Assembly: GCF_016056295.1 (NCBI RefSeq)
Contig: NZ_JAECZB010000092.1
Location: forward strand, 62,001-126,000
Reading direction: 5' to 3'
Length of the DNA stretch: 64,000 nt
From: Atlanticothrix silvestris CENA357
GTDB lineage: Bacteria > Cyanobacteriota > Cyanobacteriia > Cyanobacteriales > Nostocaceae
Shown here: positions 1 to 64,000 of the stretch, piece by piece
How positions within the stretch are numbered: the first letter of the stretch is position 1
Layout: every line of letters begins with the position of its first letter
Program-made: the position numbers and the translations under genes
The notes under the pieces: generated by a model
Seen by the model: only the letters and a program-made list of their open reading frames with translations
Databases searched by the model: none
What the model was told of the DNA's origin: nothing

Positions 1-143
1 CGCGATTGTAGAAAAATAGCTGGTTTTTCAGCAGTTAGTGTGTATTTTCATGGTATTGACCCAGATGCTTGCAGTTTTGGGTAAAAGCTTGGGGTAGAAA
101 ATGCCACAAGTCATGTCTTCATAAATGGACAAATCTGCTGGTT

Positions 144-920
144 ATGAATACCAATAACAAACGTTCCACTAGCCTAGAAAAGGAGAATACGGGCTTGGGA
201 ATTAATCGCTTAAAACAGGATTTAAAAAATGACCTGATTGCTGGTTTGTTGGTGATAATTCCGCTAGCAACCACTATCTGGCTAACAATTACTATTGCCA
301 GTTGGGTCATCAATTTCCTTACCCAGATTCCCAAACAACTAAATCCTTTTGATGGGCTACATCCAATACTAGTAAATATACTTAATTTAGCAGTAGGACT
401 AGCCGTACCACTACTGAGTATTCTCTTAATTGGGTTGATGGCTCGAAATATTGCTGGGCGGTGGTTACTAGATTTTGGTGAACGGTTATTGCAAGCAATT
501 CCCTTAGCTGGTCAGGTATACAAAACCCTAAAACAACTTTTAGAAACACTACTAAAAGATTCTAATAATAGGTTTCGTCGGGTAATTTTAGTAGAGTATC
601 CCCGGCGTGGAATGTGGGCGATCGCTTTTGTAACGGGTGCAATTAGTAGTGATATCCAAGCTCAGATGTCTCGCCCGATGCTAAGTATCTTTGTTCCTAC
701 CACTCCAAACCCAACTACAGGATGGTATGCAATAGTTCCAGAGGACGAAGTAGTAAACCTATCCATGTCGGTAGAGGACGCTTTTAAAGTAGTAGTTTCT
801 GGTGGTATTGTTGCTCCGAACACATCCCTACCTTCGTTAATTATTTCTTCTAAAGAACACAATCTAGAAACACCCACCCTAGAAACCAAACGCCCCATCA
901 TTCCTGTAGAAGAAATTTAA
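144..920 (+). CDS. DUF502 family membrane protein
   Basis: A 258-residue protein of the DUF502 family, which is widespread in cyanobacteria and plants and has no firmly assigned biochemical role. Two strong hydrophobic stretches, at about residues 30-60 and 75-106, suggest two membrane spans. The soluble C-terminal part includes a conserved-looking stretch beginning VEYPRRGMW. I chose the ATG at 144 because the residues upstream in the same frame (from 69) look like translated spacer, and the homologous part begins after a short polar leader. It stands alone, about 110 bp before nusB on the same strand. The family call is from memory of sequence and architecture. Confidence 0.8.
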   Translation: MNTNNKRSTSLEKENTGLGINRLKQDLKNDLIAGLLVIIPLATTIWLTITIASWVINFLTQIPKQLNPFDGLHPILVNILNLAVGLAVPLLSILLIGLMARNIAGRWLLDFGERLLQAIPLAGQVYKTLKQLLETLLKDSNNRFRRVILVEYPRRGMWAIAFVTGAISSDIQAQMSRPMLSIFVPTTPNPTTGWYAIVPEDEVVNLSMSVEDAFKVVVSGGIVAPNTSLPSLIISSKEHNLETPTLETKRPIIPVEEI

Positions 921-1032
921 ACTTCAACTCAATCCGGTAAATTCACCAACAATATAGATAATATGGTTGTCTGACTCTGCCAAAATGTATTAACTCCTAA
1001 CCCTTTAATTTAGTGCTTAGACACTTACTTCT

Positions 1033-1662
1033 ATGCAAGACCGAAAACCCCAGCAAATTGCTCGTGAATTAGCGCTGTTAAGTCTCAGCCAGTTGCCCAT
1101 AAATCCTAAAAAATTAACTGAAGAACATCTACCCAAGTTAGTGTTAGCAACAGTACGCACCCTCAGATCAGAGGTGCAAGATAGCTTAGATAATGCCGCT
1201 GCTGAACTACAACGCAGCAACGATCGCCTTTTAACTAGCGAAACTCGTGCTTCAGATCTTAATAGTGCTAGAACTATGCTCAAAGAGGCGATTGAATGTA
1301 CTCAAACGGCAATCAATCAACTAGGTGCAGCAGTTGAATTTCCAGAATTAATTCAGCTAGCCAATCAAGATAGGGAAGTTGGCAGATATGCCATCCAGCT
1401 TGTCAAAATGGTCAACGAAGAGCGAGTTGCGATCGATGAACGCATAGCTTCTGCTTTAGTAGATTGGCAAGTCACTCGCCTTGCTCAAATCGATAAAGAC
1501 ATCCTCCGCATAGCTGTAGGAGAAATGCTATTTTTAGAACTTCCAGATAGCGTGGTTATTAATGAAGCTGTGTTGCTAGCCAAACGCTACAGTGGAGACG
1601 AAGGTCATCGGTTTATTAACGGTGTTCTGCGCCGAGTCACAGATCAAAAAAAGACTGCATAA
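1033..1662 (+). CDS. nusB: Transcription antitermination factor NusB
   Basis: A 209-residue NusB homologue. In bacteria NusB binds boxA RNA together with S10 (NusE) to support antitermination on rRNA operons. The C-terminal half carries the recognisable NusB core: an [19 protein letters not shown]-type helix, then [20 protein letters not shown], then a basic end near [11 protein letters not shown]. The N-terminal extension of about 90 residues, which looks helical, is typical of cyanobacterial NusB. The start at 1033 follows a short spacer and fits the family. The 3' end runs directly into a repeat-rich spacer before ftsY. NusB and FtsY adjacency is common in cyanobacteria as I recall it. Confidence 0.93.
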
Positions 1663-2234
1663 TTCATAATTCGTAATTCGTAAAGCAGAATGGTCTTGGG
1701 GAAGTCCGTTACCAAGAGGGGGTAAAAGGTAAGGGGTAATACCAATTCGCAATGACGCTCCTTCGTCGCTCTAAGCGTAGCTATGCCGCAGGCTTTACGC
1801 TGCGAAGATCGCAATTCGCAATTAAAGAACTTAGATGCAGCAAAGTTTTCAGGCTTTACAGTCATATCATATTTTTAGTGAAATGGTATAAGGGGTAAAG
1901 GAATTAAATTTAAAACTTTTCCTCAGATGGTATAAAGCCCCTATTTTTAAATCTGGAGAATATTAAAAGAAGATTTAGGAGGAAACGTAGTGCGACTCTA
2001 TATCAGCGTCTATGCTTGAAACCCCTGTTTTTAAATATGGGGTTCCTTTACCCCTTCCCCTTTTCCCTTCTTCATTGCTAACCTCTTCCCAAGGGAGAAG
2101 ATCACACTTCTCTCTTACTCCCCTGCTGCATAAGAGGTGAGGATAACCCGGAGGTTTTTACCCCAGGAAAGAGGGAAGATTTAAATTAAACTTATAACTC
2201 ATAATCTATATAACAACTAATACCGCTAGCTGCA
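1663..2234. repeat. Repeat-rich spacer between nusB and ftsY
   Basis: This 572-bp spacer has no credible gene. It contains AATTCGT-type 7-mers just after the nusB stop. A cyanobacterial interspersed repeat lies at 1769-1804, whose reverse complement recurs at 8764-8799 with one mismatch. Two imperfect copies of a CCCC(T)-TTTTTAAAT element lie near 1934-1955 and 2020-2041. C-rich tracts such as TTACCCCTTCCCC precede ftsY. The ftsY promoter must lie here, but I cannot place it. Confidence 0.7.
1769..1804. repeat. Interspersed 36-bp repeat, copy 1
   Basis: The core reads CTATGCCGCAGGCTTTACGC. The reverse complement of the whole element is found at 8764-8799 with one mismatch over 36 bp. Short repeats of this kind are common in Nostocales intergenic DNA. 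Confidence 0.85.
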
Positions 2235-3935
2235 ATGGTTTTTAATTGGTTCCGTCGTCAATACAACGATTCCTCTAACACCCCCTCTGAAAACGCACAA
2301 GGAGAAACTCCTCCAGCAAAAGAACCCCAACCAGAACCAGTCGAAACTGCAAACCCAACGACAGAAACTGCACAAGAATCAGCAGCAGATTTGTTGGCGT
2401 TTGCTAAAGCTGCATACAAAAATATCCAGCAAAAACAACAATCCCCACAAGTAGAAACTCAACCTGACTCAGAAATTGACCAATCACCAAAAACTGAAGC
2501 GGTAGAAACCGCACAACCACAAGAAGCAGTTACGGTAGTAACTGAAGCCCATGAAACGGCACAACCTGCAAAGATAGCTGCAACTGTTGCTGAAACAACT
2601 GCGGAAGTAATTGCAACAACACAGCCAGAAGCAGCAGATATAACTGAGGAACAGCCTGTATTTACGGCTGAGGTTGATTCGGTGGCAGAAATTACTGAGG
2701 AGCCAGTAACGCCTAATTCAGAATTAACAATAGACGAGGCAGAATCGCCATCTATTACTGAATTACCAGCAAATCTATCTTTTTTAGAAAGAGCCGCAGC
2801 AGAACGGCAAGCAAAGCAAGAACGACTAATAGCCAGTGCGATTGAAGTACAAGAACCAGAAGTAGTGTCACCTGCTGTAGCATCGACAACTACCACCTCA
2901 GAAACAGCAGAGGCATTTCCTGGATTGGCTTTTGATGAAGGATTTATGTGGTCAACGGAAGTTTTGGCAGCCCAAGGTAGGCGACCAGAAGACGTTTCTA
3001 TTGAAGAAATTAACTGGCTAAAGAAGCTACGGCAAGGGTTAGATAAAACCCGTCGTAACATTCTAAATCAATTGAAGGCGATCGTCGGGCAAGGGCCTTT
3101 AAACCAAGCTGCGGTAGCAGAAATTGAGGCTGCACTTTTGCAAGCTGATGTGGGTGTAGAAGCTACAGATTACATCATTAGTGAGCTACAGAAAAAACTA
3201 CGAGCCGAAGTCACTCCACCAGAAGAGGCGATCGCCTTCTTGAAAGAAATCTTGCGGGATATGTTGGATCGGCCACTGAAGGAATCCTACAAATCTAGCT
3301 TTGCTCCAGACAAAGAAACTCTCAATATTTGGTTAATTACTGGGGTTAATGGCGCTGGTAAAACCACTACCATTGGCAAAATTTCCCACCTAGCACAAAA
3401 ATCAGGCTACAAATGCCTGATTGGCGCAGCAGACACCTTCCGAGCTGCTGCCGTAGAACAGGTGAAGGTTTGGGGCACTAGAAGTGGCGTAGAAGTAATT
3501 TCTAATCCTGGTAAGAATACAGATCCGGCTGCTGTGGTGTTCGATGCGATCGCCGCCGCCCAAGCACGAGAAACTGAGTTACTTTTGGTAGATACTGCTG
3601 GACGACTGCAAAATAAGAAAAATTTAATGGATGAACTCAGTAAAATTCGCCGGATTATCGACAAAAAAGCCCCCAATGCCAAAATCGAATCTTTGTTGGT
3701 TTTAGATGCGACTTTGGGTCAAAATGGCTTGCGGCAAGCTGAAGTTTTCTCTCAAGCTGCTCAACTCAGCGGTGTGGTGCTAACTAAGCTGGATGGCACT
3801 GCCAAAGGAGGTGTTGCTCTTGCTGTCGTACAGCAACTTGGTTTACCCATTCGCTTTATTGGTGCTGGCGAAGGAATTGAAGACCTACGTCCTTTTTCTA
3901 GCTACGAGTTTGTCGAAGCTCTCTTGAGTGGTTAA
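2235..3935 (+). CDS. ftsY: Signal recognition particle receptor FtsY
   Basis: A 566-residue SRP receptor GTPase that docks SRP-ribosome complexes at the membrane for co-translational insertion. The first 240 or so residues are a long acidic, Pro/Glu/Thr/Ala-rich A domain of low complexity, as in other cyanobacterial FtsY. The NG domain follows. The P-loop GVNGAGKTTT is near residue 370, the G3 motif DTAGRLQNK near 453, and the TKLDGTAKGG motif near 517. The C-terminal GEGIEDLRPFSSYEFVEALL is the classic FtsY ending. The start ATG at 2235 gives the usual short MVFNWFRR membrane-proximal beginning. A long antisense frame over the acidic region is a composition artefact. Confidence 0.97.
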   Translation: MVFNWFRRQYNDSSNTPSENAQGETPPAKEPQPEPVETANPTTETAQESAADLLAFAKAAYKNIQQKQQSPQVETQPDSEIDQSPKTEAVETAQPQEAVTVVTEAHETAQPAKIAATVAETTAEVIATTQPEAADITEEQPVFTAEVDSVAEITEEPVTPNSELTIDEAESPSITELPANLSFLERAAAERQAKQERLIASAIEVQEPEVVSPAVASTTTTSETAEAFPGLAFDEGFMWSTEVLAAQGRRPEDVSIEEINWLKKLRQGLDKTRRNILNQLKAIVGQGPLNQAAVAEIEAALLQADVGVEATDYIISELQKKLRAEVTPPEEAIAFLKEILRDMLDRPLKESYKSSFAPDKETLNIWLITGVNGAGKTTTIGKISHLAQKSGYKCLIGAADTFRAAAVEQVKVWGTRSGVEVISNPGKNTDPAAVVFDAIAAAQARETELLLVDTAGRLQNKKNLMDELSKIRRIIDKKAPNAKIESLLVLDATLGQNGLRQAEVFSQAAQLSGVVLTKLDGTAKGGVALAVVQQLGLPIRFIGAGEGIEDLRPFSSYEFVEALLSG

Positions 3936-4927
3936 TTTGACATTTTTCAGTTAAGCTCTTTTCTGAGAAAACCAAAGTATTTTAGGATTTAGTCATCTGG
4001 TATTATGACTGCGATTAAGTAGAAATCCAATATTGGTAAAAACCTAAGTCCTAAAACTGTTGCTTTGCGATCAAATATGCTAGATTTTGCTAAAATCTGA
4101 CTTTAACGTCATTTTTTTCAACTCCCAACAAAGCCATTAGATGTAGTGCCAAAAACATGGAGACTGCTAAATTTATGAGCTGTGGAAAACCTCTTACTTT
4201 CAAAAAGCTGGACTTAAGACATCTAAATCACCATCCTCAAAATATCAGTTGGTGTTAGTAAATTGAAGCAATACTATTGAAATTATTCTCAGTATTCACT
4301 TACAGAATGGCCTAAAAATATTATCTAACACGAAATTAAATGTTGTAAATATGACAGTCTGACCACAACTCTTTGTTGAATTTTAAAGTTAAAGATTTTG
4401 AGGAATATTTTTCCTTAACCGGATGTCATTAGCTTTATAGTTATTTATTGAGTAAGCTAAAGTGCATCTGAAAATTTGCTGATTTTCAGCTTTGGATAGG
4501 ATTGTTAGCTTTTCTTCCTTTAAGCTTATCTCCGAGAATACCCTTATCTGACCGGACTATGATCTTATCAGCTTGATTAAACACTCATAAAATATAGCGA
4601 AATTATTTTACGGTCAGAGAATATATCTATACCAAAAGAAGTATTATTTGCTGATTAAATTATGGAAAATGGAGTAACTTTCTAGATGTTGAGAAGAATT
4701 GCTGACTTGTGCCAGGAATTTATCACTAAAAATAAGTTGTTAGAATTTACCCTAATTTATCTAGAAATGTAACAAGCAAATGCAATACTTGTATCAAGTC
4801 ATATCCTACGTCTTTTTACTCTTGCTAAAGTGACAAATTTTGTCCCAATATGATTTAGCAATACCAAAAACAAAGAGTTTATAAGTAATCTATATCTGCT
4901 GCTGTTAAGCGCAATAATAACTGTACT
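3936..4927. other. Gene-free spacer of about 1 kb
   Basis: I found no supportable gene, RNA or repeat family in this AT-rich stretch. Frames are short; the longest plausible one, about 28 codons from 4686, has no family resemblance. The promoter of the downstream phosphatase gene should be near its right end. Confidence 0.5.
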
Positions 4928-6313
4928 GTGTCTCAACTGCCCTCTCAACCCACTGATAGTAATACTAGTGCCACGACGGATGTCACACCAGTCGTGGCAC
5001 TGAAAGAACTCGTGGCGCGACTGCACCGAGAACAGAATAAAATCCAAGATTTGCTGAGTTCTTTAGGATTTGCCCTCAGAAGCTTTAATAATTTAAATCA
5101 GTTTTTGGAGCTGATTCCATTGATGGCAACAAGAGTAACAGATGCAGACGGCAGCGCCCTGTTTCTTTATAAACCTAACGGTCAAGTTAGGCTAGAGCAG
5201 TTACATTGGCAGGACAGTCGTCAGCGGAAGAACATCCGCAAAGCTTTAGAAACAGCTAGTAGTCAAATCACCCTTTCGTCAAGTATCCCCCCTTTAGCAA
5301 CTACTACAGGGATTTTGGACGATCAGATGCATCAGTACTTGGGGCCAGACGTGCAAATCTTTGGCACAGCTATTTTGGTGAAACATACAGAACGAGGGTG
5401 GCTATACGTCTTGAGCCGTGATCCAGAATATAGCTGGACAGATACTAGGCAAAAATTAGTCCGGTTAGTCGCAGATCAAACAGCGGTAGCAATTGAAAAT
5501 GATGAATTAGCAGTAGAACTGAGGAAGAAGGAACGTTTAGATCAAGAATTAGAAATTGGGGCAGAAATTCAACGGCGACTACTACCTCGTCAATGTCCTA
5601 TTATTCCGGGTGCAGTTTTGGCTGCACGTTGCAAACCAGCAAATCGCGTCGGCGGAGACTACTACGATTTTATTCCCACTAATCACAATCAAATTCAACT
5701 AAGCAGCAGAATTGTTCAAGAAGTTGGCCGTTGGGGTTTGGTAATTGGGGATGTCATGGGTAAAGGTGTACCCGCAGGTTTAATAATGACAATGATGCGG
5801 GGAATGCTGAAAGGAGAAGTATTGCATGGTAATTCTCCCGCTGGAATTCTTCAAAATTTGAATCGAGTCATGTATGCGGATTTGGAAAATTCCCACCGCT
5901 TTGTAACGTTGTTTTATTCAGAATATAATCCCCAAACCCGGATTTTATCCTACAGTAATGCGGCTCATAATCCTCCTTTGTGGTGGCACGCAGCCACAAA
6001 AACTATTACTCGGTTGGATACCCTCGGAATGTTGATTGGTTTAGATGCTAACAGCCAATATGAGAATGCCCAGGCACAGCTAGAAGCGGGAGATACAGTT
6101 ATTTATTATACAGATGGTCTAACTGATGCTGCTGCGGCTAGTGGCGATCGCTTTGATGAAGAAAACTTCGTTACCGCCTTCAGTGCAGCTTGTAGCTACT
6201 ACAATGGGCCACAAGAGATTGTAGATTACTTATTTGACCAAGTTCAGCAATTCATCGGTAATGGTCAGCAAAATACTGATGATATGACACTAGTTGTTTT
6301 ACAAATTCAATAG
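4928..6313 (+). CDS. GAF domain PP2C-type (SpoIIE/RsbU-like) serine phosphatase
   Basis: A 461-residue regulator. Residues about 45-190 look like a GAF sensory domain. A charged helical linker (about 190-215) follows, containing KKERLDQELEIGAEIQRRLL, the usual entry into the PP2C/SpoIIE domain. The phosphatase part has GGDYYDF, IGDVMGKGVPAGL, NAAHNPPLWW, YYTDGLTDA and a terminal DDMTLVVL. These include the acidic metal-binding residues. Such proteins dephosphorylate anti-sigma antagonist (STAS) proteins. No STAS or anti-sigma gene is adjacent, so the target is unknown. The start codon is GTG at 4928. Nearest downstream gene features are over 600 bp away. Confidence 0.88.
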   Translation: MSQLPSQPTDSNTSATTDVTPVVALKELVARLHREQNKIQDLLSSLGFALRSFNNLNQFLELIPLMATRVTDADGSALFLYKPNGQVRLEQLHWQDSRQRKNIRKALETASSQITLSSSIPPLATTTGILDDQMHQYLGPDVQIFGTAILVKHTERGWLYVLSRDPEYSWTDTRQKLVRLVADQTAVAIENDELAVELRKKERLDQELEIGAEIQRRLLPRQCPIIPGAVLAARCKPANRVGGDYYDFIPTNHNQIQLSSRIVQEVGRWGLVIGDVMGKGVPAGLIMTMMRGMLKGEVLHGNSPAGILQNLNRVMYADLENSHRFVTLFYSEYNPQTRILSYSNAAHNPPLWWHAATKTITRLDTLGMLIGLDANSQYENAQAQLEAGDTVIYYTDGLTDAAAASGDRFDEENFVTAFSAACSYYNGPQEIVDYLFDQVQQFIGNGQQNTDDMTLVVLQIQ

Positions 6314-6454
6314 TTATTAAAATACCTTGATTAAAAGATTTCTATCTTTTGGATAAGCTGAGATTAAAATATTTTTATTTAAAATAAATACATTAAGAAT
6401 ATCTGGAGTTGAACTGTAGACAAAATAAAAATTCGCGATAAATAATTGCTAGTT

Positions 6455-6580
6455 TTAAAGTAAGCAAATAAATTTCGCGATTAAAATTTTATGAATATTT
6501 TTGCTATACTTTTCAAGGGTTTTGGCTTCATTTGATGTCAGATTCACAGTAATTCGCTTGACTGCCCATTTTTTATTCAT
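6455..6580 (-). pseudogene. Truncated paralogue of the RHH gene at 6986-7171
   Basis: Read from 6580 leftwards, this frame gives 41 residues starting MNKKWAVKRITVNLTSNEAK. This matches the intact neighbour (KKWVVQQIVIDLTSSEAESL) over about 25 residues, including the beta strand and first helix of the ribbon-helix-helix fold. It then dissolves into AT-rich sequence and stops at 6455. To its right, near 6648-6668, a stretch resembling the neighbour's first codons (GATAAGACC versus AATAAGACC) is also visible. The duplication therefore once included the N-terminus. I read it as a decayed tandem duplicate. A live 41-residue protein is less likely because the second helix and C-terminal basic end are lost. 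Confidence 0.65.
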
Positions 6581-6828
6581 GCTGAAACAAGTAAATCATG
6601 TAACTATAACTTCAAACCCTGATTTTACCCTCAGAATTGGCAAGTAACCTACATTTGTGGTCTTATCACCAAGTTTTTAATTTGATGGCTTTTATTCAGT
6701 ACGGTGCTGAATCTCCTTCGGAATAAGACCTTTCAATCTCCCCCTCTGCTTCCCCTGCATCCCCTGTTCCCACTGTCTGCTTCAACGGATAAATTTTTTA
6801 ACTGAACCTTGTTGTGCTACGCCTAACA

Positions 6829-6872
6829 AAAAAAATGCCCAACCTTCGTAACTGTCGGTTGGGCATTTTTTT
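6829..6872. terminator. Bidirectional terminator-like hairpin
   Basis: ATGCCCAACC pairs with GGTTGGGCAT around a 12-base loop. It is flanked by an A-run on the left and a T-run on the right, so it could terminate transcription from either side: the phosphatase gene from the left, the RHH gene from the right. Confidence 0.8.
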
Positions 6873-6985
6873 AACTGATCTCTTTTCAATGTTGACTAAG
6901 CATAAGCCTCTAAAGGCTCACGTTGAATGCTTTATTTTGCAAAGCAAAATGGGGATTTCTGGCTTTTCAAACTTAGCTGGCAAAG

Positions 6986-7171
6986 TCAGCTTACAGGCAA
7001 CTCACGAATGAGTTCTCGAATCACATCCCCTGAGGCTTTGCCTGTTTGTTCACAATATTGTTCCAAGCTTTCGGCTTCGCTTGATGTTAAATCTATGACG
7101 ATTTGCTGGACTACCCATTTTTTACTGGGAGTTGCAAAAATAGAAAATCTACGGGTGGCGGTCTTATTCAT
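6986..7171 (-). CDS. Small ribbon-helix-helix (CopG-like) protein
   Basis: A 61-residue protein. Its C-terminal half reads IVIDLTSSEAESLEQYCEQT followed by GKASGDVIRELIREL. This is the beta strand plus two helices of a CopG/Arc-type DNA-binding fold, as in antitoxins and small repressors. No partner toxin gene is beside it. A degenerate copy lies 400 bp downstream, and a perfect 8-bp inverted repeat lies 73 bp upstream (7244-7266), which could be its operator. It may be an orphan antitoxin or a stand-alone repressor. Confidence 0.72.
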   Translation of the reverse strand: MNKTATRRFSIFATPSKKWVVQQIVIDLTSSEAESLEQYCEQTGKASGDVIRELIRELPVS

Positions 7172-7814
7172 TGATTGATAAGCTCTAGTGTTTGCAAACT
7201 TTCAAGTGAAAGTAAAATTCCTATTCTTTTTAACGTGATCTGCTAACGAATAGAATTAATTCGTTATGCCTAGAGTTCAATACCCATAAAAGTTACTGCT
7301 CCCAAACTTCTCCTTTATAAAAGGAAATATTTGATAAGCTTTAAGTTACATTGTTTTTCATTCTCTACTCCTGCGGTAAAGCAAGCTAAGTATGAGAAGA
7401 AAAAGTTTGTAAATGTCACGTTTTTTTGGAATTGGACAAAATAAGTCTTTCTTTACTCAAGATTGCCAATTCATGAACACCTTTACCAGGGAAAATCGAG
7501 ATTTTGAGATTGGACTTAAGCCCTTTTAGTTTTTCTGTGATTGTATAAAGCAGTAGCGCAATGAAAAACATAGCATTACAAGAGTAGGCGATCGCTTTCT
7601 ACACCACTAAATTGTTACCATAAGCTTTAATTACATTAATATAGCAGCATCAAACCGCATAAATAAAAATACTAAATTGATAATGGTATCTTAATTGCTT
7701 GATGTATTGTAGCGATTCCTGCTTTTGTGAGGTAGGTTTTCAAAGCTACCAAGCCTAGCAAACAAGATTTTGGTATACCTGAATTGTTTGGGAAACGATA
7801 TATTGCAAAATAAA
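7172..7814. other. Gene-free spacer upstream of the RHH gene
   Basis: 643 bp without a credible gene. Apart from the inverted repeat at 7244-7266 and one HIP1 site near 7586, I see nothing recognisable. Confidence 0.5.
7244..7266. promoter_or_regulatory. Candidate operator of the RHH gene
   Basis: TAACGAAT-N7-ATTCGTTA is a perfect 8-bp inverted repeat, 73 bp upstream of the RHH start. RHH proteins bind such dyads and often control their own genes. The assignment is inference from position and symmetry. Confidence 0.35.
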
Positions 7815-8720
7815 TTACGAAATCGGCTCGAAAACCATTTGAGGAATCAAGACTTCACCTTGTATTTGTCCAACACCCAAAAAGCGAGTTTCTTGTTCAT
7901 AAACTCTCACCATCCCGCAAAGATCCAGAGTTAGGGAAATTCGCTGCCCCTGACACCATTTTTGTGCTGATGTTGCTGGTAAATTCACAAATGGTAGATG
8001 CTGTAAGGCAGTATCAGGAGCAATAGGTTGAAAGATTCCGGCTTGCAGTTTAGTTTCTAAATCGTTGAAGGTGAGACTGTCTGCTAAGTCAAAACCGCTA
8101 CTTTGGGTACGGGTTAAAGCGGCAAGAGTTCCACCAGTTTCTAAATCTGTACCTAAATCGCGGGCGATCGCTCTAATATATGTACCACTACCACAGGCGA
8201 TCGCAATATCCAATTCAGGGAAATCTCCTTCTCGCCAATCCAAAATTTCTATGCTGAAAATTTCCACTATTCTGACTGGTACTTCTACTGTTTCACCTCG
8301 CCGTGCTAGATCGTAAAGACGTTTTCCCTGTACTTGAATGGCGCTGTAAATTGGTGGTATTTGCTCAATTTTGCCCGCAAATTTTGACAGGGCAGTTTTT
8401 ATCTCTGCGAAGCTTAATCCAGCACAAGGCTGAGAATTAATAATTTCACCCTGTAAATCATCGGTTGTGGTACGTATACCTAGCCGGATAGTGGCTTTAT
8501 AAGCTTTGTTTTCTGGCAGATATTGCAATAATCTTGTAGCTTTACCAAGTGCTATTGGCAGCACTCCGGTAGCAGATGGGTCTAAGGTTCCTGCATGTCC
8601 CACACGTTTGAGGCGCAAAAGTTTTCGAACTCGTGCTACGCAGTCATGAGAAGTCCAGTCTAATGGTTTGTTTAAGTTGAGAAAACCTTGCACAGTTAAA
8701 TCTATGCCCGTAAGGGGCAT
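7815..8720 (-). CDS. truB: tRNA pseudouridine(55) synthase TruB
   Basis: About 301 residues. TruB isomerises uridine 55 in the T-loop of tRNAs. The N-terminus [20 protein letters not shown] and the catalytic motif [19 protein letters not shown], with its Asp nucleophile, are unmistakable. [20 protein letters not shown] and [15 protein letters not shown] follow. A small C-terminal PUA-like tail is present. I chose the start at 8720 ([11 protein letters not shown]). Seven codons further upstream, the reading frame runs into GGGGCATTGAGCATGG repeat DNA. Confidence 0.95.
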
Positions 8721-8897
8721 TGAGCATGGGGCATTGAGCATGGTTCGCAGGCGACTGCGTTAGCGCAGCGTAAAGCCTGCGGCATAGCTTCGCTTAGAGT
8801 GAGCTTGCGAACGTCACCCGTTCGCGTAGCGTCTCCGTCAGGAGAAGGGGGCATTATTATTTTCCTCTGCTCCCTGCCCCTGTGTCCACTACCTTCT
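8721..8897. repeat. Cluster of short interspersed repeats
   Basis: Between truB and the symporter gene lie two tandem copies of GGGGCATTGAGCAT. The 36-bp repeat at 8764-8799 (reverse complement of 1769-1804, one mismatch) and an element TTCGCGTAGCGTCTCCGTCA near 8820-8839 follow. These are repeat types familiar from Nostocales genomes. Confidence 0.75.
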
Positions 8898-10565
8898 TTA
8901 CTCAAGTACCGATTCTTCAATAGTTGGAGTGCGGAGGTCTTCTACCATTGCTTGAATTTCTGCCGGTGGGGGTGGGGTAAGGCGAGAAACTACCAAGGTA
9001 ACTACTAAATTAAGCAGCATACCTAGAGTACCAATTCCTTCTGGAGAAACTCCAAAAAACCAAGGTTGCATACCCCCAAACTTAACGCCGATAATGTAGA
9101 CTATGGTAAAAATTAAACCAGTCAACATCCCAGCGATCGCTCCTTGGGAATTGGTGCGCTTGTCGAAAATACCCAAGAAAATTACCGGGAAGAAACTAGC
9201 AGCTGCTAAACCAAAAGCAAAAGCCACCACTTCACTTACAAATCCCGGCGGGTTCACCCCAAAATAGCCGGCAAGAACAAGGGACAAACCAACCATAATC
9301 CGCCCGACAAACACCCGTTTTTGTTCCGAGGCTGTGGAATCTATAATGCGGTAGTAAATATCGTGAGCTACAGAACTAGAAATTACCAACAATAGACCGG
9401 ATGCTGTAGACAAAGCTGCTGCTAATCCCCCAGCTGCTACCAAAGCGATTACCCAAGGAGCAAGTTTAGCTACTTCTGGGGTAGAAAGCACGATAATATC
9501 CCGATCAATCGTAATTTCGTTGGTGTCTTTACTTGGGGTTAACTGGAGACGGCCATCCTTATTTTTGTCCTCAAAGGCTAGCAATCCAGTTTTTTCCCAC
9601 TTAGTTGCCCAGTCTAGCTGCTGCACTTCTGCAACCGTATGATTGTGCAGAGAATCGATGAGGTTATAGCGGGCAAACATCGAGAGGGCGGGAGCTGTGG
9701 TATAAAGAATGGCAATAAATAATAGTGCCCAACCAGCAGAAAAACGGGCAGCCCGTACACTGGGAACTGTATAAAACCGGACAATAATGTGGGGTAAGCC
9801 AGCAGTACCGACCATCAAAGCAACAGTTGTGAACAGCACATCGAGCATGGACTTGTTCGCGAATGGCTGAGTATATTCCTTAAACCCTAAATCAACTTGG
9901 ACTTGATTGAGTTTGTCGGCAACATCACTAAAGGTAAATGCTAATTGAGGAATAGGATTACCTGTGAGCAACCAAGCGATCGCAATTGCCGGAATTAAAT
10001 AAGCAACAATTAACACACAGTATTGTGCTACCTGTGTCCAGGTAATGCCTTTCATCCCGCCCAACACGGAGAAAAAGCCGACGATCACCATACCGATGAT
10101 CACACCAGTATTAATGTCAACTTGTAAGAAACGGCTAAAAACAATGCCCACGCCCCGCATTTGCCCAGCAACGTAAGTAAGCGAGACAAAAATAGCTGCA
10201 ACAACTGCTACTAAACGAGCAACATTCGAGTAGTAGCGATCGCCCACAAAATCTGGCACTGTATACTTACCAAACTTCCGCAGGTAAGGAGCCAACAACA
10301 ATGCCAACAGCACATAGCCACCAGTCCAACCCATCAGATAAATAGAGCCGTCATACCCTAAAAAAGAAATCAGCCCCGCCATTGAAATAAACGAAGCTGC
10401 GGACATCCAGTCAGCCGCTGTGGCTGCACCATTAGCAATTGCCGGTATTCCCTGTCCTGCGATAAAAAAGTCTTTACTATTTTTGACTCGTGATTGCCAA
10501 CCAATATAAATGTAAACAACGAAGGAGAGTCCAACCAACAAAAGAGTCCAAATTTCAACTGACAC
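8898..10565 (-). CDS. Sodium:solute symporter, large subunit (VC_2705-like)
   Basis: A 555-residue, highly hydrophobic protein with about 13 predicted spans, of the SSS family branch that includes acetate permease ActP. Typical features are the N-terminal YIGWQSRVKNSKDFFIAGQG and the MAGLISFLGYDG region. It also has GTAGLPHIIVRFYTVP and AALSTASGLLLVISSSVAHD. The hydrophilic insert around residues 310-360 contains a DKNKDGRLQL stretch resembling a calcium-binding loop. It lies 9 bp downstream of a DUF4212 gene, the usual small subunit of this subfamily. The substrate is probably a small monocarboxylate, which is an inference from the family. Confidence 0.9.
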   Translation of the reverse strand: MSVEIWTLLLVGLSFVVYIYIGWQSRVKNSKDFFIAGQGIPAIANGAATAADWMSAASFISMAGLISFLGYDGSIYLMGWTGGYVLLALLLAPYLRKFGKYTVPDFVGDRYYSNVARLVAVVAAIFVSLTYVAGQMRGVGIVFSRFLQVDINTGVIIGMVIVGFFSVLGGMKGITWTQVAQYCVLIVAYLIPAIAIAWLLTGNPIPQLAFTFSDVADKLNQVQVDLGFKEYTQPFANKSMLDVLFTTVALMVGTAGLPHIIVRFYTVPSVRAARFSAGWALLFIAILYTTAPALSMFARYNLIDSLHNHTVAEVQQLDWATKWEKTGLLAFEDKNKDGRLQLTPSKDTNEITIDRDIIVLSTPEVAKLAPWVIALVAAGGLAAALSTASGLLLVISSSVAHDIYYRIIDSTASEQKRVFVGRIMVGLSLVLAGYFGVNPPGFVSEVVAFAFGLAAASFFPVIFLGIFDKRTNSQGAIAGMLTGLIFTIVYIIGVKFGGMQPWFFGVSPEGIGTLGMLLNLVVTLVVSRLTPPPPAEIQAMVEDLRTPTIEESVLE

Positions 10566-10574
10566 GGTTTTTCC

Positions 10575-10829
10575 TCACTTCTTGATATTATATTTGCGGT
10601 CTAATTTGTCCATTTGAAACGCATAAATGAAAATCAAAGCAACAAATACCAGGATTGAGCCTTGTTGTGCCATCCAAAAGCCAAAGGGTACGCCGAAAAA
10701 ACGTACCCCGTTCAATAGTTGAACCAGTAAAATACTAAAAACGATAGAAACCAATGCCCAGACAATTAAAAGGTTACGAATTAAAGCAGTATTAGCACGC
10801 CAGTAAGAGCGACGCTGATCTTCATCCAT
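10575..10829 (-). CDS. DUF4212 symporter small subunit
   Basis: 84 residues with two hydrophobic spans. It begins with a polar DEDQRRSYWRANTALIRNLL segment, and ALVSIVFSILLVQLLNGVRF and GFWMAQQGSILVFVALIFIY follow. This is the DUF4212 pattern, a small protein encoded just before the VC_2705-type symporter and presumed to act with it. Both genes form one operon, transcribed leftwards. Confidence 0.9.
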   Translation of the reverse strand: MDEDQRRSYWRANTALIRNLLIVWALVSIVFSILLVQLLNGVRFFGVPFGFWMAQQGSILVFVALIFIYAFQMDKLDRKYNIKK

Positions 10830-10952
10830 TGTTTTTTATAATGAGTGCATCAAAAATAATATCAATAAGCCGCTATTTTTCTGTCTAATTACTTTTAATT
10901 ATTTAGTAAATATTATTGAAGTACAGGTAGCAAAAATAGCTCATAGTGCGGC

Positions 10953-10992
10953 AAGGGCGTTGTGTTTTGATTAACGCAACGCCCTTATTTTT
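10953..10992 (+). terminator. Strong hairpin followed by T-run on the plus strand
   Basis: AAGGGCGTTGTG pairs with CGCAACGCCCTT (12 bp including one G-U) around a 10-base loop, then ATTTTT on the plus strand. The flanking genes on both sides are on the minus strand. It may end the gene at 11042 as a simple stem, but the T-run faces the other way. Confidence 0.6.
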
Positions 10993-11041
10993 GGATGCAT
11001 AGCCTCTTAATACTGTCGGTTAGAACGTCAAGCTCATCGTT

Positions 11042-11575
11042 TCAGGGAACCCCGTTAGTGATGGAGATAAGCGAGACAGTTGGGCGTTGAACATACTTGA
11101 TTTGAACACCCATTGTTTTAGAAACCATGCGTAGCGGTACCATTACGACACCCCTGTGAAAGAACGGCATCTCGCCCCTATCGAAATTCTGTCTATTACC
11201 TTCCATTTTAGCCGTACTGCCAGGCAGTGAAAGTTGCACCGTGGACGAGCCGCGCTTCGCCGTAATCAGGCGCTTTTGCCTGTTGTAAGTGACTGTTGCG
11301 CCTAATGCCTCAAATATATCTCGAAATGGGACGAAGGTTTGCCCATTCACTTCGACCGGCGCGACAGAACTTTTAAGTAGTTGTCCGTTGACCCGCACTT
11401 CAGGATACCGTTCGGGAGCTTTGCGGGTGCTGGGCTTGCGTGTGCTGGGTTTACGCCTGTTCCAACGCTGTGTCTCAAGGTGTGGGGTCAGCCAGTCCAT
11501 TTGTGCATGGGCAGGTGTCACTACAGTTAAAGTGGCTAAGACAGCAACTAAGATCAGTTTTTTCATTGTGTTCAC
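11042..11575 (-). CDS. Secreted copper-amine-oxidase N-domain-like protein
   Basis: 177 residues with a clear signal peptide (MKKLILVAVLATLTVVTPAHAQ, cleavage after AHA). A short basic KPSTRKPSTRK repeat follows. The rest matches the stalk-like copper amine oxidase N-terminal domain (PF07833 type). VRVNGQLLKSSVAPVEVNGQ, TFVPFRDIFEALGATVTYN and GVVMVPLRMVSKTMGVQIKY are characteristic. In many bacteria this module occurs alone in envelope proteins without oxidase activity, possibly binding wall polymers. There is no catalytic domain here, so I do not predict an enzyme. It is a single gene with no clear operon partner. Confidence 0.82.
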   Translation of the reverse strand: MNTMKKLILVAVLATLTVVTPAHAQMDWLTPHLETQRWNRRKPSTRKPSTRKAPERYPEVRVNGQLLKSSVAPVEVNGQTFVPFRDIFEALGATVTYNRQKRLITAKRGSSTVQLSLPGSTAKMEGNRQNFDRGEMPFFHRGVVMVPLRMVSKTMGVQIKYVQRPTVSLISITNGVP

Positions 11576-11783
11576 TTCCTCAAAACTATGTTAATAAAGG
11601 TAAGCTAGACTAAAATCCTCTTCACTACTGCCTCCTGCCTTGCCACAACAATAAATATTCACACCGACCTACTTAGATCAACGACATAATTTTATATTAA
11701 TGAATGTAACCACTACTACATGTGTGAGAGTTGAAAGCTGACTGAATGCAACTATCAACCCCACACAGTATTTAGATATTGAG

Positions 11784-13154
11784 TTAGATAGTGCTTGTCT
11801 CTAAAGTACGAGACTTCGGTTTATGCTGACTTTTCACAACCATCTGGATAGGACGAGCTGGAGCTGTTACCAAACCACGGCGTTTAGGTGGCACATCACG
11901 ATGATCAACTAGCGCCAATTCTTGACTCGTAAGAATTTTTGCGAGTACAACTTTCATTTCAAACTGGGCGAATGCCATACCAATACAGCGTCTGACACCA
12001 CCTCCAAAGGGCAAATATTCGTAAGGAGAAAATTGACGTTCTAAAAAGCGTTCTGGTTTAAACTGTTGATGTTGTGGATATAAATCCTCCCTTTGGTGGG
12101 TTAAATATATTGAACCCATGACAACTGTATTTGGTTCAAGTTCATAACCGCACAGTGATACGGGTGTTTTGACTATCCGTGGAAAAGTCAGCATACCCAC
12201 TGGGTAAATTCGCAAAGTCTCGCAGTAAACAGCATTGAGATAGGGTGCTTTAAAAACACTATTAGAGTCTGGATTATCACCTAAACTATCTAGTTCTTGC
12301 AGCAGCTTTTCGCGCACTGAGGGAGATTTATGAATCCAGTACAATGCCCAAGTCAGAGCAGTGGCTGTGGTTTCGTGGCCTGCTACTAACAAAGTCATCA
12401 ATTCATCGCGCAACTCTGCATCTGTCATGGGCTGGCCTGCTTCATCACGGGCTGCCATGAGTAAGCTGAGAATATCTGTGCGTGACGGATCTGGTTGGTC
12501 TCGACGTTCCTGAATTTCTGCATTTAGCAGTTGGTGAACTCGTTCTCGGCGACGCAGAAATTTTCCCCAAGAACTTTTTGGCCCAAAATCTTTTTGTAGA
12601 GCAGGAAAATAAAGTTGAATAACTCTAAAAGGAGAAGTTTCATTTAGCATGGCAGCTAAAATCTCCTCTAGTTCTTGCGCCCTTGGGCCTTCGTATAGTC
12701 CAAATACAGCTTGCATGATTACGCGCATGGTAATAAGCTGCATAGCAGAACGTACACAGAAGGGTTTGTCTATTTGCCACAGGGAAATGACTTGCTCTGT
12801 GACATTGTTAATTACTTGTCCATAGGTTCGCATTCTGTCACCGTGAAGCGGAGGCATCAATAACTGTCTGTGTCGCCGATGTACTTCACCACTGATTGTG
12901 ATTAGAGAATTTTTTCCTAGCATTGGTTCAAAAGCAGTGTTGCGATCGCTGGGGGCTGCAAACTCCTTAGTATCGCTAGCTAGCATTTGCTGGAGGGCTT
13001 GGGGATTGCTAACAAACACCACCGGCCCATTTAATTGGATTGTGAAAATATCGCCATAGCGCTGGGCACAAGCTTCCATAAAAGACATGGGGCTGATGAT
13101 CCACTGAAGCATCTGTACTAGTGCTGGGTACTGCGGGCCATTTGGTAGTTTCAT
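11784..13154 (-). CDS. Cytochrome P450 (CYP110-like)
   Basis: A 456-residue heme-thiolate monooxygenase. Visible P450 landmarks are the I-helix oxygen-activation motif AGHETTATALTW, the K-helix ETLRIYP (ExxR) and the heme loop FGGGVRRCIG with the cysteine ligand. The overall sequence resembles the CYP110 family of Nostocales, whose members hydroxylate fatty acids, alkanes or terpenes. No terpene synthase or dedicated redox partner is adjacent, so the substrate is open. The transketolase-like gene diverges from it across about 200 bp. Confidence 0.93.
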   Translation of the reverse strand: MKLPNGPQYPALVQMLQWIISPMSFMEACAQRYGDIFTIQLNGPVVFVSNPQALQQMLASDTKEFAAPSDRNTAFEPMLGKNSLITISGEVHRRHRQLLMPPLHGDRMRTYGQVINNVTEQVISLWQIDKPFCVRSAMQLITMRVIMQAVFGLYEGPRAQELEEILAAMLNETSPFRVIQLYFPALQKDFGPKSSWGKFLRRRERVHQLLNAEIQERRDQPDPSRTDILSLLMAARDEAGQPMTDAELRDELMTLLVAGHETTATALTWALYWIHKSPSVREKLLQELDSLGDNPDSNSVFKAPYLNAVYCETLRIYPVGMLTFPRIVKTPVSLCGYELEPNTVVMGSIYLTHQREDLYPQHQQFKPERFLERQFSPYEYLPFGGGVRRCIGMAFAQFEMKVVLAKILTSQELALVDHRDVPPKRRGLVTAPARPIQMVVKSQHKPKSRTLETSTI

Positions 13155-13350
13155 AAACTTGATTTGCTGAATTAATTCTTTTTTGCCAGTGAAACTTAGA
13201 TAAAAAAATTAAATTTCTTTTAACTTCAATTAAAGCTACTTATGCTGACGTTGCAAAAAAGCAATAAACCGTTACAACCCGAAAGATGTAAAATTTTTGT
13301 TAAATTCAACGAGCATCTACAATTTCTCCTATTCTTATAAGGTACTCAGC

Positions 13351-15564
13351 ATGACAGCAATGACTTCAAAAGCATCTTCAGCGCTTCCTAATTTTTGTCA
13401 AGGCATTCAATATTTTGGTGAAGCGTTACCAAATTTTGCAACTTATGGAGCAACACCTGCTATAGAGTCGGGTAAAGTAGCGATCGCAGATGCCGCAGAC
13501 CCTGCTGCTGTGTATCAAACTTTGCTTGCTGCCGATGCCCTCCGCTACCTAACGTTACAAGTCACTGGTAGTAAGGCCTCTGGACATCCAGGCGGATTTG
13601 CCAGCCAAGCAGAAGCTTATGCAGGTCTTGTCATGCTGGGACATAAGAACATTATCACGGAAGTCGGACACCACGCCCCCGGATTCTATAGTGCCATGTT
13701 CCTCGATCGCTCTTTAGAGGATATGGGAATTTTTACAGTCCAGCAATTGCGCGATCGCTTCCGCGAAAAGCACGGTCTTTTAGGACATCTTTCTGGTTAC
13801 ATACCTGGTATTCTTGCACCTGCGGGGCCATTGGGACAAGGACAACACTTTGCAATGGCAGCTGCACTGCTACACAAAGATAAGTTATTCCCCTTTACCA
13901 TTGGTGATGGTGGATTGGGTGAACCTTATATTGTGAGTGCGATCGCACATTTCAACACTGCTTATCCCGATGCTACCAACTTTTTGCCAGTGCTGGTGTG
14001 GAATGGTTTTAGCCAAGAACATCACAGCATGGTTTCTCTGAAAACTAATGAACAGATGAAAGCATACTGGCAAGGTAACGGTTTTGCGGAAGTCATATTA
14101 GTGGATGCCAAAGACTTTGATGATCAAAACCAACCAGGAGATTACGTTGATAGTACCGCCTTTTCTTTTGAACAACGGCTAGCCTTTACCAAAGCTGTAC
14201 TGGTTGGTATAGATAAAGCAGCCCATTCTGCCCTTAACGGCAAACTTACTGTTTTTATTATTAAACAACTCAAAGGTGCAGGAGTTCACGCGCGGGGTTC
14301 CAAATCTCACAACCTCTATCCTAAAGATACGCTGGATGCTCCTCACATCATCAGTGCATTGCAAGGACGCGCTTTGTCGTTAGAAGCTTGGGAACTAGTG
14401 CGGACTAATGCAGAACGCGCTGGTGGTGGCCCGGCGGCGAAGACTGTGGTTACAGAATTTGAACTATCATTGCCAGACTTAGGCGAATTACCGTTAGAAG
14501 AATACGCCATAGGTGGTGATCCTAAAGTTTCCACAACAGCGATGGGAAGATTGGTAGGAATTGTAGGCAAAAAAGATAGTAACTTCTTAGTTACCAACGC
14601 CGACGGTAACGAAGCATCGGGAATTGCCAACATCAACCAAGCACTCAAAATTATTCACCCTACAACTGACGACTTATATAACCAAGCCCCAGGCGGACAA
14701 GTTTACGAACCATTGAGTGAAGATGCTTGTGCAGGTTTAGCCGCTGGTTTGGCGCTAATGGGTGCGAGAACTCTGTGGTGTTCTTACGAATCTTTTGCTG
14801 TCAACGGTTTACCAATTTGGCAAACTGTGGTTCAAGCAATGGCAGAATTACGCCGTCCTACACCTTCAACAATTACTTTATTTACTGCTGGGGCTTTAGA
14901 ACAAGGACGTAACGGTTGGACTCACCAACGTCCAGAAATTGAAGCTTACTTTGCTTCATTAATGAGAAATGGCAATGTCTTTCCATTATTTCCCCCCGAT
15001 GCTAACAGTATTCAAGCTTGTTATGATTGGGCATTGACAACTAAGAATAAGGGAATTGTCATTACTGCAAGTAAGTCACCTTTACCAATTCGTACTACCT
15101 TAGAACAAACTCGTAAAGGGCTGCGTGATGGTGCAGTTTTGTTGCAAGAAGTTGCTGGGGATCGGCAAGTTGTATTTGCAGTGATTGGCGATATGACATT
15201 AATGCCAGTATTTGAAGCGGCTGCTTTTTTAGAAACTGAAGGCATTGGTGTAAAGATAGTTTCTATTATTAATCCTCGCCGTTTATATCGTCCTGATGAT
15301 ACTGCATGGGATACTTGTTCTGAACCCGATGGCGGTTTTATGGATGATGCCAAATTTGCAGAATTATTTGATGGTCATGCATTAATTGGTGTAACTGGTG
15401 GTGCAGCAGCGATGTTAGAACCAATTATGTTACGCAGTAACTGTAAGCGAGATACCTTTGCTTGGAAGCGTGGGGAAACTACAGCCAGTGCAGGCGAGTT
15501 GATGGCTTTTAACGGTTTGACTGCGGAAGCTTTGACTAAGCGCGCGATCGAGTTAGTGCATTAA
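13351..15564 (+). CDS. Transketolase/phosphoketolase-like ThDP enzyme
   Basis: About 737 residues of the thiamine-diphosphate transketolase fold. Transketolase-type motifs are SGHPGG near residue 77, EVGHHAPGFY, GPLGQGQHFA and IGDGGLGEP near 185. In the Pyr half LVTNADGNEASGI, EPLSEDACAGLAAGLALMG and TLFTAGALEQGRNGWTHQRP resemble phosphoketolases more than transketolases. It could therefore handle sugar phosphates such as xylulose-5-phosphate, or act on an unidentified substrate. I chose the start ATG at 13351 because an AAGGTACT ribosome-site-like sequence precedes it. The 18 codons upstream are AT-rich and look like leader. It ends in a clear terminator at 15589. Confidence 0.8.
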   Translation: MTAMTSKASSALPNFCQGIQYFGEALPNFATYGATPAIESGKVAIADAADPAAVYQTLLAADALRYLTLQVTGSKASGHPGGFASQAEAYAGLVMLGHKNIITEVGHHAPGFYSAMFLDRSLEDMGIFTVQQLRDRFREKHGLLGHLSGYIPGILAPAGPLGQGQHFAMAAALLHKDKLFPFTIGDGGLGEPYIVSAIAHFNTAYPDATNFLPVLVWNGFSQEHHSMVSLKTNEQMKAYWQGNGFAEVILVDAKDFDDQNQPGDYVDSTAFSFEQRLAFTKAVLVGIDKAAHSALNGKLTVFIIKQLKGAGVHARGSKSHNLYPKDTLDAPHIISALQGRALSLEAWELVRTNAERAGGGPAAKTVVTEFELSLPDLGELPLEEYAIGGDPKVSTTAMGRLVGIVGKKDSNFLVTNADGNEASGIANINQALKIIHPTTDDLYNQAPGGQVYEPLSEDACAGLAAGLALMGARTLWCSYESFAVNGLPIWQTVVQAMAELRRPTPSTITLFTAGALEQGRNGWTHQRPEIEAYFASLMRNGNVFPLFPPDANSIQACYDWALTTKNKGIVITASKSPLPIRTTLEQTRKGLRDGAVLLQEVAGDRQVVFAVIGDMTLMPVFEAAAFLETEGIGVKIVSIINPRRLYRPDDTAWDTCSEPDGGFMDDAKFAELFDGHALIGVTGGAAAMLEPIMLRSNCKRDTFAWKRGETTASAGELMAFNGLTAEALTKRAIELVH

Positions 15565-15588
15565 TATTCTATGTAATTGATATATTAT

Positions 15589-15624
15589 ATCCCTGCCCAT
15601 TTTAAAAGAGGGTAGGGATTTTTT
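15589..15624 (+). terminator. Rho-independent terminator
   Basis: ATCCCTGCCC pairs with GGGTAGGGAT (one G-U) and is followed by a run of six T. It lies 25 bp after the transketolase-like stop. Confidence 0.9.
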
Positions 15625-15744
15625 ACATTTTAAATACTGAGATTATTCTTGAATTTGACTATGATAATTCAGGATTTTCCTATTTTTACGTCTCAAGTGC
15701 TACAGTATTTTTCATACTTAAAATAGCGTAATAACTCTTAGACA

Positions 15745-16458
15745 ATGATGGCTTCAAATTTCAATCTGAGACTCCAACATTTAGAAGACAACATTAAACA
15801 AGACCAGGATTTACTCAAAGAGTATGAAGATTTCTTGCGGTATGAAGATGATCCACGTCGTAAGGCTAAGTACACAAGAGAAATTAAGCAATTGCGCGAA
15901 TCGGCTAATCGTTATCAGAATGAATACGATGAACTGCGAGCGCAGATAACTGGTGTATCAAATGTACAAATGCAGAATGTAGCTATCGAGTTGCAACAAA
16001 TGAACACCAGATTAAATAGATTATCTGCTGGGCAGAAGGCTATCTATGAAAACATTAATCACTTGCGTCAAGGACTATTAGCTCGTTATAACGCTGGTGA
16101 ACAGAACATAATTGCAGCCATAACCGAACAATTAGATCAATCTCAAATGGTTATGATTTCTACTGTTTTAGATGCAATAGAAACTGACCAAATACCAGAG
16201 AGAGAAATGCAGCTTATTTTACAAGGAATACAGCAAAATTTAACTATATTACAACAAAACGGTACTGCTTTACCTCCTAGCCAAGCAGCCTTAGCGGAAG
16301 TAATCAATGCCCCTGAATTAGATGTCAAACACAGATTGAAAGTTGGTATACCTATTATTCCTTTTATTTTGGACTATGAAGGTGAATTAGAACTAGGAAC
16401 AGGAATAAATTTAAAAGCTGCTTTGCAAGCGTTGATGATGCGATTTAAAGGAGAGTAA
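15745..16458 (+). CDS. Coiled-coil protein with conserved C-terminal module, first gene of ABC-3C cluster
   Basis: 237 residues. Residues about 8-70 form a charged coiled coil (LLKEYEDFLRYEDDPRRKAK followed by more heptads). The middle is helical and Gln-rich. The C-terminus carries LDVKHRLKVGIPIIPFILDY then EGELELGTGINLKAA. From memory, this ending recurs in cyanobacterial proteins linked to caspase-like, CHAT or STAND conflict proteins. There is no catalytic motif or clear membrane span. It is the first of four genes with 2-bp gaps or overlaps. I infer an adaptor or effector-coupling protein. Alternative start at 15748. Confidence 0.68.
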   Translation: MMASNFNLRLQHLEDNIKQDQDLLKEYEDFLRYEDDPRRKAKYTREIKQLRESANRYQNEYDELRAQITGVSNVQMQNVAIELQQMNTRLNRLSAGQKAIYENINHLRQGLLARYNAGEQNIIAAITEQLDQSQMVMISTVLDAIETDQIPEREMQLILQGIQQNLTILQQNGTALPPSQAALAEVINAPELDVKHRLKVGIPIIPFILDYEGELELGTGINLKAALQALMMRFKGE

Positions 16459-16460
16459 TT

Positions 16461-17093
16461 GTGGATTTGCATCAGCAACGAAAACAAGATTTAAAAGAAC
16501 ATATAGATGAAGAATATATGCTACTCAAGGAGTTAGAAGATGATTTACGCCTTACTCAAGAAGTACAACCAAAAACAAAATTAAAAAAGCAGATTAAGGA
16601 AGTAAAAGGTAGAATTAAGGAATATAGAAACGATCTTGATTCTTTATCAAATTCTCAACAAGAGCAAAATTTACTTGTTAATGCAATGGCAAACATTACA
16701 TTTAGAGAGTTGGATATGGTGACTAACGGAATCCTTAGTATGCCCGTAGAATTTGATGAAAGCTATACTGTTGTTCCAGTAGTTATCAAAATGTCTAAAA
16801 ACGAACTGACTGGCTCTGCTCAATCTAGACTGACGAGCGGTGTTATCCAAGCAAGAATGGTTGGCAAATTTGTTGAGAATATGGTTAATGTAATTCCTGA
16901 TTTTCCAGAAAAACTAAAGGCAGGATTTGCTAGAGAGTACCACAATCTTCGAGCAACAGGATTAAAGGGAAATGCTCTATTGGATGCTTTGCATGAGTTT
17001 TCTTGCAATCGTAGTCTAGATTATGACCTACGAGCTGCTGGTTTAGCAGTGCTGTACTATCTCTTTGAGAAGTGCGAGGTGTTCGAGCGATGA
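16461..17093 (+). CDS. ABC-3C system C-terminal-domain component with coiled-coil N-terminus
   Basis: 210 residues, starting with GTG two bases after the previous stop. Residues 5-65 are a coiled coil (LLKELEDDLRLTQEVQPKTK) with the same spacing of LLKE, E-D, LR and Y-D-L residues as the N-terminus of the preceding protein. The rest contains NITFRELDMVTNGILSMPVE and ends with AAGLAVLYYLFEKCEVFER. I read this ending as one of the CTD-type domains of ABC three-component systems. It overlaps the next gene by 4 bp (ATGA). Function is inferred from synteny with the middle component and the ATPase. Biochemical activity is unknown. Confidence 0.68.
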   Translation: MDLHQQRKQDLKEHIDEEYMLLKELEDDLRLTQEVQPKTKLKKQIKEVKGRIKEYRNDLDSLSNSQQEQNLLVNAMANITFRELDMVTNGILSMPVEFDESYTVVPVVIKMSKNELTGSAQSRLTSGVIQARMVGKFVENMVNVIPDFPEKLKAGFAREYHNLRATGLKGNALLDALHEFSCNRSLDYDLRAAGLAVLYYLFEKCEVFER

Positions 17094-17314
17094 TTCTTCC
17101 TACAAAACATATTTCTACCAGTCACTCTCTATTAGGGGTAGGTGCTAAAATATTAGAACAATTGTACCAACCAAGAACAGTTTCATCACTTTGGAGTGCT
17201 GTTGCTACCATGCCAGAAGTTGCCACATTTGAACGTTTTGTTTTAACTCTTGATCTCCTATACGCTATAGGAGCAATTGAGATGAATGCAGGATTACTTC
17301 ATAGGTGTCACTGA
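17090..17314 (+). CDS. ABC-3C system middle component (MC6-like)
   Basis: A 74-residue protein beginning MILPTKHISTSHSLLGVGAK and ending FVLTLDLLYAIGAIEMNAGL plus a few residues. The ILPTKHI start, the SLLGVGA-IL run and the terminal winged-helix-like LDLLYAIGAIE are what I remember of ABC-three-component middle component 6. The start at 17090 overlaps the preceding stop as ATGA. Its own stop overlaps the ATPase start as TGATG. Such coupling implies equal or co-translational synthesis. In known ABC-3C systems the middle component sits between the ATPase and the effector. Confidence 0.78.
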   Translation: MILPTKHISTSHSLLGVGAKILEQLYQPRTVSSLWSAVATMPEVATFERFVLTLDLLYAIGAIEMNAGLLHRCH

Positions 17315-19065
17315 TGATTCATGCTGTTCGTTGTAATCATGCATCATTCAAAACAGTAGAGTTTAGACCTGGCTTTAACGTAGTTTTAGCAGATCGTACA
17401 GAAGACTCTGGCAGAAGAGATTCTCGTAATGGATTGGGTAAATCTACTCTCATTGAAATTATTCACTTTTGTCTTGGAGGCACGATTCCAACTGCCAAAG
17501 GGCTTGGTTCTAGAACTCTTCGTGGTTGGGCTTTTAGTTTAGAGCTTACACTTGCAAATCAAATTATCACTGTTACAAGAAATACTGACGATAGGTCTCA
17601 GGTAGTAATTCATGGAGATACTGCTAACTGGCCTATTCAGCCAAGAGAACAAGAAGATCAAAAAGTTCTCAGTTTGGAAGATTGGAAGACTGTTTTGGGA
17701 AATCTAACATTTGGATTAACTAGTGATAATGAAGCTAAAAAATATAAACCTACTTTTAGAGGACTAATTTCTTACTTTATCCGTCGGGGAAGAGATGCAT
17801 TTTCTACACCATTCGAGCATCATCCAAAGCAACCTGGATGGGATAAGCAAGTTAATAATGCTTTTTTATTAGGTCTTGCTTGGGAAGAGGCAAGAGATTT
17901 ACAACTTTTAAAAGATAAACAGAAATTAATCGCAGATATTAAAAAACTTAAAAAAGATACAGAACCTGGAGTTGCAATTGCAATTTTTGGTTCTCTAGGT
18001 GAGCTTGAAGCTTTAAAGGTTCAAGTAGAAGCACAATTACGTGAAAGAAAAGAAACTCTTAACAATTTTAGGGTAGCGTCCCAATACCATGAATTAGAGG
18101 CAACTGCTAACCGTTTAACCTCACAAATTCACGAAGTAACAAATAAAAAAATTATTGAAAATAAATTACTGGAGTTTTATCAATCTAGTCTTGACTCGGA
18201 GGATGAACCCAGACCAGATCAGGTTGTTCGTATATATGAAAATGCAGGTGTTGAGTTACCAGGTTTAGTAATTAGAAGACTAGAAGAAGTAGAACTATTT
18301 CATCGCAGACTAATAGAGAATCGTAGGGAGTTTTTAGTAAGTGAAATTCAACGTATTAGAAAGCAAATATCCTCTAGAGAAAGTTTTATTAGAGAGAAAA
18401 CTAATGAGCGTGCCGAACTTTTGGAAGTGCTAAAGACGCATGGAGCTTTAGAAGAATACACAATGCTACAAGAAATTTATCTTGATGATGTAGCTAATCT
18501 CAATGAAATTAATAAACGCATCGAAGAATTAAAACAATTTGAGGAGCAAAAAAGTACCTTAAAAATTGAAAAAGAACAGTTACTACAACGCGCACGTCGT
18601 GACTATGGAGAACGGAATGAGCAAGCAGAACGTGCTATTAATCTATTCAGCATTAACTCTAGATTTCTTTACGACGTTCCAGGAACACTTGTTATTGATG
18701 TAGGAAGCAATGGCTTTAGTTTCCGAGTAGAAATTAGACGTGATGGTAGTGAAGGGATTGATAAGATGAAAATATTTTGTTATGACTTAATGTTGGCGCA
18801 ACTTTGGTCAGAGCGTGACCCTTCACCGCGTATATTAATTCATGACAGTACAATTTTCGATGGTGTGGATGAGAGACAAGTGGCTCTTGCTTTACAACTA
18901 GCTGATATAGAGTCCAGAAGACTTGGTTTTCAATATATCTGTACATTAAATTCAGATATGGTTCCACGCTCAGAGTTTCCACTTGATTTTAATTTTGATT
19001 CTTTTGTGAGACTTAAACTTACAGATGAAAGTGAAGAGGGAGGGCTATTAGGTATTAGTTTTTAG
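17314..19065 (+). CDS. DUF2326 SMC/RecN-like ATPase of an ABC-3C system
   Basis: About 583 residues. The N-terminus MIHAVRCNHASFKTVEFRPG leads to FNVVLADRTE and the P-loop NGLGKSTLIEIIHF near residue 40. A long coiled-coil middle (about 190-430) follows. The C-terminal ATPase half contains ILIHDSTIFDGVDERQVALA near residue 516 and LGFQYICTLNSDMVP, the signature end of DUF2326 proteins. This is an SMC-like ABC ATPase with a split head. In ABC-3C systems it is the nucleotide-dependent sensor or switch. I prefer the ATG at 17314 over the GTG at 17305 because it overlaps the upstream stop (TGATG). Confidence 0.85.
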   Translation: MIHAVRCNHASFKTVEFRPGFNVVLADRTEDSGRRDSRNGLGKSTLIEIIHFCLGGTIPTAKGLGSRTLRGWAFSLELTLANQIITVTRNTDDRSQVVIHGDTANWPIQPREQEDQKVLSLEDWKTVLGNLTFGLTSDNEAKKYKPTFRGLISYFIRRGRDAFSTPFEHHPKQPGWDKQVNNAFLLGLAWEEARDLQLLKDKQKLIADIKKLKKDTEPGVAIAIFGSLGELEALKVQVEAQLRERKETLNNFRVASQYHELEATANRLTSQIHEVTNKKIIENKLLEFYQSSLDSEDEPRPDQVVRIYENAGVELPGLVIRRLEEVELFHRRLIENRREFLVSEIQRIRKQISSRESFIREKTNERAELLEVLKTHGALEEYTMLQEIYLDDVANLNEINKRIEELKQFEEQKSTLKIEKEQLLQRARRDYGERNEQAERAINLFSINSRFLYDVPGTLVIDVGSNGFSFRVEIRRDGSEGIDKMKIFCYDLMLAQLWSERDPSPRILIHDSTIFDGVDERQVALALQLADIESRRLGFQYICTLNSDMVPRSEFPLDFNFDSFVRLKLTDESEEGGLLGISF

Positions 19066-19360
19066 GTAACAACATATACTAAAATCTTAAATATTCTATG
19101 TGTGGAGAGGGTAAGAAATTGAATATTCACTAGAAAATAAATTTATATCTAAAATCGCTAGTCAAAAAATATTATGTTTGTGTTCATAAAGGTATCCCTA
19201 ACTACGACATTACAACGGAGACTTTCTCATAACACAAGCATATATTATTGCATAAATTAAAAAATATAAATGAATGTATTTACCAGATTAACTGGTGCGC
19301 CTCACCCACCTTAATATCAGCAGCTATTATGTAAATAAGAGATGACATAGAAATAGAACT

Positions 19361-19666
19361 ATGACTGATACACCTGAAAAGATTCACCTCACCTTAGAGT
19401 TATCACCAGAACTAAATCACATCCTAGAAGAACTAGCCAAGAAAATAGGTACAAATAAAAGTGAAGTTTTGCGTCAAGCCATCACCTTAATGCAAGTGAT
19501 GGTAACAGAAAAAGAACAAACTTTACCTTCTATTTCTCCTAACCAAACCTTAGAATCTTTATCTGAACTTGACCCCTGGACTCAAAGTTTCATAGGTGTA
19601 ATTAGCTTAGAATCAGAAAATACTGAAGAAAGTTATGTTAATTATCTAGAGGGGAAATATAGTTGA
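19361..19666 (+). CDS. RHH-type antitoxin of a PIN toxin pair
   Basis: 101 residues. The N-terminal part (HLTLELSPELNHILEELAKK then GTNKSEVLRQAITLM) is a ribbon-helix-helix DNA-binding domain. The acidic C-terminal half is typical of the toxin-wrapping tail of an antitoxin. The stop overlaps the next gene's TTG start by 4 bp (TTGA). The pairing with a PIN protein supports a VapB-like role with autoregulation, but I see no strong operator upstream. Confidence 0.85.
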   Translation: MTDTPEKIHLTLELSPELNHILEELAKKIGTNKSEVLRQAITLMQVMVTEKEQTLPSISPNQTLESLSELDPWTQSFIGVISLESENTEESYVNYLEGKYS

Positions 19667-20079
19667 AACGGGTATTATTTGACAGCGATGTTTTGCTTGA
19701 TATCTTAGCACAGCGTCAACCTTTTGTTGTCACCTCAGCGCAAGCATTAAATACAGTCATCACAAAACAGGTGCAAGGCTTTGTTTCAGGACACGCCATT
19801 ACAAATATTTTCTATATTTTACGCCGCCAAATTGGTAGCGAAGCAGCACGTAAATTAATAGAAAACTTATTACAACACATTCACATTGCTAGCGTTAACG
19901 ATGAAGTAATTCACCAAGCTTTGCAAAGTCCAATTAAAGATTTTGAAGATGCGGTAACAAGTGCAGCAGCAATGGCTGCAAGGTTAGAAATAATCGTAAC
20001 ACGAAATATATCCGATTTTGTAGCTTCTTCAGTACCAGGAATCTTGCCAGAAGAGTTCTTAAAAATTCTTTCTGAGTAA
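19663..20079 (+). CDS. PIN domain toxin (VapC-like)
   Basis: 138 residues with the PIN nuclease layout: FDSDVLLDILAQRQPF carries the first acidic residue, a central NIFYILRRQ helix follows, and IKDFEDAVTSAAAMAARLEI then IVTRNISDF carry the later acidic residues. VapC toxins cleave tRNA or rRNA. The start is TTG at 19663, overlapping the antitoxin stop, so translation is coupled. An inverted repeat at 20134-20161 follows. Confidence 0.87.
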   Translation: MKRVLFDSDVLLDILAQRQPFVVTSAQALNTVITKQVQGFVSGHAITNIFYILRRQIGSEAARKLIENLLQHIHIASVNDEVIHQALQSPIKDFEDAVTSAAAMAARLEIIVTRNISDFVASSVPGILPEEFLKILSE

Positions 20080-20133
20080 CTCACCAAAGCTATAACCTAA
20101 CCTTAAATTTATCACCTGAACTAAATTAAATGA

Positions 20134-20161
20134 GTAGGGACACAACATGTTGTGCCCCTAC
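20134..20161. repeat. Palindromic repeat after the PIN toxin gene
   Basis: GTAGGGACACAACATGTTGT followed by GCCCCTAC forms an almost perfect palindrome. Sequences of this kind are scattered through cyanobacterial genomes. It may also act as a terminator. Confidence 0.75.
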
Positions 20162-20202
20162 CCGTGTACTTCATTTACGTGAAATACGCTGTATAGGTTT
20201 TC

Positions 20203-21906
20203 CTAATTTTCTACTAGTAGTGCTTTAGTTGCAGACTCTCCGACTTTTCTTAGTTTCCGTGTTAGCTGAAATACCAATAAACCCAAAATACCACAGTGAC
20301 CCAGAATTGCTAAAAAAGGAGCCATTGTTGATGTATATTCGCCTGAAGGGTACAAAGCAATAAGCGGCGCAGCTACCGAAAATAGCCACAGAAAAGAGTT
20401 GTTTCCAGGATTAGAAAACAACATCGCTAAAATTATTACTGGTAATACAATTGCTGCACCAACTGCACCAGTAGCCCAAAATAGGCGATGCTGATTTTTC
20501 ATTAACAATAGTAGTTGAGCAATGACTGCATAGATTACAGCTAAACTACCACAGAAGAATAGAGATGTAAAAGCTTTAATTTCATTACCTGTATTGATCC
20601 CAGAAATTAAAATAAACACACTTAAACAGGTAATAGCAATCATGGCATTAATTGCGATCGCTAAAGTCCCCGGACTTTTTTCACCCCAAATTAAATCCCT
20701 GATTAAATTGCTGCGATGCCCTGCCTTGTAGTTATAAATATGTCTGTAACGTGCCCAATCTTGTAGTATTTGACGATGAGGATTGAGTGCAGCAATTAGA
20801 TATAAAAATAGCCACAAATTCAAAAACAATAAGCACGCCAAATTTTCAAATATCGTGTGTGAGCTATAATAACTACCCACATTTAATTTTTGCCAATTCG
20901 CGCATCCTAGAGTAATAACTGTAAAACAAGTAGTTAATAAATAACTTTGCTTTTTGCTCAACATAGTAGCATTAGGATCACGAAAGCAACGCTGCAAAGA
21001 TTGCCAGATAAAGTATGCTCCTATGAAGTAAACCAAAATAGCAAAGCAAACTGTAATAAAAAAAACCGATCCTAGTGGTATACCAAACCAATGAAAGTTA
21101 ATAAAATTGGGATTATTTGGTGCAAATATAGAACTAACTTCAGGGTGGGGAATTAAGTAATAGGGGTTCATCAACCTCAATACAACAAATGGAGTATTAG
21201 CTGATACGTCAGGGACTATTGCTTGCTTAGTGAACATGAGAAAGCCTAAAACAGCACTACTTCCCAACCAAGCTTGAAAACTGCCCAACCAAGAACCAAC
21301 TAACCCAAATAATAATGCTCCACTATAGTAGAAAAGACTAGCAGCGATCGCGATCGCGTAGAAACTTAAAATCATCATCAGGGGAATATTGGCAACTAAC
21401 CCTAACCACAAATGCAGAGGAACTGCGACCAATACCGCAGCATACAAGAGTATAGGAACACCTAACATTTTTCCCCATAAAATGCTATGGGGTGATTGAG
21501 GGCTAAGGCGAATAAAATTGAGTGTATCATGCCGTTCTTCATTAGCTAAATCGCTGATAAGTAAATAAGTACCTGCAACTAAAAGCGTAAAGCAACCAAT
21601 GATACTCAGCAATGTAAATGCATCTAAAGACCACAATTGCCAGTTAATAATAACGTTACCGAATTCATCACCTAGGCATTTTTTTGCATCATATAGAGAC
21701 TTACCTGTGCAATATCTGTGGGAGTAATTATATAAAAGATTGGTCTTGGTTGGTAGCTGGGTTTGAAAATACATGAATACTACAAATTGACCCAGCAGCG
21801 AGATAGCAGTTGACAATATGAGATTGCGGGTTTTCAGTCGCCCTTTAAATTCTCGCAACAGTTGAGGGTTCCAATCTCCTAGTAAATTCATCCAATTAGG
21901 CTTCAT
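20203..21906 (-). CDS. ABC-2 type permease, downstream paralogue
   Basis: About 567 residues with roughly 12 hydrophobic spans. The N-terminus NLLGDWNPQLLREFKGRLKT is shared almost word for word with the neighbouring permease. So are the segment SDLANEERHDTLNFIRLSPQ and the ending KVGESATKALLVEN. It is the third gene of an ABC exporter operon transcribed leftwards. I chose ATG at 21906 over GTG at 21915. The cargo is unknown; homologues sit beside a NatA-like ATPase. Confidence 0.82.
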   Translation of the reverse strand: MKPNWMNLLGDWNPQLLREFKGRLKTRNLILSTAISLLGQFVVFMYFQTQLPTKTNLLYNYSHRYCTGKSLYDAKKCLGDEFGNVIINWQLWSLDAFTLLSIIGCFTLLVAGTYLLISDLANEERHDTLNFIRLSPQSPHSILWGKMLGVPILLYAAVLVAVPLHLWLGLVANIPLMMILSFYAIAIAASLFYYSGALLFGLVGSWLGSFQAWLGSSAVLGFLMFTKQAIVPDVSANTPFVVLRLMNPYYLIPHPEVSSIFAPNNPNFINFHWFGIPLGSVFFITVCFAILVYFIGAYFIWQSLQRCFRDPNATMLSKKQSYLLTTCFTVITLGCANWQKLNVGSYYSSHTIFENLACLLFLNLWLFLYLIAALNPHRQILQDWARYRHIYNYKAGHRSNLIRDLIWGEKSPGTLAIAINAMIAITCLSVFILISGINTGNEIKAFTSLFFCGSLAVIYAVIAQLLLLMKNQHRLFWATGAVGAAIVLPVIILAMLFSNPGNNSFLWLFSVAAPLIALYPSGEYTSTMAPFLAILGHCGILGLLVFQLTRKLRKVGESATKALLVEN

Positions 21907-21951
21907 AGTTATCACTCTCTAAAATTAGTATTTAGGGAATCCAGGGGTTCG

Positions 21952-21982
21952 GATCCCCGACTTCTTTGAGAAGTCGGGGATC
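21952..21982. repeat. 31-bp palindromic repeat, copy 1
   Basis: GATCCCCGACTTC-TTTGA-GAAGTCGGGGATC. The same 31 bases occur in exact inverse orientation at 61837-61867. It lies in the gap between the two permease genes and ends just 3 bases before the upstream permease's stop region. Confidence 0.9.
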
Positions 21983-21985
21983 TGA

Positions 21986-23878
21986 CTAATTTCCTGTCAA
22001 TAATGCTTTTGTTGCAGACTCTCCTGCTAACTTAACCTGCTTTGTCAATTGGAAATTTAATAATGCAAAAACACTTAACTCGGCTAAAAGTGCCATAAAA
22101 ACCGTTGTGGCTGCGGAGTGTTCAATACCAGCCCAAGGAAAAGTCGAAAACAGCCACGCAATGGAATTTTTATTGGGTGCAACACCTAATAGTTGAAGAA
22201 ACATTGCTGGTAAGAATAGCAATGCACCTATAGTAGCAATTGCCAAAGCAGAACGCTTAGGAGTTTTCATTAACAGTATTAGCTGGGCTAAGGTGGCGTA
22301 AATCATCATTAAGCTAATAAATAAAGCCACTGCTAAAATCGCTTTCATTCTCCCAATGTCATTAACCCAATCAATGCTGTCGTTATGGTGAATGTTCAAA
22401 ATGGGTGCAAGTATAATCCAAACTACTAATGGTGTAGTTGCGATCGCCAGATTAATTCCCATTGCGACTAATGCAGGACTTTTGTCAGCCAAAATCAAAT
22501 TTCTCCACCAAGAACGACTAGAAATTTTTTGGTATTGATATCGCGCCCAATCTTGGATGTCTTGACGGTGAGGTGACAAAACTATTAGTAAAGCTAATAT
22601 TAACACTAAATTAAATAGTGCGATAAAAACAAAATTGTCTTCTATCTGTTTATTTAAATCGTAATAACAATTAGCAGAGTTTACAGTTCTATTAGAAAGA
22701 CAATAATTTTTGTGATATTGTAGTGTGAATCCCCAAAACATCACTTGACAACAAGCTACTAATAAATAACTTTGACCTTTGCTGAAAATTGCTGCATCTG
22801 GATTACGGAAGCGACGCTTCAATGCTTGCCAAGTCCAATAAATTCCCACACCATAATTAAATAAATGTAAGCCAATCAGACCAATAATATTTTTACCTAG
22901 CGGTAAATAGAAAAACTGTAATTCATTTAATGATGATTGATTATATTGACGAAACAAGTTTCCAAACAGATAACTCATCATGTCAAAGGGACTTAGTAGC
23001 CTCAAAAAAGTAGCTGCATTGTAGAAGTTCAAGTTATCCGATGCTAAGTTCATGGTTATGGACAAAAATATTAAAACTGCACCACTAGCTATCCAAGGTT
23101 GAAACCCACTAACCCAATGACTAATTAAACCAAATAGTAGTGCAGCACTATAAAAGAAAGTACAGCTAGCAACCAGAACTATATAAAAACTAAAGATCGC
23201 ACTTAAGGCAATTTTGGCAGAAATTCCAGCCCATAAATGCAAAGGTAATGCTGCTAAAACTATGAGATAAATAACAATCGGCACTCCTAGCATTTTGCCA
23301 GTCAAAATACTCACTTCTGACTGTGGACTCAAGCGGATAAAATTCAGTGTACCGCGACGTTCTTCTTGAGCTAAGTTATTGATTAATAAATAAACTCCAG
23401 CAACTAATAGCGTGAATACAAACATCACACTCAGGCTTAAAAATATGTATCTCCAGTGATCTTGCCACCACAATGGCATATTTATTTGTTCTGAAGGGCA
23501 ATATTGCTGATATAAAATTTTATTAAGATTAGTTGATTCTAAATTCAAAGACCTCAATTGTGTTTTCAGTTCTTGCAGCTTTGCCAAGTCATAATTTTTA
23601 TTACCACTATATAAATTAATTTTCTGCTGAACTTGATTAATTAGCTGAGAAACTGAGTTTTGTTGCTGTAAATAACCTGAACTCAAGTTACAATATGGCC
23701 CAGACATTGAGTATTTTCCACTGGGGAAATCACCAAACTGATATAAAAAAATTCCCAGTTGAGCAACTAATGAAATGACGACGGCAACTAAAACATTAAA
23801 AGCCTTGAGGCGACCTTTGAGTTCCCGTAATAATTGCGGGTTCCAGTCGCCAATTTTGTCTATTAAATTGACCATCAT
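21986..23878 (-). CDS. ABC-2 type permease, upstream paralogue
   Basis: About 630 residues. It has the same design as the downstream permease, with KIGDWNPQLLRELKGRLKA near the start, NNLAQEERRGTLNFIRLSPQ in the middle and AGESATKALLTGN at the end. It carries an extra soluble insert of about 80 residues after the first span that is rich in Gln, Asn and Leu. A GGAG ribosome site stands 9 bases before the ATG at 23878, so I prefer it over a TTG at 23893. Two different permeases with one ATPase suggest a heterodimeric exporter. Confidence 0.82.
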   Translation of the reverse strand: MMVNLIDKIGDWNPQLLRELKGRLKAFNVLVAVVISLVAQLGIFLYQFGDFPSGKYSMSGPYCNLSSGYLQQQNSVSQLINQVQQKINLYSGNKNYDLAKLQELKTQLRSLNLESTNLNKILYQQYCPSEQINMPLWWQDHWRYIFLSLSVMFVFTLLVAGVYLLINNLAQEERRGTLNFIRLSPQSEVSILTGKMLGVPIVIYLIVLAALPLHLWAGISAKIALSAIFSFYIVLVASCTFFYSAALLFGLISHWVSGFQPWIASGAVLIFLSITMNLASDNLNFYNAATFLRLLSPFDMMSYLFGNLFRQYNQSSLNELQFFYLPLGKNIIGLIGLHLFNYGVGIYWTWQALKRRFRNPDAAIFSKGQSYLLVACCQVMFWGFTLQYHKNYCLSNRTVNSANCYYDLNKQIEDNFVFIALFNLVLILALLIVLSPHRQDIQDWARYQYQKISSRSWWRNLILADKSPALVAMGINLAIATTPLVVWIILAPILNIHHNDSIDWVNDIGRMKAILAVALFISLMMIYATLAQLILLMKTPKRSALAIATIGALLFLPAMFLQLLGVAPNKNSIAWLFSTFPWAGIEHSAATTVFMALLAELSVFALLNFQLTKQVKLAGESATKALLTGN

Positions 23879-23920
23879 AGAAAAAATCTCCAAAGAGGGA
23901 AAGTGGAAATTATTGACTTA

Positions 23921-24871
23921 TTAAGATGCTTGTTTGTGTCCTAACTTCAAGAAAATAGTTTCTAGATCTTCTTGAGTACAGTGAAAATCGCTTACGGTAA
24001 TGCCAGATGTAATCAGCGATCGCAATAATTCAGCGCTATCTTCTTCTTTGCCAGAAAAGTTGATCCGCACACTATTTTTTGTGGGTATTACTTCCCACTC
24101 TTCCACCAAAGGATGATGTTTTAGTTCGCTTAAAAGCGTTTCTAGATTTCCTAGGGTTGATAACAAAATTTGCTGGCGAGAAAGACGCTGGTAAAGTTGT
24201 TTTAGGGAAGCACTTTCTACCAAAAAACCAAGTTCCATAATTCCTACGGAAGTACAAAGTTCCGCTAAGTCGCTAAGAACATGGGAGGAAATCAAGATTG
24301 TCATCCCGGCTTCTTGCAATGCCTTGATGATTTCTCGAAACTGCATCCTGGCGATGGGGTCAAGTCCTGACACTGGCTCATCTAGTAGCAGTAAAATTGG
24401 TTCATGGATAATAGTTCGCGCTAAACTTAAGCGCTGTTTCATCCCCCGCGACAAAGTAGAAATTAAACTATGACGTTTATTACCGAGTTGTATAAGTTCT
24501 AAAACTTCATGCAGGCGTTGAGTACGGCGTGGTTCTCGCAAGCGATACAGACGCGCAAAGTAATCTAGGTAATCCCATACTGTTAAATCCTCATATAAGG
24601 GATAGTCGTCGGGTAAGTAGCCAAGGCGACGCTTGAGAGTCGTGTTACTTTTGTCACGACGTAACCGATCGCCATTAATATAAATCTCACCCGTAGTTGG
24701 TTCTTCAGCTGCTGCCAACATGCGGATGAGAGTTGTTTTACCCGCGCCATTCGGCCCAATCAGTCCGTATACTTCACCCACTTGGATCTCTAAATCAACA
24801 TCGTTAACGGCAATGTGCCGTTCAAATTGTTTAGTTAGTCCACGGGTAGAAATTGCTAATTCTTTTACCAT
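23921..24871 (-). CDS. ABC transporter ATP-binding protein
   Basis: 316 residues, first gene of the exporter operon. Walker A GLIGPNGAGKTTLIRML, signature LSRGMKQRLSLARTIIHEP and Walker B LLLLDEPVSGLDP are intact, with the switch histidine in LISSHVLSDL. The C-terminal extension of about 90 residues is typical of NatA/CcmA-like exporter ATPases. The permease genes follow after 40-110 bp gaps. Confidence 0.92.
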   Translation of the reverse strand: MVKELAISTRGLTKQFERHIAVNDVDLEIQVGEVYGLIGPNGAGKTTLIRMLAAAEEPTTGEIYINGDRLRRDKSNTTLKRRLGYLPDDYPLYEDLTVWDYLDYFARLYRLREPRRTQRLHEVLELIQLGNKRHSLISTLSRGMKQRLSLARTIIHEPILLLLDEPVSGLDPIARMQFREIIKALQEAGMTILISSHVLSDLAELCTSVGIMELGFLVESASLKQLYQRLSRQQILLSTLGNLETLLSELKHHPLVEEWEVIPTKNSVRINFSGKEEDSAELLRSLITSGITVSDFHCTQEDLETIFLKLGHKQAS

Positions 24872-25092
24872 CGCTGCTCAAGTGCGGCTTGTGATTAACA
24901 GTTAACTTAACCTCTCTCTACAGTTTTTGTCTGTGTCGTTTCGGAAATTGAAACTGAGTTGAGGATAAATTTATCACCTGCGGAAACCTACAGCAGCATC
25001 TACAAACTTTGATTGACGTGGAACACTATAAAATCAAGGTTTTTAGAGCCTATATTAACTCTTCTTTATAGGATACAAAGTTGTTTAGAGGG

Positions 25093-25136
25093 ACGAAAAA
25101 GCACCTGAGGTTTTGCCCACTCAAGTGCTTTTTCGT
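25093..25136. terminator. Long hairpin, possible terminator or repeat
   Basis: ACGAAAAAGCACCTGAG pairs with CTCAAGTGCTTTTTCGT over 17 positions with one mismatch, loop of 10 bases. The A-rich and T-rich outer parts would let it terminate in either direction. No gene ends immediately beside it. Confidence 0.6.
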
Positions 25137-25521
25137 ATAACTCTATACCAAATCACTGACTTGATGTAACATTTGAAATCTGCAATACACTTCTAACGAA
25201 AAGCATTACGAGAATAACTTGTAACAAACATTAAGTGAGATGGTATCACTCCTTGCATTATTAACAATATCTCTTTTGGGACAAAATTGAACATTTAATG
25301 CGTGACAGTTTATTAACTGACACCAGTTAAAAATTACTCCTAATGGATGGTGTCAAGGATGACATAGCAAGTACTTATAAAGATTTTTAGGGATTGGTAT
25401 AAAAAGTAGGAATTAATTAGCGATCGCTAGCTATTCACAAGATGTTATCTGAGATAAGTAATTTTTATTAGACTCATTTACTATTTCGTGTCAAGTCATA
25501 TTGACGAATTGTAACAATTTT

Positions 25522-25539
25522 GTTAAATTAAGTTACATA
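25522..25539 (+). promoter_or_regulatory. Candidate HLR1 (RpaB-binding) element of psb34
   Basis: GTTAAATT-AA-GTTACATA matches the HLR1 layout of two (G/T)TTACA(T/A)(T/A) units two bases apart, with one mismatch in the first unit. It lies 26 bp before the psb34 start codon. RpaB control is inferred. Confidence 0.35.
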
Positions 25540-25564
25540 AGTTAATAAAAACCAGCAAAGCATT

Positions 25565-25735
25565 ATGTATACAACCACTAACGAAGAAGGTATTTTAAAT
25601 AACTACGCTACTGAACCCCAACTTTACTATGCGGCCTATCCTGACACTGAGCAGCAACGCCACTATGCTTTTCTAGGTGCAGTTGCTACTTTGTTCATTA
25701 CGGCACTAGTTTTAGTTGCCTTGGGTGTTAGCTAG
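25565..25735 (+). CDS. psb34: Photosystem II assembly protein Psb34
   Basis: A 56-residue protein: MYTTTNEEGILNNYATEPQL, a short YYAAYPDTEQQRHYAF linker, then one membrane span (LGAVATLFITALVLVALGVS). This is the Psb34 (ssl1498-like) pattern: a conserved polar N-terminus and a single C-terminal helix like that of high-light-inducible proteins but without a chlorophyll-binding motif. Psb34 associates with CP47-containing assembly intermediates of photosystem II. A clean terminator follows at 25794. It is monocistronic. Confidence 0.88.
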   Translation: MYTTTNEEGILNNYATEPQLYYAAYPDTEQQRHYAFLGAVATLFITALVLVALGVS

Positions 25736-25793
25736 GATGTAAATTTTTCCCTCGGTATCGCTTAATCTCATTGTCATTCGTACTTCTCCCTTA

Positions 25794-25822
25794 AACCTCG
25801 GCTGCCAACCGAGGTTTTTTAT
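25794..25822 (+). terminator. Rho-independent terminator of psb34
   Basis: AACCTCGG pairs with CCGAGGTT around a 7-base loop, then a T-run. Confidence 0.92.
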
Positions 25823-25945
25823 TGATTTTTAAAAAACATTATTTTCTTGATAAAGTTGCGTAGATATTGCAATTGTTGCCTTTTGAACTAGTTAGTAACT
25901 AGTCGAAGGTTCCCAATTGTCTACTTTCATCAAGCGATAACTATC

Positions 25946-26674
25946 ATGACTGAGTTTGAACGCTATCTGTTTGACCTACAAGGATTCTTAATTATCGAGA
26001 ATGTTCTGAATAGTGAGCAAATTAAAGCAATTCAGGCACTTTTGGATCAGCAAATTGAACTCCAAGATCATCCAGGAGCGACATTTTTACGTTTTGATGG
26101 TCTGCTATCTTGGGGCAAGCCTTATCAAGAACTAATCGATCATCCGCAGATTACACCTTATTTATCTGAGTTATTGGGAGAACAGTTTCGCCTGGATCAT
26201 GACTATATTCACATCATTCGTCAAGGTATTGGGCCTATTGGCGCTCACCTACACGGAGGCGGAACTCCCTACGATCCCTGCCAGTATTATTTATTCCAAA
26301 ATGGCAGGATGTATAATGGCTTGACCACTGTCGCCTACGAGCTAAATGATGTGCATCCTGGTGATGGAGGATTTGGCTGCATTCCTGGTAGTCACAAGAG
26401 CAATCTACCTCTACCGCAGAAATGGAAAAATTTAGAATTTCCCTGTGAGTGCGTACAGGCAATTTCTGTTAAAGCAGGTAGCGCCATTATATTTACTGAG
26501 GCTTTAACTCATGGTACTCTCCCGTGGCGGGGATTAGGCGATCGCCAGACATTATTTTACAAATATTCCCCTTACTCATCTGCATGGGCTAGATACTACT
26601 ATAATCTTGATGATTATCCCAACTTGACCGCTTCTCAGCAAAAAATTCTCAGAACACCAGGAGTCTTTCCCTAG
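25946..26674 (+). CDS. Phytanoyl-CoA dioxygenase (PhyH) family protein
   Basis: 242 residues of the Fe(II)/2-oxoglutarate-dependent PhyH family. The N-terminal FERYLFDLQGFLIIENVLN is the usual family start (F-x-x-x-G-ILIIENVL). Candidate iron-binding residues are the His of GAHLHGGGTPYDP and the distal His of TEALTHGTLPWRG. The following RQTLFYKYSP supplies a basic residue for 2-oxoglutarate. The double-stranded beta-helix signature GDGGFGCIPGSHKSN is intact. The substrate is unknown; homologues act on lipids, natural products or osmolytes. Confidence 0.87.
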   Translation: MTEFERYLFDLQGFLIIENVLNSEQIKAIQALLDQQIELQDHPGATFLRFDGLLSWGKPYQELIDHPQITPYLSELLGEQFRLDHDYIHIIRQGIGPIGAHLHGGGTPYDPCQYYLFQNGRMYNGLTTVAYELNDVHPGDGGFGCIPGSHKSNLPLPQKWKNLEFPCECVQAISVKAGSAIIFTEALTHGTLPWRGLGDRQTLFYKYSPYSSAWARYYYNLDDYPNLTASQQKILRTPGVFP

Positions 26675-26860
26675 AGGAAACGTCCAAAAATATTGCCAAG
26701 AGTCAACATAAACTTTACAAACAAAAAAGTAGCAAAAAATTTGGAAAATAAGAATATTTTTTCGCTACAGCCTGAAATTTTAGAGAAAACTTCTAGAGTT
26801 TCCCAAAGTGTACCTAAGTGAAGTTAAGGTACAAAACATTCAGTCTCAAGGGCGGTAAAA

Positions 26861-27634
26861 TTGCAACCAAAAGGAAATTTAGAACAATTGTGGATAGTAC
26901 GCTGTTTTGCCGCAGTGCTACTCTTTGGTCAAGTCTGGCTACATTTACTGCAAGGGAAAACTTGCTCACACAAAATTTTAGAACACATGGTGACTGTGGG
27001 GCCAGGTTCTATTTCTCCAGTTCTCCTAGTCAATGTTTTTGCAGGGATGATTTTTACTATTCAGACGGCTAGAGAACTAGTCAGATTTGGTGCTGTCAGT
27101 GCTGTGGGAGGTGCTTTTGCTTTAGCTTTTTGCAGAGAATTAGCACCAATTTTGACTGCTAGTATTATTGCTGGGCAAGTAGGCTCTGCTTTTGCGGCAG
27201 AAATAGGTGCAATGCGGGTTACAGAGCAAATTGATGCACTTTATATGCTCAAAACAGATCCAATTGATTACCTAGTACTTCCTAGAGTAATTGCTTGCTG
27301 TATGATGATGCCAATAATGATGATTTTTGCTTTACTTATGGGACTCGTTGGCGGCGTTTTTGCCGCAGCACAATTTTACAAAATTCTTCCAGAGACATTT
27401 TTAGAGTCAGTCAGAGATTTTTTAGATCCATCAGATTTGTCTATTGTTGTGTTAAAAGGGTTTATTTTTGGAGCTTTAGTTGCTGTTATCGGCTGTAGTT
27501 GGGGTTTAACTACCAAAGGAGGAGCTAAAGAAGTCGGAGAGTCAGCAACAAAAGCAGTAGTTACTACTTGGGTATCAATTTTCATCATAGATTTCTTTCT
27601 ATCTTTATTGCTCTTTGAACATCCTCCGCTTTAA
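26861..27634 (+). CDS. MlaE-type ABC transporter permease
   Basis: 257 residues with about five spans, of the MlaE/YrbE permease family that moves phospholipid or other lipids between membranes. Landmarks are MVTVGPGSISPVLLVNVFAG, ELAPILTASIIAGQVGSAFA and AEIGAMRVTEQIDALYML. The cytoplasmic GGAKEVGESATKAVVTTW follows near the end. The only long-frame start is TTG at 26861. No MlaF ATPase or MlaD gene is adjacent; in cyanobacteria these parts are often scattered. Confidence 0.9.
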   Translation: MQPKGNLEQLWIVRCFAAVLLFGQVWLHLLQGKTCSHKILEHMVTVGPGSISPVLLVNVFAGMIFTIQTARELVRFGAVSAVGGAFALAFCRELAPILTASIIAGQVGSAFAAEIGAMRVTEQIDALYMLKTDPIDYLVLPRVIACCMMMPIMMIFALLMGLVGGVFAAAQFYKILPETFLESVRDFLDPSDLSIVVLKGFIFGALVAVIGCSWGLTTKGGAKEVGESATKAVVTTWVSIFIIDFFLSLLLFEHPPL

Positions 27635-27781
27635 GCCCAAGTTTTTCACTCAAACATTAATGATTTGAATCTTCTATGAATTTGATTTGAGGATTTTAAA
27701 ATTCAAAAATTATTACATAAACTTGGGCATAAATCAATACGCTTGGGTTAAAGGTTATTGGTATAGATAATTCGTCTTATC

Positions 27782-27801
27782 AGACGCGATTTATCGCGTC
27801 T
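27782..27801. repeat. Small palindromic repeat
   Basis: AGACGCGAT-TT-ATCGCGTCT, a hairpin type found widely in cyanobacterial spacers. It sits between the MlaE and Rieske genes, which converge, and could serve both as a terminator. Confidence 0.7.
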
Positions 27802-27866
27802 CTACAGGAGGTTTTTTGGCTTAATTGGATCGTATTGGGGCATAAATTCTCAAACCACATGAGATT

Positions 27867-29270
27867 TTAATTTTGTTCTGGCAGATTACGCAACGGTATA
27901 GGTCGTCCATCATAGAACTGTTTTTGAAGCCTACTCAACCCCAACCATGCAATCCCGAAGGTCAGAGGTGTTAATGTTTCAATCACCACTAATAAAAGGG
28001 ACGTTGTATGGAACAAGAATGCCAAAATTGGAGTGCTGATCAAAGCAACTACTGCTATAGTTCCACACCAAAACCTCAATTGTTGAATTTTAGCAAGTGC
28101 AGCTCTACAACTGGCACAATTTCTTGTATGTGAGTTATACCTTTCTAGCAGCTTATTTTTAGGTAATATTGGTGGTAAACTTTCTCCTGGAAATGGTTCA
28201 GCATTGTATTGGTTAACCCATTGGTGCAATTCAAAAACAAAACTATCTGCTTTTGTAGGTAAATAGAAAGCCTTAGCAAAGTTAGGGCTACCTCCTTTGG
28301 CTGCTAAATAACGTTCTTGATAGTGGAGGAAAATTTGATCATCTTCTAAAACACCGTTTTGTCCAATGTGATAGTACCAGCGTGGTCTCAACTTAATAAA
28401 TAGCCCCGGAAGTTTAGAGGGGAATTTGAAAGGAAAACGAGCAAATAAACGACATTCACCTTTACGAATTGGCGTTGCATAAACAACAGTTAAAATTCTG
28501 CCCCGTTCAGAGTTGATATCATGCCACATTAAACAAGGAGCGACAAAAGTTGTCGATAGTTCTCCCGACTGTCCTGGTTTTATACCTTGCTGCCAAATGC
28601 CTTTGAATCCATGTTTTCCAGATTCAATTACTTCTAGTCCTAAAGCAGTTGCATTGGCCCTATTTCCTACAGTTTGGTGATGTGTGAAAGCTACATGACT
28701 GGGGTCAAGTATATTTTCTAAAAGTGTCAGTGCATCGTAAGGTACATCTCTAAATGTATTAATGACAACCCAGCCATCAGGCGATTCTTCTAAAGGCTCA
28801 ATAATAGGAACTGTTGTTTTTGCAGCATTTTCTGGGTTGCCGACATAAACAAACAGTAATCCTTGCCGTTCAGATGTAGGTAATAATACTGCACATGCTC
28901 GTAAAGAAGTTTCTGCTGTTCCACCTATAGGTTGCTGAGGAATACGCTGGCAACTACCATCTCCAGAGAATGACCAGCCGTGGTATGGACACTCTAATAA
29001 CCCATCGTTGTTAATTCTACCTTCTGAGAGTGGTGCTAAGCGATGAGGACACTGGTCTAAAAATATCTTCCAGGATTTTGCTTGCCTATCCCACCAAATT
29101 ACAATGTCTTTGCCCAACACTGTCAAAGGAGTTGGTTTTGATTTATCTAAATCTTCAACGTAGTGGACGGGATACCATGCTTCTTGCCAATCGAAACAAT
29201 GAGGGTCACTGCCACCAGGGTAAATTTTCTCTACAGAAATATTGCCTACAATAGGCTCTGTATCCAACAT
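27867..29270 (-). CDS. Rieske oxygenase of the pheophorbide-a-oxygenase/Tic55 type
   Basis: 467 residues. The Rieske 2Fe-2S site is CPHRLAPLSEG...LECPYHGWSF (CxH and CxxH, about residues 74-98). The mononuclear iron site is ILDPSHVAFTHHQT. The C-terminus has a CASC motif followed by two hydrophobic spans, as in the PAO/Tic55/PTC52 group. Plant relatives act on chlorophyll breakdown or carry redox signals in the plastid envelope. The cyanobacterial role is not settled. It diverges from the hybrid kinase with starts 62 bp apart. Confidence 0.87.
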   Translation of the reverse strand: MLDTEPIVGNISVEKIYPGGSDPHCFDWQEAWYPVHYVEDLDKSKPTPLTVLGKDIVIWWDRQAKSWKIFLDQCPHRLAPLSEGRINNDGLLECPYHGWSFSGDGSCQRIPQQPIGGTAETSLRACAVLLPTSERQGLLFVYVGNPENAAKTTVPIIEPLEESPDGWVVINTFRDVPYDALTLLENILDPSHVAFTHHQTVGNRANATALGLEVIESGKHGFKGIWQQGIKPGQSGELSTTFVAPCLMWHDINSERGRILTVVYATPIRKGECRLFARFPFKFPSKLPGLFIKLRPRWYYHIGQNGVLEDDQIFLHYQERYLAAKGGSPNFAKAFYLPTKADSFVFELHQWVNQYNAEPFPGESLPPILPKNKLLERYNSHTRNCASCRAALAKIQQLRFWCGTIAVVALISTPILAFLFHTTSLLLVVIETLTPLTFGIAWLGLSRLQKQFYDGRPIPLRNLPEQN

Positions 29271-29331
29271 TCTTTTAGTTTACAAATCTTTATTGCACTC
29301 TCTTAATTGTATCTTTAGTAAAATTGCATCT

Positions 29332-31938
29332 ATGCAGCGATCGCTAATTATCTTATTAGTGGGGCTAATAGCCCTAATCATGGCTCATGGGATGGCGCTG
29401 ATTTACCAAGTTCAGCCGGGAGTATCTCTATGGTTTCCTCCATCAGGTGTGGCGATCGCCCTGACTTTTTGGTTTGGTCGCTCTGGTATTATTTTGACAG
29501 GGTTGGCATCGTTCCTTATGGCACCGTTTTGGGGATTGCATAGCTGGGAGCGAATGGTTGGTTTCGTCGATGTTATTGAACCTTTAATAGCTTGGTTACT
29601 CTACCGTCGTCTCTGGCGAGGTTCCCTCACACTAAATAACCTTAGAGATGCTAATTTTTTTACTATGAGTGTGCCTTTAGTAGCTTCAGCTACCTTAGCT
29701 ACGGTTGGTAGTTTGACTTGGGTAGCCATAGGCAACATGTCTGCTTCTAGTTTGACTCAAAACATTCCTCATTGGTGGTTGGGTAATGCTATAGGAATTA
29801 TGGCAATTACCCCTACTGCCCTTTTAGTCCTCACACCGCATTTGCAATTTTGGGGTTGGTTAACTAATTCAGAACCATCAAACTCTTCATCTAACTGTCT
29901 TAGTTTCCCCACCTCTCGTCGGCTTTTAATAGAAGTAAGCGCAATACTACTGTTGTGTGTAGCCACAGCAATTCTCACTGTTTCGGAAACTTACCAATCA
30001 AATTTTAAGTTCCAACAATTATCATTTTTGAGCTTTGTGCCCGTTATCTGGGCTGCAACTCGCTTTGGTGTCACTAGCGGGATGTTGACTTCTAGTGTTT
30101 GCGTACTGGTAACACTGTTCTTTTACTTGGTTGTCTATCCCAATGCTATGTCCTTGCCAAGGTTCCCAGTCCAACCAGAAGTTTTACACGTTCACAAACT
30201 GAGTTTATTAGTGCAGTGTGCTGTCGGGTTGCTGGTAGGAACTGCCATTACAGAAAGAGCCAGAATTCAAGTAACATTAGCTGTAGCAAGAGTGCGATTA
30301 GGAGAATATCAAGCTCGCGCAGAATTATCTGAAAAACTTATCCAACTTAATGATTCACTTGTTGAGGCTAACGCTCATCTCGAAGAATCTCATCAAGACA
30401 AAGACGAGTTACTAAAGCGCGAACAAGCCCTTAGCAGTCGGCTAGACAATATTTTAGAAAGCATGACGGATGCATTTATCGCTGTCAATCGAGATTGGCA
30501 AATTACTTATGTTAATAGACAAGCAGCAAAAATTAATGGAGTAGAACCAGAATATATTTTAGGAACAAATTTTTGGGAACAGTGGCCTCAAGCTAAGGAT
30601 ACAAAGTATGAGTGGGAATATCGTCGCGCGATCGCACAAAAAGTATCTGTCCACTTTGAGGCATTATGTGAACCGTTGAACAAGTGGTTTGAAATCCACG
30701 CCTATCCTGCTGAAGATGGTCTAGGCATCTTTTTTAGAAACATCACTGAGCGCAAGCAAGTGGAAGTAGAGCGCGAACATCTACTGATTTTAGAGCAGAC
30801 TGCACGTAGTGAAGCTGAAATGGCTAACCGACTTAAGGATCAATTCCTCGCAGTCCTATCCCATGAATTGCGGACTCCACTGAACCCTATTTTAGGTTGG
30901 GCAACGCTATTAAGAAGCCGTAATTTTGAAGGAGCAACACTAATACGTGGGCTAGAAGCCATTGAGCGCAATGCTAAATTACAAATTCAACTGATTGAAG
31001 ACTTGCTGGATGTTTCTCGCATTCAGCAAGGGAAAATAACCTTAAATATTCAGCCTATCAATTTAATTAACATCATAGAAGGGGCATTAGAAACTGTTCA
31101 GCTAGTAGTAGAGGCAAAAAATATTCAAATTCACACCTTCTTGGAGTTAGATGTCGGAATGGTTGCAGGGGATGCAGCTCGCTTACAACAAATTTTATGG
31201 AATTTACTTTCTAATGCAGTCAAATTCACACCACCAGGAGGGCAAGTGAATGTGCGCTTAGGACGTATTGAAAAGTTTGCCGAAATTCAAGTCCAAGATA
31301 CTGGCAAAGGCATTAGTGTAGAATTTTTACCATACGTATTTGATTATTTTCGTCAAGCTGATGGCACAATAACTCGACAATTTGGAGGGCTGGGGTTAGG
31401 ACTAGCTATTGCTCGTAATCTTACCGAATTGCATGGTGGATCTGTCAAAGCAGAAAGTCTAGGGGAAGGAATGGGGGCAACATTTACAGTCAGATTACCG
31501 CTGATGTCCAATCTGCTCCAGACAAGTAAAAATATTGTCAAACAAACTAATTATTTGAATTTGACAGGGTTGTGCATTTTAGTTGTAGATGATGACACAG
31601 ATACAGGTGAATTTCTGTTAATGATGCTAGAAGAGTTTGGTGCATCTGTTATTACAGTTGCATCCGCAGGCGATGCTTTGGAATTAATGGCAAAATCTCC
31701 AGTTGATTTATTGTTAAGTGATATAGGAATGCCAGGAATAGATGGCTATATGCTGATGCGTTTAATTCGAGCCATGCCAGCAGAGCGAGGAGGAAAAATC
31801 CCGGCGATCGCTCTAACTGCTTATGCCGGAGAATTGAACCAAAAACAGGCACTTGCAGCCGGGTATCAGATGCATTTAGTCAAACCAATTGAGTCGGAAA
31901 CATTGTTAAAGGCAATCTCACAAGTTTTAAACATCTAA
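29332..31938 (+). CDS. MASE1-PAS hybrid histidine kinase with receiver domain
   Basis: About 868 residues from the ATG at 29332. The N-terminal 300 residues form about eight spans with the MASE1 start GVSLWFPPSGVAIALTFWFG. A coiled linker and a PAS domain (ILESMTDAFIAVNRDWQITY) follow. The H-box is FLAVLSHELRTPLNPILGWA. N, G1 and G2 boxes (WNLLSNAVKF, DTGKGIS, GLGLGLAI) are intact. A C-terminal receiver carries the phospho-acceptor Asp in LLLSDIGMPGIDG. The ligand is unknown. I chose this start because the 30 codons before it overlap the divergent gene and look untranslated. Confidence 0.9.
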   Translation: MQRSLIILLVGLIALIMAHGMALIYQVQPGVSLWFPPSGVAIALTFWFGRSGIILTGLASFLMAPFWGLHSWERMVGFVDVIEPLIAWLLYRRLWRGSLTLNNLRDANFFTMSVPLVASATLATVGSLTWVAIGNMSASSLTQNIPHWWLGNAIGIMAITPTALLVLTPHLQFWGWLTNSEPSNSSSNCLSFPTSRRLLIEVSAILLLCVATAILTVSETYQSNFKFQQLSFLSFVPVIWAATRFGVTSGMLTSSVCVLVTLFFYLVVYPNAMSLPRFPVQPEVLHVHKLSLLVQCAVGLLVGTAITERARIQVTLAVARVRLGEYQARAELSEKLIQLNDSLVEANAHLEESHQDKDELLKREQALSSRLDNILESMTDAFIAVNRDWQITYVNRQAAKINGVEPEYILGTNFWEQWPQAKDTKYEWEYRRAIAQKVSVHFEALCEPLNKWFEIHAYPAEDGLGIFFRNITERKQVEVEREHLLILEQTARSEAEMANRLKDQFLAVLSHELRTPLNPILGWATLLRSRNFEGATLIRGLEAIERNAKLQIQLIEDLLDVSRIQQGKITLNIQPINLINIIEGALETVQLVVEAKNIQIHTFLELDVGMVAGDAARLQQILWNLLSNAVKFTPPGGQVNVRLGRIEKFAEIQVQDTGKGISVEFLPYVFDYFRQADGTITRQFGGLGLGLAIARNLTELHGGSVKAESLGEGMGATFTVRLPLMSNLLQTSKNIVKQTNYLNLTGLCILVVDDDTDTGEFLLMMLEEFGASVITVASAGDALELMAKSPVDLLLSDIGMPGIDGYMLMRLIRAMPAERGGKIPAIALTAYAGELNQKQALAAGYQMHLVKPIESETLLKAISQVLNI

Positions 31939-32079
31939 AGTTCTGGGATACTCCCGCCATATTGTCAGCCGATACAATCATTTATGTGTATTGTTACGAT
32001 TATGATTTATTGTACATACACGGTAAAATTTTGCTTTTTTAGCAGCAAATTTTAATTAAAAAGGTAGGAATGCAAGTAA

Positions 32080-33711
32080 ATGCAAATAGCTCAGAAATGG
32101 TTGACTGAAAAAACTAATCAATTAGTGCTTTGTTTGTTGGTTGGAGGACTACTGTTTCGAGCTTTTGTTGCTTTTTGGCTTTATCCTACTTTTGATGAAG
32201 CTTATTACTATCTTTATAGCTTGCATCTGGACTGGAGTTATTTCGATCATCCTGTACTGGTAGCGCTGACAACTGGTTTTGGCCCTTGGTTGACTGGAGT
32301 TGTATCTCAGTTTACGATTCGCATGGGAGCGCTGATTGCACACACAGGTAGTTTATTACTGTTGTATTTAATTAGCAAAAGACTATTCTCTCCCCAGGCT
32401 GCCACAATAACTTTAGCGATCGCTACCATTAGCCCGATTTTTCAAGTCGGCTTTGGTATACTCAGTCTACCTGACAGCCCATTGATGTTTTTTTGGTCAG
32501 CTAGTTTATTTTGTGCAACTACTGAACTTTTTCGGCAGCCAAATTCATCTAATGCCTACGTCCCTAGTTATCGCTTAGCAATTCTGGGTGTTTTAGTTGG
32601 ATTAGCCTGTCTGAGTAAATATCACGGTTTTATTTTAGGACTAGGACTAGTTGGTTTTTGTTTAACAAATCCACGTTATCGCTGTGTTTTTCGCTCCCCT
32701 TGGGCATGGCTAAGCTTAGGCTTATTTGTAATCACCATCTTCCCTATTTTGTTTTGGAATATTCAGCATGATTGGGTATCATTTCGCTTTCAATCAGAGC
32801 GAGCAGTGCCAAGAAGCGGCTACAATCTGCTAAATGTGATATTAGTTTGTTTAGCTGGAGTAGCTTACCTGTTCCCAACCATAGGATTACCACTTTGGTG
32901 GGTAAGTTTGCGATCGACGCTAACTCGAACAGTTCAAGTTTTTTCCCAGAAATCTCTAAAATCGGATAAATTCTTACATGATTCTTCTCTCTTGATTTTA
33001 TGGGTATCCTTACCTGTAATTTTAGGGTTTACTCTCATCGGAGGATATCGGCAAATTCTTCCAGCTTGGTCGATGCCAGGGTTTTGGGGGATAACTTTGC
33101 TGTTAGGACAACAAGCAATCATTTGGGAGAAGCAATCTCGACTTTGGGTGCGGCGATGGCTTTTAGGTTCAGGAATTATGGTTGCCACTATCTTACTAAT
33201 TGCTTTATTGCAAGTGACAACGGGAATAATGCAAAAACCTAGTCAATACGCCCTTATGGGAGGTTTTTTGCCTCCCAAAGATGACCCCTCGACAGAATTA
33301 ATTGATATTCAACAACTGCGGCGTGGCTTTGCTGCATCTCCTGTTCTAAGTACAGCTTTAGAAAAATCTAGTTTTATATTTACCAATCGCTATTACATCG
33401 GTGGGCCAATTGCGATGTCTCTTGAACCCCTAATTAACATCCCAATTACTTGCTTTGATATTGGCAAAGATTTGCGTGGCTTTGCTTTTTGGTCAGCAGC
33501 CACTCAATGGCTGGGAAAAGATGCGCTGTATATCACTACCAACCCGTTTAATCAGAGAAAAGACTTGATGGATAGCTATCGAAATCACTTTAGTAGTTTA
33601 ACTGAGATCGCAACGATCCCAATTCGACGAGGCGGAGTAGTAGTCAACGTCATTTATGTCTATCAAGCCAGGACACTTCTCAAGCCTTACCCCCGGTCTT
33701 ACGGGATTTGA
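32080..33711 (+). CDS. GT39/ArnT-like membrane glycosyltransferase
   Basis: 543 residues with about 11-13 spans. The first periplasmic loop holds the catalytic-type acidic residues of GT-C enzymes in YPTFDEAYYYLYSLHLDWSY and FDHPVL. LPDSPLMFFW and CLSKYHGFILGLGL follow. Enzymes of this fold use polyprenyl-phosphate sugars to modify proteins, lipids or glycans. It is a single gene after the hybrid kinase, with no polysaccharide cluster around it. Confidence 0.85.
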   Translation: MQIAQKWLTEKTNQLVLCLLVGGLLFRAFVAFWLYPTFDEAYYYLYSLHLDWSYFDHPVLVALTTGFGPWLTGVVSQFTIRMGALIAHTGSLLLLYLISKRLFSPQAATITLAIATISPIFQVGFGILSLPDSPLMFFWSASLFCATTELFRQPNSSNAYVPSYRLAILGVLVGLACLSKYHGFILGLGLVGFCLTNPRYRCVFRSPWAWLSLGLFVITIFPILFWNIQHDWVSFRFQSERAVPRSGYNLLNVILVCLAGVAYLFPTIGLPLWWVSLRSTLTRTVQVFSQKSLKSDKFLHDSSLLILWVSLPVILGFTLIGGYRQILPAWSMPGFWGITLLLGQQAIIWEKQSRLWVRRWLLGSGIMVATILLIALLQVTTGIMQKPSQYALMGGFLPPKDDPSTELIDIQQLRRGFAASPVLSTALEKSSFIFTNRYYIGGPIAMSLEPLINIPITCFDIGKDLRGFAFWSAATQWLGKDALYITTNPFNQRKDLMDSYRNHFSSLTEIATIPIRRGGVVVNVIYVYQARTLLKPYPRSYGI

Positions 33712-33787
33712 CAAATAATACTATCGGTGTACATCGGCGGTTAATTTCATCTAAATTTGAGCAGTAGTATTTTTTCTGTGCGTCTCA

Positions 33788-33808
33788 ATTACGAATTACG
33801 AATTACGA
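33788..33808. repeat. ATTACGA heptamer array
   Basis: Three tandem ATTACGA units (STRR type). They overlap the last codons and stop of the ion channel pseudogene on the other strand. Confidence 0.85.
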
Positions 33809-34588
33809 ATTGGTAATTTACTGCCACATCTTTTACAAAACCCAGCATCGATATCATGGAAAGCCAAACCGCAACCCGAACAAACAGTTTCTACCTGATT
33901 GACGGTCTTGACTAACCGCTTAATTAAATCTCCCACTTGCCAAGGAATTAAGGCAATGCCTGTGAAAATCATCAATACTGTCAACAGGCGGCCTAATTTA
34001 GAAATCGGGATTACATCGCCAAACCCTACTGTTGTCATTGTGACTACAGAAAAATAGAATGCATCTAAAAATGTACTAAAGTTTTGCGGGTTGACCGGAT
34101 GCTCAACTTGATAAATTAAGCCAGAATATATAAAAACTATGGCGAATAATGTAAACAGTATTCGCGCAAAAATAACACCATCTTCAGTATTAATTTTGGC
34201 AAATAAAAATCTATTATCTATAAATCTAATTAATCTTAAAATTCTGAACCATCGCAGTAAACGAATAAATGTGATATCTACTATTCCCAATAAAAATGGC
34301 AAAATTGCGATTAAATCAATAATTGCATAAAAACTAAATAAAAATATACTTAATTTTATTTTCTGCACTCCAAAAGCGGAGTGCGTACTCTAATGCAAAA
34401 ATTATAAAAATAGCGGTATCAATTATATGCAACTGAAAGCGAACATTGTCAGGAATATTATAGGTTTCTGCTACAAAAATTCCTGATGATAGTAAAACTA
34501 AAGCGGCAATTGCTAAATTAATCGCTTTACCCACTGGTGTTTCTAAGTCTTGTAAGTAAAATTCTGTTTGTTCTCTGCTCAGTAACAT
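33796..34588 (-). pseudogene. Voltage-gated potassium channel split by a frameshift
   Basis: Two overlapping frames together make one six-span channel of about 264 residues. The upstream frame (34588-34334) gives the N-terminus and spans S1-S2, ending EYALRFWSAENKIKYIFI. The downstream frame (34368-33796) resumes at FSFYAIIDLIAILPFLLG. It has an S4 voltage sensor (IRLLRWFRILRLIRF), the selectivity filter TTVGFGD, and a C-terminal zinc-ribbon-like CSGCGLAFHDIDAGFCKRCG. Removing one base in the A/T-rich run around 34345-34352 restores a single frame. This is either a real disabling mutation or a sequencing slip. The rest of the channel is well preserved. Confidence 0.82.
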
Positions 34589-34678
34589 ATTTCACCAGAA
34601 ATAATTTGAATACATTTGCAGAAATCACACTATAAATGCGATATTCTTAACCATTATCCTTATCAACACTCAGACAGT

Positions 34679-35107
34679 ATGAACCACGAATATTTTATGC
34701 ATTTAGCATTGACAGAAGCAAAAAAAGGTGATGCGCCTTATGGTGCAGTGATTGTTAAAGATAATGACGTGGTTGCATTAGCTCATAATACAGTGAGGCG
34801 AGATAGTGATCCATCTGCTCATGCAGAAATTAATGTCATTCGCAGTTTAACAGCTAAACTCAAAAACCCTTCTTTAGAAGGTTATAGCATATACACAACT
34901 GGAGAGCCTTGCCCGATGTGTGCAACAGCTTGTGTTTGGACGGGTATATCAGAAATTATCTATGGTACTTCAATTAAAGATTTGATTTCGATCAAGCAAT
35001 CACAAATTGATTTATCTTGTGAAGAGATAATTGCTAAATCATCTAGAAACATAAAAGTGACGAAAGGCGTTTTAAAAAAGGAATGTTTAGAATTATTTAA
35101 TGAGTGA
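34679..35107 (+). CDS. Nucleoside/guanine deaminase of the CDA superfamily
   Basis: 142 residues from the ATG at 34679. Zinc-binding motifs are SAHAEINVI (HxE) and EPCPMCA (PCxxC). KKGDAPYGAVIVKDNDVVAL near the start resembles guanine deaminase GuaD more than TadA. The true tadA is at 62011. It is close to the response regulator gene, which ends 5 bp away on the other strand. The substrate is probably guanine, but related members deaminate other purines or cytosine. Confidence 0.82.
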   Translation: MNHEYFMHLALTEAKKGDAPYGAVIVKDNDVVALAHNTVRRDSDPSAHAEINVIRSLTAKLKNPSLEGYSIYTTGEPCPMCATACVWTGISEIIYGTSIKDLISIKQSQIDLSCEEIIAKSSRNIKVTKGVLKKECLELFNE

Positions 35108-35111
35108 AATT

Positions 35112-35768
35112 TTAGCTGTCTAAATAAGATAAAAACGTATTTGCAATAATAGCAGCTTGAGTGCGATCGCGCAAATTTAATCTATTTAAAATATTGGTGA
35201 CATGGTTCTTTACTGTCCCCTCAGAGATATATAATTGTTGAGCAATTTCTCGGTTATTAGCACCTGTAGCAATTAACCGCAAAACTTCTTTTTCTCTGGG
35301 AGTCAGTTCCGCTAAATTAGGTGGCACAGGTGGTAACTGAGTTGGTGTCATATTGGGAAACTGAGTCAAAAGTTTTTTGACGATTCCTGGCCCTAGTTGT
35401 GTATATCCTTTATAAACTGCACGAATAGCAAAAGCTAATTCTTCTGATGGTGTATCTTTCAATAAATACCCCATTGCCCCATTTTTTAAAGCTGCTGTTA
35501 CATATTCATCATCATCAAAAGTTGTAAGGATTAAAACTTTAACTCCAGCAAACCGCTTTTGAATTTCTCGCGTAGCTGCAACTCCATCCATGATAGGCAT
35601 TCTGATATCTAGCAATACTACATCTGGTTGTAATTGTGCTACTAAACTAATCGCAATTTCACCATTCTCTGCCTCTCCTACTATTTCTAAATCTGCTTCC
35701 AGTTCTAATAATGCTTTCAAGCCTTGACGAATTAAACTTTGGTCATCTACAAGCAACACTTTAATCAT
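35112..35768 (-). CDS. NarL/LuxR-type response regulator
   Basis: 218 residues. The receiver domain has DDQSLIRQG and the phospho-acceptor Asp in [13 protein letters not shown]. The LuxR-type helix-turn-helix has [20 protein letters not shown] followed by [16 protein letters not shown]. Its start overlaps the kinase stop by one base (TGATG), so the two are translated together. The likely target includes the neighbouring envelope-stress-like gene at 37233, which is inference from position. Confidence 0.92.
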
Positions 35769-36970
35769 CAGAGCAACCTTGATAAAGGAATATCAACTAT
35801 AATTTGACAACCAGAACCAGGAGTACTATTAATATTAAACTTACCTCCTAGAGCTAAAGTGCGATCGCGCATACTTTGTAATCCAAAACCAGTAGTATTT
35901 TGCTGGAGATCAAAACCTCTACCATTATCTTGAATCATCAAATATAAACTACCTTTAGTCATCATAATATCTAGCTTAATTTCTGTAGCTTCTGCATATT
36001 TAGAAATATTCGTCAATGATTCTTGAATAATCCGGTATATAGCAGTGTTAACTTCCGCAGCTAGAGGATGAACAAGGCTAATTTGACAAATTGGTAGAAT
36101 GCTATTTGAACGATGAAAATCTTCTGCTAATAAACGAATTGCCTGAGTCAAAGATTGTTCTTGTAAAGGATTAGAACGCATCGTTGAAACAGACTGTCGC
36201 ACATCTTGTAATGCTTTTGAGCCTAATTCTTTAGCTTGCATCAAGAAGCTGTGGGACTTAGCTGGGTTACATTGAGATAGTTTGAGAGCAGTTTCTAATT
36301 GAAGATTTAAAGCAGTTAAAGAATGCCCTAATGAATCATGAATTTCACGAGCAATGCGGTTACGTTCTTCTAGGGTAGCTTGATTTTCAATTCGCAAAGC
36401 ATATTGCCGCAGTTTTTCGTGAGCGATCGCTAATTCTTCTCGACTTTGTCGTTCCGATAATACTGCATTCATCAAAAGTAATACAAAAACTAAACTTAAA
36501 CCAAATAATAAAGCTAAACTAAAACTAAAAAACCGAAATTTCTCTTGGTCTTGAGGCCGTAGAGGAAACCTTGGAAACCGATGTTGCAGTGTTAGCAAAA
36601 AGAAGATAAATGATAATCCTGTAACTAATAAACGTCCCGGTAACTTAAAAATTAAACAACTACGAGTGACTAAAATTATATATAAGAATGGAAATAGTCG
36701 AGCAGTTCTTCCGCCAAAAATTCCAGTTACTAAAATTAATAAAATCTCACTAGCTGTGTAAATTATTTTACTAAACTTGTTACTAGTAGGTAATCTTAAA
36801 CCCATTAAGCCAAATAGAATTAGGCTACAAATCGTAAGTTCGGGAAACTTGGGAGAAAAGCGAGGCGAAGGCGGTAGTACGGCAGAAAAAACAGCGATCG
36901 CTAATAATATCCACTCCAAATAAAGCAGAAACCGAAAAGGATGATTTGTAATTTGAATTGGACGGCTCAT
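35768..36970 (-). CDS. NarL-family sensor histidine kinase (HisKA_3)
   Basis: 400 residues. The first 165 residues hold about five spans with short loops, so it may sense the membrane or a small molecule, as DesK-type kinases do. The dimerisation motif [20 protein letters not shown] carries the phospho-histidine. The HATPase part has DNGRGFDL and [10 protein letters not shown]. It is the first gene of the two-component operon and diverges from the Spy/CpxP-like gene across 262 bp. Confidence 0.91.
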
Positions 36971-37134
36971 ACTATTTAAATTTTAGACTTGGAATGATTA
37001 CAGCCTTATTCTGAAACAATTAGAACAAAGTAAAAATTTTTTACTGTAATATATCAACATTGCCCACAGGTTTATATATTTACTGTAATTTATGCATAAT
37101 TATGAATCAGATTTTGCCAGACTGAATCATGACC

Positions 37135-37160
37135 AAAGTCATGGGTATAACCATGACTTT
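37135..37160. promoter_or_regulatory. Dyad upstream of the Spy/CpxP-like gene
   Basis: AAAGTCATGG-N6-CCATGACTTT is a perfect 10-bp inverted repeat, 73 bp before the gene start. A second shorter dyad (TGGATGT...ACATCCA, 37177-37207) follows. A regulator-binding site is plausible, but the regulator is unproven. Confidence 0.45.
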
Positions 37161-37232
37161 CTCCTCATGTATTTGCTGGATGTAAGTTTCTATGATGGTG
37201 ACATCCAACCAGGAAAAAGACCAAGGTCATAA

Positions 37233-37703
37233 ATGAAACTTAAGTCATTGTCATTGATAGCTGGAGCGATTGCCTTAACTTTAACTGCAATCCCCTTTAC
37301 AGTTAAAGCACAAACAGGCTCCTCTTCACCTTTGATAGTTGCACAAACTCCCAAAAAAGAAAGAGGCTTTTGGCAAAGCTTAGAACTCACGGACACACAA
37401 AAAGCCCAAATGCAGTCAATTCGCAACGACACTCGCGCCAAGATGGAGGCAATTCTCACTCCAGAACAAAAAGCGAAGTTGGCAGCTGCAAAAGCTCAAC
37501 GTCAAGCAGGTCAAGGTCAACGTTCACGTAAAGGTTGGGGTGAACTGAATCTGACTGAAGCGCAAAAAACCCAAATGCGACAAATTAAAGAATCATCCAA
37601 ACAACAAATGCAAGCTATCCTGACTCCTGAACAGCAGGCTAAACTCAAAGAACTTCAAGAGAATATGAGACAGCGCCGTCAACAACGTCAACAAACCCGC
37701 TAA
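37233..37703 (+). CDS. Spy/CpxP-like periplasmic protein
   Basis: 156 residues with a signal peptide (ending about VKAQT). Two LTxxQ-type repeats follow: LELTDTQKAQMQSIRNDTRA with LTPEQKAKL, and LNLTEAQKTQMRQIKESSKQ with LTPEQQAKL. The ending is basic and Gln/Arg-rich. Spy and CpxP are chaperone-like proteins induced by envelope stress or metals. A two-component operon diverges from it and a perfect dyad stands upstream. A hairpin at 37715 closes the gene. Confidence 0.83.
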   Translation: MKLKSLSLIAGAIALTLTAIPFTVKAQTGSSSPLIVAQTPKKERGFWQSLELTDTQKAQMQSIRNDTRAKMEAILTPEQKAKLAAAKAQRQAGQGQRSRKGWGELNLTEAQKTQMRQIKESSKQQMQAILTPEQQAKLKELQENMRQRRQQRQQTR

Positions 37704-37714
37704 TCAAAAAAGCC

Positions 37715-37736
37715 AGGGTGAGAAGCGACTCACCCT
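37715..37736 (+). terminator. Hairpin after the Spy-like gene
   Basis: AGGGTGAG-AAGCGA-CTCACCCT, 8-bp perfect stem, with no clear T-run. Confidence 0.6.
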
Positions 37737-37759
37737 CCTAAATTCCAATATTTCATATT

Positions 37760-37954
37760 ATGTTGGCTCTAGGAATGTTGCGAGTCCTCCATAAAAATTT
37801 AAATTATCGACAAAAATTCAGCTGGAATAGACTATGGCAAGCATATCAACGTGGTCATCATTCACAGCTGAATCCAGATACTTGGGAACCAGAGTTGCTT
37901 TGGCACTTACCTTTAACTGATGTGCAAGCATTATTTTTCCTGGTCAAAAATTAA
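37760..37954 (+). CDS. Small hypothetical protein
   Basis: 64 residues (RVLHKNLNYRQKFSWNRLWQ is a representative piece) rich in Trp, His and Leu, with no signal peptide or clear membrane span. I do not recognise the family. There is no competing frame and its composition looks coding, but it could be chance. Confidence 0.4.
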   Translation: MLALGMLRVLHKNLNYRQKFSWNRLWQAYQRGHHSQLNPDTWEPELLWHLPLTDVQALFFLVKN

Positions 37955-38112
37955 TAGACTTCTTGCAGAAGGTGGGAAAGAAGATAAAATTTTATCTCCT
38001 TTCCTTTTCTCTCTTCTTCAACAAGACTACAAAATTACGAATTAATATCATCCCCTAGTAAAAGTTAGGAGTTATGAGTTATGAGTTAATCAAAACTCTT
38101 AGCTCTTTTAGC

Positions 38113-38358
38113 ATGTCCAACGAATTCGCCATTGGTAGTAAAGTCCGTGTTGTGGCACTACCGCCCTACGTCAAAACAGCAGATCCCATGCCCATGCTAC
38201 GTCCCCCAGATGTGATTCGTATTGGCGAAGAGGGTATAGTTCTTGACCGCCGTCCTGGAGGATATTGGGGTATTCGCTTTGCAAAAGGAGCGTTTCTCCT
38301 AGATAGCCAATACATCGAAAGCACAGAAACCCCTCCCGAATCTCACTTGGAGCAATAA
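38113..38358 (+). CDS. sipA: Regulatory protein SipA (DUF3148)
   Basis: 81 residues. The sequence FAIGSKVRVVALPPYVKTAD followed by GEEGIVLDRRPGGYWGIRFA is the SH3-like barrel of SipA (ssl3451 type). SipA binds the sensor kinase NblS (Hik33), which acts with RpaB on high-light genes. I chose the ATG at 38113. The earlier ATG at 38074 translates a GTTATGA heptamer repeat as its first residues. Confidence 0.85.
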   Translation: MSNEFAIGSKVRVVALPPYVKTADPMPMLRPPDVIRIGEEGIVLDRRPGGYWGIRFAKGAFLLDSQYIESTETPPESHLEQ

Positions 38359-38414
38359 TAAAATTAAGAGGGAACTCATAAAAATTCAGTTTATTAAATC
38401 CAGGTGAGTACAAT

Positions 38415-38819
38415 ATGCTAAAAATCAAGCATTCGCCACTGACTTGTCTGGGAGTAGGAATAACTCTGGCAACGATCGCAGCTATGAGCTATCCAGTTTA
38501 TGCCCAGTCTGCAATCTGGATTAATGGCGCTTCTGGAGTTAGCAATTCGCCGGCCGTTGGTTCATTTATTTACGGTAGTCCCATTCCTACTCCTATGCCT
38601 GTAGATCCAGCAACAGGATTAATGCCAAGTCGCACTAATTACCCCGCTTATTCCTATCCACGCGTCAGGCAAAAAGTGAGAAATTCGACGCTAATTAATC
38701 CAACCTTAATTAATCCCGTAATTCGTGACTCAACGTTAGTTAATCCAGTGATTATCAATAATTCCAGACATGGCAGACCATTGAGGCACCGATCGCGGAT
38801 TATTTTGACTTATCCTTAA
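38415..38819 (+). CDS. Secreted hypothetical protein with NP repeats
   Basis: 134 residues. A signal peptide ends near PVYAQS. The middle is Pro/Ser/Gly-rich. Residues about 90-118 repeat a short unit, visible as STLINPTLINPVIRDSTLVN followed by PVIINNS. This looks like a short beta-structured repeat. The C-terminus is basic. I do not recognise the family; an envelope or extracellular location is likely. Confidence 0.65.
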   Translation: MLKIKHSPLTCLGVGITLATIAAMSYPVYAQSAIWINGASGVSNSPAVGSFIYGSPIPTPMPVDPATGLMPSRTNYPAYSYPRVRQKVRNSTLINPTLINPVIRDSTLVNPVIINNSRHGRPLRHRSRIILTYP

Positions 38820-38855
38820 AAATTTTTAGGTGGGTAAATAGCCCACCTACCTCAT

Positions 38856-39758
38856 TCATTCCCGTTTTTGGGCAAACTGGGAACCGGAAATCATAGTTCC
38901 AATACCAACATCTGTAAAGATCTCTAGTAGCAGAGCGTGGGGAATGCGACCATCGATAATGTGGGCTGCACTGACTCCTTGAGCAAGCGATCGCACACAA
39001 CAATTTACTTTCGGAATCATCCCCCCACTAACTACACCACTTGCAATCAGTTCACGAGCTTCACGAATATCTACTTTCGGAATCAAGGTAGATGGATCTT
39101 TGTAATCTTTTAAAATGCCTTGTGTGTCAGTCAGTAAAATTAACTTTTCTGCACCCAGTGCAGCAGCAATTTCACCAGCTATGGTATCGGCGTTAATGTT
39201 GTAAGCTTGCCCTTGATCGTCTGCGGCGACGCTAGACACTACCGGAATATAGCCGCTGCTAGAAAGGGTTTCCAATATTTTGATATTTACATTGCTGACT
39301 TCCCCTACAAAGCCGATGCCTTCTTGATCTTGGGGACGGGCTGTAATTAAATTCCCATCTTTACCGCAAAGCCCCACTGCCAAGCCTCCAGCCCGGCTAA
39401 TCAAAGAAACAATTTCTTTATTAACTCGACCTACTAACACCATTTCTACCACATCCATTGTAGGGGCATCGGTAACTCGCAGACCATTCTTAAATTGGGC
39501 TTCGATTCCCAGTTTATTTAACCAACTATTAATTTCTGGGCCACCCCCGTGTACGAGGATGGGACGCAAGCCGACGCAGGATAAAAAGACAATATCCCGC
39601 ATAACTTTGTCTTTGAGGGCGCTATCTTTCATTGCGGCACCACCATATTTCACAACAACTGTGCGACCGGCAAATTGTTGAATGTAAGGTAATGCTTCGC
39701 TGAGTACACGCACACGAGTGGCTTCAGCTTGCCTGATGTATTCAGAATCGTTGTCCAT
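38856..39758 (-). CDS. argB: Acetylglutamate kinase
   Basis: 300 residues. ArgB phosphorylates N-acetylglutamate in arginine synthesis. Motifs are [40 protein letters not shown] and [16 protein letters not shown], close to the arginine-sensitive cyanobacterial enzyme. In cyanobacteria ArgB is the main target of the PII signalling protein. It is a single gene, converging with the secreted protein gene at 38415. Confidence 0.96.
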
Positions 39759-39872
39759 TACAAGGAGCCGTTAAAACTTAAAATATATCCAGTCAGTGTA
39801 GAACGACTTTGGAACGTGTAACAATCTCTCATGTCAAATATTTTGTAAAAACTCTGCTTCTGTGCTTTTTCA

Positions 39873-40148
39873 TTAACGGCGATGATCACGCTGCGATCGA
39901 ATAATTAGTCCTACCAAGCCAACTACAATGGCGATAATCAATAAAGGTAGTAGATTAAAACTAATACCAGAGCCATCTGCCTCATTTTTCCAGCGCAAAA
40001 TCCATAACGCACCGTCACCAATTGCAAATGAAGGAACGCGCAGTAATAGGAAGAGTGCTGGTAGTCCCAAAAAAATAATGATTAAGATTAAAAACGTGAT
40101 AGCGCTCAAACTCAACCAAGTTTTTAAATTTGACGTTTTGTTTCTCAT
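39873..40148 (-). CDS. Small two-span membrane protein
   Basis: 91 residues with hydrophobic segments at about 11-36 and 65-84, and a basic end (RSQRDHRR). The loop between them has WILRWKNEADGSGISFNLLP. I do not recognise the family. It is upstream of argB on the same strand (115 bp apart). Confidence 0.6.
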   Translation of the reverse strand: MRNKTSNLKTWLSLSAITFLILIIIFLGLPALFLLLRVPSFAIGDGALWILRWKNEADGSGISFNLLPLLIIAIVVGLVGLIIRSQRDHRR

Positions 40149-40223
40149 GTACCAAGCTCCTTCATTAATTGAATTGGCTTGATTTACTCGATTTAGTCGA
40201 GTTTTGAAAAAGGCGATCGCAGA

Positions 40224-40436
40224 CTATAAAAGTTGTTTGAACTCTTCAATTGCCAATCCCGCATCTTTAATGATTCCAGCCATCGTATAGGCATTGACTG
40301 GGTTAGCTCTGGGAATGGTGATGATACGCTCACCATCAGTCATTGTAATATGTTTACCTTGCCTAATAACTTGAAATCCTACTTTTTCCAAAGCTTTAAC
40401 AGCTCTCAGGTGATTAATCCCCGGAAGTTTCGGCAT
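40224..40436 (-). CDS. hicA: HicA-type mRNA interferase toxin
   Basis: 70 residues with the dsRBD-like HicA fold. AVKALEKVGFQVIRQGKHIT carries the catalytic His in GKH, and IPRANPVNAYTMAGIIKDAG ends the fold. HicA cleaves mRNA. It starts two bases after the hicB stop, so the antitoxin gene is first in the operon. Confidence 0.85.
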   Translation of the reverse strand: MPKLPGINHLRAVKALEKVGFQVIRQGKHITMTDGERIITIPRANPVNAYTMAGIIKDAGLAIEEFKQLL

Positions 40437-40438
40437 TT

Positions 40439-40633
40439 TTACCCTACTTCCACATATCGAGCATCGGCATCCTGAGTTAATTCCTCAACCACCTCTAAAT
40501 AGGCTTGAATGGCATCCTTAATATTTTCTAAAGCCTCTTCTTCTGTCTCACCCTGAGACCAGCATCCTGGTAAACCAGGACACCATACAGCATATCCTTC
40601 CTCACTCTTTTGTAATCTAATTTTGTAGCGCAT
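40439..40633 (-). CDS. hicB: HicB-type antitoxin
   Basis: 64 residues: YKIRLQKSEEGYAVWCPGLP, GCWSQGETEEEALENIKDAI and a short tail. This is the HicB partial RNase H fold. No C-terminal DNA-binding domain is left, which is common in the short form. It precedes hicA by 2 bp. A near-perfect palindrome 28 bp upstream could be its operator. Confidence 0.87.
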   Translation of the reverse strand: MRYKIRLQKSEEGYAVWCPGLPGCWSQGETEEEALENIKDAIQAYLEVVEELTQDADARYVEVG

Positions 40634-40660
40634 ATTTGCATTTTAACTACAGTTTTCTTT

Positions 40661-40680
40661 ATTTTATTCTGGAATAAAAT
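40661..40680. promoter_or_regulatory. Candidate operator of hicBA
   Basis: ATTTTATTCTGGAATAAAAT is palindromic except at the central pair, 28 bp upstream of hicB. Autoregulation at such dyads is normal for TA operons. With a short HicB lacking a DNA-binding domain, another factor may be needed. Confidence 0.4.
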
Positions 40681-40759
40681 TGTGTACCCAGTGCGATCGC
40701 ACTCTGCAAAACTCTAGAATTAAGCTACCCCTAAGATTTCTATTTCCAGGGAAACTTAA

Positions 40760-41362
40760 ATGACGACGCTGTTAATTCAAACTGAAAATACACCTTTAAC
40801 AGTCAATTTTCCCTTCCTTGTGCAGATGACAAGTGAGCAATTCTATGAGTTATGCCAAGTCAATCGAGAATTGCGAATTGAGCGTAGTGCTAATGGGGAA
40901 GTAATCATCATGCCTCCAGCTTTTTCAGATACAGGCAATCGTAACTTTAATATTGCCGCACAACTGGGAAACTGGACAGAACAAGATGGTAGTGGGATTG
41001 GCTTTGATTCCAGTACAGGTTTTACGCTACCTAATGGAGCTATGCGTTCTCCTGATGCATCTTGGATTGAACTGGAGCGATGGAACGCTTTAACTGAGTC
41101 ACAAAAAGCTTCTTTTGCACCAATTTGTCCTAACTTTGTCATTGAGCTACGCTCTGCTAGCGATCGCCTCAGCATATTACAAGACAAAATGCAAGAATAT
41201 ATCGACAATGGTGCATCACTAGGCTGGTTGATTGATCGAAAGAATCGAAAAGTTTATATCTATCGTCCTGATCAAGAACCTGAAATTTGGGATCATCCCG
41301 AAGTAGTTAGTGGTGATCCAGAATTACCGGGATTTGTGCTACGAATGACCAAAATTTGGTGA
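40760..41362 (+). CDS. Uma2 family putative endonuclease
   Basis: 200 residues of the Uma2 (DUF820) family, PD-(D/E)XK-like proteins that are greatly expanded in cyanobacteria. Key parts are MTSEQFYELCQVNRELRIER, the RSPDASWIELERW segment with its Asp, and CPNFVIELRSASDRLSILQD with the E-x-R pair. GWLIDRKNRKVYIYRPDQEP ends the fold. Cellular function is not known. Confidence 0.87.
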   Translation: MTTLLIQTENTPLTVNFPFLVQMTSEQFYELCQVNRELRIERSANGEVIIMPPAFSDTGNRNFNIAAQLGNWTEQDGSGIGFDSSTGFTLPNGAMRSPDASWIELERWNALTESQKASFAPICPNFVIELRSASDRLSILQDKMQEYIDNGASLGWLIDRKNRKVYIYRPDQEPEIWDHPEVVSGDPELPGFVLRMTKIW

Positions 41363-41378
41363 AGCGATCGCTTTTATC

Positions 41379-41924
41379 TTAATGAGAAACTTGTGGCTTA
41401 AGTACGCTCGGAATCATTTCCATGACTCTGTTAGCAATTTGTTCCGGTGTTTCTTCATGATTCACGGTAATTTTGAGATCAGCTTGGGAATAAAGTGGTG
41501 TGCGTTCTTCTATGAGCGATCGCAGTTTGCCTTTAGGGTCAACATCTTGTAATAGTGGTCTTGTGGTATCTTCTGCCAAACGGTTGTAGAGTAGCTCCAC
41601 TGGTACATCTAGCCACACAATCAAACCGTGATGCAGGTAACTCCAGTTTTCTTGTCGCATCACAATTCCCCCACCTGTGGCTATAGTCAGCTTGGTATAA
41701 GCACAAACTTGGGCTAGTACATCACTTTCTAGCTGACGAAATGCTGCTTCCCCTGCTTCGGCAAATAGTTGATTGATAGATTTTCCTGCTGCTTGGGCAA
41801 TTACATTATCGGTATCTACAAATCCATAACTTAATTGCTTTGCTAGTAACTGTCCTACTGTAGTCTTACCAGCGCCCATCATTCCAATTAAGTATAGGTT
41901 GACTCCTTGCAATAAACTGCTCAC
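41379..41924 (-). CDS. aroK: Shikimate kinase
   Basis: 181 residues. AroK phosphorylates shikimate in aromatic amino acid synthesis. The P-loop GMMGAGKTTVGQLLAKQL, VDTDNVIAQAAGKSI and ATGGGIVMRQENW (GGG loop) are intact. RPLLQDVDP forms the lid. It is a single gene; it converges with the Uma2 gene with only 16 bp between them. Confidence 0.95.
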   Translation of the reverse strand: MSSLLQGVNLYLIGMMGAGKTTVGQLLAKQLSYGFVDTDNVIAQAAGKSINQLFAEAGEAAFRQLESDVLAQVCAYTKLTIATGGGIVMRQENWSYLHHGLIVWLDVPVELLYNRLAEDTTRPLLQDVDPKGKLRSLIEERTPLYSQADLKITVNHEETPEQIANRVMEMIPSVLKPQVSH

Positions 41925-42086
41925 TAGTCACTTCACTCCAGTGATAAATTATGAGTACTGAGTTATGAGTTATCTTAACTTCTAACTCTTTACTTTACTT
42001 TAAATCTCCGCATTGATATGACTTTCTCTGGTGTAATTTTTTAATTGTGCAACCAAAATTGTATGATTGCTTAATAGATAGTTTTC

Positions 42087-43652
42087 TTATTCTTCACTTA
42101 ATTTAAAATTTTCTTCTATTAAATGTTCAATTATATATTCCCTCAACACATGGCTTAGGCAAAAGCTAGATGCCTGCCTTTCAATTAGCGTAGGCGAAGC
42201 CTTCTCGATTAGAGATCGCCTTTGTAATAACTCTATAGACTCTAGTATTAATCTTTGCGATAGCCGTGGCGATAAACCCGGTATATTATGCTGTTGCAAT
42301 TCCTTTACGGAAACAAGATCTTGCTTCACTGTTAACAAATAAAGTATATGCTTTTCTAGTTGAGACAAACGATTGAATTGCTGAGCTAAACTCGCTCTAA
42401 TATCTCCAAAAACTACAATTTTCTGTTCTATAAATTCATTAATATTGCCAAAAAATAGTTCTTGAATAGCGCTAGCAATTAATTTTAAAAATAATGGGTT
42501 GCCTGCATACCAGTCAAACAATAATTTAGATGTCTCTTTTGACACACCAATTAAGCTTTTATCTTTGATAACTAATATTCCTTCTTGTTCATTTAAACCA
42601 TTCAATTTTAAAGAATGAACAGGTAGTTGATCTCCCTCTAAAGCAGCAATCTCTGAAGTTTTTTCCCGACTCGTTAATATTAAGCAACTTTGATGTTGTA
42701 ACTCTCCTACCCGTCGAATCAACTCTCCATACATCTCATATCCTTGACTATATTGAATCTGAGAAAGTAGAGAAATGCTAGAAGTATTTTTTATGCTTGT
42801 GGTGGTAGTGTAGTTAGTATGATTTTCTACTTGTACATACTCGTCGCTACTGTTCAAAATCGAGTCAAAATGATCTAAGACAATTAGACAGCGTGAAGAA
42901 CGTAAGCAATCTATCAGTTGGGAAATTTTGCTTTCTATTGTTTTGGCAATTTTTGTCTCTGGTTGTGGAGATAAAGTCTTAATTAGCTGATTCAATATCT
43001 CCTCTAGGGAGGGGGCAAGACGTAGCGATCGCCAAATAACATATTGAAACTGATCTTGAATTTCTTGTGCCAGTTTGACAGAAAAAGCGGTTTTACCAAT
43101 GCCAACCATACCCAAGACTAGCACTAAGCGGCAGCGTTCTTGCACAATCCATTTTTGAATTTTTGCTAGTTCTGTTTTGCGTCCGTGAAACACACTGACA
43201 TCTATTGCTTCACCCCAATCTTGAATCTGGGTTGATTTTATTTTTACTAAATCAGTTTCTGGTTCTTGAAGTGTTTTTTTAGGGTTAATTGCTGGTTGTA
43301 GTTGTAATCTTCCTTTTTTATACCCTGCTTTTTCTAGTAAATGAGTCACACGACTCCAATTTTTTACCTTGACTGAGTGTTCTATTTGGTTACTCAGCAG
43401 TTCTTCTATGTATTTATATAACCCATTTGATAGATAAACCCTTACTGTACTACTGCTACGACTTTGATACACTATAGTGGCAATTTCAGCAGGGCTATAA
43501 CCACAAAGTAAACCTCTGAGAAATTTTTTTTCTACAGGTGTTAGGGCTTTTCCTTTAGTTGACGCTAAATCTATGTATAACTTTTCTAATTCCCAATTAC
43601 TTTTAGCCTCTATAAATTCCTCTTCTATTTGATTGGAATCAGTTGCTGCCAT
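42087..43652 (-). CDS. NB-ARC (STAND) NTPase with N-terminal helix-turn-helix
   Basis: 521 residues. Residues about 35-90 form a helix-turn-helix-like domain (KALTPVEKKFLRGLLCGYSP, VRVYLSNGLYKYIEELL). This resembles those in front of cyanobacterial STAND proteins. The NB-ARC core has VLGMVGIGKTAFSVKLA (Walker A), RCLIVLDHFDSIL (Walker B) and CLILTSREKTSE (sensor). A winged-helix region follows. There is no TPR, WD40 or other sensor repeat at the C-terminus, so this is a minimal STAND. About 13 residues near the C-terminus (RSLIEKASPTLIE) are encoded by an interspersed DNA repeat. Confidence 0.85.
   Translation of the reverse strand: MAATDSNQIEEEFIEAKSNWELEKLYIDLASTKGKALTPVEKKFLRGLLCGYSPAEIATIVYQSRSSSTVRVYLSNGLYKYIEELLSNQIEHSVKVKNWSRVTHLLEKAGYKKGRLQLQPAINPKKTLQEPETDLVKIKSTQIQDWGEAIDVSVFHGRKTELAKIQKWIVQERCRLVLVLGMVGIGKTAFSVKLAQEIQDQFQYVIWRSLRLAPSLEEILNQLIKTLSPQPETKIAKTIESKISQLIDCLRSSRCLIVLDHFDSILNSSDEYVQVENHTNYTTTTSIKNTSSISLLSQIQYSQGYEMYGELIRRVGELQHQSCLILTSREKTSEIAALEGDQLPVHSLKLNGLNEQEGILVIKDKSLIGVSKETSKLLFDWYAGNPLFLKLIASAIQELFFGNINEFIEQKIVVFGDIRASLAQQFNRLSQLEKHILYLLTVKQDLVSVKELQQHNIPGLSPRLSQRLILESIELLQRRSLIEKASPTLIERQASSFCLSHVLREYIIEHLIEENFKLSEE
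42183..42216. repeat. Interspersed repeat inside the NB-ARC gene
   Basis: On the coding strand this reads GCGATCTCTAATCGAGAAGG then CTTCGCCTACGCTA. It matches the Nostocales repeat type GCGATCTCTACGA...GGCTTCGCCTACGC that I recall from intergenic DNA. Here it is in frame within a coding region. Confidence 0.65.
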
Positions 43653-44118
43653 TATCGTTATTTATGTATTTATTGTAACTCAGGCAAGATCCTAACGATT
43701 CTTCAATGAAATCAGAATAAATAAAAGATGAATTTATAACGAATTTAATAACTTTCGTTAGGTGACTTGGCAGTTGTTGCTTAGGTATCGTTGGCTTAAC
43801 GGAAATTTCATAAGGCTTGTTTGAAACTTTAAGTGAACAAATTCTGTCAATACAAACTAACAGGACTCTTTACTCTGGTGGGCGGATTTAGTTGTACATA
43901 ATACTGTGTTTTAACTACACAGTATATCAACTTCTAAAACTTCGCTATAGCAAGCTTCAATCAACAAAATGTTGCAAATGAAGGTGTAAAAAATGACTTC
44001 AATTCTGATTATTTTCCAAAAAAGGTTTGGTAACTTGAAGGCTTAAGCACAAAAACTACTGCATATTCCACCGGAGTAAGACCAAATCAATCAATGTGGT
44101 ATGTAAGAGGCATCAACC
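43653..44118. other. Spacer between the NB-ARC gene and the 64-residue gene
   Basis: 466 bp between divergent genes. No gene or repeat is apparent; both promoters should be here. Confidence 0.5.
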
Positions 44119-44313
44119 ATGACTCGAATTCGTGACGTTGTGCAACAAGCTTTGACAACTGGTTATCTGACGGTTGAAGCAGAAAACCAACTACGGCATC
44201 TGTTGACCACCCCGTATGACTTGGAAGATTTAAATGCTTTCATGACTTTGCAGGAAGCTGCTATGAACGGTAAAGTCAGGCAAGAGTCCCGTGAAAGGTG
44301 TAGTATAAGATAG
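44119..44313 (+). CDS. Conserved small cyanobacterial protein
   Basis: 64 residues: TRIRDVVQQALTTGYLTVEA, AENQLRHLLTTPYDLEDLNA, then FMTLQEAAMNGKVRQESRE. This is a small helical protein I remember from many Nostocales, where it is annotated only as hypothetical. The ATG at 44119 is well placed. It converges with the LapA-like gene 14 bp away. Confidence 0.7.
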   Translation: MTRIRDVVQQALTTGYLTVEAENQLRHLLTTPYDLEDLNAFMTLQEAAMNGKVRQESRERCSIR

Positions 44314-44327
44314 CCATAATTAGAGCT

Positions 44328-45044
44328 TTACGGACGAGAGGGCTTGTCTTCATCTTCAAAATCATCGTCCTCAAAAAATTCCCAGTCATCATCATCGCTA
44401 TTATCAGCTTGATTACTAGCTGGTGGTTGATAAGGGGGAATAATTACCCGGTAATCAGCATCGTAGACAGATTCTGTTTTTCCTACCGCAGTATTTTTGG
44501 GTTCGCGGTAGCTGTAGGAGTAGACTGAGCCAGACTGAGAACCACTTTTGGGTTCTTGTTGACGTTCATAAGTTTGAGAGTCTTGAAACGGTTGAGTTTT
44601 AGGATTAGGGGTAGGCGTTTCTGTTGGCTTATCGTCCAAGTTCCAATCATCATCTGTATTGTTGCTTGTTTCCCAATCGTCAAATTCTTCACTAGCATCA
44701 CTAGCAGCGTACTCTGTTCTACTAGCTCGCGGTGGCGGACTGGAAGGGGGAGGTATAGGTTCTTCCCGCCGGGCGGCTCTTGCACGAGGTGAAGCCGTCC
44801 CCGACTTTAAAGGAGTTTGACGTTGCTGTCCCCCAAAGTAATTTGATAATTTGAACAAGGCACTGATTAGTACAGATGTAAAAGCTCCAGTGGCAATACT
44901 GAACAATATCCACATTGCTAGTGGTAATGGTTGAGTCCGCATCCCCAAAAACACTAGCGGTAGGACAGGCGACCAGTTTTGAACTAACAACAGTGTTAGT
45001 CCTCCTAGTACAGCCACTAACAGAATTAAGCGAATTACAGCCAT
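44328..45044 (-). CDS. LapA-like two-span protein with acidic tail
   Basis: 238 residues. Two N-terminal spans (RLILLVAVLGGLTLLLVQNW and LPLAMWILFSIATGAFTSVL) match the LapA/DUF1049-type membrane module. The remaining 160 residues are low-complexity, Pro/Ser/Asp-rich and end in a very acidic DDDDWEFFEDDDFEDED. It is the last gene of the rnr-ubiX operon and is separated from ubiX by heptamer repeats. Confidence 0.78.
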   Translation of the reverse strand: MAVIRLILLVAVLGGLTLLLVQNWSPVLPLVFLGMRTQPLPLAMWILFSIATGAFTSVLISALFKLSNYFGGQQRQTPLKSGTASPRARAARREEPIPPPSSPPPRASRTEYAASDASEEFDDWETSNNTDDDWNLDDKPTETPTPNPKTQPFQDSQTYERQQEPKSGSQSGSVYSYSYREPKNTAVGKTESVYDADYRVIIPPYQPPASNQADNSDDDDWEFFEDDDFEDEDKPSRP

Positions 45045-45048
45045 AAAA

Positions 45049-45134
45049 AAGGATGAAGGATAAAGAATAAAGGATGAAGGATAAAGGATGATAGATGAAA
45101 ATTTTTACTTCATACTTCACACTTCATACTTCAT
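45049..45134. repeat. STRR-type heptamer arrays
   Basis: GGATGAAGGATAAA repeats (45049-45090) are followed by four ACTTCAT/ACTTCAC units (45107-45134). They fill the gap between ubiX and the LapA-like gene. Confidence 0.85.
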
Positions 45135-45137
45135 ACT

Positions 45138-45758
45138 TTAACGATGACCTTGCCAACGCTGAATAGGGATGCAATCAATATCCAGCTGATCTAAAGCACG
45201 GGCTACTACAAAATCAACTAAATCTTCAATGGTTTGAGGATTGTGATACCAAGCAGGAATAGCAGGTACAACTCTGACTCCGGCTTCTGCCAAAGTAGTT
45301 AAGTTTCGCAGATGAATCAGGCTAAAAGGTGTTTCACGAGGAACGATAACCAGCTTGCGCCCTTCTTTAAGTTGAACATCTGCTGCTCGTTCTAATAAGT
45401 CGGAACTCAAGCCATTTGCTAGCTTGGCCACGGTACTCATGCTACACGGCATAATAATCATCCCCAAGGTGCGAAAGGAACCACTAGCAATCCCAGCTCC
45501 GACATCACTCCAAGGATGACAGTTAAGTTTCCCACCAACGGGGACTCCAACTTGTTCCCGCCAGAATTGCTCTTGAGCAGTTGGTTCTGCTGGCATTCGA
45601 GTATCCTGTTCTGCTTGCCAAACCATGTATGTTGATTTAGAGGCAACTAGTTCAATCTCATAATCAGCTGCGAGCAAATATTTGAGAGCGCGAACAGCGT
45701 AAATTAGACCAGATGCACCTGTTACGCCTAATATCAGGGGATTGGGATGATGTGACAC
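45138..45758 (-). CDS. ubiX: Flavin prenyltransferase UbiX
   Basis: 206 residues. UbiX makes prenylated FMN, the cofactor of UbiD-type decarboxylases. PLILGVTGASGLIYAVRALK near the start, IMPCSMSTVAKLANGLSSDL and the basic KLVIVPRETPFSLIHLRNL are diagnostic. It starts 17 bp after the rnr stop, and rnr-ubiX linkage is a familiar cyanobacterial arrangement. Confidence 0.94.
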   Translation of the reverse strand: MSHHPNPLILGVTGASGLIYAVRALKYLLAADYEIELVASKSTYMVWQAEQDTRMPAEPTAQEQFWREQVGVPVGGKLNCHPWSDVGAGIASGSFRTLGMIIMPCSMSTVAKLANGLSSDLLERAADVQLKEGRKLVIVPRETPFSLIHLRNLTTLAEAGVRVVPAIPAWYHNPQTIEDLVDFVVARALDQLDIDCIPIQRWQGHR

Positions 45759-45775
45759 GCGATTATTAGCAAAGT

Positions 45776-48130
45776 TTATTCATCGTCAGCATAAGATTCT
45801 AAATCGTCAGACTCCATATCGTCTAAGTAGATGTCTGATGCATCATCGTCATTGACATCAGTGACAGTCGATCCTTTAGCAATACCATCACTACCGACAG
45901 TGACTAAATCAATTTGCTGGCGATAGTAATCGACGCTTTTAACTTGTACAGCTACACGATCGCCTAGTCTATAAGAAGCGCGATTTTTGCGGCCAAAGAG
46001 TGCTTGTTGTCTGGCGCGGTATTCATACCAATCATCTTTGAGGGAACTGACATGTACCAGTCCTTCCACCCGTAAAGGTACGCCAGGATTGCTACCAGCT
46101 TTTGCTTCTGCTGCTGGTACTTCAATTTCCACAAAGAAGCCATAAGATTGAACACCAGTAATTACCCCTTGAAACACCTGCCCAATGCGCTGTTTCATGA
46201 GTTGGGCTTTTTGTAATCCAGCTAAATCGGCTTCAGCTTCTTGGACTTCTTTTTCTCTATCGTTAATCTGAATAATTACCCGATTCAAGTCAGTTTGGAT
46301 TTCTTGTTGCAATTCTGGGGGTAAAACATTCCAGTTAATTTCTGTGTGAGAAGAAGAGTGTCGCAGGTTAACTCGCTCTTTTACACGGGTATTGCGGCGA
46401 TCGCGTCCGTGTTCTATCAGCCTATAGTACACTCGCTGCATCAGTAAATCTGGGTAACGCCGCAAGGGGGAACTACAGTGAGTGTATTGCTCTAGTGCCA
46501 AACCAAAGTGCATTCCTTTAGTGGTACTGTACGTAGATGGTTTGAGTGTGTCCTGTAATAAATATGTCAGCACTTGCTCCGATGGAGATTCTGCAAAAGC
46601 CCTAGTTAAGTGTTGATAATCCAGGGGCTGGATCTCTACTTCTGGTTCTAATGACAGTTCCACACCTAAGTTGATGGCCAATTTCAGCATTTCCTGGACA
46701 TCTTCGGGATCGGGTGTGCCTTGAACTCGCCAAATCGCAGGAATACCTAAGGCGCTTAAGTGGTTAGCCATCAGTTCGTTAACCAATAGTACCAATTCTG
46801 TTAATAGCGATCGCACTGGTAAATCATTCACCACCACAGCCCCCAAAATTCCCTCATCATGGTAAGGATTTTGGCTAGAAGGTAGATTCAACTGCAAGCT
46901 TCCACGAGCTAAACGCACCTGTTTGACTGCTTTTTGCAATTTTTCTAAATTTTGCAGCAGTTGAACTACTTGCTCAGATGCATTTTGAGATTCATCGGTG
47001 AGAATTGCTTCTGCTTTTTGCCTGCTAAGGGCAGTGTCTACGTTGATCACACTGGGTTGAATTTCCCACTCCAACACTTCTCCCGATTGGGGATCAATGG
47101 TGATTAAAAAAGAAATAGCTAAGCGATCGCTTCCGGGTAATAAGGCGCAGCGTTCTGCTACAGTTTCAGGTAGCATTGGCAGCACTAGTTCTCCCAAATA
47201 CACTGATTTACCCCGTTTAAATGCTTCTCTATCTAGGTGTTCGTCAGGTTGTACATAATGAGAAACATCGGCAATGTGAAAGCCTAAACGCCAATTACCA
47301 GAGGCAGTTGTTTCTAAGCTCAAAGCATTTTCTACTGCTTTGAGATCACCGTTGACTCCAGCGATCGTAACGGTAAATAAATTACGTAAATCTAACTTGT
47401 TTTTGAGATCGGCTTTTAGTAGTCTTTTCGGTAATTTGGCTGCTGCTTCTAAAACTGCGTCTGGGAAATTACGGGAAAGATCGTGTTTACATGTAACTAA
47501 ATCGATATCAGCAGCAGCTTCGGCATCACTACCGAGAATTTGCACTACCCGACCCAATGGGGGATATTGTGCTAAGGGGTAACGCAATACTTCTACATGG
47601 GCAAGGTGATCGAGGGCTTCTTCTAATTTCATGCCGTTGGTTTGGATTTTCAGTTCAAACAGCAGTCGATCATCCAAAGGTACTGCTCGAAAACCACCTT
47701 CTATCTGCTTGATGCGAGCTAATAAAGTGTGATTAGAACGTTCTAGAATGAGCTTGACTTCTCCTTCTGGAGATCGGCGACGACTACCTTCTTTGAGAAC
47801 TCTCACCAAAACGCGATCGCCATTCCAAGCATTACTCAGGTGACTTTCGCGGATATAAATATCCTCGGCTCCTTCCACATCTTGAATAGCAAAGCAAAAA
47901 CCTTTGCTAGAACACCGAAGTTTGGCTTCGATCATGCCTTCTTCTGTGACGCGGCGATACTTGCCCCGTTCTTTCACCAAAAGCCCAATTTTCTCCAGTA
48001 CTTCTAAGGCAATGTGAAGTTTTTGTAAACTGTTTTCGTCCTCGCAACCAAGTTTCTTTTCTAAAACTTTACGAGCTACCAATTTGTCATCCGTGAAATT
48101 GGCTAATAGTGTAGCGATTGAAAATTCCAT
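45776..48130 (-). CDS. rnr: Ribonuclease R/RNB family exoribonuclease
   Basis: 784 residues. A 3'-5' exoribonuclease with N-terminal cold-shock-like segments, an RNB catalytic domain and a C-terminal S1 domain. The active-site region has GFHIADVSHYVQPDEHLDRE (metal-binding Asp residues). VLPMLPETVAERCALLPGSD and YTHCSSPLRRYPDLLMQRVY follow. The S1 part includes GVITGVQSYGFFVEIEVPAA. The terminal 40 residues are very acidic. The long region upstream (48131-48600) is unusual. Confidence 0.93.
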   Translation of the reverse strand: MEFSIATLLANFTDDKLVARKVLEKKLGCEDENSLQKLHIALEVLEKIGLLVKERGKYRRVTEEGMIEAKLRCSSKGFCFAIQDVEGAEDIYIRESHLSNAWNGDRVLVRVLKEGSRRRSPEGEVKLILERSNHTLLARIKQIEGGFRAVPLDDRLLFELKIQTNGMKLEEALDHLAHVEVLRYPLAQYPPLGRVVQILGSDAEAAADIDLVTCKHDLSRNFPDAVLEAAAKLPKRLLKADLKNKLDLRNLFTVTIAGVNGDLKAVENALSLETTASGNWRLGFHIADVSHYVQPDEHLDREAFKRGKSVYLGELVLPMLPETVAERCALLPGSDRLAISFLITIDPQSGEVLEWEIQPSVINVDTALSRQKAEAILTDESQNASEQVVQLLQNLEKLQKAVKQVRLARGSLQLNLPSSQNPYHDEGILGAVVVNDLPVRSLLTELVLLVNELMANHLSALGIPAIWRVQGTPDPEDVQEMLKLAINLGVELSLEPEVEIQPLDYQHLTRAFAESPSEQVLTYLLQDTLKPSTYSTTKGMHFGLALEQYTHCSSPLRRYPDLLMQRVYYRLIEHGRDRRNTRVKERVNLRHSSSHTEINWNVLPPELQQEIQTDLNRVIIQINDREKEVQEAEADLAGLQKAQLMKQRIGQVFQGVITGVQSYGFFVEIEVPAAEAKAGSNPGVPLRVEGLVHVSSLKDDWYEYRARQQALFGRKNRASYRLGDRVAVQVKSVDYYRQQIDLVTVGSDGIAKGSTVTDVNDDDASDIYLDDMESDDLESYADDE

Positions 48131-49022
48131 GCAGTGAACCGACCTTTGGTCAAAACATCATTTTTGGTTTAATCTGGTTCTTTCCTGTAGACCCTCATGG
48201 CTTACAGACACTAGCTGGAAACGACTTGCCCTGAGGCAGGGTTCCTATTCCAAAGAAGGAAACCAACCTTAGAAATTCTCACTGCACGACAATCTCAGAG
48301 TTTGCCTGCGTTTAAGTCTCTTCACCTAAGCAAACTGAAACAGTACGCCTGATTGAAATTTTACCCCACTAGGTAATTACGCGAAGGGTTTTTGAGAGCC
48401 TGGGTTAGTGTAACTCTCCACGCTGCCCAAAAGCGCTATCAGGGGAAACCACAGGTGTTTGATTGTCTAGCTTGAAGGTACTTTTACGCCATTAGACTCT
48501 GATCTTTAACTAGGAGAAACTGCTGATCAACCTAATTTTGCCACATGTAGAATCGGTAACAATTAGATAAGCAGCTTAACAAGCAGTGAGGGCGAACCTT
48601 ATCTCCATTATTGTAGATTTAGAGCGTACTTCTAGGAAATAGTTCCGGATATAGAATTGGGTAATCAGTATAGCATTGAAGGTGAGCCCACCTAGTACTC
48701 GACCGACCCAAAATTGACGGTTTAGGACTGACGCGGGGATACGAAGACGCGGAAAATTTTAAAAAGTAATACAGTTTTTCAGCAAAAGTCCAAAATTGGC
48801 TCAACATATCGCTACTGCTACAATCAGGACACAGTTAGAATTAAAATACCTCCATAGATACACTGTGGGCAGGGTTTGTCATCTCCCAATGTGGTTGCAA
48901 ATCCAGCAAAGCCTTTTTGTAACTGGGATGGAAGAAGATATAAAAACGGGGGGCAATCTGTCACTGGGGCAGACAGTTAGCATCAACCCATTATTCAGCA
49001 GACTTAGATTGGTGGCATTATT
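48131..49022. other. Long leader/spacer upstream of rnr, possible structured RNA
   Basis: 892 bp without a credible gene. The left half (48131-48600) is less AT-rich and has many small inverted segments on the minus strand, such as GGTTCCTATTCC...GAAGGAAACC at 48239-48264. A good TACAAT -10 box lies at 48614-48609 (minus strand), about 480 bases before rnr. I could not match it to tmRNA, RNase P or 6S RNA by eye. The right half has a short GACGCGG-type repeat near 48735. Confidence 0.5.
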
Positions 49023-49883
49023 ATGTTGGCTCAATTCCAGAGATTGTATCCCAACGGCAGTCTTACATCCGAATTAGTAGAAATTTTTCAAGGAAAATAT
49101 ATTGTCCGGGCCAGCGTGCAAATTGCAGGCGAAACCCGCGCTACAGGTATGGCAGCGGCAGAAACAGTGGAAGTGGCAGAAGACCAAGCCAGAACTAGGG
49201 CACTAATAGTTTTGGGTATAACTAGTTCACCACCAGCAACAGTATTTTCTCCAAAAACCACATCCCAGGCACAGCTAAATCCTGCCGTGAACACAACAGC
49301 AGGATTGAATGAGACTACCTTTGCTTCTGCAACAGATGAGGATTTTAGCGGTACTCAGTGGTCAACTAGTAACCAAGAAATATCCATACCACCTGTTCGT
49401 GAACAAAATATCCAACCAAATTTGGTAGAAAATGATACGTTAAAAACAAGCAACAACAATACTTATAGCCAGGATTTAAATCAGAACTTTCCTATAACTA
49501 ACAATCAAGAATCAGAATTTGAAACCCCAAGAGAAAACTTGGAAACGACCTCTGAAAATCAGTCAGAAATTCCACTCTTTCCGGAAATTTCATCTCCTAG
49601 TAATGTCACACCGTTTACACCCCGCAGTTTCAATCAGCAAGAGAATGTAAGTACTTTATCAGGGGTAGGCAAAAAAAAGAAGAAAAATGAACCAGTAAAT
49701 TTATCTGATGTAATTGCAAAAACCGATGTTCAAATCGAGCGCTTAGGTTGGACGAAAGATCAGGGAAGGGAATATCTCAAAAAAACCTATGGTAAGTTAG
49801 GACGCTCTTTGCTGAGTGAAGAAGAGTTATTGGATTTCTTAAGATATTTGGAATCTCAACCAGACCCGCTAGCGGGATTTTAA
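49023..49883 (+). CDS. Conserved cyanobacterial protein with helical C-terminal motif
   Basis: 286 residues. Residues 1-65 (FQRLYPNGSLTSELVEIFQG, KYIVRASVQIAGETRATGMA) are a small alpha/beta domain resembling ones seen beside ssDNA-annealing (Rad52/ERF-like) proteins. I am not certain of this. The middle 150 residues are low-complexity Asn/Thr/Glu. The C-terminus has VQIERLGWTKDQGREYLKKT then YGKLGRSLLSEEELLDFLRY, a motif known from cyanobacterial DNA-related proteins. No catalytic residue is evident. Confidence 0.68.
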   Translation: MLAQFQRLYPNGSLTSELVEIFQGKYIVRASVQIAGETRATGMAAAETVEVAEDQARTRALIVLGITSSPPATVFSPKTTSQAQLNPAVNTTAGLNETTFASATDEDFSGTQWSTSNQEISIPPVREQNIQPNLVENDTLKTSNNNTYSQDLNQNFPITNNQESEFETPRENLETTSENQSEIPLFPEISSPSNVTPFTPRSFNQQENVSTLSGVGKKKKKNEPVNLSDVIAKTDVQIERLGWTKDQGREYLKKTYGKLGRSLLSEEELLDFLRYLESQPDPLAGF

Positions 49884-49900
49884 TGAGTTCAGAGTGGATG

Positions 49901-49961
49901 CAATACGGTTCGTGTAGCTTTCACCTTTAGGATGAAGGTCACACGTACACGAATCGTATTG
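49901..49961. terminator. Inverted repeat between converging genes
   Basis: CAATACGGTTCGTGTA pairs with TACACGAATCGTATTG (one mismatch) with an inner CACCTT/AAGGT stem. It lies between the 49023 gene and clpP, so a shared stop or cruciform is plausible. Confidence 0.7.
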
Positions 49962-49980
49962 GGAGTGAACTTATTGAATA

Positions 49981-50592
49981 CTAACTGACAGCAGCAACTA
50001 CTGGACGACTACCAGCAGCGTGACGGTCAATCACTTGGTCAATCAAACCATAATCTTTAGCTTCCTCTGGCGACATAAAAAAGTCGCGTTCAGTATCTTC
50101 AGCAATACGCTCAATTGGTTGACCTGTGTGTTCAGCTAAATAGCTGTTTAGCTTACGTTTGTGATAAAGAATTTCCCGCGCCTGAATTTCAATATCAGTT
50201 GCTTGTCCTTGAGCGCCACCTAAAGGTTGATGAATCATAATCCGAGAATGGGGTAGACTCATCCGTTTACCCTTAGCACCAGCACTGAGAAGAAAAGCTC
50301 CCATACTTGCTGCTAGCCCGGTACAAATAGTACAAACATCAGGACGGATGTGCTTCATCGTGTCGAAAATGCCCATACCAGCAGTTACCGAACCACCAGG
50401 AGAATTGATGTACATGTAAATGTCTTTCTCCGAGTCATCAGCATCTAAAAACAGTAGTTGGGCAACAATTAAGTTAGCTAAATTGCTATCAACCTGTTGT
50501 CCTAAAAAGATGATGCGCTCACGCAACAGGCGTGAGTAGATATCAAAGGCGCGTTCGCCCCGACCCGATTGTTCAATGACGATAGGAATCAT
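49981..50592 (-). CDS. clpP: ATP-dependent Clp protease proteolytic subunit
   Basis: 203 residues. Catalytic triad context is clear: [14 protein letters not shown] (Ser), [20 protein letters not shown] (His) and [20 protein letters not shown] (Asp). The N-terminus [20 protein letters not shown] is typical. ClpP works with ClpC or ClpX. It is one of several clpP paralogues expected in cyanobacteria, here without a clpX or second clpP next to it. Confidence 0.96.
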
Positions 50593-51022
50593 GCAGCGTG
50601 CTTGTAGCTATTTTACATCCATTTTATCTATGACAACGGCTGATTGTTGTCCTCTCCCCAAGGTAAGCTAATTTATTCTCTACTTGGCAGATGCATAAAT
50701 CTCTCTGGGCACTTTTTATAAGGAAAAGCGTCTTAAGAAATAAGCTCATTTGGTTAGGGAAAAAACAATCACGAAATCCCTAGCGTCGTCAAACCTGAAA
50801 ATGGGGTTTGCTACACCATTTTGGTAGCCTAGCGACCAGACCAATGACTACATAAGTGCTAGTAAATTTTCGTCAGCTATTGGTAACTTTTTCAACATTT
50901 ATTTAGCTTTTTTGTGATCAGTTATCCGGTTATTAATCTCAAAATCCGGTAAACCAATAGTACGGCGTGTATTTACAGTAGTTCATCCTACTTGCAATGC
51001 TATCAACCAAGGGAGACCTGCC
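50593..51022. other. Spacer upstream of clpP
   Basis: 430 bp without a recognisable gene or repeat. It must contain the clpP promoter. Confidence 0.5.
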
Positions 51023-51181
51023 ATGCCCGAAAAACTTGTGCAAGCCGCCATCATTACTTTCTTGCTCCATCTGATAGCAGGACTTAGCCCAAACCATTCC
51101 AGAATTCAGACAAGAGTAATATCACCTACCCAAGAAACGCCTGCAACGCTCGTCAGTTTTCTGTGGCGACCGTTTAAGTAA
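51023..51181 (+). CDS. Very small possible membrane protein
   Basis: 52 codons, beginning MPEKLVQAAIITFLLHLIAG, and ending with a basic SFLWRPFK. An AAGGGAGA ribosome site stands 7 bases before the ATG. One hydrophobic segment (about 7-21) suggests a membrane-attached peptide. I do not recognise it. Confidence 0.5.
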   Translation: MPEKLVQAAIITFLLHLIAGLSPNHSRIQTRVISPTQETPATLVSFLWRPFK

Positions 51182-51334
51182 AAATATCTTTCTACACGAA
51201 AAAACTAAAAAAACTTTTGACTCAAGAGTATAAGTTGTTTGTTGCGTTTCTTGTGCATGTATTTAAACATCTAGGCTAACACCTTGAGGAACAGGGTAGA
51301 CTGGGCTAAGAAGGCAACTATCTGCATCCTAATC

Positions 51335-53413
51335 ATGACTAATCGCCTTGCTGAAGCTAAGAGTCTCTACCTCCGCAAACACGCCGACAACCCAATTGAT
51401 TGGTGGCCTTGGTGTGATGAAGCTCTCGCAACTGCAAGGGCACAAAATAAGCCCATCTTTCTCTCCATTGGTTACTCTAGTTGTCACTGGTGTACTGTCA
51501 TGGAAGGCGAGGCTTTCTCGAATTTAGCTATTGCCGAGTACATGAATGCTAATTTCTTGCCCATCAAAGTAGATAGAGAAGAAAGACCCGACCTCGACAG
51601 CATTTACATGCAGGCTTTGCAGATGATGAGTGGTCAAGGAGGTTGGCCTTTAAACATTTTTCTTTCTCCTGACGATTTAGTACCGTTTTACGCCGGTACT
51701 TACTTTCCCATTGATCCCCGCTATGGTCGTCCCGGTTTTTTGCAAGTGTTGCAAGCTCTTCGCCGCTACTACGATACAGAAAAAGAGGACTTGCGCCAAC
51801 GCAAAGCCTTGATTATCGAATCGCTACTGACTTCTGCGGTATTGCAAAACGGTGCTACTCAAGAAGCTCAAACAAATGAATTGCTCAAGCAAGGCTGGAA
51901 AACCAGCACGAGCATAATTACTCCGAATCAATACGGTAATAGTTTTCCCATGATTCCTTATGCAGAATTAGCGCTGCGGGGAACTCGGTTTTTGTTCCGT
52001 GGCTCTGATTGGGAACGGGAATTTCAGGATGATGGCAAGCAAATTTGTACTCAAAGGGGACTAGATTTAGCCTTGGGAGGCATTTATGATCATGTAGGCG
52101 GCGGTTTTCATCGTTATACTGTTGACGCTACTTGGACAGTGCCTCACTTTGAAAAGATGCTCTATGACAATGGTCAGATTGTTGAGTATTTAGCGAACTT
52201 ATGGAGTACTGGAGTTCAAGAAGCAGCGTTTAAACGAGCAGTTGCGGGTACTGTTGAATGGCTACAACGAGAGATGACTGCCCCGGAAGGTTACTTTTAT
52301 GCTGCTCAAGATGCCGATAGCTTTCTTAGCCCCACCGCAGTAGAGCCAGAAGAAGGAGCATTTTATGTCTGGAGTTACAGCGAACTAGAACAACTGTTAA
52401 CGCCAGAGGAACTAACGGAATTACAACAAAAGTTTACAGTAACTCCTAATGGCAACTTTGAAGGTAAGAATGTCCTCCAAAGACGTGATTCGGGACAATT
52501 AAGTGCAACATTAGAAATCGCATTGAGCAAGTTGTTTACTGCTCGTTATGGTGATGCACCAAATGTACTGAAGACTTTTCCTCCTGCTGCTAACAATCAG
52601 GAAGCAAAAACTCATGACTGGCCAGGTCGCATTCCTTCGGTGACAGATACAAAAATGATTGTGGCCTGGAATAGCTTGATGATTTCTGGGTTAGCAAGAG
52701 CTGCTGGAGTGTTCCAAGAACATTTGTATGTGGAAATAGCTGCACGAGCAGCGACTTTCATCTTGCAGCATCAATTTGTTGATGGGCGTTTCCATCGACT
52801 TAATTATCAAGGCCAAGCAACTGTGCTGGCGCAGTCAGAAGATTACGCTTTATTTATTAAAGCGCTGTTGGATTTACAAGCTTGTTGTCCTGACCAAAAA
52901 GACTGGTTAGAACAAGCGATCGCTCTCCAAGATGAGTTTGATGAATTTCTTTGGAGTGTAGAATTAGGTGGCTACTACAATACCTCCAGTGATGCTAGTC
53001 AAGATTTAATTGTACGTGAGCGTAGCTATGCAGATAATGCTACACCATCAGCCAACGGAGTCGCGATCGCTAATTTAGTCCGTCTAGCTTTACTTACCGA
53101 TAATCTACATTACTTAGATTTAGCCGAACAAGGTTTAAAAGCTTTTAGCAGTGTCATGGATAGCGCTCCCCAAGCATGTCCTAGCTTGTTCACCGCCTTA
53201 GATTGGTATCGTAACTCTACCTTAATTCGTAGTACCATTGAGCAAATTAAATCTCTCATTCCTCAATATTTACCTGTAGCAGCGTTTAGTATCGTCTCAA
53301 ATTTACCAGCAGGAAGCATTGCCTTAGTTTGTCAAGGTTTGAAATGTCTTGCACCTGCAACAAGTTATGAGCAAATGCTACAGCAAGTGCAGCAAAGTCA
53401 AACTAGAGGATGA
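51335..53413 (+). CDS. DUF255 thioredoxin-fold protein (YyaL/SPATA20-like)
   Basis: About 692 residues. The N-terminal thioredoxin-like DUF255 domain has [29 protein letters not shown] and [16 protein letters not shown] (CxxC). A glycoside-hydrolase-like (alpha/alpha) domain follows, with [20 protein letters not shown] and [11 protein letters not shown]. The molecular role is unsettled in all known relatives. I chose the ATG at 51335 because the 17 codons upstream do not fit the family start. Confidence 0.9.
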
Positions 53414-53437
53414 TTTAAAACACTGAACGTATAATTT

Positions 53438-53818
53438 ATGAGTAAACAGCCTGTACTGAAAAACATCAGCCCCATGATTCCGGCTGGCAATGATTTAGAA
53501 AAATCTATCGCTTTTTATGAACAACAGCTTGGCTTTAAATTAATTCATAAAGAAGGCAACCCAATTACTATGGCGGTTGTCAAGCGCGACTTTGCAGAAA
53601 TTTTTCTTTTAAAAAATGACGATCAACATCTTGCAGAATGGACAACCTTTCGCATTCAAGTTGATGGTATTGAGCAACTATATCAGGAATTTCAAGCACA
53701 TGGCGGACACATAACTCATCCAAACGGTCAGTTGCAAACAAAACCTTGGGGAATGAAGGAGTTTGCAATTATTGATGTAGCTGGTGTGTGCATTACTTTT
53801 TGTGAACCAGAAAATTGA
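53438..53818 (+). CDS. VOC family (glyoxalase/bleomycin-resistance-like) protein
   Basis: 126 residues. One VOC fold with MIPAGNDLEKSIAFYEQQLG near the start and VAGVCITFCEPE at the end. It could be a resistance binding protein or a small dioxygenase-like protein. Acidic metal ligands are only partly evident. It follows the DUF255 gene by 24 bp and may be cotranscribed. Confidence 0.83.
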   Translation: MSKQPVLKNISPMIPAGNDLEKSIAFYEQQLGFKLIHKEGNPITMAVVKRDFAEIFLLKNDDQHLAEWTTFRIQVDGIEQLYQEFQAHGGHITHPNGQLQTKPWGMKEFAIIDVAGVCITFCEPEN

Positions 53819-53849
53819 TGAAGTCTATCTATTATATAAATAAAGCAAA

Positions 53850-54071
53850 ATGGCAATAAAAAGCGAACAAGAAAGACAAGAAATAATCAAATCTATCGAC
53901 GTGTTGTTAAACCAAGCATACGACAGTGTTTTAGATGAAATACTCGCGTATTTACGAAGAATTGATGATATGGAAGATGAAGAAGATTTACAAGCTGTTA
54001 AAGAAGCTAGAGAAGATAGACGTATCAATGGTGCTGTGTCTTGGAATGAATATAAAGAATATAACAAATAA
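53850..54071 (+). CDS. Antitoxin of a ParE/RelE-type pair
   Basis: 73 residues, acidic and helical, containing QAYDSVLDEILAYLRRIDDM and ending with DRRINGAVSWNEYKEYNK. This is the usual small antitoxin of the Phd/DUF2281-like kind that precedes cyanobacterial RelE genes. It is 8 bp upstream of the toxin gene. Confidence 0.75.
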   Translation: MAIKSEQERQEIIKSIDVLLNQAYDSVLDEILAYLRRIDDMEDEEDLQAVKEAREDRRINGAVSWNEYKEYNK

Positions 54072-54079
54072 ACCGCTTA

Positions 54080-54337
54080 ATGTATCAAATTGAATTGACA
54101 AAGAGTGCTACAAAACAACTAAATAAACTACCAATTAACATTAAAGAACGCATTGATGCCAGAATTTTAGATTTGGCTATAGAACCTCGTCCAGATGGAG
54201 TTAAAAAAATAAAAGGTGATGAAAATTCTTATCGAATTCGAGTAGGAGATTACCGCATAATATATGAAATATATGATGAAATTTTACTAATAAGTGTAGT
54301 TAAAGTAGGGCATAGGAGTAAAATTTATAAAGACTAA
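54080..54337 (+). CDS. RelE/ParE superfamily toxin
   Basis: 85 residues: YQIELTKSATKQLNKLPINI, KGDENSYRIRVGDYRIIYEI, and VVKVGHRSKIYKD. This is the complete RelE fold with the basic core (RIRVGDYR) and terminal His-Arg. RelE toxins cut mRNA at the ribosome; ParE forms act on gyrase. It is translated after the antitoxin gene and followed by a hairpin. Confidence 0.88.
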   Translation: MYQIELTKSATKQLNKLPINIKERIDARILDLAIEPRPDGVKKIKGDENSYRIRVGDYRIIYEIYDEILLISVVKVGHRSKIYKD

Positions 54338-54367
54338 ACTTGATAAATGAAAGGCTGTTTATAAATT

Positions 54368-54395
54368 GGTGCGTTAAGCATTATTATAACGCACC
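54368..54395. repeat. Palindromic repeat/hairpin
   Basis: GGTGCGTTA-N10-TAACGCACC, a type of inverted repeat common in cyanobacteria. It may end the toxin-antitoxin operon. Confidence 0.75.
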
Positions 54396-54485
54396 CTACA
54401 ATTTCAGTTTACTTTAATAAATCATCTCTAAGAAAATCTCAAAACTAGTGACAACATTGAGGTACAGGGAGGAGGAGATAAGGAT

Positions 54486-55109
54486 ATAGAAGTACAAATA
54501 ACAAATGGCTCACAACTGTTATCCGCCATTGTCTTAGCTGGTGGTAAAAGTTCACGTATGGGACAGGATAAAGCTTTGCTTCCTGTTCAAGGAATACCTT
54601 TATTGCAGCGAATTTGTCGAATTGCGGCGGGTTGTGCTGATAATGTTTATATTGTTACTCCCTGGCCAGAACGCTATCAACACTTAATATTGCCTCATTG
54701 TCAGTTTATTCAAGAAATGCCGTTGTCTGGTGAAACTGGCAATGAACCTTTAAATCACGGGCCGTTGGTAGGGTTTGCTCAGGGACTTGCACAGGTACAA
54801 ACTGAGTGGGTGCTGTTACTTGCTTGCGATTTACCTAAGTTGCAGATTGATGTTTTGCAAGCATGGATAAAAGGACTTGATAAGGTAGAAGATGAAGCGA
54901 TCGCAGCTTTAGCTTATTCAAATAAAGGTTGGGAACCTCTGTGTGGTTTCTATCGCAGTCGCTGTTTACCCCAACTTTTAGAGTTTATCAACCAAGGGGG
55001 GCGATCGTTTCAGCAATGGCTGAAACACCATCCAGTAAAAGTTTTGCCCTTACCAAAGCCGGAAATACTGTTTAACTGTAATACACCAGAAGACTGGGCT
55101 TTGATTTGA
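54486..55109 (+). CDS. mobA: Molybdenum cofactor guanylyltransferase (MobA-like), no canonical start
   Basis: Around 207 codons. MobA attaches GMP to molybdopterin. SAIVLAGGKSSRMGQDKALL is the nucleotide-binding start and VLLLACDLPKLQ the catalytic acidic motif. The first in-frame ATG (54558) lies inside the signature and would remove its glycines. Upstream, the same frame has no ATG, GTG or TTG before the stop at 54429. A strong AGGGAGGAGGAG (54466-54477) precedes an ATA at 54486. Either a rare start is used, or a base is missing near ATGG at 54505 that would restore MxSQLLSAIV. The gene may be functional or slightly damaged. Confidence 0.75.
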   Translation: MEVQITNGSQLLSAIVLAGGKSSRMGQDKALLPVQGIPLLQRICRIAAGCADNVYIVTPWPERYQHLILPHCQFIQEMPLSGETGNEPLNHGPLVGFAQGLAQVQTEWVLLLACDLPKLQIDVLQAWIKGLDKVEDEAIAALAYSNKGWEPLCGFYRSRCLPQLLEFINQGGRSFQQWLKHHPVKVLPLPKPEILFNCNTPEDWALI

Positions 55110-55251
55110 TGTATACAGTGTTTTAACCAAACATAACCTGAAAACTAAGAGTAATAAATTTTACTATTATCATTCTTAAGAAAAAGCATATTTGTTATCT
55201 AACAAACAATAGTTGATCGCACTATTACTATATATTGAGGTATAGCTTTTC

Positions 55252-55344
55252 TCAATAAACCTTGTATAGCTCATGGCGAGTAGTGCGGTCATGTGTTCCT
55301 AATGGAATTTTGACTGATGTTCCTACTCGCTTTTTTCCATATTT
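55252..55344 (-). pseudogene. Short coding fragment
   Basis: An open stretch of 30 codons reads KYGKKRVGTSVKIPLGTHDR then TTRHELYKVY. It begins without a start codon and ends at a stop. It looks like the tail of a conserved protein that followed the hicB remnant next to it. I do not recognise the family. Confidence 0.4.
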
Positions 55345-55360
55345 ACAGATAAAAGTGGTC

Positions 55361-55492
55361 TTAACGATTGGTTACTGCCAATTCGTAAGTATTGCCATGA
55401 GTTCGCCAGTATTATCCAGGAAGATCTGGTACTCCTACCAAGAAACAATTGTCTTCTTCTGACCATTGAATAACAGTCTGGTATTTTAGCAT
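55361..55492 (-). pseudogene. Decayed hicB-like gene
   Basis: The frame from 55492 reads MLKYQTVIQWSEEDNCFLVG then VPDLPG, a HicB-type start, and hits TAA at 55414-55412. It continues in frame as YWRTHGNTYE before a second stop at 55363. In intact relatives the first stop position is Gln (CAA to TAA). The rest of the gene is gone. It is a dead antitoxin gene, and no intact hicA is beside it. Confidence 0.68.
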
Positions 55493-55559
55493 TGCTTTTC
55501 CTAAAGATACAACCGCTATTTTCAAAAAGATATCAGTTAGATTCTATAAAGTTCAAAAA

Positions 55560-55796
55560 TTACCAAGTTGGATCACTAAACAGATTTATCGTCAATTCTT
55601 CTTGGGGTGGTATTGCTGTAATACAAGCGCGGATGACATCACCATCTTCAAGTTCCACAGTGCAAGCATGACAAGACCCCATCAGACAGCCTGTAGGAAT
55701 AAACACTCCAGCCCGATCTGCGACATCCAGGAGGGCTTCTCCCACTTCGGCATTAACGGTGACATCATCTGGCAAAAAGCGGACGCGAACATTCAT
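55560..55796 (-). CDS. 2Fe-2S ferredoxin
   Basis: 78 residues of the plant/bacterial 2Fe-2S type. Cysteines lie in IPTGCLMGSCHACTVELEDG (CxxxxCxxC) and RACIT. It resembles the small ferredoxins without long loops. It is a single gene, with cobQ next on the same strand. The partner enzyme is not indicated. Confidence 0.88.
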   Translation of the reverse strand: MNVRVRFLPDDVTVNAEVGEALLDVADRAGVFIPTGCLMGSCHACTVELEDGDVIRACITAIPPQEELTINLFSDPTW

Positions 55797-55921
55797 GAAA
55801 TAAATAGCCTAGCTTAGTACAGCTTTGCGTAAAATTGTAGCGTTTTTAAATGCTGAATCAGCGCAAGGGGATGCAGATTTATACCAACTTTAAATTTGCT
55901 ACAAATTAATGAAATGCTTTA

Positions 55922-57403
55922 CTAAGGCAAAAAGGGTGTTAAGTCTAAATAGTTTTCAACTTCGGTAGCTAGTGAATCTAAAATTTGCTCTCGCTGTTCC
56001 CGATAGTTAGCAACACCAGTCGGCAAAGATTTCAAACCCCTTTGTTGACGCAGGCGATTTAACCAAGCGCGCCGCCAAGGGCCATTATCAAATAGCCCAT
56101 GTAGATAACTACCCCAAACTGATTGACAGCTATCCACTAACCCTAAATTAACATCATCAAATAAGGGTTGGAAGGCTTTGCTATCACCTTGTTGCTCTAT
56201 GCGCGATCGCCCTTGGTGAATTTCAAATCCATTGACGGGCAAACCCATCTGCGGATAATTTGAGCTAACTTGGCGTTGACGAGCTATTTTCTGTCCTGTA
56301 ATTACAGTTCTAATTGGTAAGAGATTCAATCCTTGAAATCTACCTGCTTGTCCTTCAATTCCCTCTGGATCAGCGATCATTTGCCCCAGCATTTGATAGC
56401 CGCCACAAATACCCAAAACTGTGCCACCAGATGCGGCATAATTTTGTATTGCTTCCGCCATACCGCTTCTTTGTAGCAATAACAAATCAGCAACTGTGGT
56501 TTTTGTACCTGGAATAATCACAGCATCGGGGTGTCCCAAATCTTGCTTTGGACTTAGGTATTTTACGGAAACTGTAGGTTCTGATTCCAGTGGGTCAAAG
56601 TCGGTAAAGTTGGCAATTCTTGGTAAGCGGATAACAGCAATATTGAGATCAGCTTGAGTTTTGAGTGAGTTACGTTCCAACAAATCAAGAGAGTCTTCTG
56701 CTGGGAATGTTTCTTGGAAATAAGGGATAACACCTACAACAGGAATACCGATACGGGCTTCTAACCATTTTATTCCTGGCTCTAGGAGCGATCGCTGTCC
56801 CCGGAACTTATTAATCACAATGCCTTTAATGAGTTGGCGTTCATCTGGTTCTAGTAACTCTAAAGTGCCTACCACATGGGCAAAAGCACCACCTCTGTCA
56901 ATATCAACTACTAATATAGTTGGTGCATTCAAGTACTTTGCCACTCGCATGTTTGTCAAGTCGCGGTGCTTGAGATTAATCTCTGCTGGACTACCAGCGC
57001 CTTCACAAACCAGCAAATCAAATTCTGTACTTAAATGCTGTAGCGATTCTTCAATTGTCCGCCAACCCAGTTCAAAGTATTGCTCGTAGTAATCTGCGGC
57101 ATTAACTTTGCCAACAGATCTCCCTTTGATAATTACTTGGGAGGTCATATCTCCTTGGGGTTTGAGTAAAATAGGGTTCATTTCTACCCAAGGAACAACT
57201 CCTGCGGCCCAGGCTTGTACTGCTTGAGCATAGCCCATTTCTCCCCCGTTAGCAGTGACATAAGCATTTAAAGCCATATTTTGGCCTTTAAAGGGAGCCA
57301 CCCGCCAACCACGCCGCGACAAGATACGACAAATAGCTGTAGTTATCAGTGATTTCCCTGCGTGGGATGTTGTTCCCACTACCATAATTGATTTCATAGT
57401 CAC
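55922..57403 (-). CDS. cobQ: Cobyric acid synthase
   Basis: 493 residues. CobQ amidates adenosylcobyrinic acid diamide at four positions using glutamine. The N-terminal dethiobiotin-synthetase-like domain has VVGTTSHAGKSLITTAICRI. The GATase class-I-like domain has the nucleophile in VLGICGGYQMLG and the histidine in GSYLHGLFD. There is no riboswitch-like B12 box upstream that I could see (57404-57701). No other cob genes are in the window. Confidence 0.95.
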   Translation of the reverse strand: MTMKSIMVVGTTSHAGKSLITTAICRILSRRGWRVAPFKGQNMALNAYVTANGGEMGYAQAVQAWAAGVVPWVEMNPILLKPQGDMTSQVIIKGRSVGKVNAADYYEQYFELGWRTIEESLQHLSTEFDLLVCEGAGSPAEINLKHRDLTNMRVAKYLNAPTILVVDIDRGGAFAHVVGTLELLEPDERQLIKGIVINKFRGQRSLLEPGIKWLEARIGIPVVGVIPYFQETFPAEDSLDLLERNSLKTQADLNIAVIRLPRIANFTDFDPLESEPTVSVKYLSPKQDLGHPDAVIIPGTKTTVADLLLLQRSGMAEAIQNYAASGGTVLGICGGYQMLGQMIADPEGIEGQAGRFQGLNLLPIRTVITGQKIARQRQVSSNYPQMGLPVNGFEIHQGRSRIEQQGDSKAFQPLFDDVNLGLVDSCQSVWGSYLHGLFDNGPWRRAWLNRLRQQRGLKSLPTGVANYREQREQILDSLATEVENYLDLTPFLP

Positions 57404-57701
57404 TATCAGTTTTTCAAAATAAGGGGTAAAAACTCAGGGGATAATATGGCAATCTGCTCATTAGCATTTAGAAAGCCGGGAAGCTTCGAGACTAGATTAA
57501 GTACAGGTATTCACCCCAAACCCCAAGGATATCCTAGAGCTTTTGATACCTGCTACCAGCCCATCTCTTTTATCTAACTCCTACCAACACCCGATAAATT
57601 CAGTCAGATGATTATGGTAAAGATTTCATCAAGGAGTTTGATGCTTCCGTAGTAATATTGTTCCCTTCGGCTCCCTAATCCTAACTCTTTGGTTTTCGAT
57701 T

Positions 57702-58106
57702 CTAAAAAGGTAGTCTAAACCAACGAATCATCGCATTATATAGGCGATCGCTCCATGAGGGAGTAGACCAGTTTTTTCCTTGGTATTTTTCTACTAATTG
57801 ATGACCTAAGGGAGTGAGGCGAAAACTATCTGTAATTCCTTGACCATCGACTTCTCGGCGGAGAACACCTACTTGAATCAGCCAGTTTAAAGCGTTATCA
57901 GATGCCAATTCTGACAAAGGGCGATTGGTGTAGCCATGCTTAACACCATTTTCTGAGGCGATCGCACCCAATGACACACTCTGATGACGCATTGCTTCAA
58001 ACAATACCAGATTAAAGGGAGAACAAAAGAGCGATCGCTCAGCCCTTTTTTCTGTGCTACGGGAGTAAGAAAATGTTTTTGGGGTTGGGGAATCAGCAGT
58101 GGACAT
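57702..58106 (-). CDS. Npun_F0494 family protein
   Basis: 134 residues. FSYSRSTEKRAERSLFCSPF, then NLVLFEAMRHQSVSLGAIAS near the start. A winged-helix-like middle ends with TDSFRLTPLGHQLVEKYQGK. This small family is confined to cyanobacteria as far as I recall and has no known role. The ending RLYNAMIRWFRLPF is hydrophobic and basic. Confidence 0.83.
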   Translation of the reverse strand: MSTADSPTPKTFSYSRSTEKRAERSLFCSPFNLVLFEAMRHQSVSLGAIASENGVKHGYTNRPLSELASDNALNWLIQVGVLRREVDGQGITDSFRLTPLGHQLVEKYQGKNWSTPSWSDRLYNAMIRWFRLPF

Positions 58107-58295
58107 TTTGTGTTTGGGGCGATTTTTTTGAATTAAAGATTATTTTTAACGAGTATATTTTAGAACTAGCTATCCAAATTTTTGCAGAATTTTTTAATAC
58201 GTATTTGTGCTGTTTTTTTTGCTAAATCATCTAATCATTGTAAATTATTGTAAAATTTCAGAGTCATCAATAATCTGAAACAGGAAAGGTTCATT

Positions 58296-58733
58296 ATGCC
58301 TCTAGCAGTTGGTACGGATGCACCTGCATTTACCGTCAAAGATACTAACGGCAACACCGTCTCGTTATCTGATTTTGCTGGAAAGACAGTTGTTTTGTAT
58401 TTTTACCCTAAAGATGACACTCCAGGCTGCACCAAACAAGCTTGTAGCTTCCGGGATGCCCAATCTAATTACCAAGGTAAGAATGTTGTAGTGTTGGGAG
58501 TTAGCGCCGATGATGAAGTCTCCCATCAAGCATTTACCCAAAAATATAATCTGAATTTTCCCCTACTGGCTGATAAAGATAAAACTCTGATTAACGCTTA
58601 CGATGTCGATGGTGGTGGCTATGCCAAGCGTGTCACTTACGTCATTGACCCTAATGGCAAAATCACTCATGTTGATGCCAATGTAAACACAACCACCCAC
58701 GCCAGTGATGTTTTAGCTGCATTGGGTCTGTAG
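58296..58733 (+). CDS. Peroxiredoxin of the PrxQ/BCP type
   Basis: 145 residues. A thiol peroxidase reducing H2O2 and alkyl hydroperoxides with thioredoxin. The peroxidatic Cys is in YPKDDTPGCTKQACSFRDAQ with the resolving Cys five residues on, as in PrxQ. LGVSADDEVSHQAF and NFPLLADKDKTL are intact. A GGAAAGGTTC ribosome site stands in front of the ATG at 58296. Confidence 0.93.
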   Translation: MPLAVGTDAPAFTVKDTNGNTVSLSDFAGKTVVLYFYPKDDTPGCTKQACSFRDAQSNYQGKNVVVLGVSADDEVSHQAFTQKYNLNFPLLADKDKTLINAYDVDGGGYAKRVTYVIDPNGKITHVDANVNTTTHASDVLAALGL

Positions 58734-58764
58734 TTGGTTTGACCGCATAAATTATTTCACATCC

Positions 58765-58798
58765 GCCTCACCTCACTTGATTTTGGGGTGAGGCTTTT
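58765..58798 (+). terminator. Terminator of the PrxQ gene
   Basis: GCCTCACC pairs with GGTGAGGC, followed by TTTT. Confidence 0.85.
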
Positions 58799-58807
58799 GG
58801 TATTCAT

Positions 58808-59188
58808 TCAGTTTTGTGGTTGAGGTGTAGCTTCTGGAAGCGTAACCGCTGGCAAACCTGGAACTACCTGACCTTGCTGCTGTTGGTTTTGAAATCGTTT
58901 ATTTTGCTCGGCTTTAAACTGTTCGGCGGCTGAATTTAGTTGTTGATTTTGTTGGTCAGGATTCCAATTAAAATTCCCAAAATTTGCCCGATGAATCAGG
59001 TCAAACATATTTAAATCACCTGAGTTAGGACGGTAAAACGGATCAGTGTTTTGATCTGTTGTACTACCACCACTGGGAAAAGCATCCACTTGGTTGAGTT
59101 GAGCCAAGCTAGGTTGAGCTATCAGTAGAGAACCAAAGCCAATTCCTGCCACAACAAGTCTAGAAAGCTGTAAAAATGGTTTTTTCAT
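58808..59188 (-). CDS. Secreted Gln/Asn-rich hypothetical protein
   Basis: 126 residues. A signal peptide ends near PSLAQ. A short conserved-looking SGDLNMFDLIHRANFGNFNW segment follows, then a long Gln/Asn-rich tail. I remember similar proteins in Nostocales without function. It follows the exporter permease (30 bp), so it may be cotranscribed. Confidence 0.7.
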   Translation of the reverse strand: MKKPFLQLSRLVVAGIGFGSLLIAQPSLAQLNQVDAFPSGGSTTDQNTDPFYRPNSGDLNMFDLIHRANFGNFNWNPDQQNQQLNSAAEQFKAEQNKRFQNQQQQGQVVPGLPAVTLPEATPQPQN

Positions 59189-59218
59189 TTTTTGTACCTT
59201 AAACTATTCTGTTTTATC

Positions 59219-60106
59219 TTAAGCAAGAGTTCGTCGCAATTGGGGTTGAATACTGAGCAAGGCAACAATGGCAAAGCCAAGCAATACCAGCAACGCTCCG
59301 CCAAAGGTAACGTCACCCCAAAAAGCCTGCATCACTACACTATTTAATCCCCAATTGCTATGAAGATAAAGATAGCGAATTGGTTCAATGGCGTAGCTCA
59401 GAGGATTAAGAGTAGCTACAACCTGTAACCACTTGGGCATGAAGGATAAAGGAGCCAAAGCGGTACTGGCAAATAGTAGCGGCAAATTGGTAACAAAAAT
59501 CACTGCAATCAGTTCAATGTGCCCAGGTAGGGCAAAAGCCAAGCCAAGAGAAATAGCAGTTACACCCAAAGCTAGGAGAAAAACAATTAGGGCGATCGCA
59601 CCTAAACCCGCCGCATCCGGTAGACCAGCACCTAAAAATGCTGCTGCGGCTACAATCACAGCTGCTTGCAACAAACTTTGACTAATAATAAAGATTGCTG
59701 AAGCAAAGACAATTGAAAATCGCGACGCTAAAGGAGCCACCAGCAACCGATTTAAAAATCCAAACTCACGGTCAAACATCACAGGCAAACCAGCATTTAG
59801 TGCCCCAGCAAAAGCTGTAAACACAATTACACCAGCAGCCAAAAACTGACCGTAATTTGTAGTACTACCAAATAAACCCTTGGGTGCATTTTGGAACAAA
59901 GCACCAAATAGTACCAACCACATCACCGGCTGAATAATTCCCGCAACTAATGTTGAGGGACGGCGTTGCAACTGAATAAACAAGCGCCGAGTTAAAGCCA
60001 GTGTCTCTTGTACTAATTCACCAAAAAAACTGGGGGCAGTATTAGCATCTACTGGAGGCGATGCTAGTTGCTGCCAATTCAGATCAGATTTAGGAGTAAC
60101 GCTCAT
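59219..60106 (-). CDS. ABC-2 type exporter permease (DrrB-like)
   Basis: 295 residues with six spans and the ABC-2 pattern. Early in the protein, LALTRRLFIQLQRRPSTLVA, QPVMWLVLFGALFQ and NRLLVAPLASRFSIVFASAI are visible. The ending LNPLSYAIEPIRYLYLH is diagnostic. It pairs with the ATPase gene upstream (137 bp away across a tandem-repeat tract). The substrate is unknown. Confidence 0.9.
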   Translation of the reverse strand: MSVTPKSDLNWQQLASPPVDANTAPSFFGELVQETLALTRRLFIQLQRRPSTLVAGIIQPVMWLVLFGALFQNAPKGLFGSTTNYGQFLAAGVIVFTAFAGALNAGLPVMFDREFGFLNRLLVAPLASRFSIVFASAIFIISQSLLQAAVIVAAAAFLGAGLPDAAGLGAIALIVFLLALGVTAISLGLAFALPGHIELIAVIFVTNLPLLFASTALAPLSFMPKWLQVVATLNPLSYAIEPIRYLYLHSNWGLNSVVMQAFWGDVTFGGALLVLLGFAIVALLSIQPQLRRTLA

Positions 60107-60110
60107 AATA

Positions 60111-60166
60111 TTAGGGGTTAGGGGTTAGGGATTAGGGATTAGGGACTAGGGATTAGGGACTAGGGA
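60111..60166. repeat. Eight-unit TTAGGGA/CTAGGGA heptamer array
   Basis: TTAGGGG (2 units), TTAGGGA (3), CTAGGGA, TTAGGGA, CTAGGGA in a row. An opposite-orientation tract (CCTAGCCTCTAGCCCCTAGC) lies at 60226-60245, so the two could pair. It is located inside the exporter operon. Confidence 0.93.
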
Positions 60167-60243
60167 CTAAGTTGATTTTTAAACTTTATTCTCTATCACC
60201 TATTTATTATTTAATCCCTAGCCTCTAGCCCCTAGCCTCTTCT

Positions 60244-61263
60244 TCATCTCATATTCTGTTTCTTTTCGGCTTTGGGATCGCGGGTAGCAACTGCTGCTAA
60301 TTCGGCATCCATTAAGGTGCGTCCTGTAGCAGCGAGGTAAACGTCATCCAGGCTAGGGCGAGATTGAGCGATGCCAAAAATGGGTAAATTGGCAGCATTC
60401 AATGCTTGCTGGATGGTAATCAAGGCATCATTTTGGGGGGTCACTACCAAGTTGAGGGAGTTACCTTGAGCGCTATTGATAATTACTTCTTGCACAAACG
60501 GTAAAGCTTGCAGCAGGTCTTTGGCTTTTTCGGCTTCTTCACTAGGCGAAAACTCACGAATTCGCAAAGTGATGCGATCGCCCCCTACTTGATCTTTTAA
60601 CTGTGAAGGTGTCCCCGCTGCAATTACAACGCCGCGATCAATAATTGCCACGCGATCGGCTAGGGCATCAATCTCTTCTAAATAATGGCTGGTAATTACC
60701 ACCGTTGTGCCAGATGCGCGTAGTTTTCGCAGGAAATCCCACACTACAAAACGGCTTTCTATATCAAGTCCCACGGTTGGCTCGTCCAATACCAGTACGT
60801 CTGGTGCATGGAGTAAACCCGCAGCTAAATCTAGGCGTTTGCGTAAACCGCCAGAGTAAGTCCCGGTTTTTTTATTGGCGTATTCTTGCAAACCAAGTAA
60901 ATTTAATACCGTGTCAATCCGCTGTTTGGCGATCGCTTTTGGCAGATGATAAAGTGCTGCTTGCAATTGCAGTAGTTCTCGTCCTGTTAGTACCTTATCG
61001 GGAGCAACTTCCTGAGCTACATAGCCTAAGCGTTGTCTGGCGAGTTTAGGATTATCCAACACAGAAATACCAGATACTTCAATTTTGCCAGCATCCGGTG
61101 TGGTGAGAGTACACAAGGCACGCAAAGTAGTAGTTTTTCCCGCACCGTTGGGGCCAAGTAGACCAAAGATTTCTCCTGGTTCGACCTGAAAGGAAACGTC
61201 CTTTACGGCGACCACCGTGCCATAGTGCTTTTGCAGATTTTGAATTAAAACGGCGGGAGCCAT
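60244..61263 (-). CDS. ABC exporter ATP-binding protein (DrrA-like)
   Basis: 339 residues. Walker A GLLGPNGAGKTTTLRAL, signature YSGGLRKRLDLAAGLLHAPD and Walker B VLVLDEPTVGLDI are present. The C-terminal extension of about 100 residues is like DrrA (daunorubicin-type exporters). It is first in the operon with the permease at 59219. The final DVYLAATGRTLMD is typical of this group. Confidence 0.92.
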   Translation of the reverse strand: MAPAVLIQNLQKHYGTVVAVKDVSFQVEPGEIFGLLGPNGAGKTTTLRALCTLTTPDAGKIEVSGISVLDNPKLARQRLGYVAQEVAPDKVLTGRELLQLQAALYHLPKAIAKQRIDTVLNLLGLQEYANKKTGTYSGGLRKRLDLAAGLLHAPDVLVLDEPTVGLDIESRFVVWDFLRKLRASGTTVVITSHYLEEIDALADRVAIIDRGVVIAAGTPSQLKDQVGGDRITLRIREFSPSEEAEKAKDLLQALPFVQEVIINSAQGNSLNLVVTPQNDALITIQQALNAANLPIFGIAQSRPSLDDVYLAATGRTLMDAELAAVATRDPKAEKKQNMR

Positions 61264-61503
61264 GACAGCTTATCCCTAACGATACAAATCTCAACAAAGT
61301 CTATTCTTATTGTAAGAGTTAGGAGCTAAGAGTGATGAATTTAAACTGGATTAATTGATAAAAGTTACCTCTAATACCATTTTGCAGTGGCTTTTAACTA
61401 TCAACTCCTGTAGGCAATCAAGATCAATATTTTGGTAGTCTTAACATCGTTTTTGATTCATGATCTAGGCTAGAGATAATTCACAAAAACCAATAATAAA
61501 ATT

Positions 61504-61818
61504 ATGTTTGATTTCCTCAACCCTCTTCTAGGTCGTCATCCAGAACGCGTCAATGCTAATGTTGAAATCTATACATGGCAAACTTGCCCTTACTGCATCC
61601 GAGCTAAGATGCTGCTGTGGTGGAAGGGTGTAAACTTTACAGAATATAAAATCGATGGTGACGCAGCAGCCAGAGCCAAAATGGCAGAACGTGCGAACGG
61701 GAGACGCACAGTACCTCAAATTTTTATTAATAACCAGCACATTGGTGGGTGTGATGACCTTTATCAGCTAGATACAAAAGCTCAACTCGAGCCTCTTTTA
61801 TCCCAGCCAGCTGTTTAA
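61504..61818 (+). CDS. grxC: Glutaredoxin 3
   Basis: 104 residues. The dithiol active site is TWQTCPYCIRAKMLL (CPYC). The TVPQIFINNQHIGGCDDLYQ region binds glutathione. It is a single gene followed by palindromic repeats. Confidence 0.95.
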   Translation: MFDFLNPLLGRHPERVNANVEIYTWQTCPYCIRAKMLLWWKGVNFTEYKIDGDAAARAKMAERANGRRTVPQIFINNQHIGGCDDLYQLDTKAQLEPLLSQPAV

Positions 61819-61836
61819 AAATATACCTTACAACAA

Positions 61837-61867
61837 GATCCCCGACTTCTCAAAGAAGTCGGGGATC
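61837..61867. repeat. 31-bp palindromic repeat, copy 2 (inverted)
   Basis: GATCCCCGACTTC-TCAAA-GAAGTCGGGGATC. It is exactly the reverse complement of 21952-21982. Confidence 0.92.
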
Positions 61868-61922
61868 TGAGCCTATCAATTTTCACAAATTAAATAAAAT
61901 TGCTACAAGTGGAAATTAATTT

Positions 61923-61979
61923 TTCGTAGTAAGGACTTTAGTCCTTTCAAAAACTAAGGACTGAAGTCCTTACTACGAA
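61923..61979. repeat. 57-bp inverted repeat
   Basis: TTCGTAGTAAGGACTTTAGT pairs with a matching right arm ending CTTACTACGAA (61955-61979, one mismatch in about 24 positions) around a short A-rich loop. This is a very common Nostocales element type, likely a mobile miniature repeat. It stands 32 bp before the tadA start. Confidence 0.87.
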
Positions 61980-62010
61980 CCTACCAGAACTTTTACAATT
62001 AAAATCCCAA

Positions 62011-62511
62011 ATGGTATTAATTGAATACCCAGAATATCTGAGACACCGACAATGGATGAATCATGCTCTAGAGTTAGCACAAACCGCAGGTGATGCAGGT
62101 GAAGTTCCTGTAGGTGCTGCGATCGCTGATGTAAATGGAAACTTAATTGCGGAGGGCGAAAATAGAAAAGAACGCGACAAAGACCCTACAGCTCACGCAG
62201 AAATTATTGCAATTAGGTCAGCTGCTAAAACCTTACAAAGTTGGCGTTTGCATGAATGCACGCTGTACGTAACTTTAGAACCTTGCCCGATGTGCGCGGG
62301 TGCGATTGTACAAGCACGTTTAGGAATGCTTGTCTATGGAGTAGACGATACAAAAACTGGAGCTATCCGTACTGTTATCAACATTCCTGATAGTTCTGCT
62401 TCTAATCACCGCCTGCGTGTTGTCGGAGGCATTCTAGAATCATCTTGTCGTCAACAGTTACAAGCTTGGTTTGCTACTAAGCGGCATCAGAAAACTAACG
62501 GACAAAGATAA
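62011..62511 (+). CDS. tadA: tRNA-specific adenosine deaminase
   Basis: 166 residues. It makes inosine at the wobble position of tRNA-Arg(ACG). HAEIIAIRSAAK (HxE) and LEPCPMCAGAIVQARLGMLV (PCxxC) are the zinc ligands. AGEVPVGAAIADVNGNLIAE and YGVDDTKTGAIRTVINI are typical TadA. A second deaminase of a different branch lies at 34679. Confidence 0.93.
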   Translation: MVLIEYPEYLRHRQWMNHALELAQTAGDAGEVPVGAAIADVNGNLIAEGENRKERDKDPTAHAEIIAIRSAAKTLQSWRLHECTLYVTLEPCPMCAGAIVQARLGMLVYGVDDTKTGAIRTVINIPDSSASNHRLRVVGGILESSCRQQLQAWFATKRHQKTNGQR

Positions 62512-62609
62512 AACTGTCCAGTACCAGGGACACAACTCATAAAAGAAAATCTACGGTGTAAGTAACTAAGTTTTCGTTGTATTCTACCGGACAATCAGCA
62601 GCTACCGTC

Positions 62610-63380
62610 ATGATAGAGTTTTACTCTTCCGTTCCCAACTCCCCAGAAAAATTAGCCCAAACTCAAGCAAGTTATCAGGTTGCTGATACTACCTCGCGGG
62701 TTTCTCCTTGGTTAAGTCCTTTAGCGTATCTATTAGGTCGTCATCTTCTTTTACCATTCTTCTTTCGACAAATTAAAATTACCGGACAAAAAAATATTCC
62801 TGTAACTGGCCCTATTATTCTTGCTCCTACTCATCGGGCACGTTGGGATGGATTGCTTGTACCCTACACTACTGTTGATTACATAGCAGGAAAAGATTTG
62901 CGGTTCATGGTGACAATTGATGAATGCCAAGGATTACAAGGTTGGTTCGTCCGACGTTTGGGGGGGTTTCCTGTAGATTCTAGACATCCATCTATTCGTA
63001 CTCTACGGCATGGAGTAGAGTTACTTCAGCAGAGAAAAGCCTTGGTAATTTTTCCTGAAGGTAATATCTACCGCGATGGTAAAGTTCATCCTTTGAAGTC
63101 AGGAATTGCCCGCCTGTCTTTGAGTGCTGAGTTTAGCCATCCAGGATTAGGAGTTAAAATTCTCCCTATTGGCATTAATTACAGTCGGCCTTATCCTCAC
63201 TGGGGTACGGATGTGAATATTCACGTTGGATCTGCAATTAATGTGGCAGATTACACGAATGGCAAAGTCAAACAAAATGCCAAACGCCTGACAGAAGATT
63301 TAACAAAAGTGTTGCAACAATTAAGTCATCAAGAATCAAAAATTAGTCATCATGCATTTGCAGAAATTCCTAATTCTTAA
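62610..63380 (+). CDS. 1-acyl-glycerol-3-phosphate acyltransferase family (PlsC)
   Basis: About 256 residues. The acyltransferase block I motif is APTHRARWDGLLVP (HxxxxD). The block III motif is VIFPEGNIYRDGKVHPLKSG. A membrane-associated segment near LAYLLGRHLLLPFFFRQIKI precedes it. It probably makes phosphatidic acid or another lysolipid product. The ATG at 62610 is chosen over TTG at 62577. Confidence 0.86.
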   Translation: MIEFYSSVPNSPEKLAQTQASYQVADTTSRVSPWLSPLAYLLGRHLLLPFFFRQIKITGQKNIPVTGPIILAPTHRARWDGLLVPYTTVDYIAGKDLRFMVTIDECQGLQGWFVRRLGGFPVDSRHPSIRTLRHGVELLQQRKALVIFPEGNIYRDGKVHPLKSGIARLSLSAEFSHPGLGVKILPIGINYSRPYPHWGTDVNIHVGSAINVADYTNGKVKQNAKRLTEDLTKVLQQLSHQESKISHHAFAEIPNS

Positions 63381-63399
63381 TTTTATTTACGCTACGCGG

Positions 63400-63427
63400 G
63401 TCAGTTGTCGGTTGTCAGTTGTCAGTT
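63400..63427. repeat. GTCAGTT heptamer array
   Basis: Four units GTCAGTT, GTCGGTT, GTCAGTT, GTCAGTT. STRR type, between the acyltransferase and subtilase genes. Confidence 0.9.
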
Positions 63428-63472
63428 GTTTTTGATCTGGTTTGATACCTCATCCCTTTGTTAGTGGTGTTA

Positions 63473-64000
63473 CTAATAACTAATAACTAATTCCCAACTA
63501 TTTAATTTCCCTACATCTTGTGATGCATAGTCAATTATCCATAAATGCCAGCGTCCTTGAATTGGAAGAGATAGCAACTGCTTGAGGATTGGATGCGATC
63601 GCACGGTATGTGTTGTTTGCAAATCAGTACGTCGTCCCAAGGTACGATTTTGTAACAATACCTGCTGATTATTGGGAGCTATTAAATAAATTTCTAAATC
63701 GCCTAAAAAATCGTGAGTGATGTTAACTGTTACCTGAATATCTTTAACAGTACTGCCTTGAGAAATAGCGATCGCACTTTTGATACCCTGTTTGTTATTA
63801 TCTGGAATTTCTAGCTGGCTATTATTTTTGACCTGTACTTGTTGATTGGTCTGTGATATCACTCCTTTTAGCTGCTGTGCTGTTTGCACTGCCTTAGCCG
63901 CATTGACTTTGCCATAACCAAACCATTGGGAATGTCCATTACCATCGTAAGCACCTCCACGCAAACCCAATTGAGGATCAGGGTCAGAGTCTACAATCTT
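63473..64000 (-). CDS. Subtilisin-like protease with P domain, 3' part only
   Basis: The reading frame is open to the right edge, so the N-terminal part is outside the window; 175 codons remain. KIVDSDPDPQLGLRGGAYDG, then SQWFGYGKVNAAKAVQTA, is the end of an S8 catalytic domain. Next is a linker and a P domain (proprotein convertase-like), with VTVNITHDFLGDLEIYLIAP and GRWHLWIIDYASQDVGKLNS. Relatives are secreted or periplasmic proteases of cyanobacteria, including calcium-dependent ones. The catalytic Ser cannot be seen here. Confidence 0.88.
   Translation of the reverse strand, partial: KIVDSDPDPQLGLRGGAYDGNGHSQWFGYGKVNAAKAVQTAQQLKGVISQTNQQVQVKNNSQLEIPDNNKQGIKSAIAISQGSTVKDIQVTVNITHDFLGDLEIYLIAPNNQQVLLQNRTLGRRTDLQTTHTVRSHPILKQLLSLPIQGRWHLWIIDYASQDVGKLNSWELVISY

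Follow-up and report, generated by a model that had tools for sequence, protein, structure and literature searches.

The gene for a putative voltage-gated potassium channel in Atlanticothrix silvestris CENA357 carries a tandem duplication of four bases, TTTA, which puts its two parts in different reading frames. We analysed this locus within a window of 64,000 nucleotides (the whole stretch of DNA under study), revealing a duplication that is present in the assembly but absent from the aligned relatives, with both halves of the gene intact and free of relaxed selection. The explanation that we consider probable is a very recent duplication that broke a conserved channel gene, leaving an ordinary slippage pseudogene and a strain that has lost the channel. 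The extra unit would have arisen in the codons of the S2–S3 linker, where the sequence is rich in A/T and replication slippage is its most likely origin, and would create a TAG directly after residue 84, parting S1–S2 from S3–S6 so that no whole subunit could be made.

The channel gene and its lesion

Two open reading frames (ORFs) on the minus strand, in different frames and overlapping by 35 bases, make up the channel gene. The first (34334–34588, 84 aa) was assigned to S1–S2 of a Kv-type channel from its match to Pfam Ion_trans (PF00520, E = 6.8e-07) and from alignment with relatives, and contains 83 native residues and one frameshifted residue before a TAG stop. The second (33796–34368, 190 aa when read from a GTG) opens with approximately ten frameshifted residues and continues into native S3–S6, the TTVGFGD filter and a C-terminal CxxC...CxxC motif. 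It matches both Ion_trans_2 (PF07885, E = 2.5e-20) and Ion_trans (E = 2.2e-15), and E-values of this size in the two halves indicate a domain match far beyond chance. The best PDB matches of S3–S6 (6uwm, 2a0l and 1orq, E = 2.9e-15 to 4.8e-15) are labelled voltage-gated potassium channel or potassium channel, and we take these entries to be KvAP. A preliminary description of this DNA had placed S1–S2 at 34588–34334 and S3–S6, with the filter and the cysteine motif, at 34368–33796 in another frame; both ORFs were recovered with these contents. Its remark that the sequence downstream of the shift is well conserved also held, with 93% protein identity to the nearest relative (genome G075) over S3 to the end.

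Three sequence features characterize the ancestral gene. Both Ion_trans and Ion_trans_2 were matched by all ten intact relatives submitted (10 of the 109 relative loci described below). Five S4 arginines (R108, R111, R114, R117 and R120) fall at every third position, are invariant in 10/10 aligned relatives and are present in the window. The selectivity filter is of the TxGxGD type, reading TTVGFGD in the window and in 88/88 relatives. A continuous subunit chain is found at 109/109 relative loci and is absent in the window copy, which is divided between two frames. By its domain, S4 charges and filter, the ancestral gene has the sequence features of a Kv (voltage-gated) potassium channel, and it is best explained as encoding a predicted KvAP-like potassium channel of six helices, whose C-terminal tail is small and zinc-ribbon-like.

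The tail (window positions 33796–33900) comes soon after S6, and its CxxC...CxxC motif is kept in 88/88 relatives, while Pfam zinc-ribbon matches are weak: no zinc-ribbon model reached its cut-off on the second ORF, and at E ≤ 0.001 each of the two such families listed was matched by 1/10 intact relatives. Of the zinc-ribbon-like tail in the preliminary description, the motif was therefore recovered, while the zinc ribbon itself is a motif-level call only. The tail might possibly serve as a zinc- or redox-sensing gate. A literature search on voltage-gated potassium channels with a zinc ribbon in cyanobacteria gave a single paper, which concerns the SHOCT domain.

The stop codon of the channel is spanned by a heptanucleotide tandem repeat of 3.6 copies (33787–33811, minus strand), which supplies the last residues of the protein and which the nearest relative also carries at its stop. 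A similar repeat lies at or just past the stop in 4/88 relatives, and the window repeat recurs across this genome, with at least 49 further matches at this part of the query. On the other side of the channel lies a divergent neighbour (34616–35107, plus strand) that we presume, from its HAE...PCxxC motif, to be nucleoside-deaminase-like; the arrangement is the same in the nearest relative.

The source of the frame break is TTTATTTA (34335–34342, minus strand), a tandem duplication of a four-base unit. Alignment with 88 distinct relatives showed four extra bases in the window, where two TTTA units stand back to back at 34342–34335. The inserted unit is an exact tandem copy of the adjoining one, and its placement inside this interval is ambiguous, as with any tandem copy. 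None of the relatives has a base in the four inserted columns of the DNA alignment (0/88 with the extra unit), and in pairwise comparison with G075 (loci L024 and L133) the four bases are the sole gap within the channel coding region. The preliminary description had reported a single-base shift at about 34345–34352; we correct the lesion to a 4-bp tandem duplication and its position to 34342–34335. The earlier impression is accounted for by the fact that a gain of four bases gives the same frame change as a gain of one. The TTTA unit was missing from the output of Tandem Repeats Finder, which is uninformative because two copies of four bases fall short of the score limit of that program.

The lesion falls at the codons for residues 83–84, in the S2–S3 linker. 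A structure model of an intact relative predicts helices at 47–74 and 85–99, although the model is poor (mean pLDDT 51.6) and serves as a rough helix map only. The same four bases could in principle be the footprint of an excised transposon that left a 4-bp target duplication behind, for which slippage is the simpler account.

Occurrence among relatives and age of the break

We compared reading frames across 112 loci that matched the second half of the channel over at least 120 residues. Overall, S1–S2 and S3–S6 lay in one frame at 109/109 relative loci and in different frames at 3/112, all three of which were copies of the window. The relative loci comprise 29 from a family search and 80 kept of 219 confirmed in a second collection, and the two collections overlap, so they do not amount to 109 different organisms. 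Merging duplicates and dropping one locus at a contig edge whose sequence was not extractable (L032, included in the 109-locus frame count and absent from the alignment) gave 88 distinct relatives, none of which had an internal stop and all of which carried TTVGFGD and CxxC...CxxC. Among the matches listed, the open frames of 149/149 relatives spanned 254–301 aa, compared with 197 aa in the window. Six of these 149 (G071, G040, G035, G204, G208 and G193) had a stop counted within the match, which is probably C-terminal given their open frames of 259–266 aa.

The channel was detected at E ≤ 1e-30 in 201/217 genomes of the family, this one included. Some relatives seem to manage without the channel: the remaining 16 had no match at this threshold, at which more diverged copies could be missed, and 13 of them belong to the 206 genomes with completeness of 90% or more and contamination of 5% or less. 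In G075, the nearest relative, the locus is collinear and the gene intact. A search for further genomes of the genus returned this one alone (1/1). The frame break was thus seen in this genome and in none of the relatives examined.

To assign the differences between the window and G075 to branches, the other relatives served as outgroup, with each half treated on its own (81 and 175 codons) and eight differences left without a branch. The window branch received 24 synonymous and 11 non-synonymous changes (S1–S2, 7:5; S3 to the end, 17:6) and the sister branch 23 and 13 (7:6 and 16:7, respectively), while pairwise dN/dS to G075 was 0.13 for S1–S2 and 0.091 for S3 to the end. Had 10% of the window branch been neutral, 16.2 of its 35 changes would be expected to be non-synonymous (P(≤11) = 0.054); with 20% neutral, the expectation rises to 18.8 of 35 (P(≤11) = 0.007). 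Relaxed selection or further damage was sought in both halves and none was seen. This leaves three possibilities: the break occupies no more than roughly a tenth of the branch, both halves remain under constraint or still work, or the organism itself lacks the break.

Weighing the explanations

We consider it unlikely, though with a chance large enough to be taken seriously, that the extra unit was created by assembly, gap closing or polishing and that the living strain has an intact channel. The duplication is known from a single draft assembly of 113 contigs, the sole genome found for its genus, and unrelaxed selection is equally expected if the break is an artefact. According to Antonov et al. 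(PMC3711429), singleton frameshifts validated by BLAST are expected to reflect errors of sequencing and not true indels. The preliminary description had likewise offered sequencing error, in the form of a miscounted A/T run, as one of three options. That form found no support: outside the added unit, the T runs equal those of the nearest relative (L024), and a single-base or homopolymer error is ruled out by an insertion that consists of a four-base unit, leaving an assembly slip as the form of error to be weighed. The typical error of error-prone reads, should these have been used for this genome, is a homopolymer miscount, unlike a tandem unit of four bases. Assembly completeness is 99.91%, and frame breaks peculiar to this genome are rare, the channel being the only one among 182 orthologues in the approximately 1.05 Mb sampled.

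The latter figure comes from a survey of 1.05 Mb of this genome against 1.52 Mb of G075, begun with 20 orthologues and enlarged to 182 G075 ORFs that have a full-length orthologue here, some of which may be spurious as queries. Frame changes were found in 2/182, namely the channel and a gene that we take to encode a Rieske-type oxygenase. With the latter set aside, the frame breaks of this genome itself come to 1/182. In-frame stops were flagged in 14/182 orthologues when read in this genome and in 10/188 when read in G075, and the reverse survey revealed 2/188 with a frame change in G075 (the Rieske-type gene and one compared against C7:105693–106232 of this genome). The Rieske-type gene is the reverse of the channel case: it is whole here (27867–29270, minus strand, 467 aa) and frame-broken by one base in G075 (L133:15697–17099). 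On balance, a real mutation has better odds than an error, and the duplication would then be present in the living strain rather than in the assembly alone.

A further explanation retains a working channel despite a real break: S1–S2 and S3–S6 could be made as two peptides from the overlapping ORFs through translational coupling and come together in the membrane. We regard this as quite improbable, although it has some basis. The break lies within the S2–S3 linker, a cytoplasmic loop, between the two helices of the low-confidence model, and hERG cut in its S2–S3 linker (PMC6013512) formed functional channels when both halves were expressed and gave no current with either half alone; together, these points keep a split channel conceivable. 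Translational coupling also appears in PMC3711429 as a known class of frame transition. A split channel, if true, would explain the full constraint on both halves, which lack other damage and relaxed selection, but a very recent break accounts equally well for the selection data. Initiation speaks against it: ahead of S3, a search for ATG, GTG and TTG in frame leaves just the GTG at 34368, which sits inside codons for Trp-Ser-Ala and is present out of frame in 76/88 relatives, whose gene is whole, so that it did not evolve as a start. By our reading of the sequence, the GGAG beside this GTG overlaps the start and leaves no Shine–Dalgarno spacing. The split form was, moreover, seen at 0/109 relative loci. 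If true, the locus would be a naturally occurring counterpart of a laboratory construct.

Restoration of the full-length channel by programmed ribosomal frameshifting or transcriptional slippage seems to us highly improbable; programmed slippage was also among the options in the preliminary description. From the sequence, the two frames would be joined, with one extra residue, if a +1 shift occurred immediately ahead of the TAG. However, 109/109 relative loci read through in one frame, the T runs at the site reach five bases at most, and inspection by eye revealed no CTTTGA-like or other known slippery motif there. A programmed frameshift gene would be expected to show a conserved shift site and direction in its homologues, which were seen at 0/109 loci, and the idea of programmed slippage is thus unsupported. 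Equally hard to credit is a phase-variable switch in which the TTTA unit expands and contracts, turning the channel on and off. Some bacteria do use tandem tetranucleotide units as switches, but only two units are present here and the extra unit occurs in 0/88 aligned relatives, so that the multi-unit repeat, variable in copy number across relatives, that such a switch would call for is absent.

A very recent slippage pseudogene is accordingly the explanation we favour, and of the three options in the preliminary description a fresh pseudogene is the best supported, with a clean 4-bp duplication found in this genome alone. Relaxed selection and other damage were not seen; of the features of a recent pseudogene or singleton frameshift, only a break unshared by relatives is present. 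Loss of the channel, which would follow from the break, may be tolerated, given that three other loci in this genome score above the PF07885 cut-off and that 16/217 family genomes are without a match. Among the matches listed in a search of the literature on pseudogenes formed by short tandem duplication in cyanobacteria, nothing concerned this channel. If the locus is a plain recent pseudogene, it would provide a small, clean case of gene loss seen close to the time of the break, for a channel that 201/217 genomes of the family carry.

Comparison with known systems

The channel gene resembles KvAP and other 6TM Kv channels in its ion channel domain, its S4 arginines at every third position and its TTVGFGD filter, and differs in that the frame here is broken between S2 and S3 and the tail has a CxxC...CxxC motif. 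The best NCBIfam match is NF040645 (K_channel_Meth, hyperpolarization-activated voltage-gated potassium channel), with E = 7.6e-24 and 84.7 bits for an intact relative (L067) and E = 6.4e-19 and 68.6 bits for the second ORF of the window. These scores are far below the cut-off of 300 and by that rule the channel is not a member. SynK of Synechocystis (PMC2853561) is likewise a potassium channel of six segments from a cyanobacterium, and its filter is T-X-G-[YFL]-G-D. It is described there without evenly spaced S4 charges and without regulatory domains, whereas S4 of the present family bears five arginines at even spacing and the tail carries a cysteine motif; on this description, the window channel appears to belong to a different family.

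With respect to the break, the locus is similar to GeneTack singleton frameshifted genes and recent pseudogenes, as outlined in PMC3711429, in having one homologue-validated break unshared by the relatives examined, and departs from them in that the lesion is a 4-bp tandem duplication. It also shares the position of its break, in the S2–S3 linker, with the engineered split hERG (PMC6013512). In that construct both halves were deliberately expressed, whereas for the window locus translation of the second half is hypothetical.
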